Assembly: GCF_945956895.1 (NCBI RefSeq)
Contig: NZ_CAMFJF010000009.1
Location: 62,001-126,000, forward strand
Direction: 5' to 3'
DNA from: an uncultured Allobosea sp.
GTDB lineage: Bacteria > Pseudomonadota > Alphaproteobacteria > Rhizobiales > Beijerinckiaceae
DNA: 64,000 nucleotides
In this document: positions 1 to 64,000 of the stretch, one piece after another
Numbering within the stretch: position 1 is the stretch's first letter
How the letters are laid out: each line of letters starts with the position of its first letter
The notes under the pieces: model-generated
What the model was told of the DNA's origin: nothing
Seen by the model: only the letters and a program-made list of their open reading frames with translations
The model's database searches: none
Position numbers and translations under genes: made by a program

Positions 1-172
1 CAAGGGGAGAGGGGATAGCTGACGCTTGTTTCCGCCGCATCGCCTACGCGTGAATGCTCATCTCTCGGCACCGACCATTGTTGCTACGGCCATCCCGCAG
101 GCAACGATCGTTCCTGCCAATTGCAATATTTGAAACTTTCAATTACTTTTCGCCGGCAGCGGAGGAATTTCG

Positions 173-1327
173 ATGCTGCAGGACATTGCCGATTTCGCGC
201 CCACGCTTGAGGCTTGGCGCCGCGACCTTCATGCCCATCCCGAAATCGCCTTCCAGGAATTCCGAACGTCGGATTTCGTCGCGAAGACGCTCGCCTCCTT
301 CGGCATCGAGGTGCATCGCGGGCTCGGCGGCACCGGGCTCGTCGGCGTCATCGAGGGCGCGGCGGAAGGGCCGGCCATCGGCCTGCGCGCCGACATGGAC
401 GCATTGCCGATGGACGAGGATACCGGGCTCGACTACCGTTCCACCACCAAGAACCAGTTCCATGGCTGCGGCCATGACGGCCATACCGTGATGCTGCTCG
501 CCGCGGCGCGCCATCTTGCCGCCAATCCACCGAAGCGGGGCAAGGTTCATCTGATCTTCCAGCCGGCCGAGGAGATCGGCCAGGGCGCCGAGCGGATGAT
601 CGCCGATGGCTTGTTCGAGCGCTTCCCCTGCTCCGAGGTCTACGCGCTCCACACCATCCCGCTCTATGAGGAAGGCACCGCCGCGGTGCGTCCCGGCCCG
701 ACCCTGAGCGGCACGACCGTGTTCGAGATCACGATCAAGGGCAAGGGCGGCCACGGCGCGGCGCCTCATACGACCAATGACCCGCTGCAGGTGGCGGCGC
801 GGCTGGCGACCGAGATCTCCTCGATCGTCGGCCGCCATGTCGACCCGATGCAGCCGGCCGTGATCAGCCTCGGCAAGCTTATCGCCGGCACGGCCTCGAA
901 CATCATCCCCGACTCGGCCGAACTCAGCGGGACGATCCGCACCTATGATCCCGAGACGGAGGCGCGCATCGTCGACAAGCTCGATGCGGCCTGCCGCGGC
1001 TTCGCGCTGCTATCAGGCTGCACGATCACCTGCACAAGGAAGGCGAATTGCCCGCCTTGCCTCAACGATCCTCGCGCCGCCGCGGCTGCAGCCGCCGCGG
1101 CGGGACAGGTTCTCGGCGAGGCCAATGTGCAGACCGACCTCACACCCCTGCCCTTCTCCGACGATTTCGCGCTGATGCTGCGGCAATGGCCCGGCGCCTA
1201 TATCTTCCTCGGCCAGCCCGGCGCGATGTGCCACCACCCGACCTTCGATTTCGATGACCGGCTGCTGCCGGTCGGCGCCAGCATCCTGTGCCGCCTCGTC
1301 GAGCGCCAGACCGGAGCCAACGCATGA
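173..1327 (+). CDS. M20 family amidohydrolase (hippurate hydrolase-like)
   Basis: 384 aa ORF; M20 motifs such as 'GLRADMDALPMDEDTGLDY', 'HGCGHDGHTVMLL', 'FQPAEEIGQGAERMI'. Confidence 0.9.
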   Translation: MLQDIADFAPTLEAWRRDLHAHPEIAFQEFRTSDFVAKTLASFGIEVHRGLGGTGLVGVIEGAAEGPAIGLRADMDALPMDEDTGLDYRSTTKNQFHGCGHDGHTVMLLAAARHLAANPPKRGKVHLIFQPAEEIGQGAERMIADGLFERFPCSEVYALHTIPLYEEGTAAVRPGPTLSGTTVFEITIKGKGGHGAAPHTTNDPLQVAARLATEISSIVGRHVDPMQPAVISLGKLIAGTASNIIPDSAELSGTIRTYDPETEARIVDKLDAACRGFALLSGCTITCTRKANCPPCLNDPRAAAAAAAAAGQVLGEANVQTDLTPLPFSDDFALMLRQWPGAYIFLGQPGAMCHHPTFDFDDRLLPVGASILCRLVERQTGANA

Positions 1328-2619
1328 CCGCCGCCGCGATCCAGGGCGCCGAGCCGCGCTCCTCCGCCATGATCCGCCGTGCCGTGATCTCCTCGGTGAT
1401 CGGCAACGGCCTCGAATGGTACGACTTCCTAGTCTACGGCTTCTTTGCCACGATCATCGCGCAGGTCTTCTTCCCGACCTCCGATCCGCTGGTCTCGACA
1501 CTGCTCACAGCGGCGACCTTCGCGATCTCCTTCCTCGTCCGGCCGGCCGGCGGCGTACTGCTCTCGACCTATGCCGACCGCTTCGGCCGCAAGCCGATCC
1601 TGACGGTGATGATCCTGATCATGGGGTTCTCGACCGTGCTGATCGGCCTGACACCGGGCTATGCGGCGATCGGCATCCTCGCGCCGATCCTCGTCATCAT
1701 CGCGCGCATCCTGCAAGGCATCTCGGTCGGCGCCGAGTTCGCCTCCGCCACCGCCATGCTGGTCGAATATGCTCCGCCCGGCCGCAAGATGATGTTCGGC
1801 AGCTTTCAGATGTGCTCGCAGGCGCTGGCACTCGCGCTCGCGGCCTTCTCCGGCTACGCGCTGGCGACACTGCTCTCGCCCGCGGACCTGCAAGGCTGGG
1901 GCTGGCGCATTCCCTTCCTGCTGGGCTCGCTGATCACGCCGCTCGGCTTCTATATCCGCCGCTTCGTCGACGAATCCCCGGAATACGAGAAGGAGACCAA
2001 GCAGGGCGAAGGCCACACGCCCTTCCGCGCCGTGCTCGCAGAGCATCGCAACGCGCTGCTGCGCTGCTTCGGCATCATGATCCCCGGCACGGCCTCGAAC
2101 TATGTCTGGTTCATCTTCCTGCCGGGCTATGTCATCCGCCAGCTCAAGCTGCCCTTCACCAGCGCCATGCTGAGCTCGCTGATCGGCGGCATCCTGCTCT
2201 TCATCTTCGTGCCGATCATGGGCCATCTCGCCGATCGCTGGAGCGCCTTCCGCGTCTGGCTCGCGGGCATGCTGAGCTTCGCGCTGCTCTCCTACCCGCT
2301 GCTGGCCTATGTCGTGGCGGAGCCGAGCTTCGAGCGGCTTTTGACCGCGCAGGCGATCTGCGCGCTCTCGATCGCCGCGATCTGGGCGCCGACACCGGGC
2401 CTCCTCGCCGGCATGTTCCCGACGCAGGTGCGCTCGACCGGCATGTCGATCGCCTACAATGTCGTCGTGCTGCTGTTCGGCGGGCTCGCGCCCTTCACCC
2501 TGACCTGGCTCGTGGCCAAGACCGGTTCCGATATGGTGCCGTCCTATTACCTCCTCGCCTGCACGGCGTTGTCCCTGCTCGCGCTGAGCCTGGCGAACCG
2601 GAAGCGCACGCAAGGTTGA
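1324..2619 (+). CDS. MFS transporter (metabolite:proton symporter type)
   Basis: ORF 1288..2619; ATG at 1324 overlaps upstream stop (ATGA); 'GNGLEWYDFLVYGFFA', 'RPAGGVLLSTYADRFGRKPIL'; multiple TM segments. Confidence 0.88.
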   Translation: MTAAAIQGAEPRSSAMIRRAVISSVIGNGLEWYDFLVYGFFATIIAQVFFPTSDPLVSTLLTAATFAISFLVRPAGGVLLSTYADRFGRKPILTVMILIMGFSTVLIGLTPGYAAIGILAPILVIIARILQGISVGAEFASATAMLVEYAPPGRKMMFGSFQMCSQALALALAAFSGYALATLLSPADLQGWGWRIPFLLGSLITPLGFYIRRFVDESPEYEKETKQGEGHTPFRAVLAEHRNALLRCFGIMIPGTASNYVWFIFLPGYVIRQLKLPFTSAMLSSLIGGILLFIFVPIMGHLADRWSAFRVWLAGMLSFALLSYPLLAYVVAEPSFERLLTAQAICALSIAAIWAPTPGLLAGMFPTQVRSTGMSIAYNVVVLLFGGLAPFTLTWLVAKTGSDMVPSYYLLACTALSLLALSLANRKRTQG

Positions 2620-2632
2620 GCAAGGGAGCAAG

Positions 2633-3058
2633 ATGGCCCGCGACTCGTTCCTGACCTTCCGGCTCGATCAGTTGAGCCAGACCGCGATGGCGAAGGCCTC
2701 GCAGGTCTACAGGGAGCAGGTCGGCCTCAATATCCGCGAGTTGCGGGTGCTGCGGGCCATCGGCGACCAACCGGGCTTGTCGTCCCGGACCGTGTCGGAA
2801 GCGACCTTCATCGAGCAGACGCTGGTCTCGAAGCATCTGCGCAAGCTGGTCGATGCCGGCCTCGTCCAGCGCGCGCTGGAAAGCACCGATGCGCGGCGCG
2901 TGGCCCTGCACCTGACGGCGCAGGGCCACACCATCCGCGAAGAGGCCGACCGGCTCGGCGAGGATATGGAACGCGATTTCCTCTCCGTGCTGACGCCGGA
3001 AGAGCTCGACCTGTTCAACCGCTGCATCGACAAGCTGCGCCGCTGGGGCGCTCCCTGA
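2633..3058 (+). CDS. MarR family transcriptional regulator
   Basis: 141 aa; winged-helix pattern 'LRVLRAIGDQPGLSSRTVSEATFIEQTLVSKHLRKLVDAGLVQR'. Confidence 0.85.
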   Translation: MARDSFLTFRLDQLSQTAMAKASQVYREQVGLNIRELRVLRAIGDQPGLSSRTVSEATFIEQTLVSKHLRKLVDAGLVQRALESTDARRVALHLTAQGHTIREEADRLGEDMERDFLSVLTPEELDLFNRCIDKLRRWGAP

Positions 3059-3133
3059 ACCGGGAGCCGGCTTCCGCCAGCGCTCCGCCCATGGTTAGGT
3101 GCGCTCCCGCCGCGCCTGCCCTTTGAGTCCGCC

Positions 3134-4027
3134 ATGACGTCCGAATCCGGCTTTACCTCCCGCTTCGTCAGCGCCAGCGACGGGCTCAAGCTGCACTTTC
3201 GCGATTACGGCCCGCTCGCGGCAACTGCGCTGCCGGTGATCTGCCTGCCCGGCTTCGCCCGTACTGCCGCCGATTTCCATGAAGTGGCGCTGGCGCTCGC
3301 CGACGACGAGACCAAGCCGCGGCGCGTACTCGCGCTCGACTATCGCGGTCGTGGGCTCTCCGAATACGACAAGAACTGGAAGAACTACGATATCCGGATC
3401 GAGCTCGACGACCTCGTCCAGGTTCTGGTCGCGACCGGTACCGAGCAGGCTGTCTTCGTCGGCACCTCGCGCGGTGGCCTTTTGACCATGGCGCTGGCGG
3501 CGGCGCGGCCGGCCCCGATCCGTGGCGTCGTCTTCAACGATGTCGGCCCGGTGATCGACGCGCGCGGCCTGCTGCGCATCCGCGGCTATGTCGGCAAGCT
3601 GCCGGTGCCGCGCAGTTTCCAGGAGGGCGCGGAGATCCTGAAACGGCTCTCCGACCAGCAATTTCCCGCGCTGGGCGAGGTGGAATGGGAGATGATGGCG
3701 CGCCGCACCTGGACGGACCGCGACGGCGCGCTCAGGCCCGATTACGATGTCAGGCTGATGAAGGGGCTGGAGGAGCTCGATCTCGAGGCGCCGCTGCCGG
3801 TGCTCTGGACTTATTTCGACGCGCTCAAGGCCGTGCCGATGCTGGCGATCCGCGGTGGCAATTCCGACCTGCTGGCCGAGAAGACCCTGGAGGAGATGGC
3901 GGAGCGCCATCCCGATTGCGAGATCTACACCGCGCCCGGCCAGGGCCACGCCCCGCTGCTCGGCTCGAAGGACATGATCCGGCGGATCGCCAAGCTGATC
4001 GCCCGGGCCGAACGCCGCGCGGCCTGA
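3134..4027 (+). CDS. alpha/beta hydrolase
   Basis: 297 aa; nucleophile elbow 'VGTSRGG', 'ICLPGFARTAADF', C-terminal 'GQGHAPLL'. Confidence 0.85.
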   Translation: MTSESGFTSRFVSASDGLKLHFRDYGPLAATALPVICLPGFARTAADFHEVALALADDETKPRRVLALDYRGRGLSEYDKNWKNYDIRIELDDLVQVLVATGTEQAVFVGTSRGGLLTMALAAARPAPIRGVVFNDVGPVIDARGLLRIRGYVGKLPVPRSFQEGAEILKRLSDQQFPALGEVEWEMMARRTWTDRDGALRPDYDVRLMKGLEELDLEAPLPVLWTYFDALKAVPMLAIRGGNSDLLAEKTLEEMAERHPDCEIYTAPGQGHAPLLGSKDMIRRIAKLIARAERRAA

Positions 4028-4033
4028 TCCGGG

Positions 4034-4792
4034 TCAGGGTTTCGGGCGCTTGGCCTTGGCCTTCTCCGTGGTAATCGCCGCGACATTGTCCTGCCCGCCC
4101 GAGCCGTCGTCGCGCGAGGTTTCGACCTCGCCTGCCTTGGCGCGCCTCGCGAATTCCGTCTCGGCCCCGGCCGCCAGCAGCTTGGCCTGCCCGACCCAGT
4201 CCTCGCGCTCGATCCGGCCGGGAAAGGCAAGGTAGCCGCCGACCCATTCGACATTCGCGGGCGTCCAGCCCGCGACCTGTTCGAAATGCCAGATGCCGAG
4301 GCCGTGCAGGCGCCCCTCGTTCTGCCGGCCGATGCCCTTGATGAGCTTCAGGTCATCGGGTTTGTCGTCGCGCGCGGTGATAAGCCCGGCCGGGCGCTGT
4401 CCGGGCAAGTCCGCCTCGTTCTCGACCGGCGGCAGTCCGGCTGCAGGCGGCGAGGCCAGCGGAGCGCTCGCGGCGACCGCTGCCTGCGGCGCCGTCACGG
4501 GCTCGGCAGCCGTCTGCGAAGCTCTCGGTTTGCGCAGGAGACCGGCGCAGACGCATCCGGCCCAGTAGACGGCCGTGAACAGCAGCGCCGTCTCGACCCA
4601 GGTCGCCGCCATGCCGTTCAGGAACTGGAGCCAGGTTAGCGCTGCACCGATTGCCCAGAGCACGGCGACAACGGTCCAGGCGCCGCTCCAGAACCGGGCC
4701 TTGCCGCCGTCATGGCTGATCCAGCCCATGGCGAAGCCCAGGCCGAAGGCGGCGAGCAGGAACCAGAGAAACTGGCTGGCGAGATAGAGCAT
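4034..4792 (-). CDS. hypothetical membrane protein with C-terminal helix-hairpin-helix-like domain
   Basis: 252 aa; N-terminal TM segments, C-terminal 'DDLKLIKGIGRQNEGRLHGLGIWHFEQVAGWTPANVEWV'. Confidence 0.75.
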   Translation of the reverse strand: MLYLASQFLWFLLAAFGLGFAMGWISHDGGKARFWSGAWTVVAVLWAIGAALTWLQFLNGMAATWVETALLFTAVYWAGCVCAGLLRKPRASQTAAEPVTAPQAAVAASAPLASPPAAGLPPVENEADLPGQRPAGLITARDDKPDDLKLIKGIGRQNEGRLHGLGIWHFEQVAGWTPANVEWVGGYLAFPGRIEREDWVGQAKLLAAGAETEFARRAKAGEVETSRDDGSGGQDNVAAITTEKAKAKRPKP

Positions 4793-4801
4793 GTCCGCCT
4801 C

Positions 4802-7144
4802 CTACTTCGCCACGGTGAACTGAACACGGCGATTCATCGCGCGCGCTTCCGGCGCCTCATACGACACGAGCGGGCGCGTGCTGCCATAGCCCTTGACCGC
4901 AAGCTTGCCGGGCTCGATGCCGCGCCGCACCAACTCGTCGCGCACGCGCAGGGCCCGGCGCAGCGACAGGTCCATGTTGTCGAAGCCGCGCCGCTCTCCG
5001 TCTCGGTTGGCATGTCCCTCGATGACGATCGGGGAACCCGGACACTTCTTCAGGATGGCCGCCGCCTCGCCGATGACGCGCTCGGTCGTGACATCGAGCT
5101 CGACGACCGAGGTCCCCTGGCCGAACAGCACCGTGTTGCGCCTGGTCAAGCCGTCGAGATCGTTCTGGCAGCTCGCAGGCGGGTCGACCACGCAGCCGGT
5201 CTGGCGCAGCTCCACGACCGCATCGACCTTGAAACCGGGCGGCAGGCCGGTAGCGGCGCTGGTCTCGACCTCGCTCTTGATCAGGTCGCGGCAGGTCAAT
5301 CCGCGCAGCGTGACACGGTCGTCCACCACCGATGCGGAGCCGAGGTCGAGGCGCAGCAGATCGGCGAGCACGGCGCGGGCCGCTTCGGCAAAGCCAGCCG
5401 GGGCACCGGGAACCAGCGTCGTCGCATCCTCGAAACGGCCCTTAAGAGGAGAATCCGCGACCAGAGCCTGCAACACTCCCTGCATCGCCTGATCGGGCAG
5501 ATATCCCGAGAGCCGCAGGCCGGTGCGGTCCGCCGATAGCGACAGGCCGTAAGGCCGCACGACGACGTTGTCCGGCATGGCAGCCAAGGCCAGACCGGCC
5601 GGAGCACGGCTCGCGAGAAGATCGCGCAAGGCCGCAAGGCTCGCGGCATCCGCCATCTCACCCGCGATTGCGAAAGCCTTCTCTCTGATCGACACCGACC
5701 CCGCCCGCAGCTTGGACAGCGCCTCCAGCGCAAAACCGGTGGAAGCCCGCAGGTCGAGCTCGGATCGCAGCGCCGGCTCGATCGCCGCAAGGTCCTCGAC
5801 GGACACTTCGCCGAAAATGCGGCGCGCCGTGGCCAGAACATCCCTGCGCACCGCCTCGTCCGGCAGCTTTCCGTTCAGGCGGACCCCCCTTTCGTTACGG
5901 GTCGCGCTCCACTCCAGCGGAACCGGCGCCACCGCGCGTGGGGCAGCCACCGATGCACCTGCCGGCGGGTTGGCGGCTGCGCCCTGCGGCGGCGCCGGCG
6001 CGGGCGCTGGAGCAGAACCTTCCGGCTTCGGCGAAGCCGGCAGGACATCGTTCAGGATCAATCCCGGCACCTCGGGCATCGGCACGACGACCGGCACCGG
6101 CGGCGGGGGCGCCGGAGGGCACTCGATCGTGGCGCGCGCGACCGAATCCGGGCCATCCATCTGGGCGATCTGCAGTCGCAAGGCCAAGCAGGCATCATAG
6201 GCCTGCGGCCCCCTTCCCGTCAGGGCGTAGTCCCCGCCGTCGAGCTCGGCCTTTCCGTCGCGCAGCCGCGCCAGATCCCCGAGGGCGCGCGTCACCTTCG
6301 CGAGGAAAGCCGAGGGCGCCCCGAGCGCCGGCTTCATCTCGTCGCGAAGGGCCGTCCCCGCACCGAAAGCCAGCCGCGCCGCCGCGAGAATCTGCTCGCG
6401 GGCCTCCCGATCCGGATAGAGGCCACGCATCACCAGCCCGCCGCCCGCCTCGTGTTCGACGCTCCAGCGATAGGGCGTCACGGTCGGAGGTTCGAGATCG
6501 CATTTGACCGCGCGGAAACCCGGACGTTCTGCGCGCGGCTGTGCAGCTTCCAGATCAAGGAACGAATCCGAACTGGCGGCTTTCCCCTCGATGCAGAAGC
6601 GGCCATCGTCGAGCGAGACCCGGCCGGAAGCCAGTTTCGGCAATTCGGCGAGCATCGCCACGGCCATCGCAGCAAAGCCCTCCGGCGCCCCAAAGGCGAC
6701 CGCCTGGCGATCATCGATCCGCAGGCCGGGCAAGGCTGCCGATGCCACCGCCGCGTTGGCCGCCGCCGTATCGAGATCCGGCACGAAGCCGCCGAGCGTC
6801 ACCATGTCGGATCGGCGGTTGGCGAACCAGGAATAGGGCTTCTGGGCAACGACCTGCGAGAGGCCGCCGAGCGTGCGGCGCACGCCAAACTCACCATGCA
6901 GGCGGGCCATCGCCTTGTTCGCGCCGTCGGAGGACAGGACCTCGCCGCCGATGGTGACATCCCGACCATCGACTTGAGCCACGATGGGGCGTGCGCCCGG
7001 CGCCGTGCCGGCAGCCGCCGCGACGGCCTGTTCGGCACGCAAGCCGACATCGCGCTCGATCGCGGTATCGAGCGCGAGATTTCCAGCTCCCCACAGCAAG
7101 CCCAGTGGGATCAGCCCCCAGAGCCAACGCGCCGGTTGAGACAT
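4802..7144 (-). CDS. OmpA-family protein with repeated BON-like modules
   Basis: 780 aa; C-terminal OmpA motif 'IVIEGHANRDGERRGFDNMDLSLRRALRVRDELVRRGIEPGKLAVKGYGSTRPL'; repeated 'L.G.LPD...R..LLA.A' segments. Confidence 0.8.
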   Translation of the reverse strand: MSQPARWLWGLIPLGLLWGAGNLALDTAIERDVGLRAEQAVAAAAGTAPGARPIVAQVDGRDVTIGGEVLSSDGANKAMARLHGEFGVRRTLGGLSQVVAQKPYSWFANRRSDMVTLGGFVPDLDTAAANAAVASAALPGLRIDDRQAVAFGAPEGFAAMAVAMLAELPKLASGRVSLDDGRFCIEGKAASSDSFLDLEAAQPRAERPGFRAVKCDLEPPTVTPYRWSVEHEAGGGLVMRGLYPDREAREQILAAARLAFGAGTALRDEMKPALGAPSAFLAKVTRALGDLARLRDGKAELDGGDYALTGRGPQAYDACLALRLQIAQMDGPDSVARATIECPPAPPPPVPVVVPMPEVPGLILNDVLPASPKPEGSAPAPAPAPPQGAAANPPAGASVAAPRAVAPVPLEWSATRNERGVRLNGKLPDEAVRRDVLATARRIFGEVSVEDLAAIEPALRSELDLRASTGFALEALSKLRAGSVSIREKAFAIAGEMADAASLAALRDLLASRAPAGLALAAMPDNVVVRPYGLSLSADRTGLRLSGYLPDQAMQGVLQALVADSPLKGRFEDATTLVPGAPAGFAEAARAVLADLLRLDLGSASVVDDRVTLRGLTCRDLIKSEVETSAATGLPPGFKVDAVVELRQTGCVVDPPASCQNDLDGLTRRNTVLFGQGTSVVELDVTTERVIGEAAAILKKCPGSPIVIEGHANRDGERRGFDNMDLSLRRALRVRDELVRRGIEPGKLAVKGYGSTRPLVSYEAPEARAMNRRVQFTVAK

Positions 7145-7360
7145 GCACAGCCCCCCGCCTGCGTGGACCCGAAGGTTTCACGCGGCACTCACGATTGGGA
7201 GCGCTCTCGGTTTTTCAAAGGCTTATCGAGCGATCCGCAGATATCGATTCAGCGAAGGCTCGGCGCCATTCCACTGACGGAACGGTCGCCGGAGCATTCA
7301 TGCGAGATCATGACCGAAGGCAATGGGGGGCCGTCAACAGCGAGACCGGACAACCCACAT

Positions 7361-7393
7361 AAAAAAGAAGCCCCGGGTTTCCCCGGGGCTTCC
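7361..7393 (-). terminator. Rho-independent terminator of the porin gene
   Basis: GAAGCCCCGGG/CCCGGGGCTTC hairpin; on minus strand followed by TTTTTT, directly after the porin stop. Confidence 0.85.
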
Positions 7394-7414
7394 TGACTAA
7401 AGATCGGAAACCGA

Positions 7415-8734
7415 TCAGAAGTCGCGCTGGATGCGCAGACGGCCGCTCCAGGCGTCGTCCGACTTGGTCATGACGCCGACCGGACGGCCAGCCGCCTGAA
7501 CGAAGTTCTTGACCCGGGCGTTGGCGTAGAGAATCTCGACGCCGATGTCGAGACCGGCAACCGGCGACCAGATCAGGTTCGAACCGACGCGCCACTCGAC
7601 CGGATCCAAGCCGACGGCGTTGACCGCGCCGATGCCGTTGGCGTAGTCCAGCTTCGAGTACGAACCATACACGGCCTGCCGGATCGTGGGGGTCCAGTAG
7701 TGCAGGAAGCCGGCGGTCAGGGCGTAGCCCTTGGTCAGCTTGACCGAGCCGAGCGTGTTGACGTTGGCGTCGGAGTTCGTGATCAGCAGACGGCCGACGT
7801 TCGTGTTGGCACCCCAGGTCGAGCCGGCGCTGTTGCCGCCGTAGCCGAGATAGGAGAGACCGCCTTCGGCGTAAGCAGCCTGCAGCCAGAGCTCGTCGCC
7901 AGCGGCGAGCATGGGCAGGTTGATCTTGACGCCGGCCTGCAGGGCGAAGCCGGTCTTGTCGCCCGAGCCGACGCCGACGCTGGCGAGGGTCTTGCGCTGG
8001 AACACGGCGCCCGACAGCTGAGCGGAGCCCCAGCCCTGAGCGACGTTCAACGAACCGACGAGATCCGGATAGTCCGAACCGCCCTGAACGAAGTTGCCGT
8101 TGGCGACGCGATGCTCGTTGGAGTCTTCGAGGGCCAGGGTGGCCGAGAAGCCGCCGCCGAAGGTGGCGGTGTAGGCGAGCAGATTGACGCCGTTGTCCGA
8201 GCCACGGATCGGGCCGTAGTTCAGAGCGTCAGCGTAGAAGTCGAAGAACGACTGCGAACGACCAGCGGTGATCGGGCCGAACTGGATGAAGGCACGATCG
8301 AGACCGACCGAGGTGCCGCCAGCGCCGCCCTGAGTGGCGGTGTACTGCGGGCCGGTCGAGTTCACGCCCTGGCCATACGAGCCGTTCGAGACGGTGGTGT
8401 CGACACGGACGAAGGTGCGCAGCGTGCCATAGGCAGTCTGGTTACGAGCGTCGATGTAGATACGACCGCGAGCGCGCATGCCGTACTGGTCCTGCGTGTC
8501 GAGGCCGATGCCGTTGAAGCGCTGCTGGACGAGGTACTCAGCGCGGACACGGCCGCCGACGCGGAGGCAGGTGTCGGTGCCCGGGATATAGAAGAAGCCG
8601 GCGCCGAAAGCGGAGCAGACACGAACGTATTCGACCGGAGCGGCCTTCCGCGAGGGAAGGTCGGCGGCCTGAGCCCCGGCGACCGCGGCGATGCCGGCGG
8701 CGGAACCGAGGAGGAGGCTCTTGACGAGCTTCAT
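7415..8734 (-). CDS. porin (Omp2a/2b, Porin_2 family)
   Basis: 439 aa; signal peptide 'MKLVKSLLLGSAAGIAAVAGAQAADLPSRKAAPVEYVRVCSAFGAGFFYIPGTDTCLRVGGRVRAEY', C-terminal aromatic 'LRIQRDF'. Confidence 0.93.
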   Translation of the reverse strand: MKLVKSLLLGSAAGIAAVAGAQAADLPSRKAAPVEYVRVCSAFGAGFFYIPGTDTCLRVGGRVRAEYLVQQRFNGIGLDTQDQYGMRARGRIYIDARNQTAYGTLRTFVRVDTTVSNGSYGQGVNSTGPQYTATQGGAGGTSVGLDRAFIQFGPITAGRSQSFFDFYADALNYGPIRGSDNGVNLLAYTATFGGGFSATLALEDSNEHRVANGNFVQGGSDYPDLVGSLNVAQGWGSAQLSGAVFQRKTLASVGVGSGDKTGFALQAGVKINLPMLAAGDELWLQAAYAEGGLSYLGYGGNSAGSTWGANTNVGRLLITNSDANVNTLGSVKLTKGYALTAGFLHYWTPTIRQAVYGSYSKLDYANGIGAVNAVGLDPVEWRVGSNLIWSPVAGLDIGVEILYANARVKNFVQAAGRPVGVMTKSDDAWSGRLRIQRDF

Positions 8735-9140
8735 TTGGTAACCTCCAAAAGAGTTTCGAGACCCTCGGGCTTCAGCCTGCCCCCCGCCCCAAGCTTTCTA
8801 GCCTGATCGCAGAACCTGCCTATTCCCGGTCTTTCGCCTGCGTCACCGACCTATTTCGGAGGCGAAGGCGAAAAACAGCGACCGGGAACGTCCCGACGCA
8901 TTCCCACCATACGAAAGGCGCCCCGCCGATCAACCACGATCATCCGCCCGGACCGGGGAATGGGGTGCTTTGGAAACCGGTGTTGCAAGGGAGCCACGCT
9001 TTGACCGGCGAAATTCACGAAGCATTAACTCCAACGGCACCGCACAACCGGTTTTTGCCTTGCAAAGACGGGGGAATCGCACCGCGGAGAACGGACCTCG
9101 GGTCGAATCTCTTCAGAGCCTGATTCCCGTCGGCACGGGC

Positions 9141-12100
9141 TCAGTACTCCCACTCGGCTCCGATTCCGACGGCGGCGCTACCGTCCGCCCCGGTCTCGGC
9201 CTGGAGCTTCAGGCGCTTGGTCACGTCGATACCGACCGAGACGCCGCTGTCCTCCGGCTTGGAGCCGACCTTCACGCCCACAGAGATATTGTCGCTGATA
9301 TAGCGAGAGGCTCCGACCGTCGGCCCGCCCGCGCCCATCTGGATGTCGAGATTGTCGACGCCCAGAGACTTGCGCAGCCGCTCGAAGGTGTCGTCGCCGC
9401 CGCCGCCGGCGAATTGCGCCGCCGCCTGGGCGAGCTGCAAGGCCTGGAACGGCGAGAGCGAGCCCGAGGCACGGGCGAAGAGCAACCGCGACAGCACTTC
9501 GTCGGGCGGCAGCTCGGGCTGTGAGGTGAAGGCGAAGACCGGCTGATCGGCGGGGCCGCTGATGACGATCTTGGCCGTCACATCACCGGCGCTGGTCTGC
9601 GCGACGAAGTCGAGATCGGGAATCAATCCGCCGGCGAAAGTCAGCCGGCCGCGGCTGAAATCGAGCCGCTGGGTCAGGACGCTGAGCCGGCCGCGACGCA
9701 GTTCGAAGCCGCCGTCCAGAGCGGGCGCCGAGGAGGTGCCGCCGACGCGAATCTCGCCGCCGAGCTCGGCATCGATACCGCGGCCGCGGATGAAGACACG
9801 GGCAGGCGCGGAAACGGTCAGGGCAAGCGTCGCGTCGAAAGCCGGGGCGGGGCGGCCGCGCCCCTTGGCCATCTGCGCCCGGCGCGCTGCGGCGAGGCGG
9901 GCCGCCGCCGTGCCGCGCGCATTCGCATGCTTGATGCCATCGACCGGCCGGAGCGTGGCGGGCAGACGGTCCGGCACCGAGACCTCGAGCGAGGCGATGT
10001 CGATCCGGCCACCGAGACGCGGGCGTTGCGCCAGCGGGCCTGTGATCTCGAGATTCAGGCCGGCTACGGCCGTGACCAGGCCGCTCGACACCAACTGCGC
10101 GCGATCACCGCGGATACGGATAGTGCAGGGAAAGCCCGCGGCCGGATCGATCCGGACCTGGCCGCTCGCCGAGATGGTGCCGCCGTTCACGGTGCTCGCC
10201 GAGGCACGCTCGATCGTCAGGTTGTCGCCATTGGCGGCTATCCGCGCCTCGATGGCATTCAGGCGGATGCCTTGCAGGGCGTCGGTGAAGCTGCCGCCCG
10301 TCAGGGTCGCGTTGCCGCTGAGGCGCGGCGCGGCAGCGGTTCCGCCGGCGCGCATGTCGAGAGCGACCACGCCCGTGACGCGCTGTCCGCTTGCGCCGAG
10401 TATGGTGTTGGCGAGCGCGGCATCGACGCGGCCTTGCGCGGAAAGGTCGAGCGGGCCGCTGGCGTTGAGCGGCGCAGTGCCGCGCACCGTCAGGCTGGCG
10501 CCTTTGCCGGCGTTCACCGTGGCCGAGATACTGGCGGCAGCCCCCTTGAGCGTGCCCTCGCCCTGGATCTCGACGGGCGGCAGGCCGGCCTGGCGGGTTT
10601 CAGGCGTGACGAGCTGGGCGATCCTGAGCTTCCAGGGCCCCGAGAGGTCGCCCGGTCTGCCTTTGATCTGCGCCTCGGCATTCAGCGTGCCACCGAGCTT
10701 CAAGCTGGGAACCGCGATGCTCGCGGCGGAAAGCGGCACGTCCCGGGCGGCGAAGCGCAGGTCGAGCGCCTGCCCGGCGCGGCCATCGAGCGTCACCCGC
10801 CCCTTGTCGACCAGCAGGGCGAGATTGGCGATCTCGACGCCGGAGGCCGGAAAGCTGAACGCGGCGGGATTGGCGAGCGTGATCGCGCGCCCGTCGCGAC
10901 GCGCGTCGAAGGAGGCAAGTTCCAGCTTCAACGGCTCGCCCGGAACGAGGCGACCAGCGCCCTTCAGCGCGAAGCCGCGCGCATTGGCGCTGAGCGTGAA
11001 GGCGCTGGCATCAGGCGCGCCCTTCGAATCGAAGCGGATGCCGCTGATCGCCTCGCCGGCCGCGACGGCGCGGTCGATGGCGATCGCCGCATCGAGCATC
11101 GGGCGGCCGTAGATATCGCGGGCATTGGCGCGAGCATCGAGCTTGTCGATGGTCAGCGAAGGGCCGGCGAGTCGCGAGCCACGGGCGGTCAGGTCGATAT
11201 CCTGGCGACCGTCCGGCGCCGCCAGGATGATATCGGCATCGAGTTGGCCGCCGAGCTTGGTCAGCGCCAGCGCGGAGAGATCGTCGAGATTGCGGGCGGC
11301 AAGCGTCAGGCGGCCGGCGGCGCGGCTCGCCGTGTCGAGCGTCAGGCCGCCGTTCAAGCGGACGGAGCCGAGCGCGAAATCGAGCGTCGAGAGGTTCCAG
11401 CCGTCGTCGGGCTGGCGGGCGACGCGCAGCGAGCCGGTCGCCGGTTTGGAATCGACCTCGCCGGCCAAGGTGACGCTGGCATCGAGCGCGCCCTGCAGGT
11501 CCTTCGCGACGGCGTCGATGGTCAGGCGCGGAATCGGCCGGGCGAGCGCGGTCGCGTTAGCGACGGCGATGCGAGCGGTGGCATCGAGCTTGTTCTGCGG
11601 GCCGGTGATCCGGGCGGTGATATCGCCACGGCCGGACAGGCGCGGATCGGCGCGCTTGAGATCGGGCAGGTTCAGCGCGAGCTTCAGGTCGGATTCCTGC
11701 TGGCCGATCGAGCCGTCCGCGGTGAAGGCCGCATGCTGGCCGGCGACGCGCAGGCCGTTCACCGTGTAGTTGCCGGCAAGGGCATTAACGCGGCCGGCGA
11801 GCGTCAGGTTGCCGACGAGCAGGCGGTCGAGAGCGGCCTCGCCGGTGGCGAGCCGCTCGGCCTTGCCCGCGAGCGTCGCCGTGTAGTTGTTCTGGCGGGG
11901 CGTCGCGTCGAGATCGGCAGTGATATCCGCCCTGCCCGCGAGCGGGCGCCCGGCGAGACCGCTCAAGCGGGCGAGATCGGGCAGAACGGCTTTCAACTGG
12001 CCGAGCATGCGCGCCTGGCCGAGCTTGCCGCGATAGTCGAGCTCGATGCCGGAGAGCGCGAGCTTCAGCATCTCGAAATCGGCCGTAGCATCATCCTGCC

Positions 12101-13457
12101 CGGTGCCGCGCAAGGTGAAGGTGACCTTGTCGCCGACCGCGCGCATCAGTGCCTTGTCGGCCAGCACGATGCCGCTGGCCTCTCCGTCCGAGGTCAGGGC
12201 GATACGGGTGCCGGGCTCGCCGATCGTGCCGGTCGGCGTCGCGTTGAAGGAAAGAGCGAGCTTGCCAAATTGCCCCGCCGGTAGCTTGGCGTCGTTTGCG
12301 TCGAGCTTCGCGACGACGGTCGGTCCGGCCACCGGGCCGCGGATCGTCGCGTCGAAGGCGAGCTTGCCGATCTCGGTGCCGGACGCGACCGTGCGGCCAT
12401 CGGCATTGGGCCGGGCTGCCGCCGTGACGCGCAGGTCGAGCGTCTTGTCGGGATTGTAACGGCCGAGCACGTCGAGACGCGCCAGTGCCGAGACCAGCGC
12501 GAGATTGCGGATGTCGATGCCGCTATCGTCGCGGAAGCCGACCGAGCCGTCGAGGCGGGTGGAACCCGCGAAGACCGGAGCCACCGGCGGCGGCATCAGC
12601 CCTTCGATACGGGCATCGAGCGCGAGCGCGAGCTGGCGTTCGGCACCCGAGCGCGACAGCGTCGCGGAGCCGTCGGCACCGATCGTCGGACCGGCGGTGA
12701 AAACGAGGCTGGAGCGGAAGGCATCGAGCGGGCCGTCGCCAGTCACGTCGAGCTTGACCGGCGGCTCGCCGGGCAGGCCCGCGACCTTCGAGATCAGGCC
12801 ACCCGCCGGCTCGTCGAGCTTGGCCGCGAGCTGCAGGCGCGTGCTTTCGGGTACGAAGGACAGGCTGACGTCGAAAAGCCCGCCCATGTCGAGCCGCTTG
12901 GCCTCGAGCTTGAGGTCGAGCCCCTCGTTGGGTGGCCCCAGCCGGGCACCGCCGTTGGCGCTCAGCCGGGCGGCGACGCCGAGCACGGGTTCGCCGAGCG
13001 CCAGCTCGTTGAGCTGGAGCGCGCGGATGATGACCTTGAGCGGCAGCTCGGGCAGGATCGGCTCGTTGCTCGGCCGCGCCGTTCCGGCCGGCTGCGGCGC
13101 GGGCTTGCGCAGGATCTCGAGCTTGCCGATCTCGAGCCGGTCGACATCGAGCCGGCGCAGCAGCAGGGCGCTGCGGGTCCAGATCAGGCGGACGCGGTCG
13201 AGCCGCAGCCAGGCGCCGTCGCGGTCGGAGAGCACGATGTCGCGGATCTCGACATCGGAGGACAGCGCGCCGTTGACCTGGCCGATCGAGACCTGGCTGG
13301 TATCGCTCGACAAGACCTTGGAGATCAGGTCGGCGATGACGCCGCGATCGGTCTGGGCATTCTGGGCGAAGCCGCCGAAATGGGCCGAAAAGAGGAAGCC
13401 CGCCGTCATCAGCAGGGCGAACAACGCGAGACGGGGTATGGTGAGGATCCCGCGCAT
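9141..13457 (-). CDS. tamB: translocation/assembly module TamB
   Basis: 1438 aa; N-terminal signal anchor, long beta-repeat region, C-terminal DUF490-type end 'LDIQMGAGGPTVGASRYISDNISVGVKVGSKPEDSGVSVGIDVTKRLKLQAETG'; directly after tamA-like gene. Confidence 0.88.
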   Translation of the reverse strand: MRGILTIPRLALFALLMTAGFLFSAHFGGFAQNAQTDRGVIADLISKVLSSDTSQVSIGQVNGALSSDVEIRDIVLSDRDGAWLRLDRVRLIWTRSALLLRRLDVDRLEIGKLEILRKPAPQPAGTARPSNEPILPELPLKVIIRALQLNELALGEPVLGVAARLSANGGARLGPPNEGLDLKLEAKRLDMGGLFDVSLSFVPESTRLQLAAKLDEPAGGLISKVAGLPGEPPVKLDVTGDGPLDAFRSSLVFTAGPTIGADGSATLSRSGAERQLALALDARIEGLMPPPVAPVFAGSTRLDGSVGFRDDSGIDIRNLALVSALARLDVLGRYNPDKTLDLRVTAAARPNADGRTVASGTEIGKLAFDATIRGPVAGPTVVAKLDANDAKLPAGQFGKLALSFNATPTGTIGEPGTRIALTSDGEASGIVLADKALMRAVGDKVTFTLRGTGQDDATADFEMLKLALSGIELDYRGKLGQARMLGQLKAVLPDLARLSGLAGRPLAGRADITADLDATPRQNNYTATLAGKAERLATGEAALDRLLVGNLTLAGRVNALAGNYTVNGLRVAGQHAAFTADGSIGQQESDLKLALNLPDLKRADPRLSGRGDITARITGPQNKLDATARIAVANATALARPIPRLTIDAVAKDLQGALDASVTLAGEVDSKPATGSLRVARQPDDGWNLSTLDFALGSVRLNGGLTLDTASRAAGRLTLAARNLDDLSALALTKLGGQLDADIILAAPDGRQDIDLTARGSRLAGPSLTIDKLDARANARDIYGRPMLDAAIAIDRAVAAGEAISGIRFDSKGAPDASAFTLSANARGFALKGAGRLVPGEPLKLELASFDARRDGRAITLANPAAFSFPASGVEIANLALLVDKGRVTLDGRAGQALDLRFAARDVPLSAASIAVPSLKLGGTLNAEAQIKGRPGDLSGPWKLRIAQLVTPETRQAGLPPVEIQGEGTLKGAAASISATVNAGKGASLTVRGTAPLNASGPLDLSAQGRVDAALANTILGASGQRVTGVVALDMRAGGTAAAPRLSGNATLTGGSFTDALQGIRLNAIEARIAANGDNLTIERASASTVNGGTISASGQVRIDPAAGFPCTIRIRGDRAQLVSSGLVTAVAGLNLEITGPLAQRPRLGGRIDIASLEVSVPDRLPATLRPVDGIKHANARGTAAARLAAARRAQMAKGRGRPAPAFDATLALTVSAPARVFIRGRGIDAELGGEIRVGGTSSAPALDGGFELRRGRLSVLTQRLDFSRGRLTFAGGLIPDLDFVAQTSAGDVTAKIVISGPADQPVFAFTSQPELPPDEVLSRLLFARASGSLSPFQALQLAQAAAQFAGGGGDDTFERLRKSLGVDNLDIQMGAGGPTVGASRYISDNISVGVKVGSKPEDSGVSVGIDVTKRLKLQAETGADGSAAVGIGAEWEY

Positions 13458-15493
13458 CAGAAGGCCTGCCCGACGCTGACATAGAGCGCGACCGGCTTGT
13501 CGCCCTTGCGCGGATTGAGCGGGGCGGCGATGTCGACGCGGATCGGCCCGATGCCGGTATAGTAGCGGAAGCCGAGACCTGCGGCCATCTGCAGCTTCTG
13601 CTTGCCGTCCGGCAGGCTCGATTCGAAGGCGGTGCCGGCATCGAAGAAGGGCACGATTCCGATCGTATCGGTGATCTTGATGCGTGCCTCGGCCGAGAGT
13701 TCCAGCAGGCTGCGTCCGCCGATGATCTGCCCGTACGGCCCGAGCGGCGACAGGCTGCGATAGGCATAGCCGCGCACCGAACCACCGCCACCTGCATAGA
13801 AGCGCCGCGTCGCCGGGATGTCGGCGAGGCTGGCGCCGGCGACCGAGCCGAAGCCGACACGGCCGGCGAGAACGTAACGGGCGTCCTCGTCGAGCGCATA
13901 ATAGGCGGAGACGGCCGCCTTGGTCTGGTAGATGCCGACCGTCGAGCCAAGGAAGGTCGGATAAGGCGCGAAGGAAGCAGCGGCCCGGAAGCCACGCGTC
14001 GGATCGAGCAGGTTGTCGGTGGAATCGTATTTCACCGAGAGGGGAATGCCGACGAGGGTGTAATCCACCTGCCCGAGCACGTCGCTGGTCTGGCCGCGCT
14101 CGACCTCGATCCCGGCCTGGACCGAGAAGGTATCGCTGAAGCGATGGCGGATCGCCGTGGTGGCGTTGGCGTAGCGAGCGGTGTAGCCGCCATAGCGGTT
14201 GAGGCCGACGCGCTCGCGCGTCGCGACGCCGTCGACCAGCAGGTCGTTGCGGCTGCCGCCAAGCGCCGGTTTCATAAAGCTGAAGGCGAAGCGGCCGCCG
14301 AGATCGGATTCCTTGAAATCGCCGAAGCGCTGGATCTTGGTGCCGTCGATGCGCGGGGCGAAGAAGATGCTCGCCTCCAGCCGCAGGCGCTCGGCCCCGC
14401 CAAACAGGTTGCGGTGCTCCCAGTAGGTCTTCACCGCCGGGCCGTCGATGGTCGAATAGCGGGCAGAGAAGCCGAGCAGGCGCTTGGGCCGCTCGGTCAC
14501 CTCGACGAAGATCGGCAGGTTGCCGGCGCCGTCGAGCTTGTCGCCCTCGCGGATGCGGACGGAACCCACAGCGGGGATCGTTGCGATCGAGCGGCGGGTA
14601 TCGGCCAGCGCCTTCGGCGAATAGGGATCACCCGGCTCGAGATAGATGAAGGAGCGCACGACCGCCGGCGGGATCTCGTCGGTCTGACCGATGGTGATGT
14701 CGCCGAAGCCGGCGAGCGGACCGGGCGCGAGCACATAGGTCACGTCCATGATGCCGGCGGCGTGGTCGACGACCGGGCGCAGCTCGACCACCTTGGCGAG
14801 CGGCCGCGATTGCGCGCGCATGTAATCGACCAGGGCCGCCTGCGCGGCCTTCAACGTAGCCGTGGTGGCCGCATCCCCAGCTTTCAGCCGGGAGACCTTG
14901 AGCGGATCGGCGATCGCCGGCGCCCCATCCTCGCCCTGCTCGACGACATCGATCCTGCGCAGCCCGAAGACCTTGCCGGGGCGGGCCTTGATCGTGATCG
15001 GCACGGCGTCCCGGTTGCGATGCGCTTCCAGAGCCCGGATCAGCGTCGCGTTGGGCTCCACGCCGAGCGTCAATGTCGTGCCGTCGACGACCATGGCGAG
15101 CTCGGCGTTGAAATAGCCCTGCGACCAGAGCGCATCGAGCATCGGGTTGAGATCGGTCGCCATCCGGCGCGACAGACTCTCGCCGTCGGGCGGGGCGTCC
15201 TGACGCAGGCGATAGAGCAGCGAGGCGTCCTGCAGCGAACGCGTCAACGCCTTGGCATCGTCGGCCTCGCCGAGATCGAATTCAAGCTTGTAGGGCAAGG
15301 CGGCAGCGCTCGGCGCCGGTGGCTCGTCCTTCTTGGCAAAGAGGCCGAACACGTCGAGCGACGACAGATCGAAAGCCCGGGCAGGTTCAGCCTGCAGGCT
15401 CAGCAGTGTGGCAAACGCACAGCCGCCGCTCAGCGCGACCGCATGCCCTGCCCTACGCCAAAACCGCATCCGCCCTCCAAGCAACCCCCACAC
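13457..15493 (-). CDS. tamA: autotransporter assembly outer-membrane protein TamA (BamA/TamA family)
   Basis: 678 aa; POTRA region then beta barrel with 'RRFYAGGGGSVRGYAYRSLSPLGP', C-terminal 'DKPVALYVSVGQAF'. Confidence 0.88.
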   Translation of the reverse strand: MWGLLGGRMRFWRRAGHAVALSGGCAFATLLSLQAEPARAFDLSSLDVFGLFAKKDEPPAPSAAALPYKLEFDLGEADDAKALTRSLQDASLLYRLRQDAPPDGESLSRRMATDLNPMLDALWSQGYFNAELAMVVDGTTLTLGVEPNATLIRALEAHRNRDAVPITIKARPGKVFGLRRIDVVEQGEDGAPAIADPLKVSRLKAGDAATTATLKAAQAALVDYMRAQSRPLAKVVELRPVVDHAAGIMDVTYVLAPGPLAGFGDITIGQTDEIPPAVVRSFIYLEPGDPYSPKALADTRRSIATIPAVGSVRIREGDKLDGAGNLPIFVEVTERPKRLLGFSARYSTIDGPAVKTYWEHRNLFGGAERLRLEASIFFAPRIDGTKIQRFGDFKESDLGGRFAFSFMKPALGGSRNDLLVDGVATRERVGLNRYGGYTARYANATTAIRHRFSDTFSVQAGIEVERGQTSDVLGQVDYTLVGIPLSVKYDSTDNLLDPTRGFRAAASFAPYPTFLGSTVGIYQTKAAVSAYYALDEDARYVLAGRVGFGSVAGASLADIPATRRFYAGGGGSVRGYAYRSLSPLGPYGQIIGGRSLLELSAEARIKITDTIGIVPFFDAGTAFESSLPDGKQKLQMAAGLGFRYYTGIGPIRVDIAAPLNPRKGDKPVALYVSVGQAF

Positions 15494-15570
15494 TCAAACA
15501 GTGCCCATGCCCGCCGCCATCATAGGCAGGCGACAGGCTCGCGCAATGCTCAAGGACTCGACCGTTCCTT

Positions 15571-16326
15571 CTAACGAAGCGTTAAGGTCACGGTCGCGAG
15601 AGGCGACAACCGGGTCACGACCTCGCCCTTGCCCGGCGAAAGCACACCGCCGCAAAGGCTGCCGGTGGTCACGATCTGCCCGGCCTTCAGGCTGCCGAGA
15701 TCGTCGCTCTGGCGGTTCGCCCAGGCGAGGAAGGGCGTCATCGGGTCCCCGTTTCCATGCACGGCCGGCTGGTCGTAAATCGTCACGCCATTGAGCGAGA
15801 TGAAGCAGCCGAGGCCGGTCAAGTCATCCAGCGCGGCGATGTCCATCTCCGGGCCGATGACATAGCCGCCATGGCCCATCGCGTCGGCGAGCCAGAGCGG
15901 GAAAGCGACATTGCCGGCCCAGTTGGCGAGGCGGCTCTCGACGATCTCGATGCCGAGATAAGCCTTGTCGCAGCAGGCGAGTAGTTCGGCGCGCGAATAG
16001 GCTTGAGCCGGGCGGAACGGCACGTCGCGCGCCAGCCGGAGCGCGAGCTCGATCTCGATGCGCAATTCCGCACCGATCGCCCCCTCATAGACATCGCCGG
16101 GCGCCAGATAGGGGCCAGGCATCAGGCCGGCGACCGCCGTGCCGTCCTCGGCGATGCCGACCTTCCAGCCGGCTTCGGGCAGGCCGAGCGCCTTGCCGAC
16201 CGCCGCCTGCGCGACGAGCCCCTCGGACAGGGTCGCCGGCACCGGCAGGCTCGCGATCTCGGCCAGCGAACGGTCGCGGCGGGCCTTCACCAGCGCATCG
16301 CGCACGGTCTCGACGGTGGTCGGCAT
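15571..16326 (-). CDS. 2-keto-4-pentenoate hydratase / fumarylacetoacetate hydrolase family
   Basis: Start 'MPTTVETVRDALVKARRDRS' inside longer ORF; 'GWKVGI', 'EIELALRLARDVPF', 'AVHGNGDPMTPFLAWANRQSD'. Confidence 0.8.
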   Translation of the reverse strand: MPTTVETVRDALVKARRDRSLAEIASLPVPATLSEGLVAQAAVGKALGLPEAGWKVGIAEDGTAVAGLMPGPYLAPGDVYEGAIGAELRIEIELALRLARDVPFRPAQAYSRAELLACCDKAYLGIEIVESRLANWAGNVAFPLWLADAMGHGGYVIGPEMDIAALDDLTGLGCFISLNGVTIYDQPAVHGNGDPMTPFLAWANRQSDDLGSLKAGQIVTTGSLCGGVLSPGKGEVVTRLSPLATVTLTLR

Positions 16327-16465
16327 GGGAGGTCCTCTGCATCCGGACAGGCAAGCGTACAGGGTCCTGCTATCGCAGCCGGCCAGATGCGACAAGGCGG
16401 CTGAACGCACCGGCACCCGGCATACGGCCCATGGAACCTCACGGCGGCTTTGCGGTTCCCCGAGG

Positions 16466-16987
16466 ATGATCGAGATCACTCATCGTACTCGGCGGAGCCT
16501 TCTTCAGGGGCTCTCCGGGGTCGTTCTGTTCGGCTCCGCCGCCGCGGCACAATCATCTGTTCCGGCCGCCGAATTCGTGCGCCAGACCGCCACTGCCCAG
16601 ATGTTCGGCATGGAATCGGCGACATTGGCGCTGCACAAGAGCAGTTCACCCCTGATCAAGGATTTCGCGCATGACCTCGCCAGCCAGCAAGGTGCCGTGA
16701 CCAGCGGCCTGCGCCGCATCGTCGCGAAGCGCTCGGACATCGCCCTGCCCGACCGGCCGGACACGCGCCATCTCGACCTGCTGCGCGACCTCACCGACAA
16801 GCAGGGCGCGGCCTTCGACAAGGCCTATGTCGAGGCCCAGCGCAGCATGCATCACGAGGCGGTCCTGCTGATGGAGCGCTATGCCGGCGAGGGCGACGAT
16901 CCCGAGCTGAAAAGCTTCGCCGCGCAGTCGCTGCCGGTGTTCCGTGAACTCGACCGGAAGTCGCGCGCATTGCCGGTCGAGCCTTAA
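16466..16987 (+). CDS. DUF4142 domain-containing exported protein
   Basis: Signal 'RRSLLQGLSGVVLFGSAAAAQ' followed by 'AAEFVRQTATAQMFGMESATLALHKSSSPLIKDFAHDLASQQGAV'. Confidence 0.8.
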   Translation: MIEITHRTRRSLLQGLSGVVLFGSAAAAQSSVPAAEFVRQTATAQMFGMESATLALHKSSSPLIKDFAHDLASQQGAVTSGLRRIVAKRSDIALPDRPDTRHLDLLRDLTDKQGAAFDKAYVEAQRSMHHEAVLLMERYAGEGDDPELKSFAAQSLPVFRELDRKSRALPVEP

Positions 16988-17016
16988 GGTCCAGCCGATT
17001 TTCAGTGGCCCCGCGC

Positions 17017-17113
17017 CGTCATCCCGGGCTTGACCCGAGATCCATGCCAGAGCCCCTCCGGTCGAGGTTCAGGCATGGATCCCGGATCTACGCTTCGCTT
17101 CGTCCGGGATGAC
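17017..17113. repeat. composite palindromic intergenic element, copy 1
   Basis: cgTCATCCCGGGcttgaCCCGAGAtCCATGCC...GGCATGGATCCCGGAtctacgcttcgcttcgTCCGGGATGAC. Confidence 0.85.
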
Positions 17114-17156
17114 CCGCATTTCAGGGCTCCGAGGGCCCTCCGCCCGCCCAGTACGC

Positions 17157-18422
17157 TCAGCCCTTCGAACAGCCTTCCGCCTCGCGCTCATAGACGGCGA
17201 GGAAGGCCTTGCCCATCAGCGAGGATTCACCATCGATCAGCTTGCGGAGCGTCGCGGCGCGGATGGCCTGGAGCCCAGGATCGTCCGGCAGCGCCGATGC
17301 CGCGAGCTCGGCCAATGCCACCGCGAGCCTGTTCTGCCCCTGCCCTGCCAGGGCTTCCGCACGCTCGGCCAACTTGCGGGCGCCGCCGGCGAGTTCGGCG
17401 AGTTCGGCTGCGAGTTCGGTCGTGCGGGCGGGCTTCAGATGGGCCGCGTTGCCGTCGAACCAGCCCGCGTAGAAATGATAGATGCTGCGGACCAAAAACT
17501 CCGGATCGTCGTATTTCGGCAGCAGATAGGGCTTGGCGAGATAGCTCGCTGGGACCTTGACCTTGTTCAGGACGTCTTCGAGCGTCGCGCCCGAATTCAT
17601 CAGCGTGAGCGTCTCGTGGACGAGATGCTCCAGCGCCTCGGCGCCGTCGCTGAGCATACGCGCGACACGCTCCGCTCCGAAGACGACGGGGCCGTGGCCA
17701 GGGATCAGGATGTCCGGCCTGAGCTCCTCCATGCGTCGCAACGCCTGCGCCCATTCGGCCGCAAAGCGCTGGACCTTGCGGGGATTGCCGGCATTGGGGA
17801 ACACCCAGATCACGAAATCGCCGCTCGCCAGCACGCGTCGTTCCGGCAGCCAGACGAAGGTCGCGTCATCCGTCTCGCCGCGACCATGGAAGAGTTCGAG
17901 CCGCTCTCCGCCGATCGTGAGCGACAGGGTGTCGTCATAGACCTCGTCGGGACGGCGCTGGCCGATCGGGTAGACATAGCCGGGCATGTTGAACTGCTGG
18001 CTCTGCACGAGGCTGTTGAAGCCGTGCGAGTCGATATAGCGCTGCATGCGCCGGGCGACATTGCGATGCGCGACGATGCGCGGGCGCGGCCATCCTCGCG
18101 CATCCGCCTCCTCGTCGATCACCTTGATGCCGCTGGTATGGTCGATATGGCCGTGCGTGAAGATCACGGTATGGATCGGCCCATCGTCCCAGGAGCGGAT
18201 GACATCGAGCGTCTGCTTGGCGGTGTCCGGCTTGGCCGTGTCGATCAGGACGAGCCCTTCGCGCGTGCGGATCGCCGTCACACTGCCGCAGAAATAGGTC
18301 GTGTGGACGGTGATGATGTTGTCGTCGACCTGCGTGATCGCGCCGTGCGAGACCGCAGCGGTCCATTCCTCCATCGCGGCGGAGCCATCCCAGAGGCGCT
18401 CGAACAACGGGTCCTGTTTCAT
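17157..18422 (-). CDS. MBL-fold metallo-hydrolase, alkyl sulfatase-like
   Basis: Metal motif 'FTHGHIDHTSG', 'GRGETDDATFVWLPERRVLASGDFV', sulfatase dimerisation-like C-terminus 'GWFDGNAAHLKPA'; start MKQDPLFERL at 18422. Confidence 0.82.
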   Translation of the reverse strand: MKQDPLFERLWDGSAAMEEWTAAVSHGAITQVDDNIITVHTTYFCGSVTAIRTREGLVLIDTAKPDTAKQTLDVIRSWDDGPIHTVIFTHGHIDHTSGIKVIDEEADARGWPRPRIVAHRNVARRMQRYIDSHGFNSLVQSQQFNMPGYVYPIGQRRPDEVYDDTLSLTIGGERLELFHGRGETDDATFVWLPERRVLASGDFVIWVFPNAGNPRKVQRFAAEWAQALRRMEELRPDILIPGHGPVVFGAERVARMLSDGAEALEHLVHETLTLMNSGATLEDVLNKVKVPASYLAKPYLLPKYDDPEFLVRSIYHFYAGWFDGNAAHLKPARTTELAAELAELAGGARKLAERAEALAGQGQNRLAVALAELAASALPDDPGLQAIRAATLRKLIDGESSLMGKAFLAVYEREAEGCSKG

Positions 18423-18636
18423 GCGGGCTCCTCCGGCAAAGCCTCCCCTCTTTAGCACCATCGATCGCAGGCGACAGGCCCGCCTGTTCGCATGCTGACA
18501 GCCGGCGTCAGCGGCTCAACCGGCACCATCCCGGTAAAGCGGAAACGCCTGCCCCGCCCAGCCCCTTCGCCTCTGGACATCCCGCCCCAAAGCCCGGCAA
18601 GAAGCGGGCGGACGCTGCGGCCATCCAGGACCGCGC

Positions 18637-19806
18637 ATGCGACAAGAAACGTCCGGGAGGAAACGGGACATGAAATCGCTTTGGGTCATGGCCGCCGCGC
18701 TCGGCGCCGCGCTCAGCCTGCCGGCGCAGGCGCAGGACAAGGTCAAGCTGATCGACGTCATCGAGTTGTCGGGCGCGGGCGCTGCCGCCGGCACCAACTG
18801 GAAGAACGGCGCCGACATGGCCGCCGCCGACATCAACGCCAAGGGCGGCATCCTCGGCAAGCCCGTCGAGATCGTCCATTACGACACGCAGACCAATCCG
18901 GGTAACACCCGCGCCGCCGTGCAGCGCGCCATCGACGAGAACGCCTATGCCATCCTCGGCCCGATCTTCTCAGGGCCGATCGGCGCCTCCATGCAGATCT
19001 CGCAGCGCGCCGAGATCGCCCAGATCGTCGGTGGCGAGGCGGCCGGCTTCACCCGCCAGGGCAACCCCTACATCTTCCGCACCTCGATCAGCCAGGCGGC
19101 GGCGATGCCGAAGATCGCCAAATACCTGAAGGACACCGTCAAGGCCGGCTCGATCGCCGTGGTCTGGGTCAATAACGACTTCGGCAAGGGCGGGCGCGAC
19201 ACCATCCTGCCCGAACTGGAGAAGGCCGGCATCAAGGTTACTGCCGACGTCTCCACCGAGCAGGGCCAGGCCGATTTCACCGCCGACGCGATCAAGGTGA
19301 AGAACGCCAATGCCGACGCCGTCTTCGTCTACCTGAATGAGGAGGAAAGCGCCCGCTTCCTGCGCGCCGCCAAGCAGCAGGGCATCACCAAGCCGATGAT
19401 CGGCGAGACCACCCTGCTCGGCGCCAAGGTGCTGGAACTCGCGGGCGATGCCGCCAATGGCGTCAAGGGCCATGTCGGCCTCTCGACGGATGCGCCGATC
19501 CCGGCCCTGCAGGATTTCGGCAAGCGCTATCGCGAGAAATACGGCTTCTCCTCCGATCATAACGGCGTGAAGGGCTACATGGCCGTGTTCATGGTGAAAT
19601 GGGCGACCGAGAAGCAGAAGAAGCTCGACAAGAAGGGCGTCGCCGACACGCTGCGCGGCGCAACCATCAAGGCGAGCGAGGAGCCGGGCATCCTGATGGA
19701 TACGGTGATCGAGCAGAACGGCGATCTCGACCGCGAAAGCTTCCTGGCCGAGGTCGTCAACGGCAAGCAGGTGATCAACACCACCCTGCCCCGGATCAAG
19801 CCGTAA
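18637..19806 (+). CDS. ABC transporter substrate-binding protein (branched-chain amino acid/amide type)
   Basis: 389 aa; 'AAADINAKGGILGKPVEIVHYDTQTNPGNTRAAVQRAI'; upstream of LivHMGF-type genes. Confidence 0.9.
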   Translation: MRQETSGRKRDMKSLWVMAAALGAALSLPAQAQDKVKLIDVIELSGAGAAAGTNWKNGADMAAADINAKGGILGKPVEIVHYDTQTNPGNTRAAVQRAIDENAYAILGPIFSGPIGASMQISQRAEIAQIVGGEAAGFTRQGNPYIFRTSISQAAAMPKIAKYLKDTVKAGSIAVVWVNNDFGKGGRDTILPELEKAGIKVTADVSTEQGQADFTADAIKVKNANADAVFVYLNEEESARFLRAAKQQGITKPMIGETTLLGAKVLELAGDAANGVKGHVGLSTDAPIPALQDFGKRYREKYGFSSDHNGVKGYMAVFMVKWATEKQKKLDKKGVADTLRGATIKASEEPGILMDTVIEQNGDLDRESFLAEVVNGKQVINTTLPRIKP

Positions 19807-19825
19807 GCAACCCGTATATCCTCAA

Positions 19826-19924
19826 CGTCATCCCGGGCGAGCAGCGCTCGACCCGGGATCCATCGAAGGGCGCGGCGTTCTACGATGGATCCCGGAACTC
19901 CGCTTCGCTGCGTCCGGGATGACG
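19826..19924. repeat. composite palindromic intergenic element, copy 2
   Basis: cgTCATCCCGGGcgagcagcgctcgaCCCGGGATCCATCGaagggcgcggcgttcTACGATGGATCCCGGaactccgcttcgctgcgtCCGGGATGACg. Confidence 0.85.
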
Positions 19925-19969
19925 CGCGCTGATTGAACACGAAACGCTCTCCAACCGAGCGCATATCGC

Positions 19970-20848
19970 ATGGCCGAATTCATCGCCTATCTCATCGCCG
20001 GCATTGCCACGGGCGCGATCTATGCGCTCGCCGCGATCGGCTTCACGCTGGTCTGGCAGACCTCGCAGACGATCAACTTCGCCCAGGGCGAGTTCGTCAT
20101 GCTGCCCGCCGTGCTGATCTTGCTCGCCGTCAAGCTCTTCGGCCTGCCGCTTTGGGCCGGCGGGTTGCTCGGCATCGCGGTCTTCCTGCTGATCTTCGGC
20201 GCGGGCTTCAAGCTCGTCGTCGTCGATCCGATGATCAGGCACGGCGTGCTGCCGCTCGCCATCGCCACCATGGCGCTATCGACCATCATGAAGGAAGGCG
20301 CCAAGGACGGTTTCTCGGCGGAGGCGCAGAGCTTCCCCTCGCTGGTGCCGACCGACATGATCAACCTGCTCGGCGCCTCGATCTCGCTCCAGCATCTCGC
20401 GATCATCGTCGTCGCCTTCGCGGCGATCGGCCTGCTGCAATGGTTCGTCGGCGGCACGCGGCTCGGCCGGCAGATGCAGGCGACGGCGCAGAACCCGACA
20501 GTGGCGCGCATCCTCGGCATCCCCGTCGAGCGAATGGTGCTGCTGACCTTCCTGCTCAATGCCGCACTCGCGGTCATCGCCTCGCTGCTGATCTCGCCGA
20601 TCTATCTGGCGAAGTTCTCAAATGGCGAGACCATCGGCCTGTTCGCCTTCATCGCGGCCATCGTCGGCGGCTTCAACCAGGTGCGCGGCGCGCTCGTCGG
20701 CGGCCTCCTGATCGGCGTCGCGGATTCGCTCGCCGCCGCCTATATCTCCACGCAATATCGGCTGGCCGTGCCGCTGGTGCTGCTCGTCGCCATCATCCTG
20801 GTCAAGCCGGAGGGGCTGATGGGCCGCAAGGAGGAGCGCCGCGTATGA
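19970..20848 (+). CDS. branched-chain amino acid ABC transporter permease (LivH-type)
   Basis: 292 aa; 'GAIYALAAIGFTLVWQTSQTINFAQGEF'. Confidence 0.92.
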   Translation: MAEFIAYLIAGIATGAIYALAAIGFTLVWQTSQTINFAQGEFVMLPAVLILLAVKLFGLPLWAGGLLGIAVFLLIFGAGFKLVVVDPMIRHGVLPLAIATMALSTIMKEGAKDGFSAEAQSFPSLVPTDMINLLGASISLQHLAIIVVAFAAIGLLQWFVGGTRLGRQMQATAQNPTVARILGIPVERMVLLTFLLNAALAVIASLLISPIYLAKFSNGETIGLFAFIAAIVGGFNQVRGALVGGLLIGVADSLAAAYISTQYRLAVPLVLLVAIILVKPEGLMGRKEERRV

Positions 20849-21849
20849 GCGCCCCTGCCGTCCAGAATTCCACAGCCTCTCGTCTCCCGGCCCGCCGGAT
20901 CGATGCCGCGCTGGTCGCGCTCGTCCTCGGTGCCGTCATCCTCTGGTTCGCACCGGTCGGGATGGGCCGCTACGGCACCTATGTCCTCTCGCTCTGGCTC
21001 GTCATGAGCATCGGCGTGATGGGGCTGAACCTCACCCTCGGCTATGCCGGGCAGAGCTCGCTGGCGCAGGCCGCCTTCACGGGGCTCGGCGCCTATGCCA
21101 CCGCGATCCTGACCACGAAATACGGGGTGAGCTGGTACGCCGCCTTCGCCCTTTCGGGCCTGCTGACCTTCGCGGTCGGCCTGCTCCTTGGTTTCCCGGC
21201 GCTCCGGGTACGAACACATTACCTCGCCTTCGTCACGCTCGCCTTCTCGACGCTGATCTGGCTGCTCATCCGCAACGAGCAGTGGCTGACCGGTGGCGTC
21301 TATGGCATCTCCAATATCAACCGACCCGATTTCTTCGGCATCAAGCTGTTCGGCGCGCTGGAGTTTCATCGCTTCGTCGTCGTCGTCACACTGATCCTGT
21401 CGCTGAAGCTGTGGTGGCTCGTCCGCTCGCCCTGGGGCCGCGCCTTCACGGCCTTGCGCGAGAACCCGGTCCGGGCCGCGAGCCTCGGCATCGATACCCG
21501 CGCCTACACGCTGCTCGCCTTCGCGATCGGCTCGGCCTATGGCGGCTTTGCCGGCTCGCTCTATGCGCCGCTGGTCGAGTTCATCGATCCCTCGCCCTTC
21601 TCGCTGTCGCAGAGCCTGTTCCTGCTGCTGATGGTGGTCGCAGGCGGCTCCGGCTATCTCCTCGGCCCCTTCGTCGGTGCGCTGCTCGGCGTCGTGCTGC
21701 CGGAATGGCTGCGCTTCGCCGGGTCGCTCTACCTGATCATCTTCGCAACGATCGTGCTCGCGCTCCTCGTCATCTGCCCGCAGGGCGTTTGCGGCCTGAT
21801 CGAACGCGGCTGGAATGCGCTCCGGCGCAAGACCGGAGGCGCGCGATGA
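20845..21849 (+). CDS. branched-chain amino acid ABC transporter permease (LivM-type)
   Basis: ATG at 20845 overlaps LivH stop; 'VMSIGVMGLNLTLGYAGQSSLAQAAFTGLGAYATAIL'. Confidence 0.92.
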   Translation: MSAPAVQNSTASRLPARRIDAALVALVLGAVILWFAPVGMGRYGTYVLSLWLVMSIGVMGLNLTLGYAGQSSLAQAAFTGLGAYATAILTTKYGVSWYAAFALSGLLTFAVGLLLGFPALRVRTHYLAFVTLAFSTLIWLLIRNEQWLTGGVYGISNINRPDFFGIKLFGALEFHRFVVVVTLILSLKLWWLVRSPWGRAFTALRENPVRAASLGIDTRAYTLLAFAIGSAYGGFAGSLYAPLVEFIDPSPFSLSQSLFLLLMVVAGGSGYLLGPFVGALLGVVLPEWLRFAGSLYLIIFATIVLALLVICPQGVCGLIERGWNALRRKTGGAR

Positions 21850-22589
21850 GCCCGGTCCTCGAAGTCCACGACCTGCACAAGGCATTCGGCGGCATCAAAG
21901 CGGTCAACGGTGTCTCGTTCTCGGTGCAAGAGGGCGAGATCCTCGGCATCATCGGCCCGAATGGCTGCGGCAAGTCGACCCTGTTCAACTGCATCCTCGG
22001 CCAGCTCGAGCCATCGCAAGGCGCGGTGAAGCTCGACGGCCTAGATGTCACCAACATGCGCCCGTCCGCGCTCAACCGGCTCGGCGTCAGCCGCACCTTC
22101 CAGCTGCTGCAGGTCTTCCCGGAACTGTCTGTGCGCGAGAACCTGATCTTGGCGGGCCAAGAACATCAAGGCTCGATGCTCGGCCGCCTGTTCGGCGCGA
22201 GCGATGCCGGACTGTCGGAGAAGGCCGAGCAGATGATCGGCTTCTTCAAGCTCGGCCATCTCGCGGACGCCAAGGCCGGCGGCCTCTCCTATGGCCAGCA
22301 GAAGCTGCTCGATGCGGCGATGGCCTTCATGGCCGGCCCCCGCCTCGTGCTGCTCGACGAGCCGGCCGGCGGCGTCAACCTCACCATGCTGGGTGATCTC
22401 AAGGAGCGTCTGCGCGCGATCAACGCCGAACAGGGCGCGACCTTCGTGGTGATCGAGCACAACATGGATTTCGTGATGTCGCTCTGCACCCGCGTGATCG
22501 TGCTGGCGGAAGGCAAGGTGCTGGCGGAAGGCACACCGGCTGAAGTGCGCGCCAATCCGGCGGTGATCGAAGCTTATCTGGGACACTAG
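21846..22589 (+). CDS. ABC transporter ATP-binding protein (LivG-type)
   Basis: Walker A 'GPNGCGKSTLFN', signature 'LSYGQQKLLDAA', 'LVLLDEPAGGVN'; ATG at 21846. Confidence 0.92.
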   Translation: MSPVLEVHDLHKAFGGIKAVNGVSFSVQEGEILGIIGPNGCGKSTLFNCILGQLEPSQGAVKLDGLDVTNMRPSALNRLGVSRTFQLLQVFPELSVRENLILAGQEHQGSMLGRLFGASDAGLSEKAEQMIGFFKLGHLADAKAGGLSYGQQKLLDAAMAFMAGPRLVLLDEPAGGVNLTMLGDLKERLRAINAEQGATFVVIEHNMDFVMSLCTRVIVLAEGKVLAEGTPAEVRANPAVIEAYLGH

Positions 22590-22592
22590 GCA

Positions 22593-22690
22593 CGTCATGC
22601 TCGGGCTTGACCCGAGCATCTCAGGACGAGAAGGCGCCTCTTCCGGGATGAGATTCTCGGGTCTGCGCTACGCTTCGCCCGAGAATGACG
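22593..22690. repeat. composite palindromic intergenic element, copy 3 (stem variant)
   Basis: left hairpin ATGCTCGGGcttgaCCCGAGCAT, right hairpin ATTCTCGGGtctgcgctacgcttcgCCCGAGAAT. Confidence 0.85.
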
Positions 22691-22710
22691 CGGAAGGGAC
22701 GGAACGCGGA

Positions 22711-23448
22711 ATGACCACCCCCATCCTCGAACTCGACGGCGTGGTCGGCGGCTATGGCGCCATGACCATCCTGAACGGCACCTCGTTTGCCGTGAAGCGC
22801 GGTGCGATCACCACCGTGATCGGGCCGAACGGCGCCGGCAAGTCGACGGTGTTCAAGGCGATCTTCGGCCTCATCAAGCTGCGCGAGGGCCGCATCCGCT
22901 TCGACGGGCGGGACATCACCGGCTGGAACCAGCGCAAATTGCTCGAAGCCGGCATCTGCTATGTGCCGCAGGGGCGCAACATCTTCCCGGAGCTCTCGGT
23001 GCGCCACAATATCGAGCTCGGCACGGTCGCTGCCGGCTCGGGGATTACCGACATGCCGCAGCGGCTGGAGGCCGCGCTCGACCGGTTCCCGGCGCTTCGC
23101 GCCAAGGCCGGCCAACAGGCCTCGACACTCTCCGGCGGCGAGCAGAAGCAGCTCGAAATCGTGCGCGGCCTGCTGCTCGACCCCAAGCTCGTGCTGATCG
23201 ACGAGCCCTCGATCGGCCTCTCGCCTCTGATGGTGCAGGAGACCTTCGGTATCTTGAAGGACCTTCGTGCCAGAGGCGTCTCGATCCTGATGGTCGAGCA
23301 GAATGCCCGCTCGGCGTTGGAGATCTCCGACGAAGGGCTGGTGCTTGAACTTGGCCGCACCCGCATGCAGGGACCGGCGGCGGAGATTTTGGCCGATCCG
23401 CGCATCGGCCAGCTCTTCCTCGGCGGCACGCTGAGCGAGGTGGCCTGA
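22711..23448 (+). CDS. ABC transporter ATP-binding protein (LivF-type)
   Basis: Walker A 'GPNGAGKSTVFKA', signature 'LSGGEQKQLEI', 'VLIDEPSIGLSP'; ATG at 22711. Confidence 0.92.
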   Translation: MTTPILELDGVVGGYGAMTILNGTSFAVKRGAITTVIGPNGAGKSTVFKAIFGLIKLREGRIRFDGRDITGWNQRKLLEAGICYVPQGRNIFPELSVRHNIELGTVAAGSGITDMPQRLEAALDRFPALRAKAGQQASTLSGGEQKQLEIVRGLLLDPKLVLIDEPSIGLSPLMVQETFGILKDLRARGVSILMVEQNARSALEISDEGLVLELGRTRMQGPAAEILADPRIGQLFLGGTLSEVA

Positions 23449-23458
23449 AAAACCCCTT

Positions 23459-23563
23459 CGTCATTCCGGACAAGCCGCGAAGCGGCGCCGATCCGGAATC
23501 CATCGAAGGGCACCTCACTCTACGATGGATTCCGGGTCTGCGCTTCGCTTGCCCGGAATGACG
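23459..23563. repeat. composite palindromic intergenic element, copy 4 (ATTCC stem variant)
   Basis: left ATTCCGGA...TCCGGAAT, right ATTCCGGGtctgcgcttcgcttgCCCGGAAT. Confidence 0.85.
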
Positions 23564-23645
23564 GCAAAGGATTGCGCCATTCCGCTTTGACAGCGGCGCC
23601 CTCTCCTGTCGGGATGGCGGCGGATACCGAGTCCGGAGCCCACCC

Positions 23646-24770
23646 ATGAAGATTCGCGCCGCCGTCCTGAACGCAAGCCCGGTTGTGGCGCCTTATGCGC
23701 AGAGCCGTCCGCTGCGGATCGAGGAACTCGACCTCGCGCCGCCCGGCCGCGACGAAGTCCTGGTCAGGGTCCGCGCTGCGGGCCTCTGCCATTCCGACCT
23801 CTCGGTGATCGACGGCAATCGCCCGCGCCCGGTGCCGATGGTGCTCGGCCATGAGGCCGCTGGTGAAGTCGTCGAAACCGGCGAAGGCGTCGATGACCTC
23901 AAGCCCGGCGACCGCGTCGTGATGGTCTTCGTGCCGTCCTGCGGGCATTGCGCGCCCTGTGCCGAGGGCCGCCCTGCCCTCTGCGAGCCCGGCAACGCCG
24001 CCAATGGCCGCGGCGAGATGCTCGGCGGCGGGCGACGGCTCTCGGTCGATGGCCAGCCAGTGCATCACCATATCGGTGTCTCCGCCTTCGCCGAGCATGC
24101 GGTGATCTCGCGCCGCTCGCTGGTCAAGATCGAGGCCGATATCCCGCATGAGATCGCGGCCCTGTTCGGCTGCGCCGTGCTGACCGGCGTCGGCGCAGCC
24201 GTGAACACGGCGCGGATCAAGGCCGGTGAGACCGTGGCGGTCGTCGGGCTCGGCGGCGTCGGGCTCTCGGCCCTGCTCGGCGCCATCGCCTGCGGCGCTT
24301 CGCGCGTCATCGCCGTCGACCTCGCGCAGGACAAGCTCGATCTGGCGCTGGCGCTCGGCGCGACCGATGCTTTCAAGGCCGATACGCCCGATGTGGTCGA
24401 GGCGATCAGGCAAGCGACCAAGGGCGGCGTCGACCACGGACTGGAGATGGCCGGCTCGGTCAAGGCGCTCGACCTCGCCTACCAGATCACGCGGCGCGGC
24501 GGCACGACGACGACCGCCGGCCTCGCCAACCCCGCCCATACGCTCTCGCTTTCTCCGGTCAGGCTCGTCGCGGAGGAGCGGACGCTGAAGGGGTCTTACG
24601 TGGGCTCCTGCGTGCCCTCGCGCGATATCCCGCGCTTCATCGAACTGTACCAGCGCGGGCGGCTCGCCGTGGACAAGCTCTGGACCAGCTCGGGCAGCCT
24701 CGACGAGATCAACGAGGGTTTCGCCGCTCTGCACGAGGGCCGCACGATCCGCCACATCGTCAGGATGTGA
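23646..24770 (+). CDS. zinc-dependent alcohol dehydrogenase
   Basis: 'GLCHSDLSVIDGNRPRPVPMVLGHEAAGEVVETGEGV', structural Zn motif 'CGHCAPCAEGRPALCE', Rossmann 'VVGLGGVG'. Confidence 0.9.
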   Translation: MKIRAAVLNASPVVAPYAQSRPLRIEELDLAPPGRDEVLVRVRAAGLCHSDLSVIDGNRPRPVPMVLGHEAAGEVVETGEGVDDLKPGDRVVMVFVPSCGHCAPCAEGRPALCEPGNAANGRGEMLGGGRRLSVDGQPVHHHIGVSAFAEHAVISRRSLVKIEADIPHEIAALFGCAVLTGVGAAVNTARIKAGETVAVVGLGGVGLSALLGAIACGASRVIAVDLAQDKLDLALALGATDAFKADTPDVVEAIRQATKGGVDHGLEMAGSVKALDLAYQITRRGGTTTTAGLANPAHTLSLSPVRLVAEERTLKGSYVGSCVPSRDIPRFIELYQRGRLAVDKLWTSSGSLDEINEGFAALHEGRTIRHIVRM

Positions 24771-24939
24771 GGCGCCTCCCCCAGCGCTTGCGCCAGAAAT
24801 GATTTCTCTGATCCGCCAAGGGCATGGCGCCCGTTCATGACAGGCCGATTCAACCTGAGCCAGCATCCGAACAGATTCGCTTCCCCTCGCTCCAGAGAGG
24901 CAAGTGGAAGCGCCCGATTCGAGCTTTCCGGAACCTCGC

Positions 24940-25034
24940 CGTCATCCCGGACAAGCTGCGCAGCAGCGCCGATCCGGAATCCATCGTGGAGTCCTGCGCT
25001 CTACGATGGATCCCGGGGCAAGCCCGGGATGACG
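24940..25034. repeat. composite palindromic intergenic element, copy 5
   Basis: cgTCATCCCGGAcaagctgcgcagcagcgccgaTCCGGAATCCATCG...CGATGGATCCCGGGgcaagCCCGGGATGACg. Confidence 0.85.
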
Positions 25035-25141
25035 GGGTAGTTCCGGGAAAACGCGGCACCGCATAGCGGCGCCGCGCCAGAATCTATTTGACTCGGCCGT
25101 GCCCGACCGCTCTTCCTCTCCCGCCTATCGAGGGAATGCCG

Positions 25142-26287
25142 ATGTCGAATGCGCTGGAAGGTATCGTCGTGGTCGCGCTGGAGCAGGCGGTGGCTGCGCC
25201 GGTCGCGAGCTGCAAGCTCGCCGATGCCGGCGCGCGCGTCATCAAGCTGGAGCGGCCGGAAGGCGATTTCGCGCGCGGCTATGACGGCTTCGCCAAGGGG
25301 CAGTCGTCCTATTTCGTCTGGATCAACCGGGGCAAGGAATCCTGCCGGGTCGACCTGCGACGACCTGATGACCTCGCGCTGGTCGAGACGATGATCGCGT
25401 CAGCCGACATCTTCATCCAGAACCTGGCGCCCGGCGCCGCCGACCGGCTCGGGCTCGGTAGTGCGACGCTCCGGCGGCGCCATCCGCGGCTGATCACCTG
25501 CGACATCTCGGGCTATGCGTCGGGCACGCCGCATGAGCGGCGCAAGGCCTATGACCTGCTGATCCAGGCGGAATCGGGCTTGTCCGCCATCACCGGCACC
25601 GCCGATTCCGGTCCCTCGCGCATCGGCGTCTCGATCGCCGACATCGCCACCGGACAGGCGGCCTATGCCGCGATCCTCGAAGCGCTGCTGAAGCGGGCGC
25701 GGACCGGCGAAGGCTCGGCGATCGCGCTCTCGCTGTTCGACACGCTGGCCGAGCTGATGAACGTGCCTTATCTCACGCGCCGCTATGGCGGTATCGAACC
25801 GGCGCGAGTCGGGCTCGCCCATCCTTCGATTGCGCCCTATGGCGTGTTCTCCCTGCTCGACGGCGAGGTGCTGGTCTCGATCCAGAGCGAGCGGGAATGG
25901 CAGGTCTTCGCCCGCGACGTGCTGGAAAGCCCGGAACTGGCCGGCGATACGCGTTTCGCCTCCAATGTGCTGCGGGTGAAGGAGCGCGCCCTGCTCGACG
26001 ACGAGGTGCAGGCGCGGCTCGGCCGACGCCGTTTCGCGGATGTCGCTGCCGCACTCGATCGCCATGCGATCGCCTATGGCACCGTCTCCACCGTCGGTGG
26101 GCTGATCGACCACCCGGCCGCGACGACCCTACCCGTCCCGACGCCCAATGGCCCAATCGAGGTGCTGGCTCCTTCGGCCGTTGTCGATGGCCAGCGCGTC
26201 GCGATGCGGCCGGTGCCGTCACTCGGCCAGCACGATGCGGCGTTGCGCGCCGAATTCTCTCGCCAGACCGAAGCGAAGCAAGCCTGA
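25142..26287 (+). CDS. CaiB/BaiF family CoA transferase
   Basis: 'VVALEQAVAAPVASCKLADAGARVIKLERPEGDFAR', 'WINRGKESCRVDLRRPDDLALV', 'FIQNLAPGAADRLGLG'. Confidence 0.9.
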   Translation: MSNALEGIVVVALEQAVAAPVASCKLADAGARVIKLERPEGDFARGYDGFAKGQSSYFVWINRGKESCRVDLRRPDDLALVETMIASADIFIQNLAPGAADRLGLGSATLRRRHPRLITCDISGYASGTPHERRKAYDLLIQAESGLSAITGTADSGPSRIGVSIADIATGQAAYAAILEALLKRARTGEGSAIALSLFDTLAELMNVPYLTRRYGGIEPARVGLAHPSIAPYGVFSLLDGEVLVSIQSEREWQVFARDVLESPELAGDTRFASNVLRVKERALLDDEVQARLGRRRFADVAAALDRHAIAYGTVSTVGGLIDHPAATTLPVPTPNGPIEVLAPSAVVDGQRVAMRPVPSLGQHDAALRAEFSRQTEAKQA

Positions 26288-26312
26288 GCGGAACGACCAA
26301 GGAAAGCCCCTC

Positions 26313-27167
26313 ATGAGCATCGATATCGCCCAACTTGCCTCCTGGACCGGCAAGACCGAGGAGGCGCAGGACGTGGTCACGCCGCGTCTCATGCAGAGCT
26401 TCGCCGCCACCTTCGGCCGCCATCTCGCGCCGCACGGTGCGGGCGAGGCGCCGTTGGCGCTGCATTGGTGCCTGGCGCCGCCGATCTCGGACATCGGGGC
26501 TTGCGGACCTGACGGTCATGCCGCCAAGGGCGAGTTCCTGCCGCCGGTGCCGCTGCCGCGGCGGATGTGGGCCGGCGGACGGATCGAGACGCTGTCGCCG
26601 CTGCGCGAGGGGGATCGCGTCATCAGGCATTCCCGCATCGGCGACATCGCCTACAAGGAGGGGCGCAGCGGCCCGCTCTGCTTCGTCGCCATCCACCATG
26701 ACTATGCGACGGAGCGCGGCGTCGCCCTGCGCGAACGGCACGACATCGTCTACCGCGAGGCGGCGCAGCCCGGCGCATTAGCGGCCGGGGCGCCCGGACC
26801 GGCGAGCGATGGCGAGCCTGCCGATCTCATCTGGGAGGTCGAGGCAAGCCCGCTGCTGTTGTTCCGCTACTCGGCGCTGACCTTCAACGGCCATCGCATC
26901 CACTACGATTTTCCCTATGCGACGGGGACGGAGGGCTATGCCGGGCTCGTCGTGCACGGGCCGATTCAGGCGACATTGATCGCCAACATCATCTCGACGC
27001 TGACGGAGGGCGCACCGATCCGGCTCGACTATCGGGGCTTGAGCCCGCTCATCGCCGGGGACGTCTTCCGGGTGAAAGCGAAGCGGCAGGCCGATGGCAG
27101 CGTCCGGGGCTGGACCGAGGGCGTCGACGGGCGGGTGCGCATGGAAGGCTTCCACCGCGCGGGGTAA
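26313..27167 (+). CDS. FAS1-like/MaoC-type dehydratase (mesaconyl-CoA hydratase-like)
   Basis: 'RMWAGGRIETLSPLREGDRVIRHSRIGDIAYKEGRSGPLCFVAIHHDY' and hot-dog half 'FRYSALTFNGHRIHYDFPYATGTEGYAGLVVHGP'. Confidence 0.82.
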   Translation: MSIDIAQLASWTGKTEEAQDVVTPRLMQSFAATFGRHLAPHGAGEAPLALHWCLAPPISDIGACGPDGHAAKGEFLPPVPLPRRMWAGGRIETLSPLREGDRVIRHSRIGDIAYKEGRSGPLCFVAIHHDYATERGVALRERHDIVYREAAQPGALAAGAPGPASDGEPADLIWEVEASPLLLFRYSALTFNGHRIHYDFPYATGTEGYAGLVVHGPIQATLIANIISTLTEGAPIRLDYRGLSPLIAGDVFRVKAKRQADGSVRGWTEGVDGRVRMEGFHRAG

Positions 27168-27195
27168 CGCCTGTCGATTTCACTCCGAACCACGC

Positions 27196-27292
27196 CGTCA
27201 TCCAGGGCTTGACCCGGGGTCCATTCCGGAGCGCCTGCCATCAGGGTTCAGGCATGGACCCCGGATCTCCGCTGCGCTGCGTCCGGGATGCC
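27196..27292. repeat. composite palindromic intergenic element, copy 6
   Basis: cgtcatccagggcttgacccggggtccattccgg...ttcaggcatggaccccggatctccgctgcgctgcgtccgggatg. Confidence 0.85.
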
Positions 27293-27341
27293 CCGCGTCT
27301 CAACTCGAAACGCAGCAAATCATCGTTTCAGCGTTGGCTCT

Positions 27342-27968
27342 TCAGGCCGGCGCGACGAAAGGCTGGGATATCTCGCCGAAAACCGGAAGCGCTTCCAGCC
27401 CCGCAGCATGAGCCGCGAGCGCCGGTATCCCAGCGGCATCGACCAGCCCCGGATGCGCCTCGCTGATGAAGCGCAGCGCCACTGCCGCCGCGATATCGGC
27501 ATGGCCCAAGGTCTCGCCGAACCAATAGGACGTGGTGCGGCCGGCACGGTCGCGCTCCAGCGCGGCGAGCGCCGACAGGATCTGCCCGCTGCAGCGCTCC
27601 GCCCAGACCGCGGAGACCTGCTCGTGCAGGCGCAACTCGTAAAACAGGCTGACGGCCTTCTCGGCCGCCCCCATCGCGAGCGCGACGACGAAGAAGGTCC
27701 GCCGCCGAGCCAAGCCGCTGCGCGGGCAGAGCGCGCGCTCCGGCCCGGCGAGATCGTCGAGCGCATCGATCATGCCGGCGCTGTCGATGAGCACCTCGCC
27801 ATCGTCGAGCACCAGGGTCGGCACGCGCATCAGCGGGTTGAACGCACGGACCTTCTCGCCATCGGCGAAGACGGACCAGGGCCGGTGCTCGAATGGCAGG
27901 CCGTAGAGCGCGAGCGTGATGCCGACGCGGCGGACGAAGGGGGAGTCATACTGGCCGATCAGGATCAA
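27342..27968 (-). CDS. glutathione S-transferase family protein
   Basis: 'ILIGQYDSPFVRRVGITLALYGLPFEHRPWSVF', 'FNPLMRVPTLVLDDGEVLIDSAGMIDAL'. Confidence 0.87.
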   Translation of the reverse strand: MILIGQYDSPFVRRVGITLALYGLPFEHRPWSVFADGEKVRAFNPLMRVPTLVLDDGEVLIDSAGMIDALDDLAGPERALCPRSGLARRRTFFVVALAMGAAEKAVSLFYELRLHEQVSAVWAERCSGQILSALAALERDRAGRTTSYWFGETLGHADIAAAVALRFISEAHPGLVDAAGIPALAAHAAGLEALPVFGEISQPFVAPA

Positions 27969-28081
27969 CGCGGTCTCCGTTCACCATCTTTCGAATGTCG
28001 GGCTAGCCGGGCATCTTCCCTGTGTCACCGCCGCGCCGCAATGCTAACGTCCTGTCCCGCAGCGCATAGCGGGAGCCGGCC

Positions 28082-30037
28082 ATGGCACAGGATCATCGTC
28101 TCAACCGTCGCGAGACGCTCAAGGCCGGGGCCGCGATCGCCGCCTGCGCCGCCCTCCCCGGAGCGGCCGCCGCGCAGGCCCCGGCGAAGCTGAAGCTGCG
28201 CGTGCTGGAGACCACCGATCTCCACGTCAATGTCGTGCCCTACGACTATTTCCGCGACGGCTCCGACGATACGGTCGGCCTCGCCAAGACCGCGAGCCTG
28301 ATCAAGGCCGCCCAGGGCGAGGTCAAGAACAGCCTGCTCTTCGACAATGGCGATTTCCTGCAGGGTTCCTCGCTCGGCGACTACATCGCCTACAAGAAGG
28401 GGCTGAAGGCCGGCGAGACCCATCCCATGCTCGCGGCGATGAACGCCCTGCCCTATCTCTGCGGCACGCTCGGCAATCACGAGTTCAATTACGGGCTGGA
28501 ATTCCTCGACCATGGCCTCGCCAAGGCCGAGTTCCCGATGGTCTGCGCCAATGTCGAACGCATCGGGGGCTATCCGCTGGTCGATCCCTGGCGCCTGTTC
28601 GAGCAGAGCTTGGAGGACGAGACTGGCGCCAGACATGTGCTCAAGATTGGCGTGATCGGCTTCGTGCCGCCGCAGATCATGCAATGGGACAAGGGCAATC
28701 TCGACGGCAAGATCGTCGCGACCGACATCGTCGACGCCGCCGAGAAGCACATGCGGGACCTGCTCGACGCCCAGCCCGATCTCGTCATCGCACTCTGCCA
28801 TTCCGGCATCGCCGGCGGAACGCGGCGCGGCATGGAGGAGAACGCGGCGCTGCACCTGTCGAAGGTCGACGGCATCGACGTCATCCTGACCGGCCACCAG
28901 CATCTGGTCTTTCCCGGCGGGAAATCCTTCGACGGCATCGCCGGCGTCGACAACGTCAAGGGCTCGCTCAACGGCAAGCCGGCCTGCCAGCCCGGTTTCT
29001 GGGGCTCGCATCTCGGCATCATCGACCTCGAGCTGGAAAAGCGCGGCGAGCGCTGGACGATCGCCGATTTCAAGGTCGAGGCGAAGCCGATCTACGAGCG
29101 CACGCCCGATCGCAAGATCGTGCCGAAGGCCACGGCCGAGCCGGCGATCCTGGCTGCAGTCAAGGCCGACCACGAGGCGACGCTGGCCTATATGCGCGAA
29201 CCGGTCGGCAGTACGGCCGCGCCGATCAATTCCTATTTCGCGCTGGTGGCGGACGATTCCTCGATCCAGATCGTCGCCGAGGCGCAGATCGCCTATGCCA
29301 AGCCGCTGATGGCGCAGACGCGCTGGAAGAACCTGCCGATCCTCTCGGCGGCCGCACCGTTCAAATCGGGCGGGCGCTCCGGCCCTTCATTCTACACCGA
29401 CATTCCCGCCGGCCCGCTGGCCCTGAAGAACATCGCCGATATCTATCTCTACCCGAATACGGTGCAGGTCGTAAAAGTCAGCGGCTCTGACGTAAAGGAA
29501 TGGCTGGAGCGTTCCGCCGGCATCTTCAACCGCATCGACCCCACCAAGAGCGACGAACAGCCCCTGATCAACCCCGCCTTCCCCGCCTTCAATTTCGACG
29601 TGATCGACGGCGTGACCTATCGGATCGACGTCACGCAGGCCTCGCGCTACGACAATGACGGCAAGCTCGTCGCAGCCGAAGCGCACCGCATCCGCGACCT
29701 CGCCTTCGCGGGCCAACCGATCGACGAGAAAGCGGAATTCCTTATCGTCACCAACAACTACCGCGCTGGGGGCGGCGGCAATTTCCCGGGCACGAAGACG
29801 ACGGTGGTGCTGGAAGCACCCGATCTCAACCGCGACGTGATCGTGCGTCATATCCTGGGCAAGAAGACGATCGACCCGAAAGCCGACGGCAACTGGACGC
29901 TCATCTCCTTGCCCGCCAGCGTCAATGCAACCTTCCTGACCTCGCCCGCGGCCGCCGGCAAGCTGCCTGCCGATCTGAAGGCGGAACCGGCCGGAGACGG
30001 ACCGGAAGGTTTCTCCAAGTACCGGCTGCGCGGCTGA
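28082..30037 (+). CDS. bifunctional 2',3'-cyclic-nucleotide 2'-phosphodiesterase/3'-nucleotidase
   Basis: Tat-like 'NRRETLKAGAAIAACAALPGAAAAQA'; 'LRVLETTDLHVNVVPYDYF', 'GNHEFNYGLEFLD', 'VTNNYRAGGGGNFPG'. Confidence 0.9.
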   Translation: MAQDHRLNRRETLKAGAAIAACAALPGAAAAQAPAKLKLRVLETTDLHVNVVPYDYFRDGSDDTVGLAKTASLIKAAQGEVKNSLLFDNGDFLQGSSLGDYIAYKKGLKAGETHPMLAAMNALPYLCGTLGNHEFNYGLEFLDHGLAKAEFPMVCANVERIGGYPLVDPWRLFEQSLEDETGARHVLKIGVIGFVPPQIMQWDKGNLDGKIVATDIVDAAEKHMRDLLDAQPDLVIALCHSGIAGGTRRGMEENAALHLSKVDGIDVILTGHQHLVFPGGKSFDGIAGVDNVKGSLNGKPACQPGFWGSHLGIIDLELEKRGERWTIADFKVEAKPIYERTPDRKIVPKATAEPAILAAVKADHEATLAYMREPVGSTAAPINSYFALVADDSSIQIVAEAQIAYAKPLMAQTRWKNLPILSAAAPFKSGGRSGPSFYTDIPAGPLALKNIADIYLYPNTVQVVKVSGSDVKEWLERSAGIFNRIDPTKSDEQPLINPAFPAFNFDVIDGVTYRIDVTQASRYDNDGKLVAAEAHRIRDLAFAGQPIDEKAEFLIVTNNYRAGGGGNFPGTKTTVVLEAPDLNRDVIVRHILGKKTIDPKADGNWTLISLPASVNATFLTSPAAAGKLPADLKAEPAGDGPEGFSKYRLRG

Positions 30038-30156
30038 CGGCGCGGCACGGGCGGCAAGCTATAATTTGTCGGCGAAACCTCCGAAGCGACATACAGTTCT
30101 TTAATAGATTTTTAGCGAGGATAGCAGGCACGCCAGACGACCAGCAGACATAGATA

Positions 30157-32112
30157 GTGACGGGACGCCTGATGATCGTCGACGTTCATGAGAACGACAG
30201 CGCGATGAAATCGGAGCTTGTGGCAGCGCTCTATGCCACGCCCGGAACGATCTTCATCGGCACCGTCACGGTTGCGGCGGTCATGGCTGCGAGCGGACTT
30301 CTGACGGGCGATCTCGCCTTCCACGCGATGGCCGCGATCATGGTCGCGCTCGGCGTGTTCCGCTATCTCTCGCACCGCTACTACAAGGGTATCCATCTCG
30401 CCTCGGCCAATGAGAGCCAGATCGGCACGCTGGAAAATCTCGTCATGGCCGGCGCCTGGTCGACCGCAGCCCTGATCTCGGGTTTCGGCAGCTATGCCAT
30501 CCTGCGCTACCCCTACGAACCCGTCGCGGCGCTGGCGATCGCCCAGACGATCGGCTATCTCGCCGGCATTTCCGGACGCAACAGCTCGCGGCCCGTGATT
30601 ACCCGCGTGCAGGTGCTGGCGGCTGCAACGCCTTTCACCCTCGCCCTGCTTTGGACGCGGGACCCGGCCTATCTGGTGATCGGGCTCTCGGTCCTACTCA
30701 CCACCGTCCTGACCTTCTCCAGCGCCCAGGTGATTCACGAAATCTTCCTCGCCCGGCTGCGCACGATGCGCGAACTGGAGCATCTGGCCGTCAACGACAC
30801 GATCACGAGCCTGTACAACCGCCGCGGCTTCATGCGGGAAATCCGGCAGATGGCCGCCTCCGGGCTTCCGGTCACGCTGATCTCGATCGATATCGACCGC
30901 TTCAAGAGCATCAATGACAGCCTGGGCCACGATATCGGCGATGCGCTGCTGCAGGGCTTCAGCGAGACGCTGATTACCGAGCTCGGCGCCGGCGATATCG
31001 CCGCACGCACCGGCGGCGACGAGTTCATGGTCGCGACCCCGCGCGATGCCGAGAGCGCGAGCGCGCTCGCCGCCCGCCTGGTCATGATGCTCGCGAGCCA
31101 ACGCGTCATCGGCGGCCGCCACATCACCGCCACGGCCAGCATGGGCATTGCGCCGGCCGGCTGCGCTGCCTCGATCGACGAGGCCCTGAAATGCGTCGAT
31201 ATCGCCCTCTACCGGGCCAAGCTCGACGGGAGGAACCGTTTCGTCATGTATACCGACGCCATTCGCAACGAGCATGAAGACGGCGTGGCACTGGAAACGG
31301 AGCTGCGCGACGCCATCCGCCGCGGTGAGTTCGAACTCCACTTCCAGCCGATCTACAACCCGCGCTCCGGCACCGCGACCATGGCGGAGGCGCTGCTGCG
31401 CTGGCGGCACCCGCGGCGCGGCATGGTCAGCCCCGAGATCTTCATCCCGCTGGCCGAACGGACCGGCCTCATCACCGTGCTCGGCTCCTGGGTGCTCGGC
31501 GAGGCGATCCGGACGGCCTTGTCCTGGCCGCGCAGCGTCGGCGTCAGCGTCAATGTCTCGGCCCGCCAGTTCGACCATGGCCATGACATCGTCGGTGTCG
31601 TCGAGGCGCTGCTCAGGATGAGCGGCATCGAACCGCAGCGGCTCACGATCGAGATCACCGAGAGCTCACTGATCGACGATCCCGACCATGTCGTGTCCCG
31701 CCTCGTCGCGCTGCGCGCGCTCGGCGTGCGGATCGCGCTCGACGATTTCGGCACGGGCTATTCCTCGCTCAGCTATCTCGCGCATCTGCCGATCGACACG
31801 ATCAAGATCGACCAGGCCTTCACCCAGGAGATCGGTACCTCGCGCAAGGCGGATTCGCTGATGAACGCGATCGCCCAGCTCGCGCACGACCTGAAGCTGC
31901 GCCTGATCATCGAGGGTGTGGAGACGCAGGAGCAGCTCACCGTCATCGAAAAGCACGCCGTCCACGGCATTCAGGGCTATATCTTCGCCCGGCCGATGAC
32001 AGCGGCCGATTTGCTGCCCATGATCGGCAACCGTGTTCCCACGGGGCGGATGGGGTCGGCGCGCTCGCGCTCCGGCTCGCGCAAGCCGGGCCGCTACAGT
32101 CAGGTCGCCTGA
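30157..32112 (+). CDS. membrane-anchored bifunctional diguanylate cyclase/phosphodiesterase (GGDEF-EAL)
   Basis: N-terminal TM helices; 'ARTGGDEFMVA'; 'AEALLRWRHP', 'LDDFGTGYSSLSYL', 'IEGVETQEQ'; exact start uncertain. Confidence 0.92.
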   Translation: MTGRLMIVDVHENDSAMKSELVAALYATPGTIFIGTVTVAAVMAASGLLTGDLAFHAMAAIMVALGVFRYLSHRYYKGIHLASANESQIGTLENLVMAGAWSTAALISGFGSYAILRYPYEPVAALAIAQTIGYLAGISGRNSSRPVITRVQVLAAATPFTLALLWTRDPAYLVIGLSVLLTTVLTFSSAQVIHEIFLARLRTMRELEHLAVNDTITSLYNRRGFMREIRQMAASGLPVTLISIDIDRFKSINDSLGHDIGDALLQGFSETLITELGAGDIAARTGGDEFMVATPRDAESASALAARLVMMLASQRVIGGRHITATASMGIAPAGCAASIDEALKCVDIALYRAKLDGRNRFVMYTDAIRNEHEDGVALETELRDAIRRGEFELHFQPIYNPRSGTATMAEALLRWRHPRRGMVSPEIFIPLAERTGLITVLGSWVLGEAIRTALSWPRSVGVSVNVSARQFDHGHDIVGVVEALLRMSGIEPQRLTIEITESSLIDDPDHVVSRLVALRALGVRIALDDFGTGYSSLSYLAHLPIDTIKIDQAFTQEIGTSRKADSLMNAIAQLAHDLKLRLIIEGVETQEQLTVIEKHAVHGIQGYIFARPMTAADLLPMIGNRVPTGRMGSARSRSGSRKPGRYSQVA

Positions 32113-32162
32113 CACGCCCCGGACGCAGACGACCGCGCGAGCCGGAGGCCCAGAGGCTGCTG

Positions 32163-33203
32163 ATGCAACGCCCGAACTATCCGAGCGGGAAGGATCTGCT
32201 GAGCGCGGACGCCGTCTCGCGCTTCGATCTCGACGACATCATCGAGCGTGCCGAGCGGCATCTGCATGAGGAAGAGCTCGAAAAGGCCGGCCTGCCCCTG
32301 CCCGAACAGCCGCCGGCCCCGCGCCGCCGGCCCAAGGTCATCGCCACCCTGTTCGACCAGCGCAGCACGCGCACGCGCCTCGGCTTCCAGACCGCGGCTG
32401 CCCGGCTCGGCCACCAGTCGATCGACGCCTATGACACCGATCGCAGCCGGATGGGCACGGCGACGGGCGAATCGATCGAGGACCACATCCACACGGTCGA
32501 GCTCTATAGCGACCTGCTGATCGTGCGCTCGCATATGGAGGACATGCCCTATCGCGTCGGGCGCCTGAGCTATCTGCCGGTCATCAATGCCGGCAACGGG
32601 GCCGACGAGCATCCGACCCAAGCCCTGGTCGACATCTTCGCCATCCGCCAGATGCGCGGCCCGATCGAAACTCTCAGCATCGCCCTGTCGAGCGATTCGC
32701 GGGCGCGCTTCGCGATCTCCTTCGTGAAGATGCTGCGCCTCTCGCCGCCGAAGCGTTTCACGCTGTGCTGCCTGCCGAACACCCCGATCAACCCGGCAAT
32801 GCGCGAAGCGATGACCGTCCTCGCCGATCTCGGCACACAGGTCGGCCTCGTCCACGACATCCGCCATACGCTCGACCATGACGTGCTCAGCATCCAGATG
32901 CAGGACATGAGCAAATTCGCCCACGCGTCCCTCGGCAACGAGGCCGTCGACAAGGAAAAAGAGAGCGAACCCTTCACCCTGACCGCCCGCAAGGTCCTCG
33001 ACGCCCGCTCAGACACGTTGATCCTCAACCCCCTTCCGCGCTTCTCGGAGCTCGACACCTCATGCGACAGCCTCCCGAACGCAGGCTATTTCCGCCAGGT
33101 CCAGCTTTCCGTGCCGATGCGAATGGCCATCCTGGAGCGCATGTTGCTGGGAATACCCTGGACGGGACAAGCCGAGGGTTTCCGGCCTTCCTCGGGTGGA
33201 TGA
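32163..33203 (+). CDS. aspartate/ornithine carbamoyltransferase family protein, divergent
   Basis: 'LFDQRSTRTRLGFQTAAARLG', 'HPTQALVDIFAIR', 'LILNPLPRFSEL', 'AGYFRQVQLSVPMRMAILERML'. Confidence 0.85.
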   Translation: MQRPNYPSGKDLLSADAVSRFDLDDIIERAERHLHEEELEKAGLPLPEQPPAPRRRPKVIATLFDQRSTRTRLGFQTAAARLGHQSIDAYDTDRSRMGTATGESIEDHIHTVELYSDLLIVRSHMEDMPYRVGRLSYLPVINAGNGADEHPTQALVDIFAIRQMRGPIETLSIALSSDSRARFAISFVKMLRLSPPKRFTLCCLPNTPINPAMREAMTVLADLGTQVGLVHDIRHTLDHDVLSIQMQDMSKFAHASLGNEAVDKEKESEPFTLTARKVLDARSDTLILNPLPRFSELDTSCDSLPNAGYFRQVQLSVPMRMAILERMLLGIPWTGQAEGFRPSSGG

Positions 33204-34105
33204 GCGCCTACCTCGTCTCGTATCTCGCGATCGCCCTCTCCATCCGCCTTCTCGCCGGCTATCTCACCGTCATCGAAATCGGCCTGCTGCGCTCGGTCGG
33301 CAGCCTGGCCATCGCAGGCTCGGCCGTCTGGGCGGGTGGAGCCGAAGAGCGCCGCAAAATCCTGCCGGCGAAACTGCGCGAGGATATCGCCCGCAGCGTG
33401 CTGCATCTTGCCGGCTCTCTCGCGCTGATCTGGAGCCTGGCCCATCTGCCCCTGGCGCTCGTCACCACCATCGAATTCTCCGGCCCGCTCTTCGCGGCCC
33501 TGCTGCTGTTCCTGGCCTTGCGCCGCAGGCCCGGCACCGGCCCGGCGGTCGGGCTTGTCGTGCTCGCGACCGGCATCGGGCTCCTGGTGTTCAGGCTGAA
33601 CGCGGTGCCCAATAGCGACCTCGCCATCGCCATCGGCGCGGTTGCAGTGCTAACCACGACCAATCTCATGCTGGCGCGGCTGGCGGCACAGCGCAGCACG
33701 CTCTCCATCGTGCTGCTGATGCACGCAATCCAGCTGCCGCTCTACCTGCTGCTCTGGTTCTTCGTGCCGGAGCAATGGTCGCCGCCGTCACAGCCTTACC
33801 GGCTCGCCTTCGCATTGCCGGAACTTGCCGTGATCGGCGGAACGGTGCTGGCGCTGATCGTTGGCGGTTTCGTCTCGCAGGCCGCGCTCGCCAATGCCTC
33901 GCGCCACGCTTCGCCGCTGCAGCTGTGCAGCGCCGACACCCTGCGCGTGCCGCTGATCACGCTCGCGGCCTATCTGCTGCTGGCAGAGCTGCCGCCGGCG
34001 GAACTTTGGCTACCGGGGCTCTGGGTTCTCTGCGGCGTCGTCATCACCAGCCTGCCGACGACAGTCGGCAGGAAGCTGCGCCCGGAACAGGCCGAGCGCG
34101 GCTGA
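33200..34105 (+). CDS. EamA/RhtA-like transporter
   Basis: ATG at 33200 overlaps carbamoyltransferase stop (ATGA); about 9-10 hydrophobic segments; 'LALIWSLAHLPLALVTTIEFSGPLFAALL'. Confidence 0.82.
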   Translation: MSAYLVSYLAIALSIRLLAGYLTVIEIGLLRSVGSLAIAGSAVWAGGAEERRKILPAKLREDIARSVLHLAGSLALIWSLAHLPLALVTTIEFSGPLFAALLLFLALRRRPGTGPAVGLVVLATGIGLLVFRLNAVPNSDLAIAIGAVAVLTTTNLMLARLAAQRSTLSIVLLMHAIQLPLYLLLWFFVPEQWSPPSQPYRLAFALPELAVIGGTVLALIVGGFVSQAALANASRHASPLQLCSADTLRVPLITLAAYLLLAELPPAELWLPGLWVLCGVVITSLPTTVGRKLRPEQAERG

Positions 34106-34114
34106 ATCTGGACT

Positions 34115-34855
34115 TCAGGGCGCGATCTCGAAGATCACGTTGACCTGCGTCCGGTAGGTGTTCTCGCCGCTCGCCAGCGGCACGGACGCGTCGCTGGCTG
34201 CCATGCGGACCGCGCCGCCATAGGGCATCGGGCGCGGCATGCTCGACTGCTCCTCGATCGAGAGGATCTTGCCCAGCTTGACCTCCGCCGCCTCGGCCAG
34301 GGTCTTGGCACGCGCGATCGCATCGGCGACCGCACGCTTGCGTGCCTCGGTGAGCGTCGGCTTCATGTCGTCCTTGACGAAGGCGATGCCGCCGCCCTGG
34401 TTGACGCCGAGTCCGACCGCCTTGTCGAGGATGCCGCCGGCATCGGCGAGATTGCGGACCCGGACGGTCAGCGCATTGCTGACGCTGTAGCCGGTGATCT
34501 TCGGTTCGGCGGCGCGATCCTTGCCCGGCTGGGCATAGCGCGGCTGGATGCCGAGGCCCGAGGTCTGGAGATCGCGCTCGGCGACGCCGGCCTCCTTCAG
34601 GGCCGCCAGCACCTGCTTCATCGCCTCGTTGTTGGCCGTCAGAGCGGCCCGCGCCGTCTCGGCCTCGCGCAGGACGGTGAGGTTGAGGATCGCCATGTCC
34701 GGCGCGACGCTGACCTCGCCTTCCCCGATCACACTGATGCGCGGCGAGGAACGCCGGCCGGCATCCTCCTGAGCCGTGGCGGAGGTAACCGGGAGCATCG
34801 CGGCGGCGATCAGGGCGGCTCCGGCCAAAGCGGGGACGAAGAGGTTGGACATCAT
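34115..34855 (-). CDS. SIMPL (DUF541) domain periplasmic protein, BP26-like
   Basis: Signal peptide; 'RISVIGEGEVSVAPDMAILNLTVLREAETARAALTANNEAMKQVLAALKEAGV'. Confidence 0.87.
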   Translation of the reverse strand: MMSNLFVPALAGAALIAAAMLPVTSATAQEDAGRRSSPRISVIGEGEVSVAPDMAILNLTVLREAETARAALTANNEAMKQVLAALKEAGVAERDLQTSGLGIQPRYAQPGKDRAAEPKITGYSVSNALTVRVRNLADAGGILDKAVGLGVNQGGGIAFVKDDMKPTLTEARKRAVADAIARAKTLAEAAEVKLGKILSIEEQSSMPRPMPYGGAVRMAASDASVPLASGENTYRTQVNVIFEIAP

Positions 34856-34930
34856 GGCTCCTGCAAATTCTGCGGCGAACGGCCGTCACGATGCCAAAGC
34901 GCCCGATGATGTCGAAATTATCACGAGGCA

Positions 34931-35335
34931 GTGGCGATCGAGGCTATGCTGCCTGTCAGGCTCGTCGACGCCCCTTCCCTCTCAACGATCGAGGCGATCG
35001 TGATCATTGCTCAGCGCGTGTTGACCTATGCCGTTCCGGGAAACGCATGTGACGTCATGATCAGCCTATGCGCTCCTGTACGCGGCGAGCGCGAGTGGAG
35101 CTGCGCTTACGAGATCGTTTGGCCCGGCGAACCACGCCGCGGCTTCGGCTACGGCGTGGACGGAGCGCAAGCACTCCTGCTCGCGCTTCAGGCCATCGGC
35201 ACGGAGATCTATACCAGCAACCATCACCGCTCGGGCTGGCTGTATTGGGAACAACCCGGCCAAGGCTACGGCTTCCCCGTACCGTCAGCGATCCGCGATC
35301 TGCTCGTCGGTGAAGATGCCCGCCTTTACGGCTGA
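34931..35335 (+). CDS. hypothetical protein (possibly DUF6968-like)
   Basis: 134 aa ORF; 'WSCAYEIVWPGEPRRGFGYGVDGAQALLLALQAIG'. Confidence 0.6.
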   Translation: MAIEAMLPVRLVDAPSLSTIEAIVIIAQRVLTYAVPGNACDVMISLCAPVRGEREWSCAYEIVWPGEPRRGFGYGVDGAQALLLALQAIGTEIYTSNHHRSGWLYWEQPGQGYGFPVPSAIRDLLVGEDARLYG

Positions 35336-35337
35336 GG

Positions 35338-37026
35338 CTATTCCTCGACCAATCGCCGCGCGATGACCTGCGCCTGAATCTCGGCCGCGCCCTCGAAGAT
35401 GTTGAGGATGCGGGCGTCGCAGAGCACGCGGCTGACCGGATATTCCAGCGCGAAGCCGTTGCCGCCATGGATCTGCAGGGCGTTGTCGGCCGCCGCCCAG
35501 GCGACGCGGGCGCCCAAGAGCTTGGCCATGCCGGCCTCGAGGTCGCAGCGCCGGTCGGCATCCTTCTCGCGGGCGGCGAAATAGGTGAGCTGGCGGGCGA
35601 TCAGGATCTCGGCCGCCATCATCGCCAGCTTGTCGGCGACGCGCGGGAAGGCGATCAGCGGCTTGCCGAACTGGATTCTTTCCTGCGCGTAGCGCAACCC
35701 CAGATCGAAGGCCGATTGCGCCACGCCGATGGCGCGCGCCGCCGTCTGGATGCGCGCCGCCTCGAAGGTCTGCATGAGCTGCTTGAAGCCCTGGCCGGGC
35801 ACGCCGCCGAGCAGGTTCTCGGCCTTCACTTCGAAACCGTCGAAGGCGAGCTCATATTCCTTCATGCCGCGATAGCCGAGCACCTCGATCTCGCCGCCGG
35901 TCAAACCTTCGACCGGGAAGGGATCGGAATCGCTGCCCCGCGGCTTCTCCGCGATCAGCATCGAGAGCCCCTTGTAGCCCGGCTCCGACGGGTCGGTGCG
36001 CACGAGCAACGTCATGATGTCGGCGCGGACGGGATGGGTGATCCAGGTCTTGTTGCCATGGACCTTCCAGATTGCTTCAGCCCCCTCGCCCTCCTTCACT
36101 GCCTTGGTGCGCAGCGAGGCGAGGTCCGAGCCGGTATTGGGCTCCGTGAAGACGGCCGTCGGCAGAACCTCGCCTGAGGCGATCTTCGGCAGCCACTGCT
36201 CCTTCTGCTCGGGCGTGCCGCCGCAGAGGATCAGCTCGGCCGCGATCTCCGAGCGGGTGCCGAGCGAGCCGACCCCGATATAGCCACGCGACAGCTCTTC
36301 CGAGACGACGCACATCGAGACCTTCGACAGGCCCATGCCGCCGAATTCCTCGGGGATGGTCAGGCCGAAGACGCCGAGCTCGGCCATCTTCTCGACCACC
36401 GGCATCGGGATGTACTCGTTCTCCAGATGCCATTCATGGGCGTGGGGCGTGACCTCGACGGCGCAGAAGCGACGCATCTCCGAGCGGATCGCCTCCAGCG
36501 TCTCGTCGAGGCCGGGATCGCCGACGCTGTGAGAACCATCGCTCTGGCTGAACAAAGCAACGAAGCGGGCGCGGTTCTCCGGGGTGTTGCCCTCGGCGAT
36601 CAAGGCCTCGGCAGCGTCCGAGCAGGCGGCGGCGACGGCCTTCTGCGAGAGGCCGAGCGCCGGCAGCCGGAGGATCTCGCCCTGGCTCATCGGAATGCCG
36701 CCAAAGATCTGGGCGGCGTATTCGCCGGCGCCGATGCGCAGCGCGTAGTCCTCGACGGCGCCGTAACGGCCTTCCGCCTCGAGGCGCTCGCCATAGGCCT
36801 TGAGCTCGCGCAAAGCGGTGACATAGGTCGCGAGCCAGGACAGGCCGTGAGCCGCGTGCTGCTCAGCCTCCAGCCGGACAGAGGAGATGCGGCCCTCGAC
36901 CAGCACCTTCTGCCGCACCGCGGCAACGGCCTCCTGGAACAGGGTCTCGAAGCCGGGCAGCGCCGCCGCGATCAACTCGATCGCATTCACGCGATTCTCA
37001 GCCTTTGCGGCCGTATTGGCGTTCAT
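35338..37026 (-). CDS. acyl-CoA dehydrogenase
   Basis: Start MNANTAAKAENRVNAIEL at 37026; 'GLTIPEEFGGMGLSKVSMCVVSEELSRGY', 'FTEPNTGSDLASLRTKAV', 'QIHGGNGFALEYPVSRVLCDARI'. Confidence 0.9.
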   Translation of the reverse strand: MNANTAAKAENRVNAIELIAAALPGFETLFQEAVAAVRQKVLVEGRISSVRLEAEQHAAHGLSWLATYVTALRELKAYGERLEAEGRYGAVEDYALRIGAGEYAAQIFGGIPMSQGEILRLPALGLSQKAVAAACSDAAEALIAEGNTPENRARFVALFSQSDGSHSVGDPGLDETLEAIRSEMRRFCAVEVTPHAHEWHLENEYIPMPVVEKMAELGVFGLTIPEEFGGMGLSKVSMCVVSEELSRGYIGVGSLGTRSEIAAELILCGGTPEQKEQWLPKIASGEVLPTAVFTEPNTGSDLASLRTKAVKEGEGAEAIWKVHGNKTWITHPVRADIMTLLVRTDPSEPGYKGLSMLIAEKPRGSDSDPFPVEGLTGGEIEVLGYRGMKEYELAFDGFEVKAENLLGGVPGQGFKQLMQTFEAARIQTAARAIGVAQSAFDLGLRYAQERIQFGKPLIAFPRVADKLAMMAAEILIARQLTYFAAREKDADRRCDLEAGMAKLLGARVAWAAADNALQIHGGNGFALEYPVSRVLCDARILNIFEGAAEIQAQVIARRLVEE

Positions 37027-37106
37027 GGTCTTCGACCCTCCCTTTGTTGCGACGCAGCATAAGAGGAGATCAAGCGAAACCGAAACCCTCCTTTTTGGGG
37101 AGAAGC

Positions 37107-37988
37107 CTATTTGCGGCTGGCGAGCACGACGCCGACGATCGTCACGGCCATGCCGCCGATCTGGAGCGGGGTCAACGTTTCCCCGAAGAGCAGCCAGGCC
37201 TCGACCGCGACGAGGGCCGGGACAAGATAGAGGAAGGTGACGATGCGCGAGACCTCGCCGCGCCGGAGCATGTAGAAATAGAGCCCGATACCACCCAGCG
37301 AGAGCACGACGGCCGACCAGGCGAGGACCAGCCACATGGTCAGGTTCCACTCGATCCGCATCGGCTCGAAGGCATAGGCGAAGGGCAGGACGACGAAGCA
37401 GGCCGCGACATACTGGATCGCCGTCACCGTGCGCAGGTCGCCGGTGGAGATGTGCGTCTTCTGGTAGAAGGAGCCGAAGGTCACCGAGAACATGCCGATC
37501 ACGTTGATCAGGATCGGCCCGAGGACGCCCCAGAGCGCCGCAGGCTCGACCCCGGCCAATTGCGGCTCCAGCACCAGGGCGATGCCGACGAAGCCGCAGA
37601 GGATGCCGAGCCAGCGGATCGGGGAGATGCGCTCTCCGAGCAGCGCAGGCGCGAAAAGTGCGGTCAGCACCGGCTGCAGACCGGCGATGAGCCCGGAAAT
37701 ACCCGCCGGCAGACCATGGCGCACCGCCCACCAGACGCCGCCGAGATAGATGCCGTGCAGCAGGACGCCGGAGACGGCGGCATTCCGCAAGGCGCGCCTG
37801 CTGCGCGGCCAGGGCGCGCCCGTCGCCAGCGCCAACAAGGAGATGATGAGCGCCGCGCTGGCAAAGCGCACGACCAGAAAGGTCAGGGCATCGGCATAGC
37901 GGGCCGAATAGCCGGCGACAACCCAGCCCGAGGACCAGAGAAAGGTGAAGATAAGCGGGATCGCGCGCAGGATGAAAGGCGAGGACAT
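37107..37988 (-). CDS. EamA family (DMT) transporter
   Basis: Start MSSPFILRAIPLIFTFLWSSGWVVAGYSARYADALTFLVVRF; 10 TM-like segments. Confidence 0.87.
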   Translation of the reverse strand: MSSPFILRAIPLIFTFLWSSGWVVAGYSARYADALTFLVVRFASAALIISLLALATGAPWPRSRRALRNAAVSGVLLHGIYLGGVWWAVRHGLPAGISGLIAGLQPVLTALFAPALLGERISPIRWLGILCGFVGIALVLEPQLAGVEPAALWGVLGPILINVIGMFSVTFGSFYQKTHISTGDLRTVTAIQYVAACFVVLPFAYAFEPMRIEWNLTMWLVLAWSAVVLSLGGIGLYFYMLRRGEVSRIVTFLYLVPALVAVEAWLLFGETLTPLQIGGMAVTIVGVVLASRK

Positions 37989-38091
37989 CGGAACCTGAAG
38001 CCGCCGGGCTTTGTCGTCTCTAGCGCCGATCGGCAGTCGCAGACAGAGCGCCAACGCGCCCTGCCCATGCTCCCATCGGGATGGCCATGCC

Positions 38092-38751
38092 TCAATCGCG
38101 ATCGGGCGCGCCCGGCGGGAACAGCTTGCGGAAGGGCCTGGCTTCCTCGACAGCACGCGCAAAGGAAGGCCGCGCCAGCAAGCGGGTCCGGTAGGCGCGC
38201 AGGTTCCCGAAGGTCTCGCCGATCTCGTGAACCCAGTCAGCATAGAACAGCGACGGCGCCGCCGCGCAATCAGCCAGGCTGAAGGCGTCGCCGCAGGCCC
38301 ATTGCCGCCCGGCCAAGGCTCCGTCGAGCCAGCGATAGACGTCGTCCAGCTTCTCGTGCGCTCTGGCAACACTATAGGGATCCCGATCGTCGGCCGGGCG
38401 CAGATGGTCGAAGACGATCGCCTGCATCGGCGTCATCACGTAATTGTCGAAGACGCGATCCATCATCCGCATCTCCAGCGCCTGCTTCGCATCGGCCGGC
38501 ACCAGCCGAACCGCTCCGGGATGAAACAGGTCGAGATGCTCGATGATGACGCTCGACTCGAAGACGGGCGCCTCGCCATCGACAAGCACCGGCATCTTTT
38601 TCATGGGCCAGAGCCTGGCCCATTCGGCGCCGGCTTCGGGATCTTCCGGCCCGAGTTGGCGATAGGCGAAGGGTGTCGCGTTCTCGTAGAGCGCCACCAG
38701 CACTTTTTGACAATACGACGAGAAGGGATGGGCGTAGAGCGTGAGTGACAC
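38092..38751 (-). CDS. glutathione S-transferase family protein
   Basis: 'SLTLYAHPFSSYCQKVLVALYENATPFAYRQLG'; GTG start at 38751 with GGAGAA upstream preferred over ATG at 38811. Confidence 0.85.
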   Translation of the reverse strand: MSLTLYAHPFSSYCQKVLVALYENATPFAYRQLGPEDPEAGAEWARLWPMKKMPVLVDGEAPVFESSVIIEHLDLFHPGAVRLVPADAKQALEMRMMDRVFDNYVMTPMQAIVFDHLRPADDRDPYSVARAHEKLDDVYRWLDGALAGRQWACGDAFSLADCAAAPSLFYADWVHEIGETFGNLRAYRTRLLARPSFARAVEEARPFRKLFPPGAPDRD

Positions 38752-38794
38752 GGGTTTCTCCTGCACGCGCCTCGATGACACACGCATAAATAAA

Positions 38795-38815
38795 CTGATT
38801 GCATATTGCAATCAG
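38795..38815. promoter_or_regulatory. 9-3-9 palindromic operator-like site upstream of the GST gene
   Basis: CTGATTGCA TAT TGCAATCAG, perfect 9-bp arms in an AT-rich patch. Confidence 0.55.
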
Positions 38816-38971
38816 ATTTATCAACGCCGCTTTCCACTCCAGGAGCCGAGCCCCCGGCACCGCGTGGACCGCCGCAATCGTTAACGAAAAGCACCAAGCG
38901 GCACTGACGCTTCGTCAACCAATCCTCAACACGGCTCGCGCAGTGTCTTTCGCGATTGAACGTTCTGTGCG

Positions 38972-40558
38972 ATGCTCCACGAATCTTCCTCCCTCCCCGT
39001 CGAAAACCCACTGCTGCTGAACAGCGAGCATGAGGGCTTCGCTACCTTCGCGCGAAACGCGCTCGCTTCGGCGATCCTGAACTTCGCCGCCGTCGTCGCC
39101 GTAGCCGCCTTGCTGTGGCGCCCCGACCGCGTCCCCATGCTGATCGGCTGGGTTGCAGTGACGGCCGCCTATTCGCTGTCGATGGGGCTCGACATCGCCG
39201 CCTGGCGCAGCAGGCTCTATGAACGCTCGCCATGGCCGATGCGGATCGTGCATCTGCGCGCGCCGATACTGGGGTTGATCTGGGGGGTGCTGCCCTGGGT
39301 CGCCGGCGCGACCATGGATCCCCGCGAGAATGTCGCCATCGGCTTCGTCATCGCCGGCATGATCGCCAGCGGCATGACACGCTTCGTCGTCGTGCCGCGC
39401 GCGGCGCTGATCTACGGCGTCACGCTCGGCGCGACCTCGGTTCTGTCCTTCGCCCCGTTTTCCAGCAGCACCGCCATCACGGTGGCGATTCTGCTCGCCC
39501 TCTATCTTGTGTTCATGACCCGCCACGTCACGGCCTATGGCGCAACGCTCGCGGAAGCCGTGCGCGGCCGCAACGCCGCGGTCGAAAGCAGCCGGGAGCG
39601 CGCCCAGCTCCAGCAAAGCGCGCTTGCCGAACGCGACGAGACGAGCCGTCGGCACGGCGAACTGATGGAGGTCGTCACAGCCTTCCGCCGGTCGATGGCC
39701 GGTTTCCAGGACGTCGTCCGGCGCGAGACACAAGGCATCGCCGCCAGCGCGGCGTCGCTCTCGGGCACCGCCAGAACGACGGCCACCCAGGCCGACGCAG
39801 CGCGCAGCGCAGCCGCGAGCGCCAACGGCGAGATCGATGCCATCGCAGCAAGCACCGGCCATCTCAACGACGCGATCGCGCTGATCGGCGAGCGGACCTA
39901 TCGCGCCGGGGCCGTGATCAGCGACACCGTCTCGATCAGCGCCACCGCAATGAGCGACATCGCCCAGCTCTCGAGCGTAATGCAGGGCATCACCGGCATC
40001 GTCGAGATGATCCAGGCGATCGCCGGGCGCACTAATCTGCTTGCCCTGAACGCGACGATCGAGGCCGCGCGCGCCGGTGAGGCCGGGCGCGGCTTCTCGG
40101 TCGTCGCGGCCGAGGTCAAGGGCCTGGCGGCGCAGACAGCCGAGGCCAGCAACGAGATCATCACCAGGATCGGCGCGATCGGCGCCTCGACCGCCAATGT
40201 GACGCGATCGATCGAGGCGATCCGGCAGGCCGTGCTCGACGTCCACGAGGTCACGCACGCCATCGTCTCGGCTGTCGAGGAGCAACGGGCATCGACCGCC
40301 GCCATGTCGAGCAACATCGATTCCGCCGCGGACCACAGCCGCCAGGCGACCGAGCGCGTCGAGCAGGCCTACAATGCCGTCGGCGAGACGAAGACCGAGA
40401 TCGAGAAGGCCCGCCAGGCCGCCGAGATCATGGCCGAGGTGGCGGGGTCACTGACAACCTCGGTCGAAGCGTTCCTGCGCCGCATGGAAGCGGTGAACGC
40501 GCGGGAACAGCCGCCTGAGGCACCTCAGCCCGTCAAAGCCTCCGCGACATCCTCATAG
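38972..40558 (+). CDS. methyl-accepting chemotaxis protein
   Basis: N-terminal TM region; signalling hairpin '[54 protein letters not shown]'. Confidence 0.93.
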
Positions 40559-41796
40559 GTCCTGAGGCCCGTGCGCGGCGCATAGACCAGCACGGACATG
40601 TTGCCCGGCGCGTGCTCGTTCTTCCACATCTTGTGATGGGCAAGCGGGATCTTGTCCCAGGGGAAGACCTCGGACATGCAGGGGTCGATGCGCCGGTCTA
40701 TAACGAACTGGTTGGCGGCACTCGCCTGCTTGAGATGGGCGAAATGCGAGCCTTGCACGCGCTTCTGCCGCATCCAGACATAGCGGGCGTCGAAGGTGAT
40801 GTTGAAGCCCGAGGTGCCCGCGCAGAACACCACCATGCCGCCGCGCTTGGCGACGAGGCAGGAGACCGGGAAGGTCGCCTCGCCCGGATGCTCGAAGACG
40901 ATGTCGACATCCTTCTTGCCGGTGATGTCCCAGATCGCCTTGCCGAACTTGCGGGCCTCCTTGGTCCACTCGTTGTATTCGGGCGAGTTCACCTTGGGCA
41001 TCTGGCCCCAGCAGTTGAAGTCCTTGCGGTTGATCACGCCCTTGGCGCCGAGACCGAGCACGTAATCACGCTTGGTCTCGTCCGAGATCACGCCGATCGC
41101 GTTGGCGCCGGAGGCAGCGCAGAGCTGGACGCCGAAGACGCCAAGGCCGCCGGAGGCGCCCCAGACGAGGACGTTGTCGCCGGGCTTGATGGTGTGGGGG
41201 GCGTGGCCGAAGAGCATGCGATAGGCGGTGGCCAGCGTCAGCGTGTAGCAGGCAGCCTCCTCCCAGGCGAGATGCTTCGGCTTGTGCATGAGCTGGCGCG
41301 ACTGGACGCGGCAGAACTGAGCGAAGGAGCCGTCCGGCGTCTCGTAGCCCCAGATGCGCTGGGTGGCCGAGAACATCGGATCGCCGCCATTGCACTCCTC
41401 GTCGTCGCCGTCGTCCTGGTTGCAATGGACGATGACCTCGTCGCCGACCTTCCAGCGCTTCACCTTGGAGCCGACGGCCCAGACGATGCCGGCGCAATCG
41501 GAGCCGGCGACGTGGAACGGCGCCTTGTGGACATCGAAGGGCGAGATCGGCTGGCCGAGACCGGCCCAGATGCCGTTGTAGTTGACACCGCCGGCCATCA
41601 CGAGGAGCAGAACCTCCTCCTCGCCGATCGACCATGTCGGCACGACCTCGACCTGAAAGCTCTCCTGCGGCGCCCCGTGGCGCTCGCGCCGGATCGCCCA
41701 GGCATACATCTTCTCCGGGACATGGCCGAGCGGCGGCAATTCGTCGAGCTCGTAGAGATCCTTGAGCGGCTTCACGGCGGCCTGCGACTTCGACAT
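40525..41796 (-). CDS. ccrA: crotonyl-CoA carboxylase/reductase
   Basis: MDR fold; '[76 protein letters not shown]'; start [24 protein letters not shown]. Confidence 0.93.
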
Positions 41797-41996
41797 GGTC
41801 GTCTCCCTGCTCTCTTCCGTCGTTGCCCAACCCGGAGATCGTCGGCGGAATGGGACGCCGATCATGCACCATATGCTGCGCTGCGCCATTAACCTAAGGA
41901 ATCACGCCGCAGCGCAACACCTCTTCTTCGGGGCGCTTGCGCTTTGTTCATCGTTTGCCACGATGCTGGCGGCCTGTGCGGCACCGAGGAGAGAGG

Positions 41997-42299
41997 ATGC
42001 CCGGTCTGCTGAAGATGGTCGGCCTGCCCGACATGCCTTTGCTGTCCGTGATGCTCGTCATCACGATGATCATGCTGGGCGCGGCGCTGCTCGGCTGGCT
42101 CGCCGACCTGCTGCTCGACGACAGCGGCTTCGGCACGATGTTCAACACCGGCATCTTGCTGGTGGGCGCCTTCATCGGTGCCTGGCTATGGCACCGCTAC
42201 GGCGTCCCGACGCGCTTTCCGGCCGAGGCCGTCCGCGCAGCGATCGCGACGGGCTCGGGCCTGCTGCTGCTGATCAGCCTTGCCGTGATCCGGCCCTGA
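41997..42299 (+). CDS. small hypothetical membrane protein
   Basis: 100 aa, ATG at 41997, three hydrophobic segments. Confidence 0.6.
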   Translation: MPGLLKMVGLPDMPLLSVMLVITMIMLGAALLGWLADLLLDDSGFGTMFNTGILLVGAFIGAWLWHRYGVPTRFPAEAVRAAIATGSGLLLLISLAVIRP

Positions 42300-42302
42300 G
42301 GG

Positions 42303-43235
42303 TCAGCCGTCAAGCCGGGCGGCGTAGCTGTTCAGGTATTTCATCCCGGTATCGCACATCAGCGTGACGATGGTCGCGCCTGAGCCGAGGCGCTCCGCGA
42401 GGCGCAAGGCGGCCGTGACATTGCCGCCGGTCGAGGTACCCGCGAACAGCCCCTCCTCCCGCGCCAGGCGCAGCGCCATCGCCGTCGCCTCGGCCGTCGA
42501 GACCGGCTCGATGGCATCGACGAGATCGGCCCGCCAGAGGGGTACGACATAGCCAGCGCCGATGCCGTCGATCTTGTGCGCGCCGGTCGGGCCGCCCGCC
42601 AGCACCGCGGATTCGGCGGGCTCGACCGCCATCAAGGCGATCTTGGGATCGCGCCGGAGCAACGCCTCGCCCGTCCCGCGCAATGACGCGGCCGTGCCGA
42701 CGCTCTGGACGAAACCGTCGATCCGGCCGCCCATCTGCTCCCAGATCTCGTCCGCCAGCCGGTCATAGGCCGCGAGCTGGTCGGTGTTGCGCATCTGGTC
42801 GGTCCAGAAGGCGCCCGTCTCGGCCGCGATGACGCGGGCGGCCTCGATCATATCCTTGGTCAGCTTCTCGGTCATGCGGCCGGATTCGCTGGGGATGATC
42901 GTCAGTTCGGCTCCGAGCAGGCGCATATGAGTGAGTTTTTCACAAGCGAAGGCGTCGGAGGTGACGATGTGCAGGCGGTAGCCCTTCACCGCACAGACCT
43001 GCGCGAGCGAAACGCCAGTGCTGCCGCCGGTATATTCGACGACGCTGCCGCCGGGTTTCAGACGCCCGTCGCGCTCGGCCGCCTCGATCATCGCAAGCGC
43101 CATCCGGTCCTTCATACTGCCGGTCGGGTTCTCGCTCTCCAGCTTCAGTAGAATGCGCGCGCCATTCGCCGGCACAACCCGGCGCAGCGGCAGAAGCGTC
43201 GTGCCGCCGATACGGCTCAGGATGTCGATGGGCAT
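42303..43235 (-). CDS. PLP-dependent cysteine synthase family protein
   Basis: 'ILLKLESENPTGSMKDRMALAMI', 'VVEYTGGSTGVSLAQVCAVKGY', 'GLFAGTSTGGNVTAALRLA'. Confidence 0.9.
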   Translation of the reverse strand: MPIDILSRIGGTTLLPLRRVVPANGARILLKLESENPTGSMKDRMALAMIEAAERDGRLKPGGSVVEYTGGSTGVSLAQVCAVKGYRLHIVTSDAFACEKLTHMRLLGAELTIIPSESGRMTEKLTKDMIEAARVIAAETGAFWTDQMRNTDQLAAYDRLADEIWEQMGGRIDGFVQSVGTAASLRGTGEALLRRDPKIALMAVEPAESAVLAGGPTGAHKIDGIGAGYVVPLWRADLVDAIEPVSTAEATAMALRLAREEGLFAGTSTGGNVTAALRLAERLGSGATIVTLMCDTGMKYLNSYAARLDG

Positions 43236-43255
43236 AGTGGATTCTCAGTGGGTAA

Positions 43256-43290
43256 TTACATGTATATACAATTATTGTATCTGCATGTAA
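43256..43290. promoter_or_regulatory. operator-like palindrome between cysteine-synthase-like gene and divergent marR
   Basis: TTACATGTATATACAAT-t-ATTGTATCTGCATGTAA; arms match at 15 of 17 positions. Confidence 0.65.
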
Positions 43291-43303
43291 ATTCCGATTC
43301 GCC

Positions 43304-43759
43304 ATGATGGAGACAAGCGGATTGCGTGAGGAATTGCGGGCACTGGCTGCCGGCTGCGCGGGCCTGAGCCTGCGCCACGCCGCGCGCCGCGTGACGCTGC
43401 TCCACGACGAAGCGCTCAGGGACAGCGGCCTCAGCCTCGCCCAGGTCGGACTGATGGCGCTGATCGCGACGAGCGCGGACGACCGCATGACCGCGCTGGC
43501 GGCACGGGCCGGGCTCGATCCCTCGACGCTATCGCGCAATCTGAGAGGGCTGGAACGCGACGGGCTGATCGAGATTGCAACGGTGGAAAAGGATCTGCGG
43601 CGCCGCGCCGTCTGGCTGACGGAGAGCGGGCTCAGGCGCCTTCACGGCGCGCTACCGGCCTGGCGTGCAACCCAGGCCCGGATCGCGGAGCTTTTTCCGG
43701 CCGATCTGCTGGAACGGATCGCAACGGCGAGCGAGAAGCTTGGCGGAAAGGAAGACTGA
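43304..43759 (+). CDS. MarR family transcriptional regulator
   Basis: 151 aa; 'LAQVGLMALIATSADDRMTALAARAGLDPSTLSRNLRGLERDGLIEI'. Confidence 0.87.
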   Translation: MMETSGLREELRALAAGCAGLSLRHAARRVTLLHDEALRDSGLSLAQVGLMALIATSADDRMTALAARAGLDPSTLSRNLRGLERDGLIEIATVEKDLRRRAVWLTESGLRRLHGALPAWRATQARIAELFPADLLERIATASEKLGGKED

Positions 43760-43794
43760 AAGCTGGATTCTGATGTGCTTCTCCGGAACCACAT

Positions 43795-43940
43795 CGTCAT
43801 TCCGGGGCTTCGCGCAGCGAAGAGCCCGGAACCCAGAACCGATGCCATTTCCAAAAAGCCGCGCCCCGGTCGTCGCCCCACTTCACGACGGCATCGGCTC
43901 TGGATTCCGGGCTCAGGCCTACGGCCTGCCCCGGAATGAC
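43795..43940. repeat. composite palindromic intergenic element, copy 7 (long variant)
   Basis: cgTCATTCCGGGGcttcgcgcagcgaagag...ggattccgggctcaggcctacggcctgCCCCGGAATGAc. Confidence 0.75.
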
Positions 43941-43969
43941 AGCGTGGCACCGGGCGAAATCAACAGGTA

Positions 43970-44731
43970 CTATCCTCGGCCGCCCCGGCTGGCGGCGAGC
44001 ATGTAGTTCACGTCCATGTCGCGCGAAGCGCTCCAGCGGCCGGTCAGCGGATTGAAGACCACGCCGGTCTGCGTCCCCAACGCGAAGCCGTTGCCTTCGA
44101 TGGCGCCGCCAAGCTCGGCTGGCGTCACGAATTTCTCCCAATCATGCGTACCCTTCGGCAGCCAGCGCAGCACGTATTCCGCACCGACGATCGCCAGCGC
44201 ATAGGATTTCAGCGTGCGGTTGAGCGTCGCCATCACCAAGAGGCCGTCCGGCTTCACCGCCGCGCAGCAGGCGGCGATGAAGGCATCGACATCGGCGACA
44301 TGCTCGACGACTTCCATGGCGAGCACGATGTCGAAGCGCTTGCCGGTTTCGACGACCGCCTCGATCGTCTCCTCGCGATAGTCGATCGAAAGCCCGCTCT
44401 TTTCGGCATGGCTAAGCGCGACCGCGACATTGGTCGGGGCGGGATCGAGGCCCGTGACCTGCGCGCCCAGTCGCGCGAGCGGTTCGGACAGCACGCCGCC
44501 ACCGCAGCCGATATCGACAAGGCTCAAGCCGTCGAGGGCGCGCATCTTCTTCGGATCGCGGCCGAAATGGGCGCAGGCCTCGTCGCGGACAAAGGCGAGC
44601 CGGACCGGATTGAACTTGTGCAGGACGGCCATGGGGCCCTTCGGATCCCACCAGTCGCGCGCGATCGCATCGAAGCGGGCGACCTCGGCCGGGTCGATCG
44701 TCGAGCCTGTGCGCTGGGTCGCAGCCGCCAT
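43970..44731 (-). CDS. ubiG: bifunctional 2-polyprenyl-6-hydroxyphenol methylase/3-demethylubiquinol 3-O-methyltransferase
   Basis: 'LSLVDIGCGGGVLSEPLARLGAQVTGLDPAPTNVAVA', 'FDIVLAMEVVEHVADVDAFIAACC', 'NRTLKSYALAIVGAEYVLRWLPKGTHDWEKFVTPAEL'. Confidence 0.93.
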   Translation of the reverse strand: MAAATQRTGSTIDPAEVARFDAIARDWWDPKGPMAVLHKFNPVRLAFVRDEACAHFGRDPKKMRALDGLSLVDIGCGGGVLSEPLARLGAQVTGLDPAPTNVAVALSHAEKSGLSIDYREETIEAVVETGKRFDIVLAMEVVEHVADVDAFIAACCAAVKPDGLLVMATLNRTLKSYALAIVGAEYVLRWLPKGTHDWEKFVTPAELGGAIEGNGFALGTQTGVVFNPLTGRWSASRDMDVNYMLAASRGGRG

Positions 44732-44866
44732 GAACCAGTCCTTCGCTTATGCGATGCCGCATTGACACCGCGCCTGTCGCCCGTCATCTACACCCGCCCC
44801 GCTGCAAGTGCGAGGGCGAGTTTTCGACCCGGTGTCATAGCCGGGGCAGCTATCGAAAAGACCGTC

Positions 44867-46105
44867 ATGGCCCGTCTGGTGATGAAATTCGGCGGCACCT
44901 CAGTCGCCACTGTCGAGCGGATCAAGAACGCGGCGCGCCACGTCAAACGCGAGTTCGACGCCGGCCATGAGGTCGCGGTCGTGGTCTCCGCCATGTCGGG
45001 CAAGACGAACGAACTCGTCGCCTGGTGCAAGGAGGCGTCGCCGCTCTTCGACCAGGCCGAATACGACACCGTCGTCGCCTCGGGTGAGCAGGTCACCTCC
45101 GGGCTGATGGCGATCGTGCTTCAGGAGATGGGCCTGCCGGCGCGCTCCTGGCAGGGCTGGCAGATCCCGCTCTACGGCTCCGACGCGCATGGCTCGGCCC
45201 GGATCGAGAGCGTCGACGGCGCCGGCATCCTCGCCGGTTTCGACCGCAATCGCGAGATCGCGGTCTGCTCCGGCTTCCAGGGCGTCAATCCGCGCACGCA
45301 CCGCATCGTGACCCTCGGCCGCGGCGGCTCGGACACCAGCGCCGTGGCGCTCGCCGCCGGCCTCAAGGCCGACCGCTGCGACATCTACACCGATGTCGAC
45401 GGCGTCTACACCACCGATCCGCGCATCGTCCCGAAGGCGAAGCGCATGGACAAGGTCTCCTTCGAGGAAATGCTCGAAATGGCCTCGCTGGGTTCGAAGG
45501 TGCTGCAAGTGCGCTCGGTCGAGATCGCCATGACGCAGCGCGTGCCGACCTATGTGCGCTCCTCCTTCGACGACCCCGAAAACCCCAATCCTGGCACCCT
45601 CATCTGCGACGAGGACGACATCGTGGAACAGCAGATCGTCACCGGCATCGCCTTCTCCCGGGACGAAGCCCAGATCACCCTCCGCCGCGTGGCCGACAAG
45701 CCCGGCGTCGCCGCGGCGATCTTCGGCCCGCTCGCCGATGCCAATATCAATGTCGACATGATCATCCAGGTCGTCTCGGACGACCAGGCGACGACCGACA
45801 TCACCTTCACCGTGCCGACGGCGGACTACGAGCGCGCCAAGACGCTGCTCGAGAGCAAGCACGACACGATCTCGTACCAGGAGATCCAGGGCGCGACCGA
45901 CGTGGTGAAGATCTCGGCGATCGGCGTCGGCATGCGCTCGCATGCCGGCGTCGCGGCGCGCGCCTTCCGGGCGCTGGCCGAGAAGGGCATCAACATCCGC
46001 GCGATCACCACCTCCGAGATCAAATTCTCGGTGCTGATCGACGCCGCCTATACCGAGCTCGCGGTGCGCACGCTGCATTCGCTCTACGGGCTCGACGCCG
46101 CCTGA
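44867..46105 (+). CDS. lysC: aspartate kinase
   Basis: 'MARLVMKFGGTSVATVERIKNAARHVKREFDAGHEVAVVVSAMSGKTNELV', tandem ACT domains; ATG at 44867. Confidence 0.95.
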   Translation: MARLVMKFGGTSVATVERIKNAARHVKREFDAGHEVAVVVSAMSGKTNELVAWCKEASPLFDQAEYDTVVASGEQVTSGLMAIVLQEMGLPARSWQGWQIPLYGSDAHGSARIESVDGAGILAGFDRNREIAVCSGFQGVNPRTHRIVTLGRGGSDTSAVALAAGLKADRCDIYTDVDGVYTTDPRIVPKAKRMDKVSFEEMLEMASLGSKVLQVRSVEIAMTQRVPTYVRSSFDDPENPNPGTLICDEDDIVEQQIVTGIAFSRDEAQITLRRVADKPGVAAAIFGPLADANINVDMIIQVVSDDQATTDITFTVPTADYERAKTLLESKHDTISYQEIQGATDVVKISAIGVGMRSHAGVAARAFRALAEKGINIRAITTSEIKFSVLIDAAYTELAVRTLHSLYGLDAA

Positions 46106-46134
46106 GGCACATGCCTCGGCGCCAATTCAAGAAA

Positions 46135-46227
46135 CGTCATGCTCGCCCTTGTGGCGAGCATCCACGCCTTGAACACTGGGTTCGATGGCGGAAGACGTGG
46201 ATGGTCGGGACAAGCCCGACCATGACG
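46135..46227. repeat. composite palindromic intergenic element, copy 8 (stem variant)
   Basis: left ATGCTCGCCcttgtGGCGAGCAT, right ATGGTCGGGacaagCCCGACCAT. Confidence 0.8.
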
Positions 46228-46274
46228 AGATGCTAAATCGCTTTGCGGGCTTCAGACCCTTCGCTCACGCGATT

Positions 46275-46562
46275 TCAGATAAAAATGAACATCCACGTCA
46301 GCATATGAAGTCCGATGAGAGCATAGCTCCCAAGAAGCATCGGATAAAGCCTATGCTCTTTTATCGGGTCTAGCATACGCGATTTTTCACGCAACGACCT
46401 GGTAATTCTGATTGGAATTCCCCCGAGTGCAATCAGAACGACATCAAGGGACGTAAGCGAGAAGTCCTTTCCGACTTTCTTGGCGACGTGGAACAACAAC
46501 CAAATCAAGACGATCAAAACAATAAGCGCCGCGATACCTCCGAGGAGAGTTGCCACCTTCAT
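46275..46562 (-). CDS. small hypothetical membrane protein, low GC
   Basis: 95 aa; 'MKVATLLGGIAALIVLIVLIWLLFHVAKKVGKDFSLTSLDVVLIALGG...IGLHMLTWMFIFI', two hydrophobic ends. Confidence 0.5.
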   Translation of the reverse strand: MKVATLLGGIAALIVLIVLIWLLFHVAKKVGKDFSLTSLDVVLIALGGIPIRITRSLREKSRMLDPIKEHRLYPMLLGSYALIGLHMLTWMFIFI

Positions 46563-46649
46563 CTTCTTCGACTCGAATTATTTGACGCGCGCCGCAATTG
46601 AACAGAAACGCATGTGAATTCTCAGCGCAAGTCTCCCTGCCCTCTCCGA

Positions 46650-46693
46650 CATGAGATTCCCGAGTCAGAGCTTCACTCCGCCCGAGAATGACG
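46650..46693. repeat. half-copy (right hairpin only), copy 9
   Basis: catgagATTCCCGagtcagagcttcactccgccCGAGAATgacgg; degenerate stem. Confidence 0.6.
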
Positions 46694-46708
46694 GTCGGTT
46701 GATGGTGT

Positions 46709-49700
46709 TCACTCCGCCGGGTGCGTGACCGGCGGCGGCGCGTGCTTCGTGCCTCGGATAGAGCCGCCGAGCTTCACCAGCCCTTCCGAGAGCCTGTCCA
46801 TGTAGAGGAACAGGACGGGCGTGATGAACAGCGTCAGCACCTGCGAGATCATCAGGCCGCCGACAACGGCGATGCCCAGCGGCTGGCGCAGTTCGGCGCT
46901 GGCGCCGGCACCGAGCGCGATCGGCAAGGTGCCCATCAGCGCCGCCAGCGTCGTCATCAGGATCGGCCGGAACCGCATCACACAGGCCTTGTGGATCGCC
47001 TCCTGCGCCGATAGGCCCTCGCGCCGGAGCACCAGCGCCACGTCGATCATCATGATCGCGTTCTTCTTGACGATGCCGATCAGCATCAGAAGGCCGATGA
47101 TGGCGATGACCGAGAGCTCGAGGTCGAAGAGCCTGAGCGCGCCGAGCGCCCCGACCGCCGCGGACGGCAAGCCGGTCAGGATCGTCAGCGGGTGGATGAA
47201 GCTCTCGTAGAGGATGCCGAGCACGATGTAGATCGTCAGGATGGCGCCGGCGATCAGCAGGCCCTGGTTGGCCAGCGAATCCTGGAAGGTCTTGGCCGTG
47301 CCGGCGAGCGTCGTCGTGATCGACTTCGGCAGGCCGAGCCCATCCTTGATCGCCTCGATGCGCAGGACGCTGTCGCCGAGCGCGACGCCGGCCGGGAGGT
47401 TGTAGGAGATCGTCACCGCAGGAAGCTGGCCGAGCTGGTTGACTGTGAGCTGGCCGGCCGTGCGCTCGATCCGGGCGATGGCGCCGAGCGGCACCAGCGT
47501 GCCGCCCTTTGTGCGGACACGGATGGCGTTCAGGCGCTCGGGGGTCCAGTGCTCGTTGGGATTGAACTCGACGACCACCTGATAGCTGTCGCCGGCCGTG
47601 TAGATCGTCGAGACCTGACGGACGCCGAAGCCGGAATAGAGCGTCGAGCGCAGAATATCGGAGCCGATGCCGAGCGCATTGGCCTTGTCGCGATCGATGA
47701 CGACGGTCGCCTGCAAGGCGTTGTTCTGCAGGTCGGTGGTGACGTCGGCGAAGACCGCGCGGTCACGGCTCATCGCATCGGCCAGGCGCAGGGCCCAATC
47801 GTTCATCAGCGTCTGGTCGAGCCCTTGCACGACGAGCTGGTACTGGCTCTTCGAGGAGCGCGCGCCGATGTTCAGGTTCTGGACGGGAACCATGTAAGTG
47901 TTGATGCCCGCCACCTGACTGAGATCGCGGCGCAGCGAGCCGAGGACCTGCTGCAACTTGGGGCGCTCGTCCAGCGGCTTCAGCTCGACGAAGAGGCGCC
48001 CGGAATTGAGAGCGCTGCCGCCTCCGCCATTGCCGCCGACCGACGAGGCGACATGCGCGACATAGGGCGACTTGCGGAAGATGTCGGCGACCTCGGACTG
48101 AAGCTTCAGCATCGCGTCGAAGGAAATGTCCTGCCGCGCCTCGGTCGAGACCTGGAGCTGGCCGATATCCTCCTGCGGGAAGAAGCCCTTCGGCGCGCTC
48201 TGCAACAGCCAGACGCTGCCGCCCATGGTCAGGAAGAAGGCGAGCAGCATCAGCGGCTGGAAGCGCAGGCAGAATGTCAGCCCGGCGTCATAGCCGGCGA
48301 GCAGCTTGTCGAAGCCCTTCTCCAGCAGGCGGCCGAGCGCGTTCTCCTGATGATGCTCGGAATAGCCCGAGAGCAGGCGCGAGCAGAGCATCGGCGTCAG
48401 CGTCAGCGAGACGAAGGCGGAAGCCAGGATCGAGACCGTCACCACCACGGCGAATTCGTTGAAGATGCGGCCGATGACGCCGCCCATCAGCAGCACGGGG
48501 ATGAAGACCGCGACCAGCGAGAGCGAGATCGAGATGATGGTGAAGCCGATTTCGCCCGCGCCCTTCAGCGAGGCCTCGTAGGCGGAGAGGCCGTCCTCCT
48601 CCATATGGCGGACGATGTTCTCGAGCATGACGATGGCATCGTCGACGACGAGGCCGACCGAGAGCGTCAGCCCCAGCAGCGAGATGTTGTCGATCGAGAA
48701 ATTGAGCATGTACATCACCGCCAGCGTGGCGATGATCGAGATCGGCACCGCGACCGCCGGGATGAAGGTCGCCGCGATCCGGCGCAGGAAGACGAAGATC
48801 ACCATGATGACCAGCGCGATGGTCAAGAGCAGCGTGAACTGCACGTCCTCCACCGCCTGACGGATCGAGGTCGAACGGTCGTTCAGCAGCGAGAGCGAAG
48901 CTGCCGCCGGCAACTGGGCCTGGAAGGTCGGGATCATCGCCTTGACGCGATCGACCACCTCGACGGTGTTGGCGTCGGGCTGGCGCTGCACGGCGAGCAC
49001 GATCGCCGGCATGCCGTCATAGGTGCTGCGGGTCTGGGTGTTCTCGACCGAGTCGATCACCTTGGCGACGTCGCCGAGCCGGACCGGCTTGCCCGAGCGC
49101 GTGGTGATGATGACATTGGTGAACTGGGCGGCATTGGCGAGCTGCGTCTGCGCCTGGATGGTGAGCTGCTGCGCCGTGTTCTGGAGCGTGCCGACCGGCG
49201 TATTGGCGTTGGTCGCGGTGATCGCGGCCTGCAATTCGTCGAGGCCGATACCGCGCGCGGCGAGCGCCGTCGGATCGATCTGGATGCGCACCGCATATTT
49301 CTGGCTGCCCCAGATCAGCACCTGCGCGACGCCGTCGACCGTGGAGAGCGCCGGCGAGATCACCTGCTGGGCGAAGGCGTCAAGCTGCGAGAGCGGCACC
49401 ACGTCGCTCTTCAGTGCCAGCAGGATGATCGGCGCATCGGCCGGGTTCACCTTGCGATAGCTCGGCGGCGTCGTCATTTCGATCGGCAATTGCCGCTGGG
49501 TGCGGGTGATCGCGGCCTGCACGTCGGCAGCGGCGGCGTCGATATTGCGGTTCAGCACGAACTGGATCGCGATCGAGGTCGACCCCTGCGAGTTGATGGT
49601 CGAGATCGAGTCGATGCCGGCAATCGTGCCGAACTGCTTGATCAGCGGCGTCGCGATCGAGGTCGCCATCGTGTCGGGCGAGGCGCCAGGCAGCTGCGCC

Positions 49701-49843
49701 GAAACGTTGATCACCGGGAACTCGGCGCGCGGCAGGGCCGCGACCGGCAGGAAGCGCCAGGCAAAGAGCCCCGCCAGAACCAGCGAGACCGACATCAGGA
49801 TGGTCGCGACAGGATGGCGGATGCAGAAGCCGGAGACGTTCAT
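46709..49843 (-). CDS. efflux RND transporter permease subunit
   Basis: 1044 aa; 'MNVSGFCIRHPVATILMSVSLVLAGLFAWRFLPVAALPRAEFPVINVSAQLPGASPDTMATSIATPLI', 'GLVVDDAIVMLENIVRHME'. Confidence 0.95.
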   Translation of the reverse strand: MNVSGFCIRHPVATILMSVSLVLAGLFAWRFLPVAALPRAEFPVINVSAQLPGASPDTMATSIATPLIKQFGTIAGIDSISTINSQGSTSIAIQFVLNRNIDAAAADVQAAITRTQRQLPIEMTTPPSYRKVNPADAPIILLALKSDVVPLSQLDAFAQQVISPALSTVDGVAQVLIWGSQKYAVRIQIDPTALAARGIGLDELQAAITATNANTPVGTLQNTAQQLTIQAQTQLANAAQFTNVIITTRSGKPVRLGDVAKVIDSVENTQTRSTYDGMPAIVLAVQRQPDANTVEVVDRVKAMIPTFQAQLPAAASLSLLNDRSTSIRQAVEDVQFTLLLTIALVIMVIFVFLRRIAATFIPAVAVPISIIATLAVMYMLNFSIDNISLLGLTLSVGLVVDDAIVMLENIVRHMEEDGLSAYEASLKGAGEIGFTIISISLSLVAVFIPVLLMGGVIGRIFNEFAVVVTVSILASAFVSLTLTPMLCSRLLSGYSEHHQENALGRLLEKGFDKLLAGYDAGLTFCLRFQPLMLLAFFLTMGGSVWLLQSAPKGFFPQEDIGQLQVSTEARQDISFDAMLKLQSEVADIFRKSPYVAHVASSVGGNGGGGSALNSGRLFVELKPLDERPKLQQVLGSLRRDLSQVAGINTYMVPVQNLNIGARSSKSQYQLVVQGLDQTLMNDWALRLADAMSRDRAVFADVTTDLQNNALQATVVIDRDKANALGIGSDILRSTLYSGFGVRQVSTIYTAGDSYQVVVEFNPNEHWTPERLNAIRVRTKGGTLVPLGAIARIERTAGQLTVNQLGQLPAVTISYNLPAGVALGDSVLRIEAIKDGLGLPKSITTTLAGTAKTFQDSLANQGLLIAGAILTIYIVLGILYESFIHPLTILTGLPSAAVGALGALRLFDLELSVIAIIGLLMLIGIVKKNAIMMIDVALVLRREGLSAQEAIHKACVMRFRPILMTTLAALMGTLPIALGAGASAELRQPLGIAVVGGLMISQVLTLFITPVLFLYMDRLSEGLVKLGGSIRGTKHAPPPVTHPAE

Positions 49844-51033
49844 GAGCGTGCGCCTTCCGCAACCGGCGTGGCCTGCGGCGGCTTCTCGCCCGTCGCCGCC
49901 CGCTCACGCACCTGCGTGCCCTGCTTCAGGCGCATCTGGCCGTCGGTGACGACGCGCTCGCCCGGCGCGATGCCCTCGGCCACCGCCGTGCGGTCGCCGT
50001 CGCTGAGCGCGACCTTGATCTGCCGGAGATCTACGGTCGAATCCGGCTTCACGACGAAGACATAAGGCCCCTTCTGCCCCGTCTGCACCGCGACGGTCGG
50101 GATCACCGCGACGCCGGACAGCGTCTCCGGGATGATCTCGACATCGACATATTGCCCCGGCCAGAGGGTGAGATCGTCATTGGCGAACGCGGCCTTGGCG
50201 GTGATCGTGCCTGAGGTGATGTCGACGGTGGAATCGACGAAATTGAGCTTGCCCTCGGCCGCCGGGCGGCCGGAATTCGGCACCCGCGCCGTTACCGGCA
50301 CGGGCTTGGCCGCGGCGAGCGCGCCTTGCAAGGTCGGCAGCTCGCTCTCCGGCAGAGCGAAGGAGACACGCAGCGGCCTCATCTGGGTGATGGTGACGAG
50401 GCTGGTGCCGCTGTTGTTGCCGGTGGCATTGACGAGGTTGCCGGGCGTGACCTGCACCGAGCCGGCGCGGCCGTCGATCGGTGCGGTGATGCGGGTATAG
50501 CCGAGCTTGAGCCGGTCCGCGTCGAGCGTCGCGTGATCGCCCTGGATGCTGGCGGCGGAGCTCTTCTCGTCGGCCGTCGCCTGGTCGACCTGCACCTGCG
50601 TGCCGGCATTGCGGGCCAGGAGCTGCTTGTAGCGCTCGAGATCGGCGAGATTGCGGGTATGCGTCGCCTCGTCGCGCGCCAGCATCGCCTCGTCCTTGGC
50701 GATCTGGGCCTTGATATCACGATCGTCGAGGGTGAAGAGCAGGTCGCCGGCCTTGACGAACTGCCCGTCGACGACGTTCTGGGTCATGATCTGGCTGTCG
50801 ATGCGCGAGCGCACGAGGACGCTCGCCGGCGTCTCGACAAAGCCGATGGCGTGCTTGCGCACCGGGAAATCCGCCTGCAGGGCAGGCGCCGAGATCACCG
50901 AAACCGCCCCGCCGTCACCCCGGCCGCCGCGCGCGGTTTGCCCGCCTTCCGGCGCATGCGTGCGCCAATACCAGACTCCGCCCGCAGCAAGGCCGGCGAT
51001 GACGACGCCGATGACCAATCCTGAACGCTTCAT
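49840..51033 (-). CDS. efflux RND transporter periplasmic adaptor subunit
   Basis: 397 aa; 'VRSRIDSQIMTQNVVDGQFVKAGDLLFTLDDRDIKAQIAKDEAML', 'ITAPIDGRAGSVQVTPGNLV'; ATGA overlap with permease. Confidence 0.93.
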   Translation of the reverse strand: MKRSGLVIGVVIAGLAAGGVWYWRTHAPEGGQTARGGRGDGGAVSVISAPALQADFPVRKHAIGFVETPASVLVRSRIDSQIMTQNVVDGQFVKAGDLLFTLDDRDIKAQIAKDEAMLARDEATHTRNLADLERYKQLLARNAGTQVQVDQATADEKSSAASIQGDHATLDADRLKLGYTRITAPIDGRAGSVQVTPGNLVNATGNNSGTSLVTITQMRPLRVSFALPESELPTLQGALAAAKPVPVTARVPNSGRPAAEGKLNFVDSTVDITSGTITAKAAFANDDLTLWPGQYVDVEIIPETLSGVAVIPTVAVQTGQKGPYVFVVKPDSTVDLRQIKVALSDGDRTAVAEGIAPGERVVTDGQMRLKQGTQVRERAATGEKPPQATPVAEGARS

Positions 51034-51048
51034 TGTCTGTCCACTTGC

Positions 51049-51519
51049 TCAGGCAGCATGGCCGGCCGAAGCCGGGGCCTTGTCTTCGGTTCGGGTTCGG
51101 GTCTGCTCGCGGATCGCGGAGAGCGTACCGAGCGCCGACAGGATCGATTCTTCGTCGACATCGCCCAGCACTTCGTGGGCGATCTCGGTCCGCACGGCAT
51201 CGAGATCATCGACCAGCGCCCGGCCTTCCGGCGTGAGGTAGAGGCGATAGGCACGGCGATCGGTGGGGTCTTCGCGCCGCTCGATCAGGTTCTGGCTCTG
51301 GAGGCGATCGAGCAGACGCGCGAGCGAGATCGGCTGCAGATCCATCTGCTCGGCGAGCGCGGCCTGATTGAGCCCCTCCTGCCGCCGCAAGCGCGACATC
51401 ACCCCCCATTGCGCCCGCGTCGTGCCGTGCTGCCGCGCCCGCTGCTCGACATAGGTCCGCAGCAGCCGCGAAGTTTCGACGAGCTGGAATACGAGTTCCC
51501 GCCGCAGGGGTCGCTTCAT
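51049..51519 (-). CDS. MarR family transcriptional regulator, likely regulator of RND operon
   Basis: 156 aa; 'TRAQWGVMSRLRRQEGLNQAALAEQMDLQPISLARLLDRLQSQNLIERREDPTDRRAYRLYLTPEGRAL'. Confidence 0.9.
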   Translation of the reverse strand: MKRPLRRELVFQLVETSRLLRTYVEQRARQHGTTRAQWGVMSRLRRQEGLNQAALAEQMDLQPISLARLLDRLQSQNLIERREDPTDRRAYRLYLTPEGRALVDDLDAVRTEIAHEVLGDVDEESILSALGTLSAIREQTRTRTEDKAPASAGHAA

Positions 51520-51564
51520 GATTCACAGGTCCCCAAACCGTAAGCCTGCTTATCATATGTGCGA

Positions 51565-51780
51565 TTACGGCAATTTGACGAGATATTTGTGCAGCGCACA
51601 CGCAAAGGTGAGAGCCCTCAGGCGCGGGAAGACGGACTTGAGCTCCGCAGCCGGGTGTTCTTCGAGGAAGGCCGTCACGCCCTCGTGGAAATCGGCGGCA
51701 GCGGCCGCCGCGCGGAAGGCGTCGCGCTCCGCGTGGCGAACTTGCGGGCCCGCGCAGAACATCGCGAGGTGCATCTGCAC
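51565..51780 (-). pseudogene. possible 3' remnant of an enoyl-CoA hydratase/isomerase gene
   Basis: Minus-strand reading 'HAERDAFRAAAAAADFHEGVTAFLEEHPA' resembles the C-terminus of crotonase-family proteins; rest of gene absent. Confidence 0.35.
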
Positions 51781-51879
51781 GCATCGGGCATCGCGTTTGC
51801 GCGAGGGCCACTGGCCTTGGCCGCGCGGCGGCTTCTAGACTGTGCGGGAAACCTGCTCCTTCCGAGACCCTGTCCCACC

Positions 51880-52971
51880 ATGAGCCAGCTCTTCAGCCCC
51901 TACCAGCTCGGCAGCCTGACGCTCGCCAACCGCATCGTCATCGCCCCGATGTGCCAGTATTCGGCGCAGGATGGCTGCGCCACCGACTGGCACACCATCC
52001 ATCTCGGACATCTCGCGCTGTCAGGCGCCGGCCTCCTGATCATCGAGGCGACGGCCGTCGCGCCGGACGGGCGCATCAGCCCGTTCGATCTCGGCCTCTG
52101 GTCCGACGAGACGGAGGCCGCGCTCGGCAAGGCGCTCGATGCCGCCCGCCGCTGGTCCGACATGCCGATCGCGATCCAGCTCGCCCATGCCGGCCGCAAG
52201 GCCTCCCTCGCCCAGCCCTGGAAAGGCGGAGGCCAGCTCGGCCTCGATCAGGGCGGCTGGACGGTCGAGGCACCCTCCGCGATCGGCTTCGAGAACTATC
52301 CCCGTCCGCCGCGCGCCCTCACCAAGGATGATATCGCACGGCTCGTCGAGGCGTTCGCGGATTCGGCGCGCAGGGCCGTGCGGCTCGGCTTCGCGGCGAT
52401 CGAGCTCCATGGCGCGCATGGCTATCTGATGCACCAATTCCTCTCGCCGTTCTCGAACAAGCGCGAGGACGAATATGGCGGCTCGCTGGAGAACCGGATG
52501 CACTTCCCGCTCGCGGTGCTCGATGCGGTGCGGGCCGTGGTGCCGGCGGACTATCCCGTCGGATTCCGCATTTCCGGCACGGACTGGGTCGAGGGCGGCT
52601 GGGACATCGAGCAGAGCATCACCTTCGCCAAAGCGGCGCAGGCGCGCGGCGCCGATTTCATCGACATGTCCGGCGGCGGGCTATCGGCCACACAGAAGGT
52701 CCCGCTCGGCCCGAGCTATCAGGTGCCCCTGGCGCGTGCCATCAAGCAGGCGACCGGCATCACCACCATGGCGGTGGGTCTCATCACCGAGGCCGAGCAG
52801 GCCGAGGCGATCATCGGCACGGGCGAGGCCGATCTCGTCGCGCTGGCGCGTGGCATCCTCTACAACCCGCGCTGGCCCTGGCATGCTGCAGCGCAGCTCG
52901 GCGCCACCGTCAAGGCGCCTAACCAGTATCTGCGCTCGCAGCCGCGGCAGTACTCCAAGCTGTTCGCCTGA
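51880..52971 (+). CDS. NADH:flavin oxidoreductase/NADH oxidase (Old Yellow Enzyme, YqjM-like)
   Basis: 'LFSPYQLGSLTLANRIVIAPMCQYSAQDGCATDWHTIHLGHLALSGAGLLIIEATAVAPDGRIS', 'HGAHGYLMHQFLSPFSNKREDEYGGSLENRM'; ATG at 51880. Confidence 0.93.
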   Translation: MSQLFSPYQLGSLTLANRIVIAPMCQYSAQDGCATDWHTIHLGHLALSGAGLLIIEATAVAPDGRISPFDLGLWSDETEAALGKALDAARRWSDMPIAIQLAHAGRKASLAQPWKGGGQLGLDQGGWTVEAPSAIGFENYPRPPRALTKDDIARLVEAFADSARRAVRLGFAAIELHGAHGYLMHQFLSPFSNKREDEYGGSLENRMHFPLAVLDAVRAVVPADYPVGFRISGTDWVEGGWDIEQSITFAKAAQARGADFIDMSGGGLSATQKVPLGPSYQVPLARAIKQATGITTMAVGLITEAEQAEAIIGTGEADLVALARGILYNPRWPWHAAAQLGATVKAPNQYLRSQPRQYSKLFA

Positions 52972-52990
52972 ATTTTCCATCCCCGCTTCC

Positions 52991-53096
52991 GGTCATCCCG
53001 GGCGACCGGAGGGAGACCCGGGATCCATGCCTGAACCTTTCCGGCATTAGCTCAGGCATGGATCCCGGATCTCCGCTTCGCTCCGTCCGGGATGAC
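52991..53096. repeat. composite palindromic intergenic element, copy 10
   Basis: ggTCATCCCGGGcgaccggagggagaCCCGGGATCCATGCCTGA...TCAGGCATGGATCCCGGAtctccgcttcgctccgTCCGGGATGAc. Confidence 0.85.
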
Positions 53097-53141
53097 TCAG
53101 TGTAGTGTCAAGCCTGATAGAATTCCCGGAGACGCCGAAAC

Positions 53142-54635
53142 ATGACCGCCTATTCCGACCTCACCGCCCATTTCGGCCGAATCGCCGCGCTGTCGAACGC
53201 CATCGGCATCCTGCAATGGGACAACGACGTGATGATGCCCAAGGGCGCAGCCGAGACGCGGGCCGAGAGCATGGCCCTGCTGCATGTCATGCGCCACGGC
53301 CTCGCGACGGATACCCGCGTCAGTGACTGGCTCGGCGAGGCCGAGAGCGACGGCAACCTCGGCGTCTGGGAGAAGGCGAACCTGCGCGAGATCCGGCGCG
53401 TCTGGACGGTCGACACCGCCCTGCCCTCGGAGCTGGTGGAAGCGTCGAGCAAGGCGGTCTCGGCCTGCGAGATGCGCTGGCGGCAGGCGCGGGCCGATGC
53501 CGATTTCTCCGGGCTCCTGCCCTATCTCGCCGAGGTCTTGAATCTGCAGCGCCAGATCGGCCGGGCCAAGGGCGAGAAGCTCGGCCTCTCCGCCTATGAC
53601 GCGCTGCTCAACGATTACGAACCCGGCGGCCGTTCCGCCAAGATCGATGCGCTGTTCGACGATCTCGCCGCCTTCCTGCCGGGCTTCACGCAGGAGGCCA
53701 TGGCAGTGCAGGCGCGTCGACCGGCGCTGCCTACGCTGGAAGGCCCCTTCGCCGCCGAGACGCAGCGAGCGCTGGGCCTCAAGTTCATGGCGGCGCTCGG
53801 CTATGATTTCGAGCGCGGCCGGCTCGACATCTCGACGCATCCGTTCTGCGGCGGCGCCGACAATGATGTCCGCATCACCACGCGCTATGACGAGGCCGAT
53901 TTCACCAAGGCGCTGATGGGCGTGCTGCACGAGACCGGCCACGCGCTCTACGAGCAGGGCCGGCCTCAAGCGCATCTCAACCAGCCGGTCGGCGCCGCGC
54001 GCGGCATGAGCCTGCACGAGAGCCAGTCGCTGTTGATGGAGATGCAGGCCTGCCGCTCGCGTCAGTTCCTCGCCTATGCCGCGCCGCTGATGCGCGAGAG
54101 TTTTGGAGGTGTGGGACCGGCCTGGGAAACCGAGGCGATGTGGCGGCGCTACACCCGCGTCGAGCCCGGTTTCATCCGCGTCGATGCCGACGAGGTGACC
54201 TACCCCGCCCATGTCATCCTGCGCTACCGGCTGGAAAAGGCGCTGATCGCCGATGAGATGCCGCTTGCCGAGCTGCCTGCCGCCTGGAATGCCGGGATGA
54301 AGTCCCTGCTCGGCGTCACCGTGCCCAACGATCGGCTCGGCTGCCTGCAGGATATCCACTGGCCGTCCGGCGGCTGGGGCTATTTCCCGACCTATACGCT
54401 GGGCGCGATGACCGCGGCCCAGATCTTCGACGCCGCCTGCAAGGCGGAAAGCTCGATCCTGCCCGGCATCGGCAAGGGCGACTTCAGCCCGCTGGTCGGC
54501 TGGCTGCGCGTCCATATCCACGGCAAGGGCTCGCTGCTCCCGACCGACGACCTGCTGACCGAAGCGACCGGCCGGCCGCTCGACGCCTCGGTGTTCAAGG
54601 CGCATCTGCGCCGGCGCTATATCGACGAGGTTTGA
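53142..54635 (+). CDS. carboxypeptidase M32
   Basis: Zn motif in 'LMGVLHETGHALYEQGRP', 'SLHESQSLLMEMQACRSRQFLAYAAPLMRE'. Confidence 0.93.
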   Translation: MTAYSDLTAHFGRIAALSNAIGILQWDNDVMMPKGAAETRAESMALLHVMRHGLATDTRVSDWLGEAESDGNLGVWEKANLREIRRVWTVDTALPSELVEASSKAVSACEMRWRQARADADFSGLLPYLAEVLNLQRQIGRAKGEKLGLSAYDALLNDYEPGGRSAKIDALFDDLAAFLPGFTQEAMAVQARRPALPTLEGPFAAETQRALGLKFMAALGYDFERGRLDISTHPFCGGADNDVRITTRYDEADFTKALMGVLHETGHALYEQGRPQAHLNQPVGAARGMSLHESQSLLMEMQACRSRQFLAYAAPLMRESFGGVGPAWETEAMWRRYTRVEPGFIRVDADEVTYPAHVILRYRLEKALIADEMPLAELPAAWNAGMKSLLGVTVPNDRLGCLQDIHWPSGGWGYFPTYTLGAMTAAQIFDAACKAESSILPGIGKGDFSPLVGWLRVHIHGKGSLLPTDDLLTEATGRPLDASVFKAHLRRRYIDEV

Positions 54636-54769
54636 GCACCCTTATTTTATTTATTCGAAACAAAGGCTTAGATCATAGTTTCATGCCGATCGGCCATGCA
54701 CCTTTCAGGCTTGCATCAAGACCCGCGAAGCGGGATGTCCGAGAGGACCTCCCGCTTCGGTGACCGATC

Positions 54770-55084
54770 ATGACCCAGACCAAGCCCGCCCCCCGCATCG
54801 CCATCACCTATTGCTCGATGTGCAACTGGATGCTGCGCTCGGCCTGGCTCGGGCAGGAGCTGCTCTCGACCTTCGGGCAGGATCTCGGCGAGGTCGCCCT
54901 GATCCCGCGCACCGGCGGGATATTCCAGATCCATTACGACGGCGAATTGATCTGGGACCGCAAGGTCGATGGCGGCTTCCCGGATTCCAAGGTGCTGAAG
55001 CAGCGCGTGCGCGACCGGCTCGACCCCGAGCGCAGCCTCGGCCATGTCGACGGCCACACGATGTCGGCCGAGGCTGAGAGCTGA
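54770..55084 (+). CDS. SelT/SelW/SelH (Rdx) family protein, Cys form
   Basis: 'RIAITYCSMCNWMLRSAWLGQELLSTFGQDLGEVALIPRTGGIFQI', CxxC motif. Confidence 0.88.
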   Translation: MTQTKPAPRIAITYCSMCNWMLRSAWLGQELLSTFGQDLGEVALIPRTGGIFQIHYDGELIWDRKVDGGFPDSKVLKQRVRDRLDPERSLGHVDGHTMSAEAES

Positions 55085-55120
55085 GAGCTGAGAGCGCTCT
55101 CTGCCGTCGCAATACTCCGT

Positions 55121-55234
55121 GGTCATCCCGGACAAGCGGCGAAGCCGCGCCGATCCGGGATCCATGCCTGAACCTATTTCGGAAGCGCTCCGGAATGGAT
55201 CCCGGGTCTCCGCTTCGCTACGCCCGGGATGACA
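55121..55234. repeat. composite palindromic intergenic element, copy 11
   Basis: ggTCATCCCGGAcaagcggcgaagccgcgccgaTCCGGGATCCATgcctgaacc...ATGGATCCCGGGtctccgcttcgctacgCCCGGGATGAc. Confidence 0.85.
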
Positions 55235-55238
55235 GCGT

Positions 55239-55853
55239 TCAGGCTGTCGCCGCGTGCTTCCGCGTCGCCGCAACCCAGGCCTTCAACCGACCCTCCGGGT
55301 CGGCGTTCAGCGTGATGTCGGTCACAGCCGCGACGATATCCGCGCCGGCCTCAAACACGCCCGGCGCCCGCTCCAGCGAGATGCCGCCGATGCCGACGAG
55401 CGGCAGGTCGCCGATGCGGCGCTTCCATTCGCCGAGCCGTTCCAGCCCCTGCGGGCCGAAGCGCATCTGCTTCAAGATCGTCGGATAGACCGGGCCGAGC
55501 GCGACATAGTCGGGCTTCGCCGCCAGCGCCCGCTCCAGCTCCGGCTCGTCATGGCTGCTGATGCCGAGCTTGAGGCCAGCCTTGCGGATCGCGCCGAGAT
55601 CGGCCTCGTCGAGATCCTCCTGGCCGAGATGGATGAAGTCGCAGCCTTCGGCGATGGCGATTTTCCAGTAATCGTTGACGACGAGCACGCAATCGGCCGC
55701 GGCGCAGAGCGTCTTCGCCCGCGCGATTTCGCGGGCGACCTCGGTCTCGGGGCGATCCTTGACGCGCAGTTGCACCAGTTTGACGCCGAGCGGCAGCATC
55801 CGCTCCAACCAGTCGGCGCTGTCGAAGATGGGATAGAACGGATCGAGCTTCAT
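55239..55853 (-). CDS. thiE: thiamine phosphate synthase
   Basis: 204 aa; 'GVKLVQLRVKDRPETEVAREIARAKTLCAAADCVLVVNDYWKIAIAEGCDFIHLGQEDL'. Confidence 0.92.
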   Translation of the reverse strand: MKLDPFYPIFDSADWLERMLPLGVKLVQLRVKDRPETEVAREIARAKTLCAAADCVLVVNDYWKIAIAEGCDFIHLGQEDLDEADLGAIRKAGLKLGISSHDEPELERALAAKPDYVALGPVYPTILKQMRFGPQGLERLGEWKRRIGDLPLVGIGGISLERAPGVFEAGADIVAAVTDITLNADPEGRLKAWVAATRKHAATA

Positions 55854-55867
55854 GCGTCAGCGGTCTT

Positions 55868-56638
55868 TCAGGCCAGGAAGGCTTTGCCCATCACGGGCGT
55901 GGAGGGAGCGGCCATGTCGCGCGCCTCGATCGGCTGCGCGGCGAAAGCCTGGCGGCCGGCGCGGATGGCGAGGACGAAGGCCTCGGCCATCGCGGCGGGA
56001 TCGCCAGCCTTGGCGACGGCGGTGTTGAGCAGGATGCCGTCATAGCCCATCTCCATCGCCTGCGCGGCATGCGAGGGCAGCCCGATACCGGCATCGACGA
56101 CGAGCGGCACATCCGGGAAATGCTGGCGCATGCTGCGCAGGCCATAGGGGTTGTTGAGCCCCCTGCCCGATCCGATCGGCGCGCCCCAGGGCATCAGAAC
56201 CTCGCAGCCGGCATCGAGCAGCCGCCCGCCGACGACGAGATCCTCGGTCGTGTAGGGAAAGACCTTGAAGCCGTCATCGGCGAGGATGCGGGCGGCCTCG
56301 ACCAGCGCGATCACGTCGGGCTGGAGCGTGTCGTCCTCGCCGATCACCTCGAGCTTGATCCAGTCGGTGCCGAAGACCTCGCGCGCCATCTGCGCGGTGG
56401 TCACCGCTTCCTTGACCGTGTGGCAGCCGGCCGTGTTCGGCAGAACCTTGACGCCGAGCTCGCGGATCAGCGCCCAGAAGGCCTGCCCCGCGCCGCCGGA
56501 CGATTCCCGGCGCAGCGAGACCGTGACGACCTCGGCGCCGGAGCGCTTCACCGCCTCGGCCAGGATCGCGGGCGACGGATATTGCGCCGTGCCGAGAAAC
56601 AGCGGGTTCTGCGGCTCGAAGCCATAGAACGATGCCAT
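55868..56638 (-). CDS. thiG: thiazole synthase
   Basis: '[33 protein letters not shown]', '[24 protein letters not shown]', '[22 protein letters not shown]'. Confidence 0.94.
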
Positions 56639-56639
56639 C

Positions 56640-56837
56640 TCAGCCTCCTTGCATCGGCGCGACGATCTCGATGCGATCGCCCTCGCTCAGGGCCGTCTCC
56701 GCGCGCTTGCGGGCCGGCACGAAATCGCCGTTCACCGCCGTCGCGACGATGCGGCCGCTGAAGCCCAGCTCGGCCAGCGCCTCGGCCAGCGTCTTCGCGG
56801 CAACGGTCTGGGGCGCGCCGTTAAGCAGCAAGGTCAT
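56640..56837 (-). CDS. thiS: sulfur carrier protein ThiS
   Basis: 65 aa, C-terminal Gly-Gly '[10 protein letters not shown]'; between thiG and thiO. Confidence 0.92.
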
Positions 56838-57843
56838 GCAGCATCTCCGGTGTCGCTTGCGGGCTCAGCGCCGCCTCCGTCGCCATCCGCGCCAGGGCGG
56901 GGCTGAGCAGGAAGCCATGACGATAGAGCCCGTTGACATGGATCACCCGGCCTCGACGCGTCAGCCGCGGCAGGTTGTCGGGAAAGGCGGGGCGGGCATC
57001 GGTGCCGATCTCGACCACCTCCGCCTCGGCGAAGGCCGGATGCAGCGCATAGGCCGCGCCGAGCAGTTCCAACATGGCGCGGGCGGAAATGCGGCGGCGC
57101 TCGCCGCTCTCGATCATGGTCGCGCCGACCATGAACAGCCCGTCAGCGCGCGGCACGATGTAGAGCGGGATGCGCGGATGCAGCAGCCGGACCGGCCGCG
57201 ACAGGCTGATATCGTCACTGCGCAGCAGCAGCATCTCGCCCTTGACGCCGCGCAACTCCGGCAGGACATCGCGCGCCGTGAGCCCCCGGCAGTCGAGGAC
57301 GATATCGGCGTCGAGATCCGCCGGCTCAACGGCGCTGCTGAAATGGATCGCTGCACCGTTGGCGACAAGCCGCTCGGCCAACGTGGCGATCGTCTTGCGT
57401 GGGTCGAGATGCGCCTCGCCTGCGAAGAACAGGCCGCGCGAGAAGCGCCCGGCGAGATCGGGCTCGATCCCGGCGATGGCATCGCCGTCGATCTCGTCGA
57501 AATGGCTAGTGCGCTGGCCGAAGCGTCGCAATTCCGATCGATCCCGGCTCGGAGCAACAACAAGCGTGCCGTTGCGCGCGACACCACCGGCATGGCGCTC
57601 CCACCAGTCGGCCGCCTGCTGGCCGAGCCGGACCACCGGCTCCTCGGCGCTCTCGCCCTCACACCAGGGCGCCAGCATGCCGCCGGCAAACCAGGAACAG
57701 GCCCCGGCGCCGATGCGCGGGCCGCGCTCATGGACGGTGACGTGAGCGCCACGCGCCACCAGTTCGGTCGCACAGGCCAGGCCGACGACGCCGGCGCCGA
57801 CCACCGCGACGTTCAGGCCAGACTGAAGGCGTTTCGCCGTCAT
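56821..57843 (-). CDS. thiO: glycine oxidase ThiO (FAD-dependent)
   Basis: Start MTAKRLQSGLNVAVVGAGVVGLACATELVARG; 'LFMVGATMIESGERRRISARAMLELLGAAYALHPAF', 'HVNGLYRHGFLLSPALARM'. Confidence 0.9.
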   Translation of the reverse strand: MTAKRLQSGLNVAVVGAGVVGLACATELVARGAHVTVHERGPRIGAGACSWFAGGMLAPWCEGESAEEPVVRLGQQAADWWERHAGGVARNGTLVVAPSRDRSELRRFGQRTSHFDEIDGDAIAGIEPDLAGRFSRGLFFAGEAHLDPRKTIATLAERLVANGAAIHFSSAVEPADLDADIVLDCRGLTARDVLPELRGVKGEMLLLRSDDISLSRPVRLLHPRIPLYIVPRADGLFMVGATMIESGERRRISARAMLELLGAAYALHPAFAEAEVVEIGTDARPAFPDNLPRLTRRGRVIHVNGLYRHGFLLSPALARMATEAALSPQATPEMLHDLAA

Positions 57844-57904
57844 GCTCTTCCCTGCTCCCGGGAAGGCAGCGGCCTGGGGCGCGAACGAGATGTCTGCGAG
57901 CCGA

Positions 57905-57995
57905 AGACCGTTCCCTTCGCCGGCATTACCCGGATCAGGTACGATGGGTTGGCGCGAACCACGCCTCTCAGCCTTTCGGCACCCCAACGGACGGC
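57905..57995 (-). promoter_or_regulatory. TPP (THI-box) riboswitch
   Basis: Minus strand reads ccgttGGGGTGCCgaaaggCTGAGAggcgtggttcgcgccaacccatcgtaCCTGATCCGGGTAATGCCGGCGaAGGGAAcggtc, canonical THI-box blocks, upstream of thiO. Confidence 0.93.
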
Positions 57996-58215
57996 TTCAA
58001 TCTAATGACTGCGCCGGGCAGGAGCAAGGCGAACTGGCGCAGAGCTCCCTTGCAGCAGCCTTCAGTCGAGCCGCCGCCCCCTTCCGCCGTCTCGCTCACT
58101 CCATGAGCGATGGAGTGCTCTACGACCGTCGCGGCACGCATTCACAAGCATGGCAAAGGAAGTTGCCGACAAGGCTTGTCAAACGGCTCTGCAATCAGGC
58201 ATAGAGCCTCTCGCC

Positions 58216-58306
58216 GGAGACGTGGCCGAGAGGCTGAAGGCACTCGTTTGCTAAATGAGCATACCCCACAAGGGTATCGAGGGTTCGAATCCCTCCGTCT
58301 CCGCCA
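58216..58306 (+). tRNA. tRNA-Ser (anticodon GCT)
   Basis: GGAGACG/CGTCTCC acceptor, anticodon loop TTGCTAA, variable arm ACCCCACAAGGGT, GGTTCGAATCC T-arm, encoded CCA. Confidence 0.95.
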
Positions 58307-58413
58307 CTTCCCTTCAAGCCTCTGAAATCCCTTGAAGACCGTTGATACACAACGGCTTTTCCCATACCTCTGCTACAAAGTTTGCTACAAAATCGCCTCT
58401 GGCAGAGGGTTTC

Positions 58414-60132
58414 ATGGCCGGCAAAATCAGGAACCTGCTCCCGCGTAATGGGCGCTATTATGCTCGCCTTACCGTCCCTGCTTTGCTTCGTCCGATCGTC
58501 GGTAAGCGCGAACTGACTGAGCCCCTGGGAGCCGACCGGACTGTCGCGATTCGCCTGCTATCATCTGCGATTCATCGCATGCAGATGGAATTGGATCAGG
58601 CCCGCGACCGCGTGGCTGCCCTTAGCCCTTCCGCACCCTCCCGGCGTCGCCCCATGAGCGTGCGGCAGATGGCCCTTGCCCACTTCGACCGCGAGCTTCA
58701 GCGCGACGACACAGCCCGCAGCCTGCCGAACGGCTATGACCCGGCGCATGAGGCGAAATTCCGCCCGACCTACTATTACGCGCTCAAGCGTGCCGCGAGC
58801 GGCGGCGCCGAGGACGACGAGCTTGCCGCCCTAATCCAATGGGCTGTTGACGAGTTCGCGAATGATGGTAGCCCCGTCCCTGCAAAAGGCACCGAGGAAT
58901 GGCGCTCTCTCGCCCGGATGCTCGCCGGCGTGAAGGCTGAATCGATTGAAAATCAGAACCGCCGCGACCGTGGGGAAGCGGACGCCCCGCCAAAGCACCC
59001 AATGCTGATCCCGGCGACGGAACTGCCCTCGACAACCGCCGATCCTTTGCGCGTCCGCATCATCAGCCCGGACAGCGCGAAGGCCCTCTCCGTCGTCCTG
59101 TCGGCGATGATGACAGAGAAGCAGGGCAAGCCCGGCACCGTCTATGAGTATGAAGTCGCCGTGCGCATGTTCGAGGAATTCCTAGGCGAGGCGAAGCCGG
59201 CCTATCGGATCACTCGGCAGGATGTCCTGGCCTACAAGAACGCCCTGCTCGAAACGCCCGCAAACTACACCAAGCGCTTCCCCGACAAGACGCTCCCCGA
59301 GACGATCCGGCTCAACAAGGCACGGAAAGAGCCCTTCCCTACACTCAACGCCACAACCATCAACGACAAATGGCTATCCCGGCTGAGCGCGCTTCTGACA
59401 TGGTGCGTCAACAACAGCGTCATTCCCGACAACCCGGCGAAGGGCGTGCGCGTGGATCAGAGCAACCGCGACCCTGACGACGACCGCGACTATTTCCGCG
59501 ACGCCGACCTTCAGAAGATATTCGCGGCGCCCCTGTTTGATCCCTCGCCAAAGCTGACGGAAAAGCGTTGGGCGCTGCTCATAGCGCTCTACTCCGGCAT
59601 GAGGGCATCGGAGATCGCCCAACTTCGCCTCGATAGCATCAGCGAAGTTCGCGGCGTGCTGGCATTCGCCGTGGAAGAGAAGACGAAGAACAAACAGTCG
59701 CGGCGGCTGGTCCCGGTGCACCGGACGCTGCTCGCGCTCGGCCTGCATGACCGCATCGCTCAACTGCGGAGGAACGGCACCGACCGCCTGTTCCCCGATT
59801 GGTTCCGGGATGGGCAAGCCATGATGCAGAGCGCGGAAGGAAAGAAGCGCGCCGTAAACCAGCCCTACAGTCAGTTTATCCCGCGCTGGTTCAATCGCAC
59901 CTATCTCCCGAAGGTCGGCATTCACGACCAGAACAAGGTATTCCACTCGTTCCGGCACACTTTAAAGACGGCACTAAAGCTCGCCGGCGTGCCCAAATCG
60001 GTTCGCGATGAGATCGCAGGGCAGGATGATCGCTCGGCTGGCGCCGGCTACGAGCACGAAACCTCGCTCGACGTGCTGAAGGAGGCTCTTGACCGTGTGG
60101 CCTATGATTTGCCGGAACTTAAGGCAACGTAA
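58414..60132 (+). CDS. int: tyrosine-type site-specific integrase
   Basis: 'LLIALYSGMRASEIAQLRLDSI', 'VFHSFRHTLKTALKLAGVPKSVRDEIAGQDDRS', 'AGYEHETSLDVLKEALDRV'; ATG MAGKIRNLLPRNGRYYARLTVP. Confidence 0.93.
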   Translation: MAGKIRNLLPRNGRYYARLTVPALLRPIVGKRELTEPLGADRTVAIRLLSSAIHRMQMELDQARDRVAALSPSAPSRRRPMSVRQMALAHFDRELQRDDTARSLPNGYDPAHEAKFRPTYYYALKRAASGGAEDDELAALIQWAVDEFANDGSPVPAKGTEEWRSLARMLAGVKAESIENQNRRDRGEADAPPKHPMLIPATELPSTTADPLRVRIISPDSAKALSVVLSAMMTEKQGKPGTVYEYEVAVRMFEEFLGEAKPAYRITRQDVLAYKNALLETPANYTKRFPDKTLPETIRLNKARKEPFPTLNATTINDKWLSRLSALLTWCVNNSVIPDNPAKGVRVDQSNRDPDDDRDYFRDADLQKIFAAPLFDPSPKLTEKRWALLIALYSGMRASEIAQLRLDSISEVRGVLAFAVEEKTKNKQSRRLVPVHRTLLALGLHDRIAQLRRNGTDRLFPDWFRDGQAMMQSAEGKKRAVNQPYSQFIPRWFNRTYLPKVGIHDQNKVFHSFRHTLKTALKLAGVPKSVRDEIAGQDDRSAGAGYEHETSLDVLKEALDRVAYDLPELKAT

Positions 60133-60220
60133 CGTTAGAAGCGGCTCAGCCAGCGATGACCCGCTTTCCTAATCGTGATTTGACGCTAAAAGGCAACGAC
60201 TACGCACGGAGCCCTGACCT

Positions 60221-60847
60221 ATGAATTCGGCCCTTGAGTTCGTTTCACAGAATATTGGCGTGATCGGCGGATGGACCGCCGTTTTCACGGTTTTTTGCGG
60301 CATCACTGCGTGGGTTGCGAATTTTGTAGCCAATCGCAGCATGGAAAAACACAAATCTACGTTAAACTCCGACCTGGAAACGCACAAATCTTCACTTTCT
60401 CAAAAAACTGAAGCATTGAAATCGGAGCTTAATCAGAGCGCAGAGCGACTTAAACTTGATCTGAAGAAACAAGAGATCATCTTTAACAAAGAAATTGATT
60501 GCTTTTCTGCATTCGCAAAATTAAGGAGATCTGTTTTTCCGAAAGCAAATTACCCTGATTACGATTCCTATGATGCCAGCGTCGATATAAATGACAATCT
60601 TTTCAAGATTGAACAATTGATTGAAGATTTTGAAATATCCCATGGAGTCGCCTTGCGAGAAGACGCCAGAATTATGCTAGAGAGCTGCAAACAGATTTGT
60701 TCAAATTACAAATTTGAACGCTTTGACAACCCAGAAAGAACGTTGTCAAAGCAGGCCGAAGAAGGTGCTTTCGAACTTATGCGGAAATTGACCGAAGTCG
60801 AATCAGCCATGCATCGATCGATTAAAACTTGGGATGCACCTAAGTAG
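60221..60847 (+). CDS. hypothetical membrane-anchored hendecad coiled-coil protein
   Basis: 208 aa; N-terminal hydrophobic helix, then four 11-residue repeats, then 'QEIIFNKEIDCFSAFAKLRRSVFPKANYPDYDSYD'; low GC relative to neighbours. Confidence 0.8.
   Translation: MNSALEFVSQNIGVIGGWTAVFTVFCGITAWVANFVANRSMEKHKSTLNSDLETHKSSLSQKTEALKSELNQSAERLKLDLKKQEIIFNKEIDCFSAFAKLRRSVFPKANYPDYDSYDASVDINDNLFKIEQLIEDFEISHGVALREDARIMLESCKQICSNYKFERFDNPERTLSKQAEEGAFELMRKLTEVESAMHRSIKTWDAPK
60344..60475 (+). repeat. four in-frame 33-nt units encoding hendecad repeats
   Basis: EKHKSTLNSDL / ETHKSSLSQKT / EALKSELNQSA / ERLKLDLKKQE. Confidence 0.75.
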
Positions 60848-60927
60848 GATTTTGATCCTAATTTCTATTGCTCCGCGATTCCATGTGTGAGACAATTCTT
60901 CACCGTTAAATTGGTGAAGGTTGAGTT

Positions 60928-62166
60928 GTGTTCCGCGAGTTAGTCGGCAGCGTAAGGAAGTCACTCGGATTTCAGTTCGACCGGAAGGCAATCCCAGCTT
61001 CTGATCCTGCGTTCTCTGAGCTATTCGGCGCGCTGCCGACTGCCTCCGGTGTTTCGGTTACTCCGCATACCGCCCTTCGCGTCCCGGCTGTCTTTCATGC
61101 GATCAGGCTGATCTCTGAGAACGCCGGCTCAATCCCGTTTAAGGTCTATCGCGACGGCAGCAAGGAAGCCGCGAAGGATCACCCCGCCTATCGGCTCGTC
61201 CACAATCGCGCCGCCGACCATCTCAGCGCTGCCCAGTTCCGCACGGACCTGACTTGGGACGCGCTGCTTCATGGTGCTGGCTTCGCGCAGGTGATCCGCA
61301 CCGATGATGGTCGCCCGTATGCGTTCCGATATCTGCCGCCCGGCACCTGCCGTCGCGAGATCGATGATTTCGGCGAGCCCTATTTCATCGTCACGCTGAA
61401 GGATCGCCGTCAGGTCCGGCTCTCTACTCGTGATGTGCTCTATCTGCCGGCGCCCGGTTACACCTCGCCCGTCAACCTCGGCAGGGAGGCTATCGGCGTT
61501 GCGATGCTCTTGGAGCGTCACGCCGCCAAGTTCTTCGGCTCTGGCGCCCGCCCGTCCGGCGTCCTCTGGAACGAGAACAAGGTTCCAGACAATGACAAGG
61601 GCAGCACTGTCGTCGGCAACATGCTCGCCGATTATCGCAAGGCCTTCCTCGGCGAAGGAGATTCCCGGCCGCTGATCCTTCAGGGCGGCTGGCGCTACCA
61701 GGCCGCGACGATGAACAGCACCGACGCGCAGTTCATCGAAAACCGCGTTGAGCAGACCCGCGAGATTGCCCGCCTCTTCGGCGTCCCGCCGACCATGCTT
61801 TTCGACCTTTCGGACGGCACCTACGCCAACACCGAGCAGATGGAAGCCAGTTTCCAGCGCGTTGCGCTTCGGCCGTGGCTCGACCGCTGGCAGGACGCCT
61901 ATGCGACCGTGCTGCTCACCGAGGACGAGCAGGACGAATTCTACATTGAAGCCGTCATTGACGACCTTCAGCGCGCCGACGCGAAGGCCAAGGCGGAAGT
62001 CTTCAGCAAGCATCGCGCGGCCGGCAACGTCACCGCGAATGAGGTTCGCGCCACTATGAACATGCCGGCCCTGCCGGGTGGTGATGTGCTGGCGAACCCC
62101 TTCACCACGACCGGCGACACCGCCGGCAGCAATGACAACCCCGACACCGGAAAGGACGCCGCTTGA
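60928..62166 (+). CDS. phage portal protein (HK97-type)
   Basis: GTG start; 'TALRVPAVFHAIRLISENAGSIPFKVYRDG', 'PAYRLVHNRAADHLSAAQFRTDLTWDALLHGAGFAQVIR', 'TREIARLFGVPPTMLFDLSDGTYANTEQMEASF'. Confidence 0.93.
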   Translation: MFRELVGSVRKSLGFQFDRKAIPASDPAFSELFGALPTASGVSVTPHTALRVPAVFHAIRLISENAGSIPFKVYRDGSKEAAKDHPAYRLVHNRAADHLSAAQFRTDLTWDALLHGAGFAQVIRTDDGRPYAFRYLPPGTCRREIDDFGEPYFIVTLKDRRQVRLSTRDVLYLPAPGYTSPVNLGREAIGVAMLLERHAAKFFGSGARPSGVLWNENKVPDNDKGSTVVGNMLADYRKAFLGEGDSRPLILQGGWRYQAATMNSTDAQFIENRVEQTREIARLFGVPPTMLFDLSDGTYANTEQMEASFQRVALRPWLDRWQDAYATVLLTEDEQDEFYIEAVIDDLQRADAKAKAEVFSKHRAAGNVTANEVRATMNMPALPGGDVLANPFTTTGDTAGSNDNPDTGKDAA

Positions 62167-62525
62167 GCGACGTTACGACCGTCGCATTCTTCGGCGACGC
62201 AGAGCACTCCTTTGCACTGACGCCATGGGCGCAGCTTGAACTTGAGAAGCTAACCGGCATCGGCATGGGCGCGCTGTGTCTTCGGCTTCCGCAGGGCGAT
62301 TTCCGCATTGTCGAGATCGTCGAGACCATCCGGCTCGCGTTGATCGGTGGCGGTATGGCTCCGCAGGCTGCCGCACATCTTGTCGAGACCTACGCCAAGC
62401 CCCGCCCCATCGGCGAGACGTTCCCGCTCGCGGTTCGCATCCTTTACCGGCTCTGGAATGGCAAGGACCCGGAGTCCGAAGCCGAGGGCCAGGACGACGA
62501 CCCGCTCATGGTGTCCGATGTCTGA
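62163..62525 (+). CDS. gene transfer agent family protein (GTA gp10-like)
   Basis: 'FFGDAEHSFALTPWAQLELEKLTGIGMGALCLRL..FRIVEIVETIRLALIGGGMAPQAAAHLVETY'; overlaps portal stop. Confidence 0.7.
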   Translation: MSDVTTVAFFGDAEHSFALTPWAQLELEKLTGIGMGALCLRLPQGDFRIVEIVETIRLALIGGGMAPQAAAHLVETYAKPRPIGETFPLAVRILYRLWNGKDPESEAEGQDDDPLMVSDV

Positions 62526-63012
62526 GCGCCTTGAGATCAAGGCCGTGCTCTCGATCGACGACGCCGGCACCATCACCGGGAACGCATGGCCTTTCGGCAG
62601 CGCTGATAGCGTCGGAGACATCATCACCAAGGGCGCCTTCAACATCCTCGGCGAAGACACGCCGATGCTGCTTCAGCACGATCCCGGCCAGCCTGTCGGC
62701 ATCTGGAACGAGATCACCGAAACTGCTGACGGCCTTCAGGTGAAGGGGCGCCTCTTCATTGAGGAAAGCCAGCGCGCCCGCGCCGTCCGCTCCATGGTGA
62801 AGAGTGGCCTCATCTCCGGCCTGTCCATTGGCTTCCGCCCCATCGAGGCGAAGCAGCGCGGCCGGAACCGCATCATTTCCAAGCTCGACCTCTTCGAAAT
62901 CTCTGTCGTCCGCAATCCGGCCCATCCCAAGGCCCGGATCACGAACGCCAAGGACGCCACGGCTGCCATTGCCGAGGCAATCAACCGCGCCGCCGTGGCG
63001 CTCAATCCCTGA
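62518..63012 (+). CDS. HK97 family prohead protease
   Basis: ATG at 62518; 'SVGDIITKGAFNI', 'PMLLQHDPGQPVGIW', 'MVKSGLISGLSIGFRPIEA', 'LDLFEISVVRNPAHPKARI'. Confidence 0.92.
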   Translation: MSERLEIKAVLSIDDAGTITGNAWPFGSADSVGDIITKGAFNILGEDTPMLLQHDPGQPVGIWNEITETADGLQVKGRLFIEESQRARAVRSMVKSGLISGLSIGFRPIEAKQRGRNRIISKLDLFEISVVRNPAHPKARITNAKDATAAIAEAINRAAVALNP

Positions 63013-63022
63013 AAGGACCAAC

Positions 63023-64000
63023 GTGAACAACCTCGCCCATATTGAACTGAAGTCCGACGACGCCGACAACGTGCCGGCCGATGTCGCTTCGGCGCTCGCC
63101 AATCTGACGAGTTCCGTGGACGCCCGCCTCAAGGCTATCGAGACGAAGAGCGACGCCCGCCTCGACAAGCTGGAAGCCAAGGCCAATCGCCTGCCGGCTT
63201 CGAACGACAATCAGGCCGAGGACGCCCTCGAAACCAAGGCGTTCAGCGACTTCCTGCGCACCGGCCAGATTGACCAGAAGGCCCTGACGGTCGCGAACGA
63301 TGCGCCGGGATATGTGCTCGCGCCGGAAGAGACCACGAGCGAGTTCATCCGCAACCTTGTCGAGTTCTCCCCGGTGCGCGCGATCGCGGACGTGAAGTCT
63401 GCCGGCTCGCACACCGTCATCCTGCCGAAGCGCCTTTCGGTCACGAATGCGAAGTGGAAGGGCGAAGCCATCGCGTCGGAAGCGTCCGAGCCGACCTTCG
63501 GCGAGATGGAAATCGCCATCAAGGAGCTGAACACCCACGTCGATATCAGCAACTGGCTTCTGGAGGACGCGCAGAACGTCGAGTCCGAGGTTCGGCTTGC
63601 GCTCGCCGAGGACTTCGGCGCCAAGGAAGGCACCGCCTTCGTCAACGGCAGCGCCGCCGCCGAGCCGAAGGGCTTCATGACCGAAGCCGGCATCGCACAG
63701 TCCCTCAACGGCCATGCGACGAACCTGTCGGCCGATGCGCTGATCTCTCTCATGTATGCCCTGCCGGGCGTTTATCGCAGCCGTGGCACTTGGGCCATGA
63801 ACGGCTCGACGCTTGCGACCATCCGCAAGCTGAAGGACGGCAACGGCAATTACCTGTGGCAGCCCAGCTATCAGGCCGGCCAGCCCGAGACGATCCTCGG
63901 CCGCCCGGTTGTCGAGCTGATCGACATGCCGGACGTTGCCGCCAACGCTTTCCCGGTCATCTTCGGCGACTTCAAGGCCGGCTATCGCATCTATGACCGG
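63023..64000 (+). CDS. phage major capsid protein, HK97 family (partial, runs off window)
   Basis: Manual translation from GTG 63023: MNNLAHIELKSDDADNVPADVASALANLTSSVDARLKAIETKSDARLDKLEAKANRLPASNDNQAEDALETKAFSDFLRTGQI...GYVLAPEETTSEFIRNLVEFSPVRAIADVKSAGSHTVILPKR...; SD AAAGGA upstream; absent from supplied ORF track. Confidence 0.92.
   Translation, partial: MNNLAHIELKSDDADNVPADVASALANLTSSVDARLKAIETKSDARLDKLEAKANRLPASNDNQAEDALETKAFSDFLRTGQIDQKALTVANDAPGYVLAPEETTSEFIRNLVEFSPVRAIADVKSAGSHTVILPKRLSVTNAKWKGEAIASEASEPTFGEMEIAIKELNTHVDISNWLLEDAQNVESEVRLALAEDFGAKEGTAFVNGSAAAEPKGFMTEAGIAQSLNGHATNLSADALISLMYALPGVYRSRGTWAMNGSTLATIRKLKDGNGNYLWQPSYQAGQPETILGRPVVELIDMPDVAANAFPVIFGDFKAGYRIYDR

What the first reader, a model, noticed from the sequence alone, without database searches (positions are those of the whole stretch)
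58216..64000. Compact tRNA-Ser-integrated element with integrase placed almost directly before capsid genes: prophage remnant or capsid-encoding satellite
Seen: tRNA-Ser(GCT), integrase, one accessory gene, then portal, gp10-like, prohead protease and HK97 capsid, all on one strand within 5.8 kb. There is no visible repressor, excisionase, replication, lysis or terminase gene before the portal. Established: full-length temperate siphophages usually carry regulation and replication modules and TerS/TerL upstream of the portal, whereas capsid-forming phage-inducible islands (cf-PICIs) are small, tRNA-associated and encode their own integrase and capsid genes. Inference: this could be a small self-packaging satellite, or a GTA-like or decayed prophage.
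Basis: partly seen in the sequence, partly recalled or inferred. Interest (0 to 1): 0.75.

Follow-up and report, generated by a model that had tools for sequence, protein, structure and literature searches.

The report
Capsid-building phage satellite, tail-tube-less
Next to a serine tRNA gene of a Bosea bacterium sits the start of a roughly 18-kb mobile element that builds and fills its own virus-like head but lacks the genes for a complete tail or for cell lysis, and the same kind of element recurs across rhizobia-like bacteria, so it most likely spreads by borrowing a virus's tail.

Summary
The contig runs 8.8 kb past the window. TerS, TerL, neck proteins and a tape-measure protein follow the capsid, but there is no tail tube, tail tip, fibre, lysis or recognisable replication gene before the contig ends. 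Its own attR is not assembled.

The same gene order recurs in about 85 fetched loci. In 17 complete elements (4 Bosea, 13 other Hyphomicrobiales) it lies between direct repeats, usually of a tRNA 3' end. Sizes cluster at 17.9 +/- 0.6 kb. An unoccupied tRNA-Ser core in Bosea G005 continues directly into the flank of the G018 element. dN/dS is 0.06-0.21 and every portal and TerL frame is open, so this is not decay. Paracoccus marcusii carries the same module as a 17.5-kb plasmid.

It works like a cf-PICI: own head and packaging, tail from a helper. It differs in gene order, in lacking recognisable PICI regulators, and in carrying tape measure, tail chaperones and terminator without tube or tip. 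Helper dependence is inferred; neither helper nor particle was seen. The cf-PICI source paper was not readable here, so some of these elements may already be listed there. A covarying ~430-nt RNA absent from Rfam lies near the right end.

The parts
58216..58306 (+). tRNA-Ser(GCT), integration target; its 3' end is attL
   Evidence: ARAGORN; Rfam tRNA
58290..58308 (+). attL core (19 nt); same core recurs at attR of the G018 and G012 elements and at the very end of contig G000:C111
58414..60132 (+). tyrosine integrase (572 aa; DUF6538 + Phage_integrase)
   Evidence: 92% identical to the integrase of the G018 element
60221..60847 (+). accessory ORF, 208 aa, TM + coiled coil (by inspection), GC ~43%; cargo slot between int and portal
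   Evidence: no Pfam hit, weak phrog_1009
60928..62166 (+). portal protein
   Evidence: PF04860 E=5.7e-80
62163..62525 (+). tail assembly chaperone, GTA-gp10 type
   Evidence: PF11836
62518..63012 (+). prohead serine protease
   Evidence: PF04586
63023..64000 (+). HK97-fold major capsid protein (ends at L003:6135, 135 nt beyond the window); nearest solved structure is the R. capsulatus GTA capsid
   Evidence: PF05065; 6tb9 E=1e-39

Best explanation
A capsid-forming phage satellite of a ~18-kb family found across Hyphomicrobiales. Shown by sequence: the integrase lies beside a tRNA 3' end that serves as att site; the element encodes its own portal, protease, capsid, HNH, head-tail connectors, tail terminator, TerS/TerL, two tail chaperones and a tape-measure protein; no tail tube, tip, fibre or lysis gene was recognised. 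Inferred: on induction by a helper phage (or similar) the integrase excises a circle; replication is by the element's own HUH Rep in a subset of members, or by helper/host; TerS/TerL fill a small satellite-built capsid sized for ~18 kb; the satellite's tape measure and chaperones template a tail polymerised from helper tube protein on a helper tip, joined through the satellite's terminator and neck; the helper lyses the cell; in the recipient the DNA reintegrates at a tRNA, or persists as a plasmid in plasmid members.
For: Gene content. Same order in ~85 loci. 17 complete elements bounded by direct repeats, mean 17.94 kb, sd 0.57; 16 of the repeats are 17-49 bp and lie on tRNA 3' ends, one (L122) is only 14 bp with no tRNA found. 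Unoccupied core in G005 continuing into the G018 flank. dN/dS 0.06-0.21; no stops in portal and TerL frames. Accessory genes: no tail tube, lysis or replication family among 20 Pfam families, but defence-like families (HEPN, GmrSD, methyltransferase-Mrr). Tail-tube queries hit a sister group and a Methylorubrum plasmid, never this family. Plasmid form in Paracoccus with the same module. Module swapping between members: protease/capsid 92-96% with G060 while neighbours are ~60%.
Against: No helper identified: in five carrier Bosea genomes the only PF04860 portals are the satellite's and, where assembled, that of a GTA-like cluster; portals of other families were not searched. The own attR is not assembled. 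A TMP without a tube is unusual for a tail thief. Unrecognised ORFs in the last ~5 kb could hide divergent lysis or tail functions; 17 of 42 PHROG families were not displayed.
Confidence: 0.8

Rival explanations
1. Decayed prophage: a full temperate siphophage that lost tail, lysis and regulation by deletion.
For: A portal fragment next to tRNA-Ser in G053 shows that such elements do decay.
Against: Same order and size in 17 complete elements at six tRNA types in many genera; dN/dS 0.06-0.21; open frames throughout.
Confidence: 0.05
2. Autonomous minimal phage: an 18-kb virus whose tail tube, lysis and receptor functions are carried by unrecognised genes.
For: TMP, two chaperones, terminator, and in some members gpM and gpI are present; several conserved right-end ORFs have no annotation.
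Against: The right-end genes vary between members, whereas essential tail and lysis genes should be constant; tail-tube search is positive only in the sister group; Pfam finds no lysis family.
Confidence: 0.1
3. Domesticated gene-transfer agent: particles that package host DNA and serve the host.
For: GTA-gp10-type chaperone and RcGTA-like capsid.
Against: Own integrase, att repeats, varying tRNA targets, plasmid versions; the Bosea GTA-like cluster is a different locus.
Confidence: 0.03

Closest known systems
cf-PICIs (capsid-forming phage-inducible chromosomal islands; Alqurainy et al. 2023, read here only through PMC10690885, PMC10803314, PMC11389934, PMC12846349)
   Same: Own integrase, HK97 capsid, protease, portal, connectors, TerS, TerL and HNH; small; no recognised complete tail or lysis genes; capsid related to the RcGTA capsid, as reported for an E. 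coli cf-PICI (PMC12846349).
   Different: Portal-first order with TerS/TerL near the end; tape measure, two chaperones and terminator encoded; no recognised AlpA, Stl or primase; ~18 kb rather than ~14 kb (PMC10803314). Whether it falls among the published cf-PICIs could not be checked.
cf-PISP satellite-plasmids of Vibrio (PMC13230959)
   Same: Capsid-encoding satellite kept as a plasmid; parallels the 17.5-kb Paracoccus circle (L328).
   Different: Alphaproteobacterial, mostly integrative, with TMP; the Vibrio paper reports none outside the genus.
Mulch/Flayer satellites of Streptomyces (PMC10690885)
   Same: Satellites encoding full encapsidation genes; MulchRoom carries a helper-length tail.
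   Different: Direct terminal repeats, virulent helpers, different genes; no TMP reported.
RcGTA-type gene transfer agents
   Same: gp10-type chaperone, related capsid.
   Different: The GTA has tube, tip and no integrase; it is a separate locus.
Bosea G017:C2 element (this work)
   Same: 17.6 kb between 51-bp tRNA-Thr repeats; portal...TerL-gp10-TMP; its gp10 and TMP are 52-55% identical to the window element's.
   Different: Carries a weak HTH_17 (AlpA/excisionase-like) gene, an AAA_25 helicase-like gene and an HTH repressor candidate; no g205.

Membership tests
cf-PICI | Integrative island with own integrase and att repeats | tested here: met
   (relatives); own attR unassembled
cf-PICI | Encodes capsid, protease, portal, connectors, TerS, TerL and HNH | tested here: met
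cf-PICI | No tail genes; tail supplied by helper | tested here: inconclusive
   no tube, tip or fibre found, but TMP, chaperones and terminator are present; helper not tested
cf-PICI | PICI regulation/replication module (AlpA or Stl, primase) | tested here: not met
   none recognised in the window element or in accessory genes of 17 elements; an HTH_17/AAA_25 pair is present only in the distinct G017:C2 lineage
cf-PICI | Falls in the published cf-PICI capsid clades | not tested
cf-PICI | Induced and mobilised by a helper phage | not testable with these tools
   needs experiment
complete temperate siphophage | Tail tube, tip, lysis and repressor within one element | tested here: not met
gene transfer agent | Fixed host locus without integrase or att sites | tested here: not met
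satellite-plasmid (cf-PISP-like) | Circular replicon with capsid module and Rep | tested here: not met
   the window element is integrated beside a tRNA; the feature is met only by its relative, the Paracoccus plasmid L328

The most novel reading that the evidence does not exclude
A satellite that steals only part of a tail: it brings its own tape measure, chaperones and terminator, and so sets the tail length itself, while tube and tip subunits come from another particle system in the cell. In Bosea the only other HK97-type portal found in carrier genomes is that of the resident gene transfer agent, so the helper may be the GTA rather than a phage.
Probability: 0.12. Interest if true: 0.9.

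Novelty: new variant of a known kind. Interest (0 to 1): 0.7.

Why it matters
If right, tail-stealing satellites are common in Hyphomicrobiales: a satellite-specific marker is found in 21 of 398 genomes of the order, counting weak hits. They would usually be filed as incomplete prophages or short viral contigs. The family offers natural experiments on what a satellite must keep (head, packaging, tape measure) and may discard (tube, tip, lysis), on genome-size constraint by a capsid, and on the passage between integrated and plasmid satellites. It also brings an RNA family not in Rfam.

Tried and rejected
The tRNA 3' end was searched in the rest of the contig for attR: none. The 18-nt core occurs once more, at the extreme end of contig C111; its flank resembles the tRNA-proximal end of the inverted G012 element over ~100 bp and does not match the other neighbours, so it is only a candidate attR. 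I first suspected rRNA at the contig end; Rfam rejected this. Phage records gave only distant portal and TerL relatives (<60%) and none for the terminator or g205. NCBIfam gave nothing. Literature searches found no description of this family in the library held; the cf-PICI source paper is not held. A second architecture (L188-L202: with tail tubes, no g205) was set aside as a sister group of unresolved status.

Full report
OBSERVATION. The listed features are present, in frame and on one strand. The window is G000:C9:62001-126000; the contig ends at 134799, 8.8 kb beyond the window. L003 position = window position - 58000. GC is 0.6-0.67 along the element except for the 208-aa accessory ORF at ~43%.

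WHAT FOLLOWS. After the capsid come g205 (a weak TAC_6 match, below Pfam's cut-off), HNH, a small ORF g95, gp6-type connector, gp17-type tail terminator, head closure, TerS, TerL, HK97-gp10 neck protein, a 741-aa tape-measure protein and a 143-aa protein g143. Then a terminator-like hairpin and non-coding DNA run to the contig end, which is a 52-bp dispersed repeat. From the att core to the contig end is 14.5 kb.

THE FAMILY. The genus is Bosea: contigs of G011, G018, G060 and G041 have the lengths and positions of named Bosea records. Among 67 genomes of the genus, portals at least 60% identical occur in five others (G041 is cut off by a contig end), plus a fragment beside tRNA-Ser in G053. 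Integrases differ (26-92% identity to the window's), and targets are tRNA-Ser or tRNA-Thr. Portal and TerL profiles retrieve about 85 loci in Hyphomicrobiales genomes and IMG/VR with one order: int, portal, TAC, protease, capsid, g205, HNH, g95, connector, gp10, terminator, closure, TerS, TerL, TMP. The window's element departs in one point: gp10 sits between TerL and TMP, and its gp10 and TMP are 52-55% identical to those of the G017:C2 element, which suggests a swapped gp10-TMP cassette.

BOUNDARIES AND SIZE. Direct repeats bound 17 complete elements: 13 in named genomes (Aminobacter, Pseudaminobacter, Pseudorhizobium, two Rhizobium, Shinella, Aquamicrobium, Brucella grignonensis, Ochrobactrum, Martelella, Nitratireductor, Pararhizobium and an unnamed Rhizobiales isolate) and 4 Bosea. 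Targets are tRNA-Ser, Thr, Pro, Gln, Val and Gly. Sizes are 16.7-18.9 kb, mean 17.94, sd 0.57. The weakest case is L122 (14-bp repeat, no tRNA found). In G005 the tRNA-Ser core is followed directly by DNA 82% identical over 249 bp to what follows attR in G018, showing a clean insertion at the core; this flank appears to belong to another integrase-bearing element, so the site is a hot spot, not strictly empty. In some members the element lies with the integrase distal to the tRNA.

NOT DECAY. Between members dN/dS is 0.12 (protease), 0.21 (capsid), 0.06 (integrase), 0.21 (portal), 0.10 (TerL) and 0.13 (TMP). Protease and capsid of G000 and G060 are 92-96% identical while neighbouring proteins are ~60%, a sign of module exchange.

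WHAT IS MISSING. Pfam over 88 accessory representatives gives 20 families, none of them tail tube, lysis or replication; several are defence-like (HEPN, GmrSD_N, N6_N4 methyltransferase with Mrr) (PADLOC). PHROGs gave 42 families of which 25 were displayed. As a positive control, tail-tube queries find tubes in the sister group L188-L202, L240 and in Methylorubrum plasmid pMPOP02, and none in this family. gpM occurs in 10 loci and gpI in 4.

REPLICATION. Sixteen loci carry a protein (A6) with invariant H-x-H-G and Tyr, the signature of HUH Reps. Its model is of moderate confidence (pLDDT 60; the core is better) and the best PDB matches are AAV Rep nuclease domains at E of 2e-3 and above; this is suggestive, not proof. 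None is visible in G000. g143 models well (pLDDT 89.5) and resembles PUR-alpha ssDNA/RNA-binding repeats weakly (E>=7e-3).

PLASMID FORM. Paracoccus marcusii plasmid unnamed5 (17,494 bp, circular) holds portal to TMP in the same order, an HUH Rep and a plasmid Rep, without a recognised integrase. Roseomonas mucosa pTT14-8 (16,883 bp) and pMPOP02 (23,392 bp with a Tn3 element) are related but less alike; pMPOP02 has a tail tube.

HELPER. In five carrier Bosea genomes the only PF04860 portals are the satellite's and, in four of them, the GTA's; in G000 the GTA-like cluster starts at a contig edge and its portal is not seen. Prophages with other portal families were not searched. No helper is named. 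The GTA idea is speculation.

MECHANISM. See Best explanation: gene content and boundaries are shown; excision, helper dependence, hybrid tail and transfer are inferred.

KNOWN SYSTEMS. It works like a cf-PICI as described in PMC10690885 and PMC11389934. I do not file it as a PICI: no PICI regulation/replication module was recognised. Bosea G017:C2 (17.6 kb, HTH_17, AAA_25, TMP without a tube hit) looks closer to that architecture. The Vibrio cf-PISP paper (PMC13230959) already proposes satellite-plasmids.

PREVALENCE. The g205 marker is found in 21 of 398 Hyphomicrobiales genomes at E<=1e-8; a few of these are weak or partial.

RNA. See Noticed in passing: 27 of 79 pairs covary, 0 of 500 shuffles reach this, fold z -6.1 on the + strand, no Rfam family.

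Noticed in passing
L003:14008-14440 (+), contig G000:C9:134008-134440, 8 kb beyond the window: Candidate structured non-coding RNA (~430 nt) near the right end of the satellite, conserved in 11 other sequences (10 in satellite loci; L297 context unclear). 27 of 79 pairs show compensatory changes, none of 500 shuffles does as well; fold z -6.1; no Rfam match. Its model finds 6 of 398 genomes of the order, incl. two weak hits; one strong hit (L322) has no satellite gene in the ~1.5 kb shown on either side.
   Followed up: partly
L211:13035-13952 and 15 other loci (alignment A6): HUH-type Rep candidate without Pfam or PHROG match; invariant HxHG and Tyr.
   Followed up: partly
L328 (NZ_CP157016.1, 17,494 bp circular): Capsid-encoding satellite as a plasmid in Paracoccus marcusii.
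   Followed up: yes
L329 (NC_010721.1, pMPOP02): Methylorubrum plasmid with capsid module, tail tube, TMP and HUH Rep, interrupted by a Tn3 transposon.
   Followed up: partly
G017:C2:6657-24366 (L332, L094): Second compact lineage in Bosea: 17,635 bp between 51-bp tRNA-Thr repeats, with HTH_17, AAA_25 and HTH genes plus head module and TMP.
   Followed up: partly
G000:C8:1-8536 (L311): GTA-like tail cluster (tube-like, TMP-like, J-like ORFs) at a contig edge.
   Followed up: no
G000:C111:6786-6803 (L098): Contig ends exactly at the att core. Could be attR or a branch from a mixed integrated/excised population; not resolved.
   Followed up: partly
L003:14748-14799; also ends of G000:C34 and C19: 52-bp dispersed repeat at which several contigs end; present in many copies in Bosea genomes.
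   Followed up: no
L046:18076-19068 and L060 after the tRNA: A further integrase-like ORF directly after attR: tRNA-Ser is an accretion hot spot.
   Followed up: no
L188-L202, L240: Sister group with the same head module plus one or two tail-tube genes; mostly 14-19 kb in IMG/VR; satellite or phage status unresolved.
   Followed up: partly
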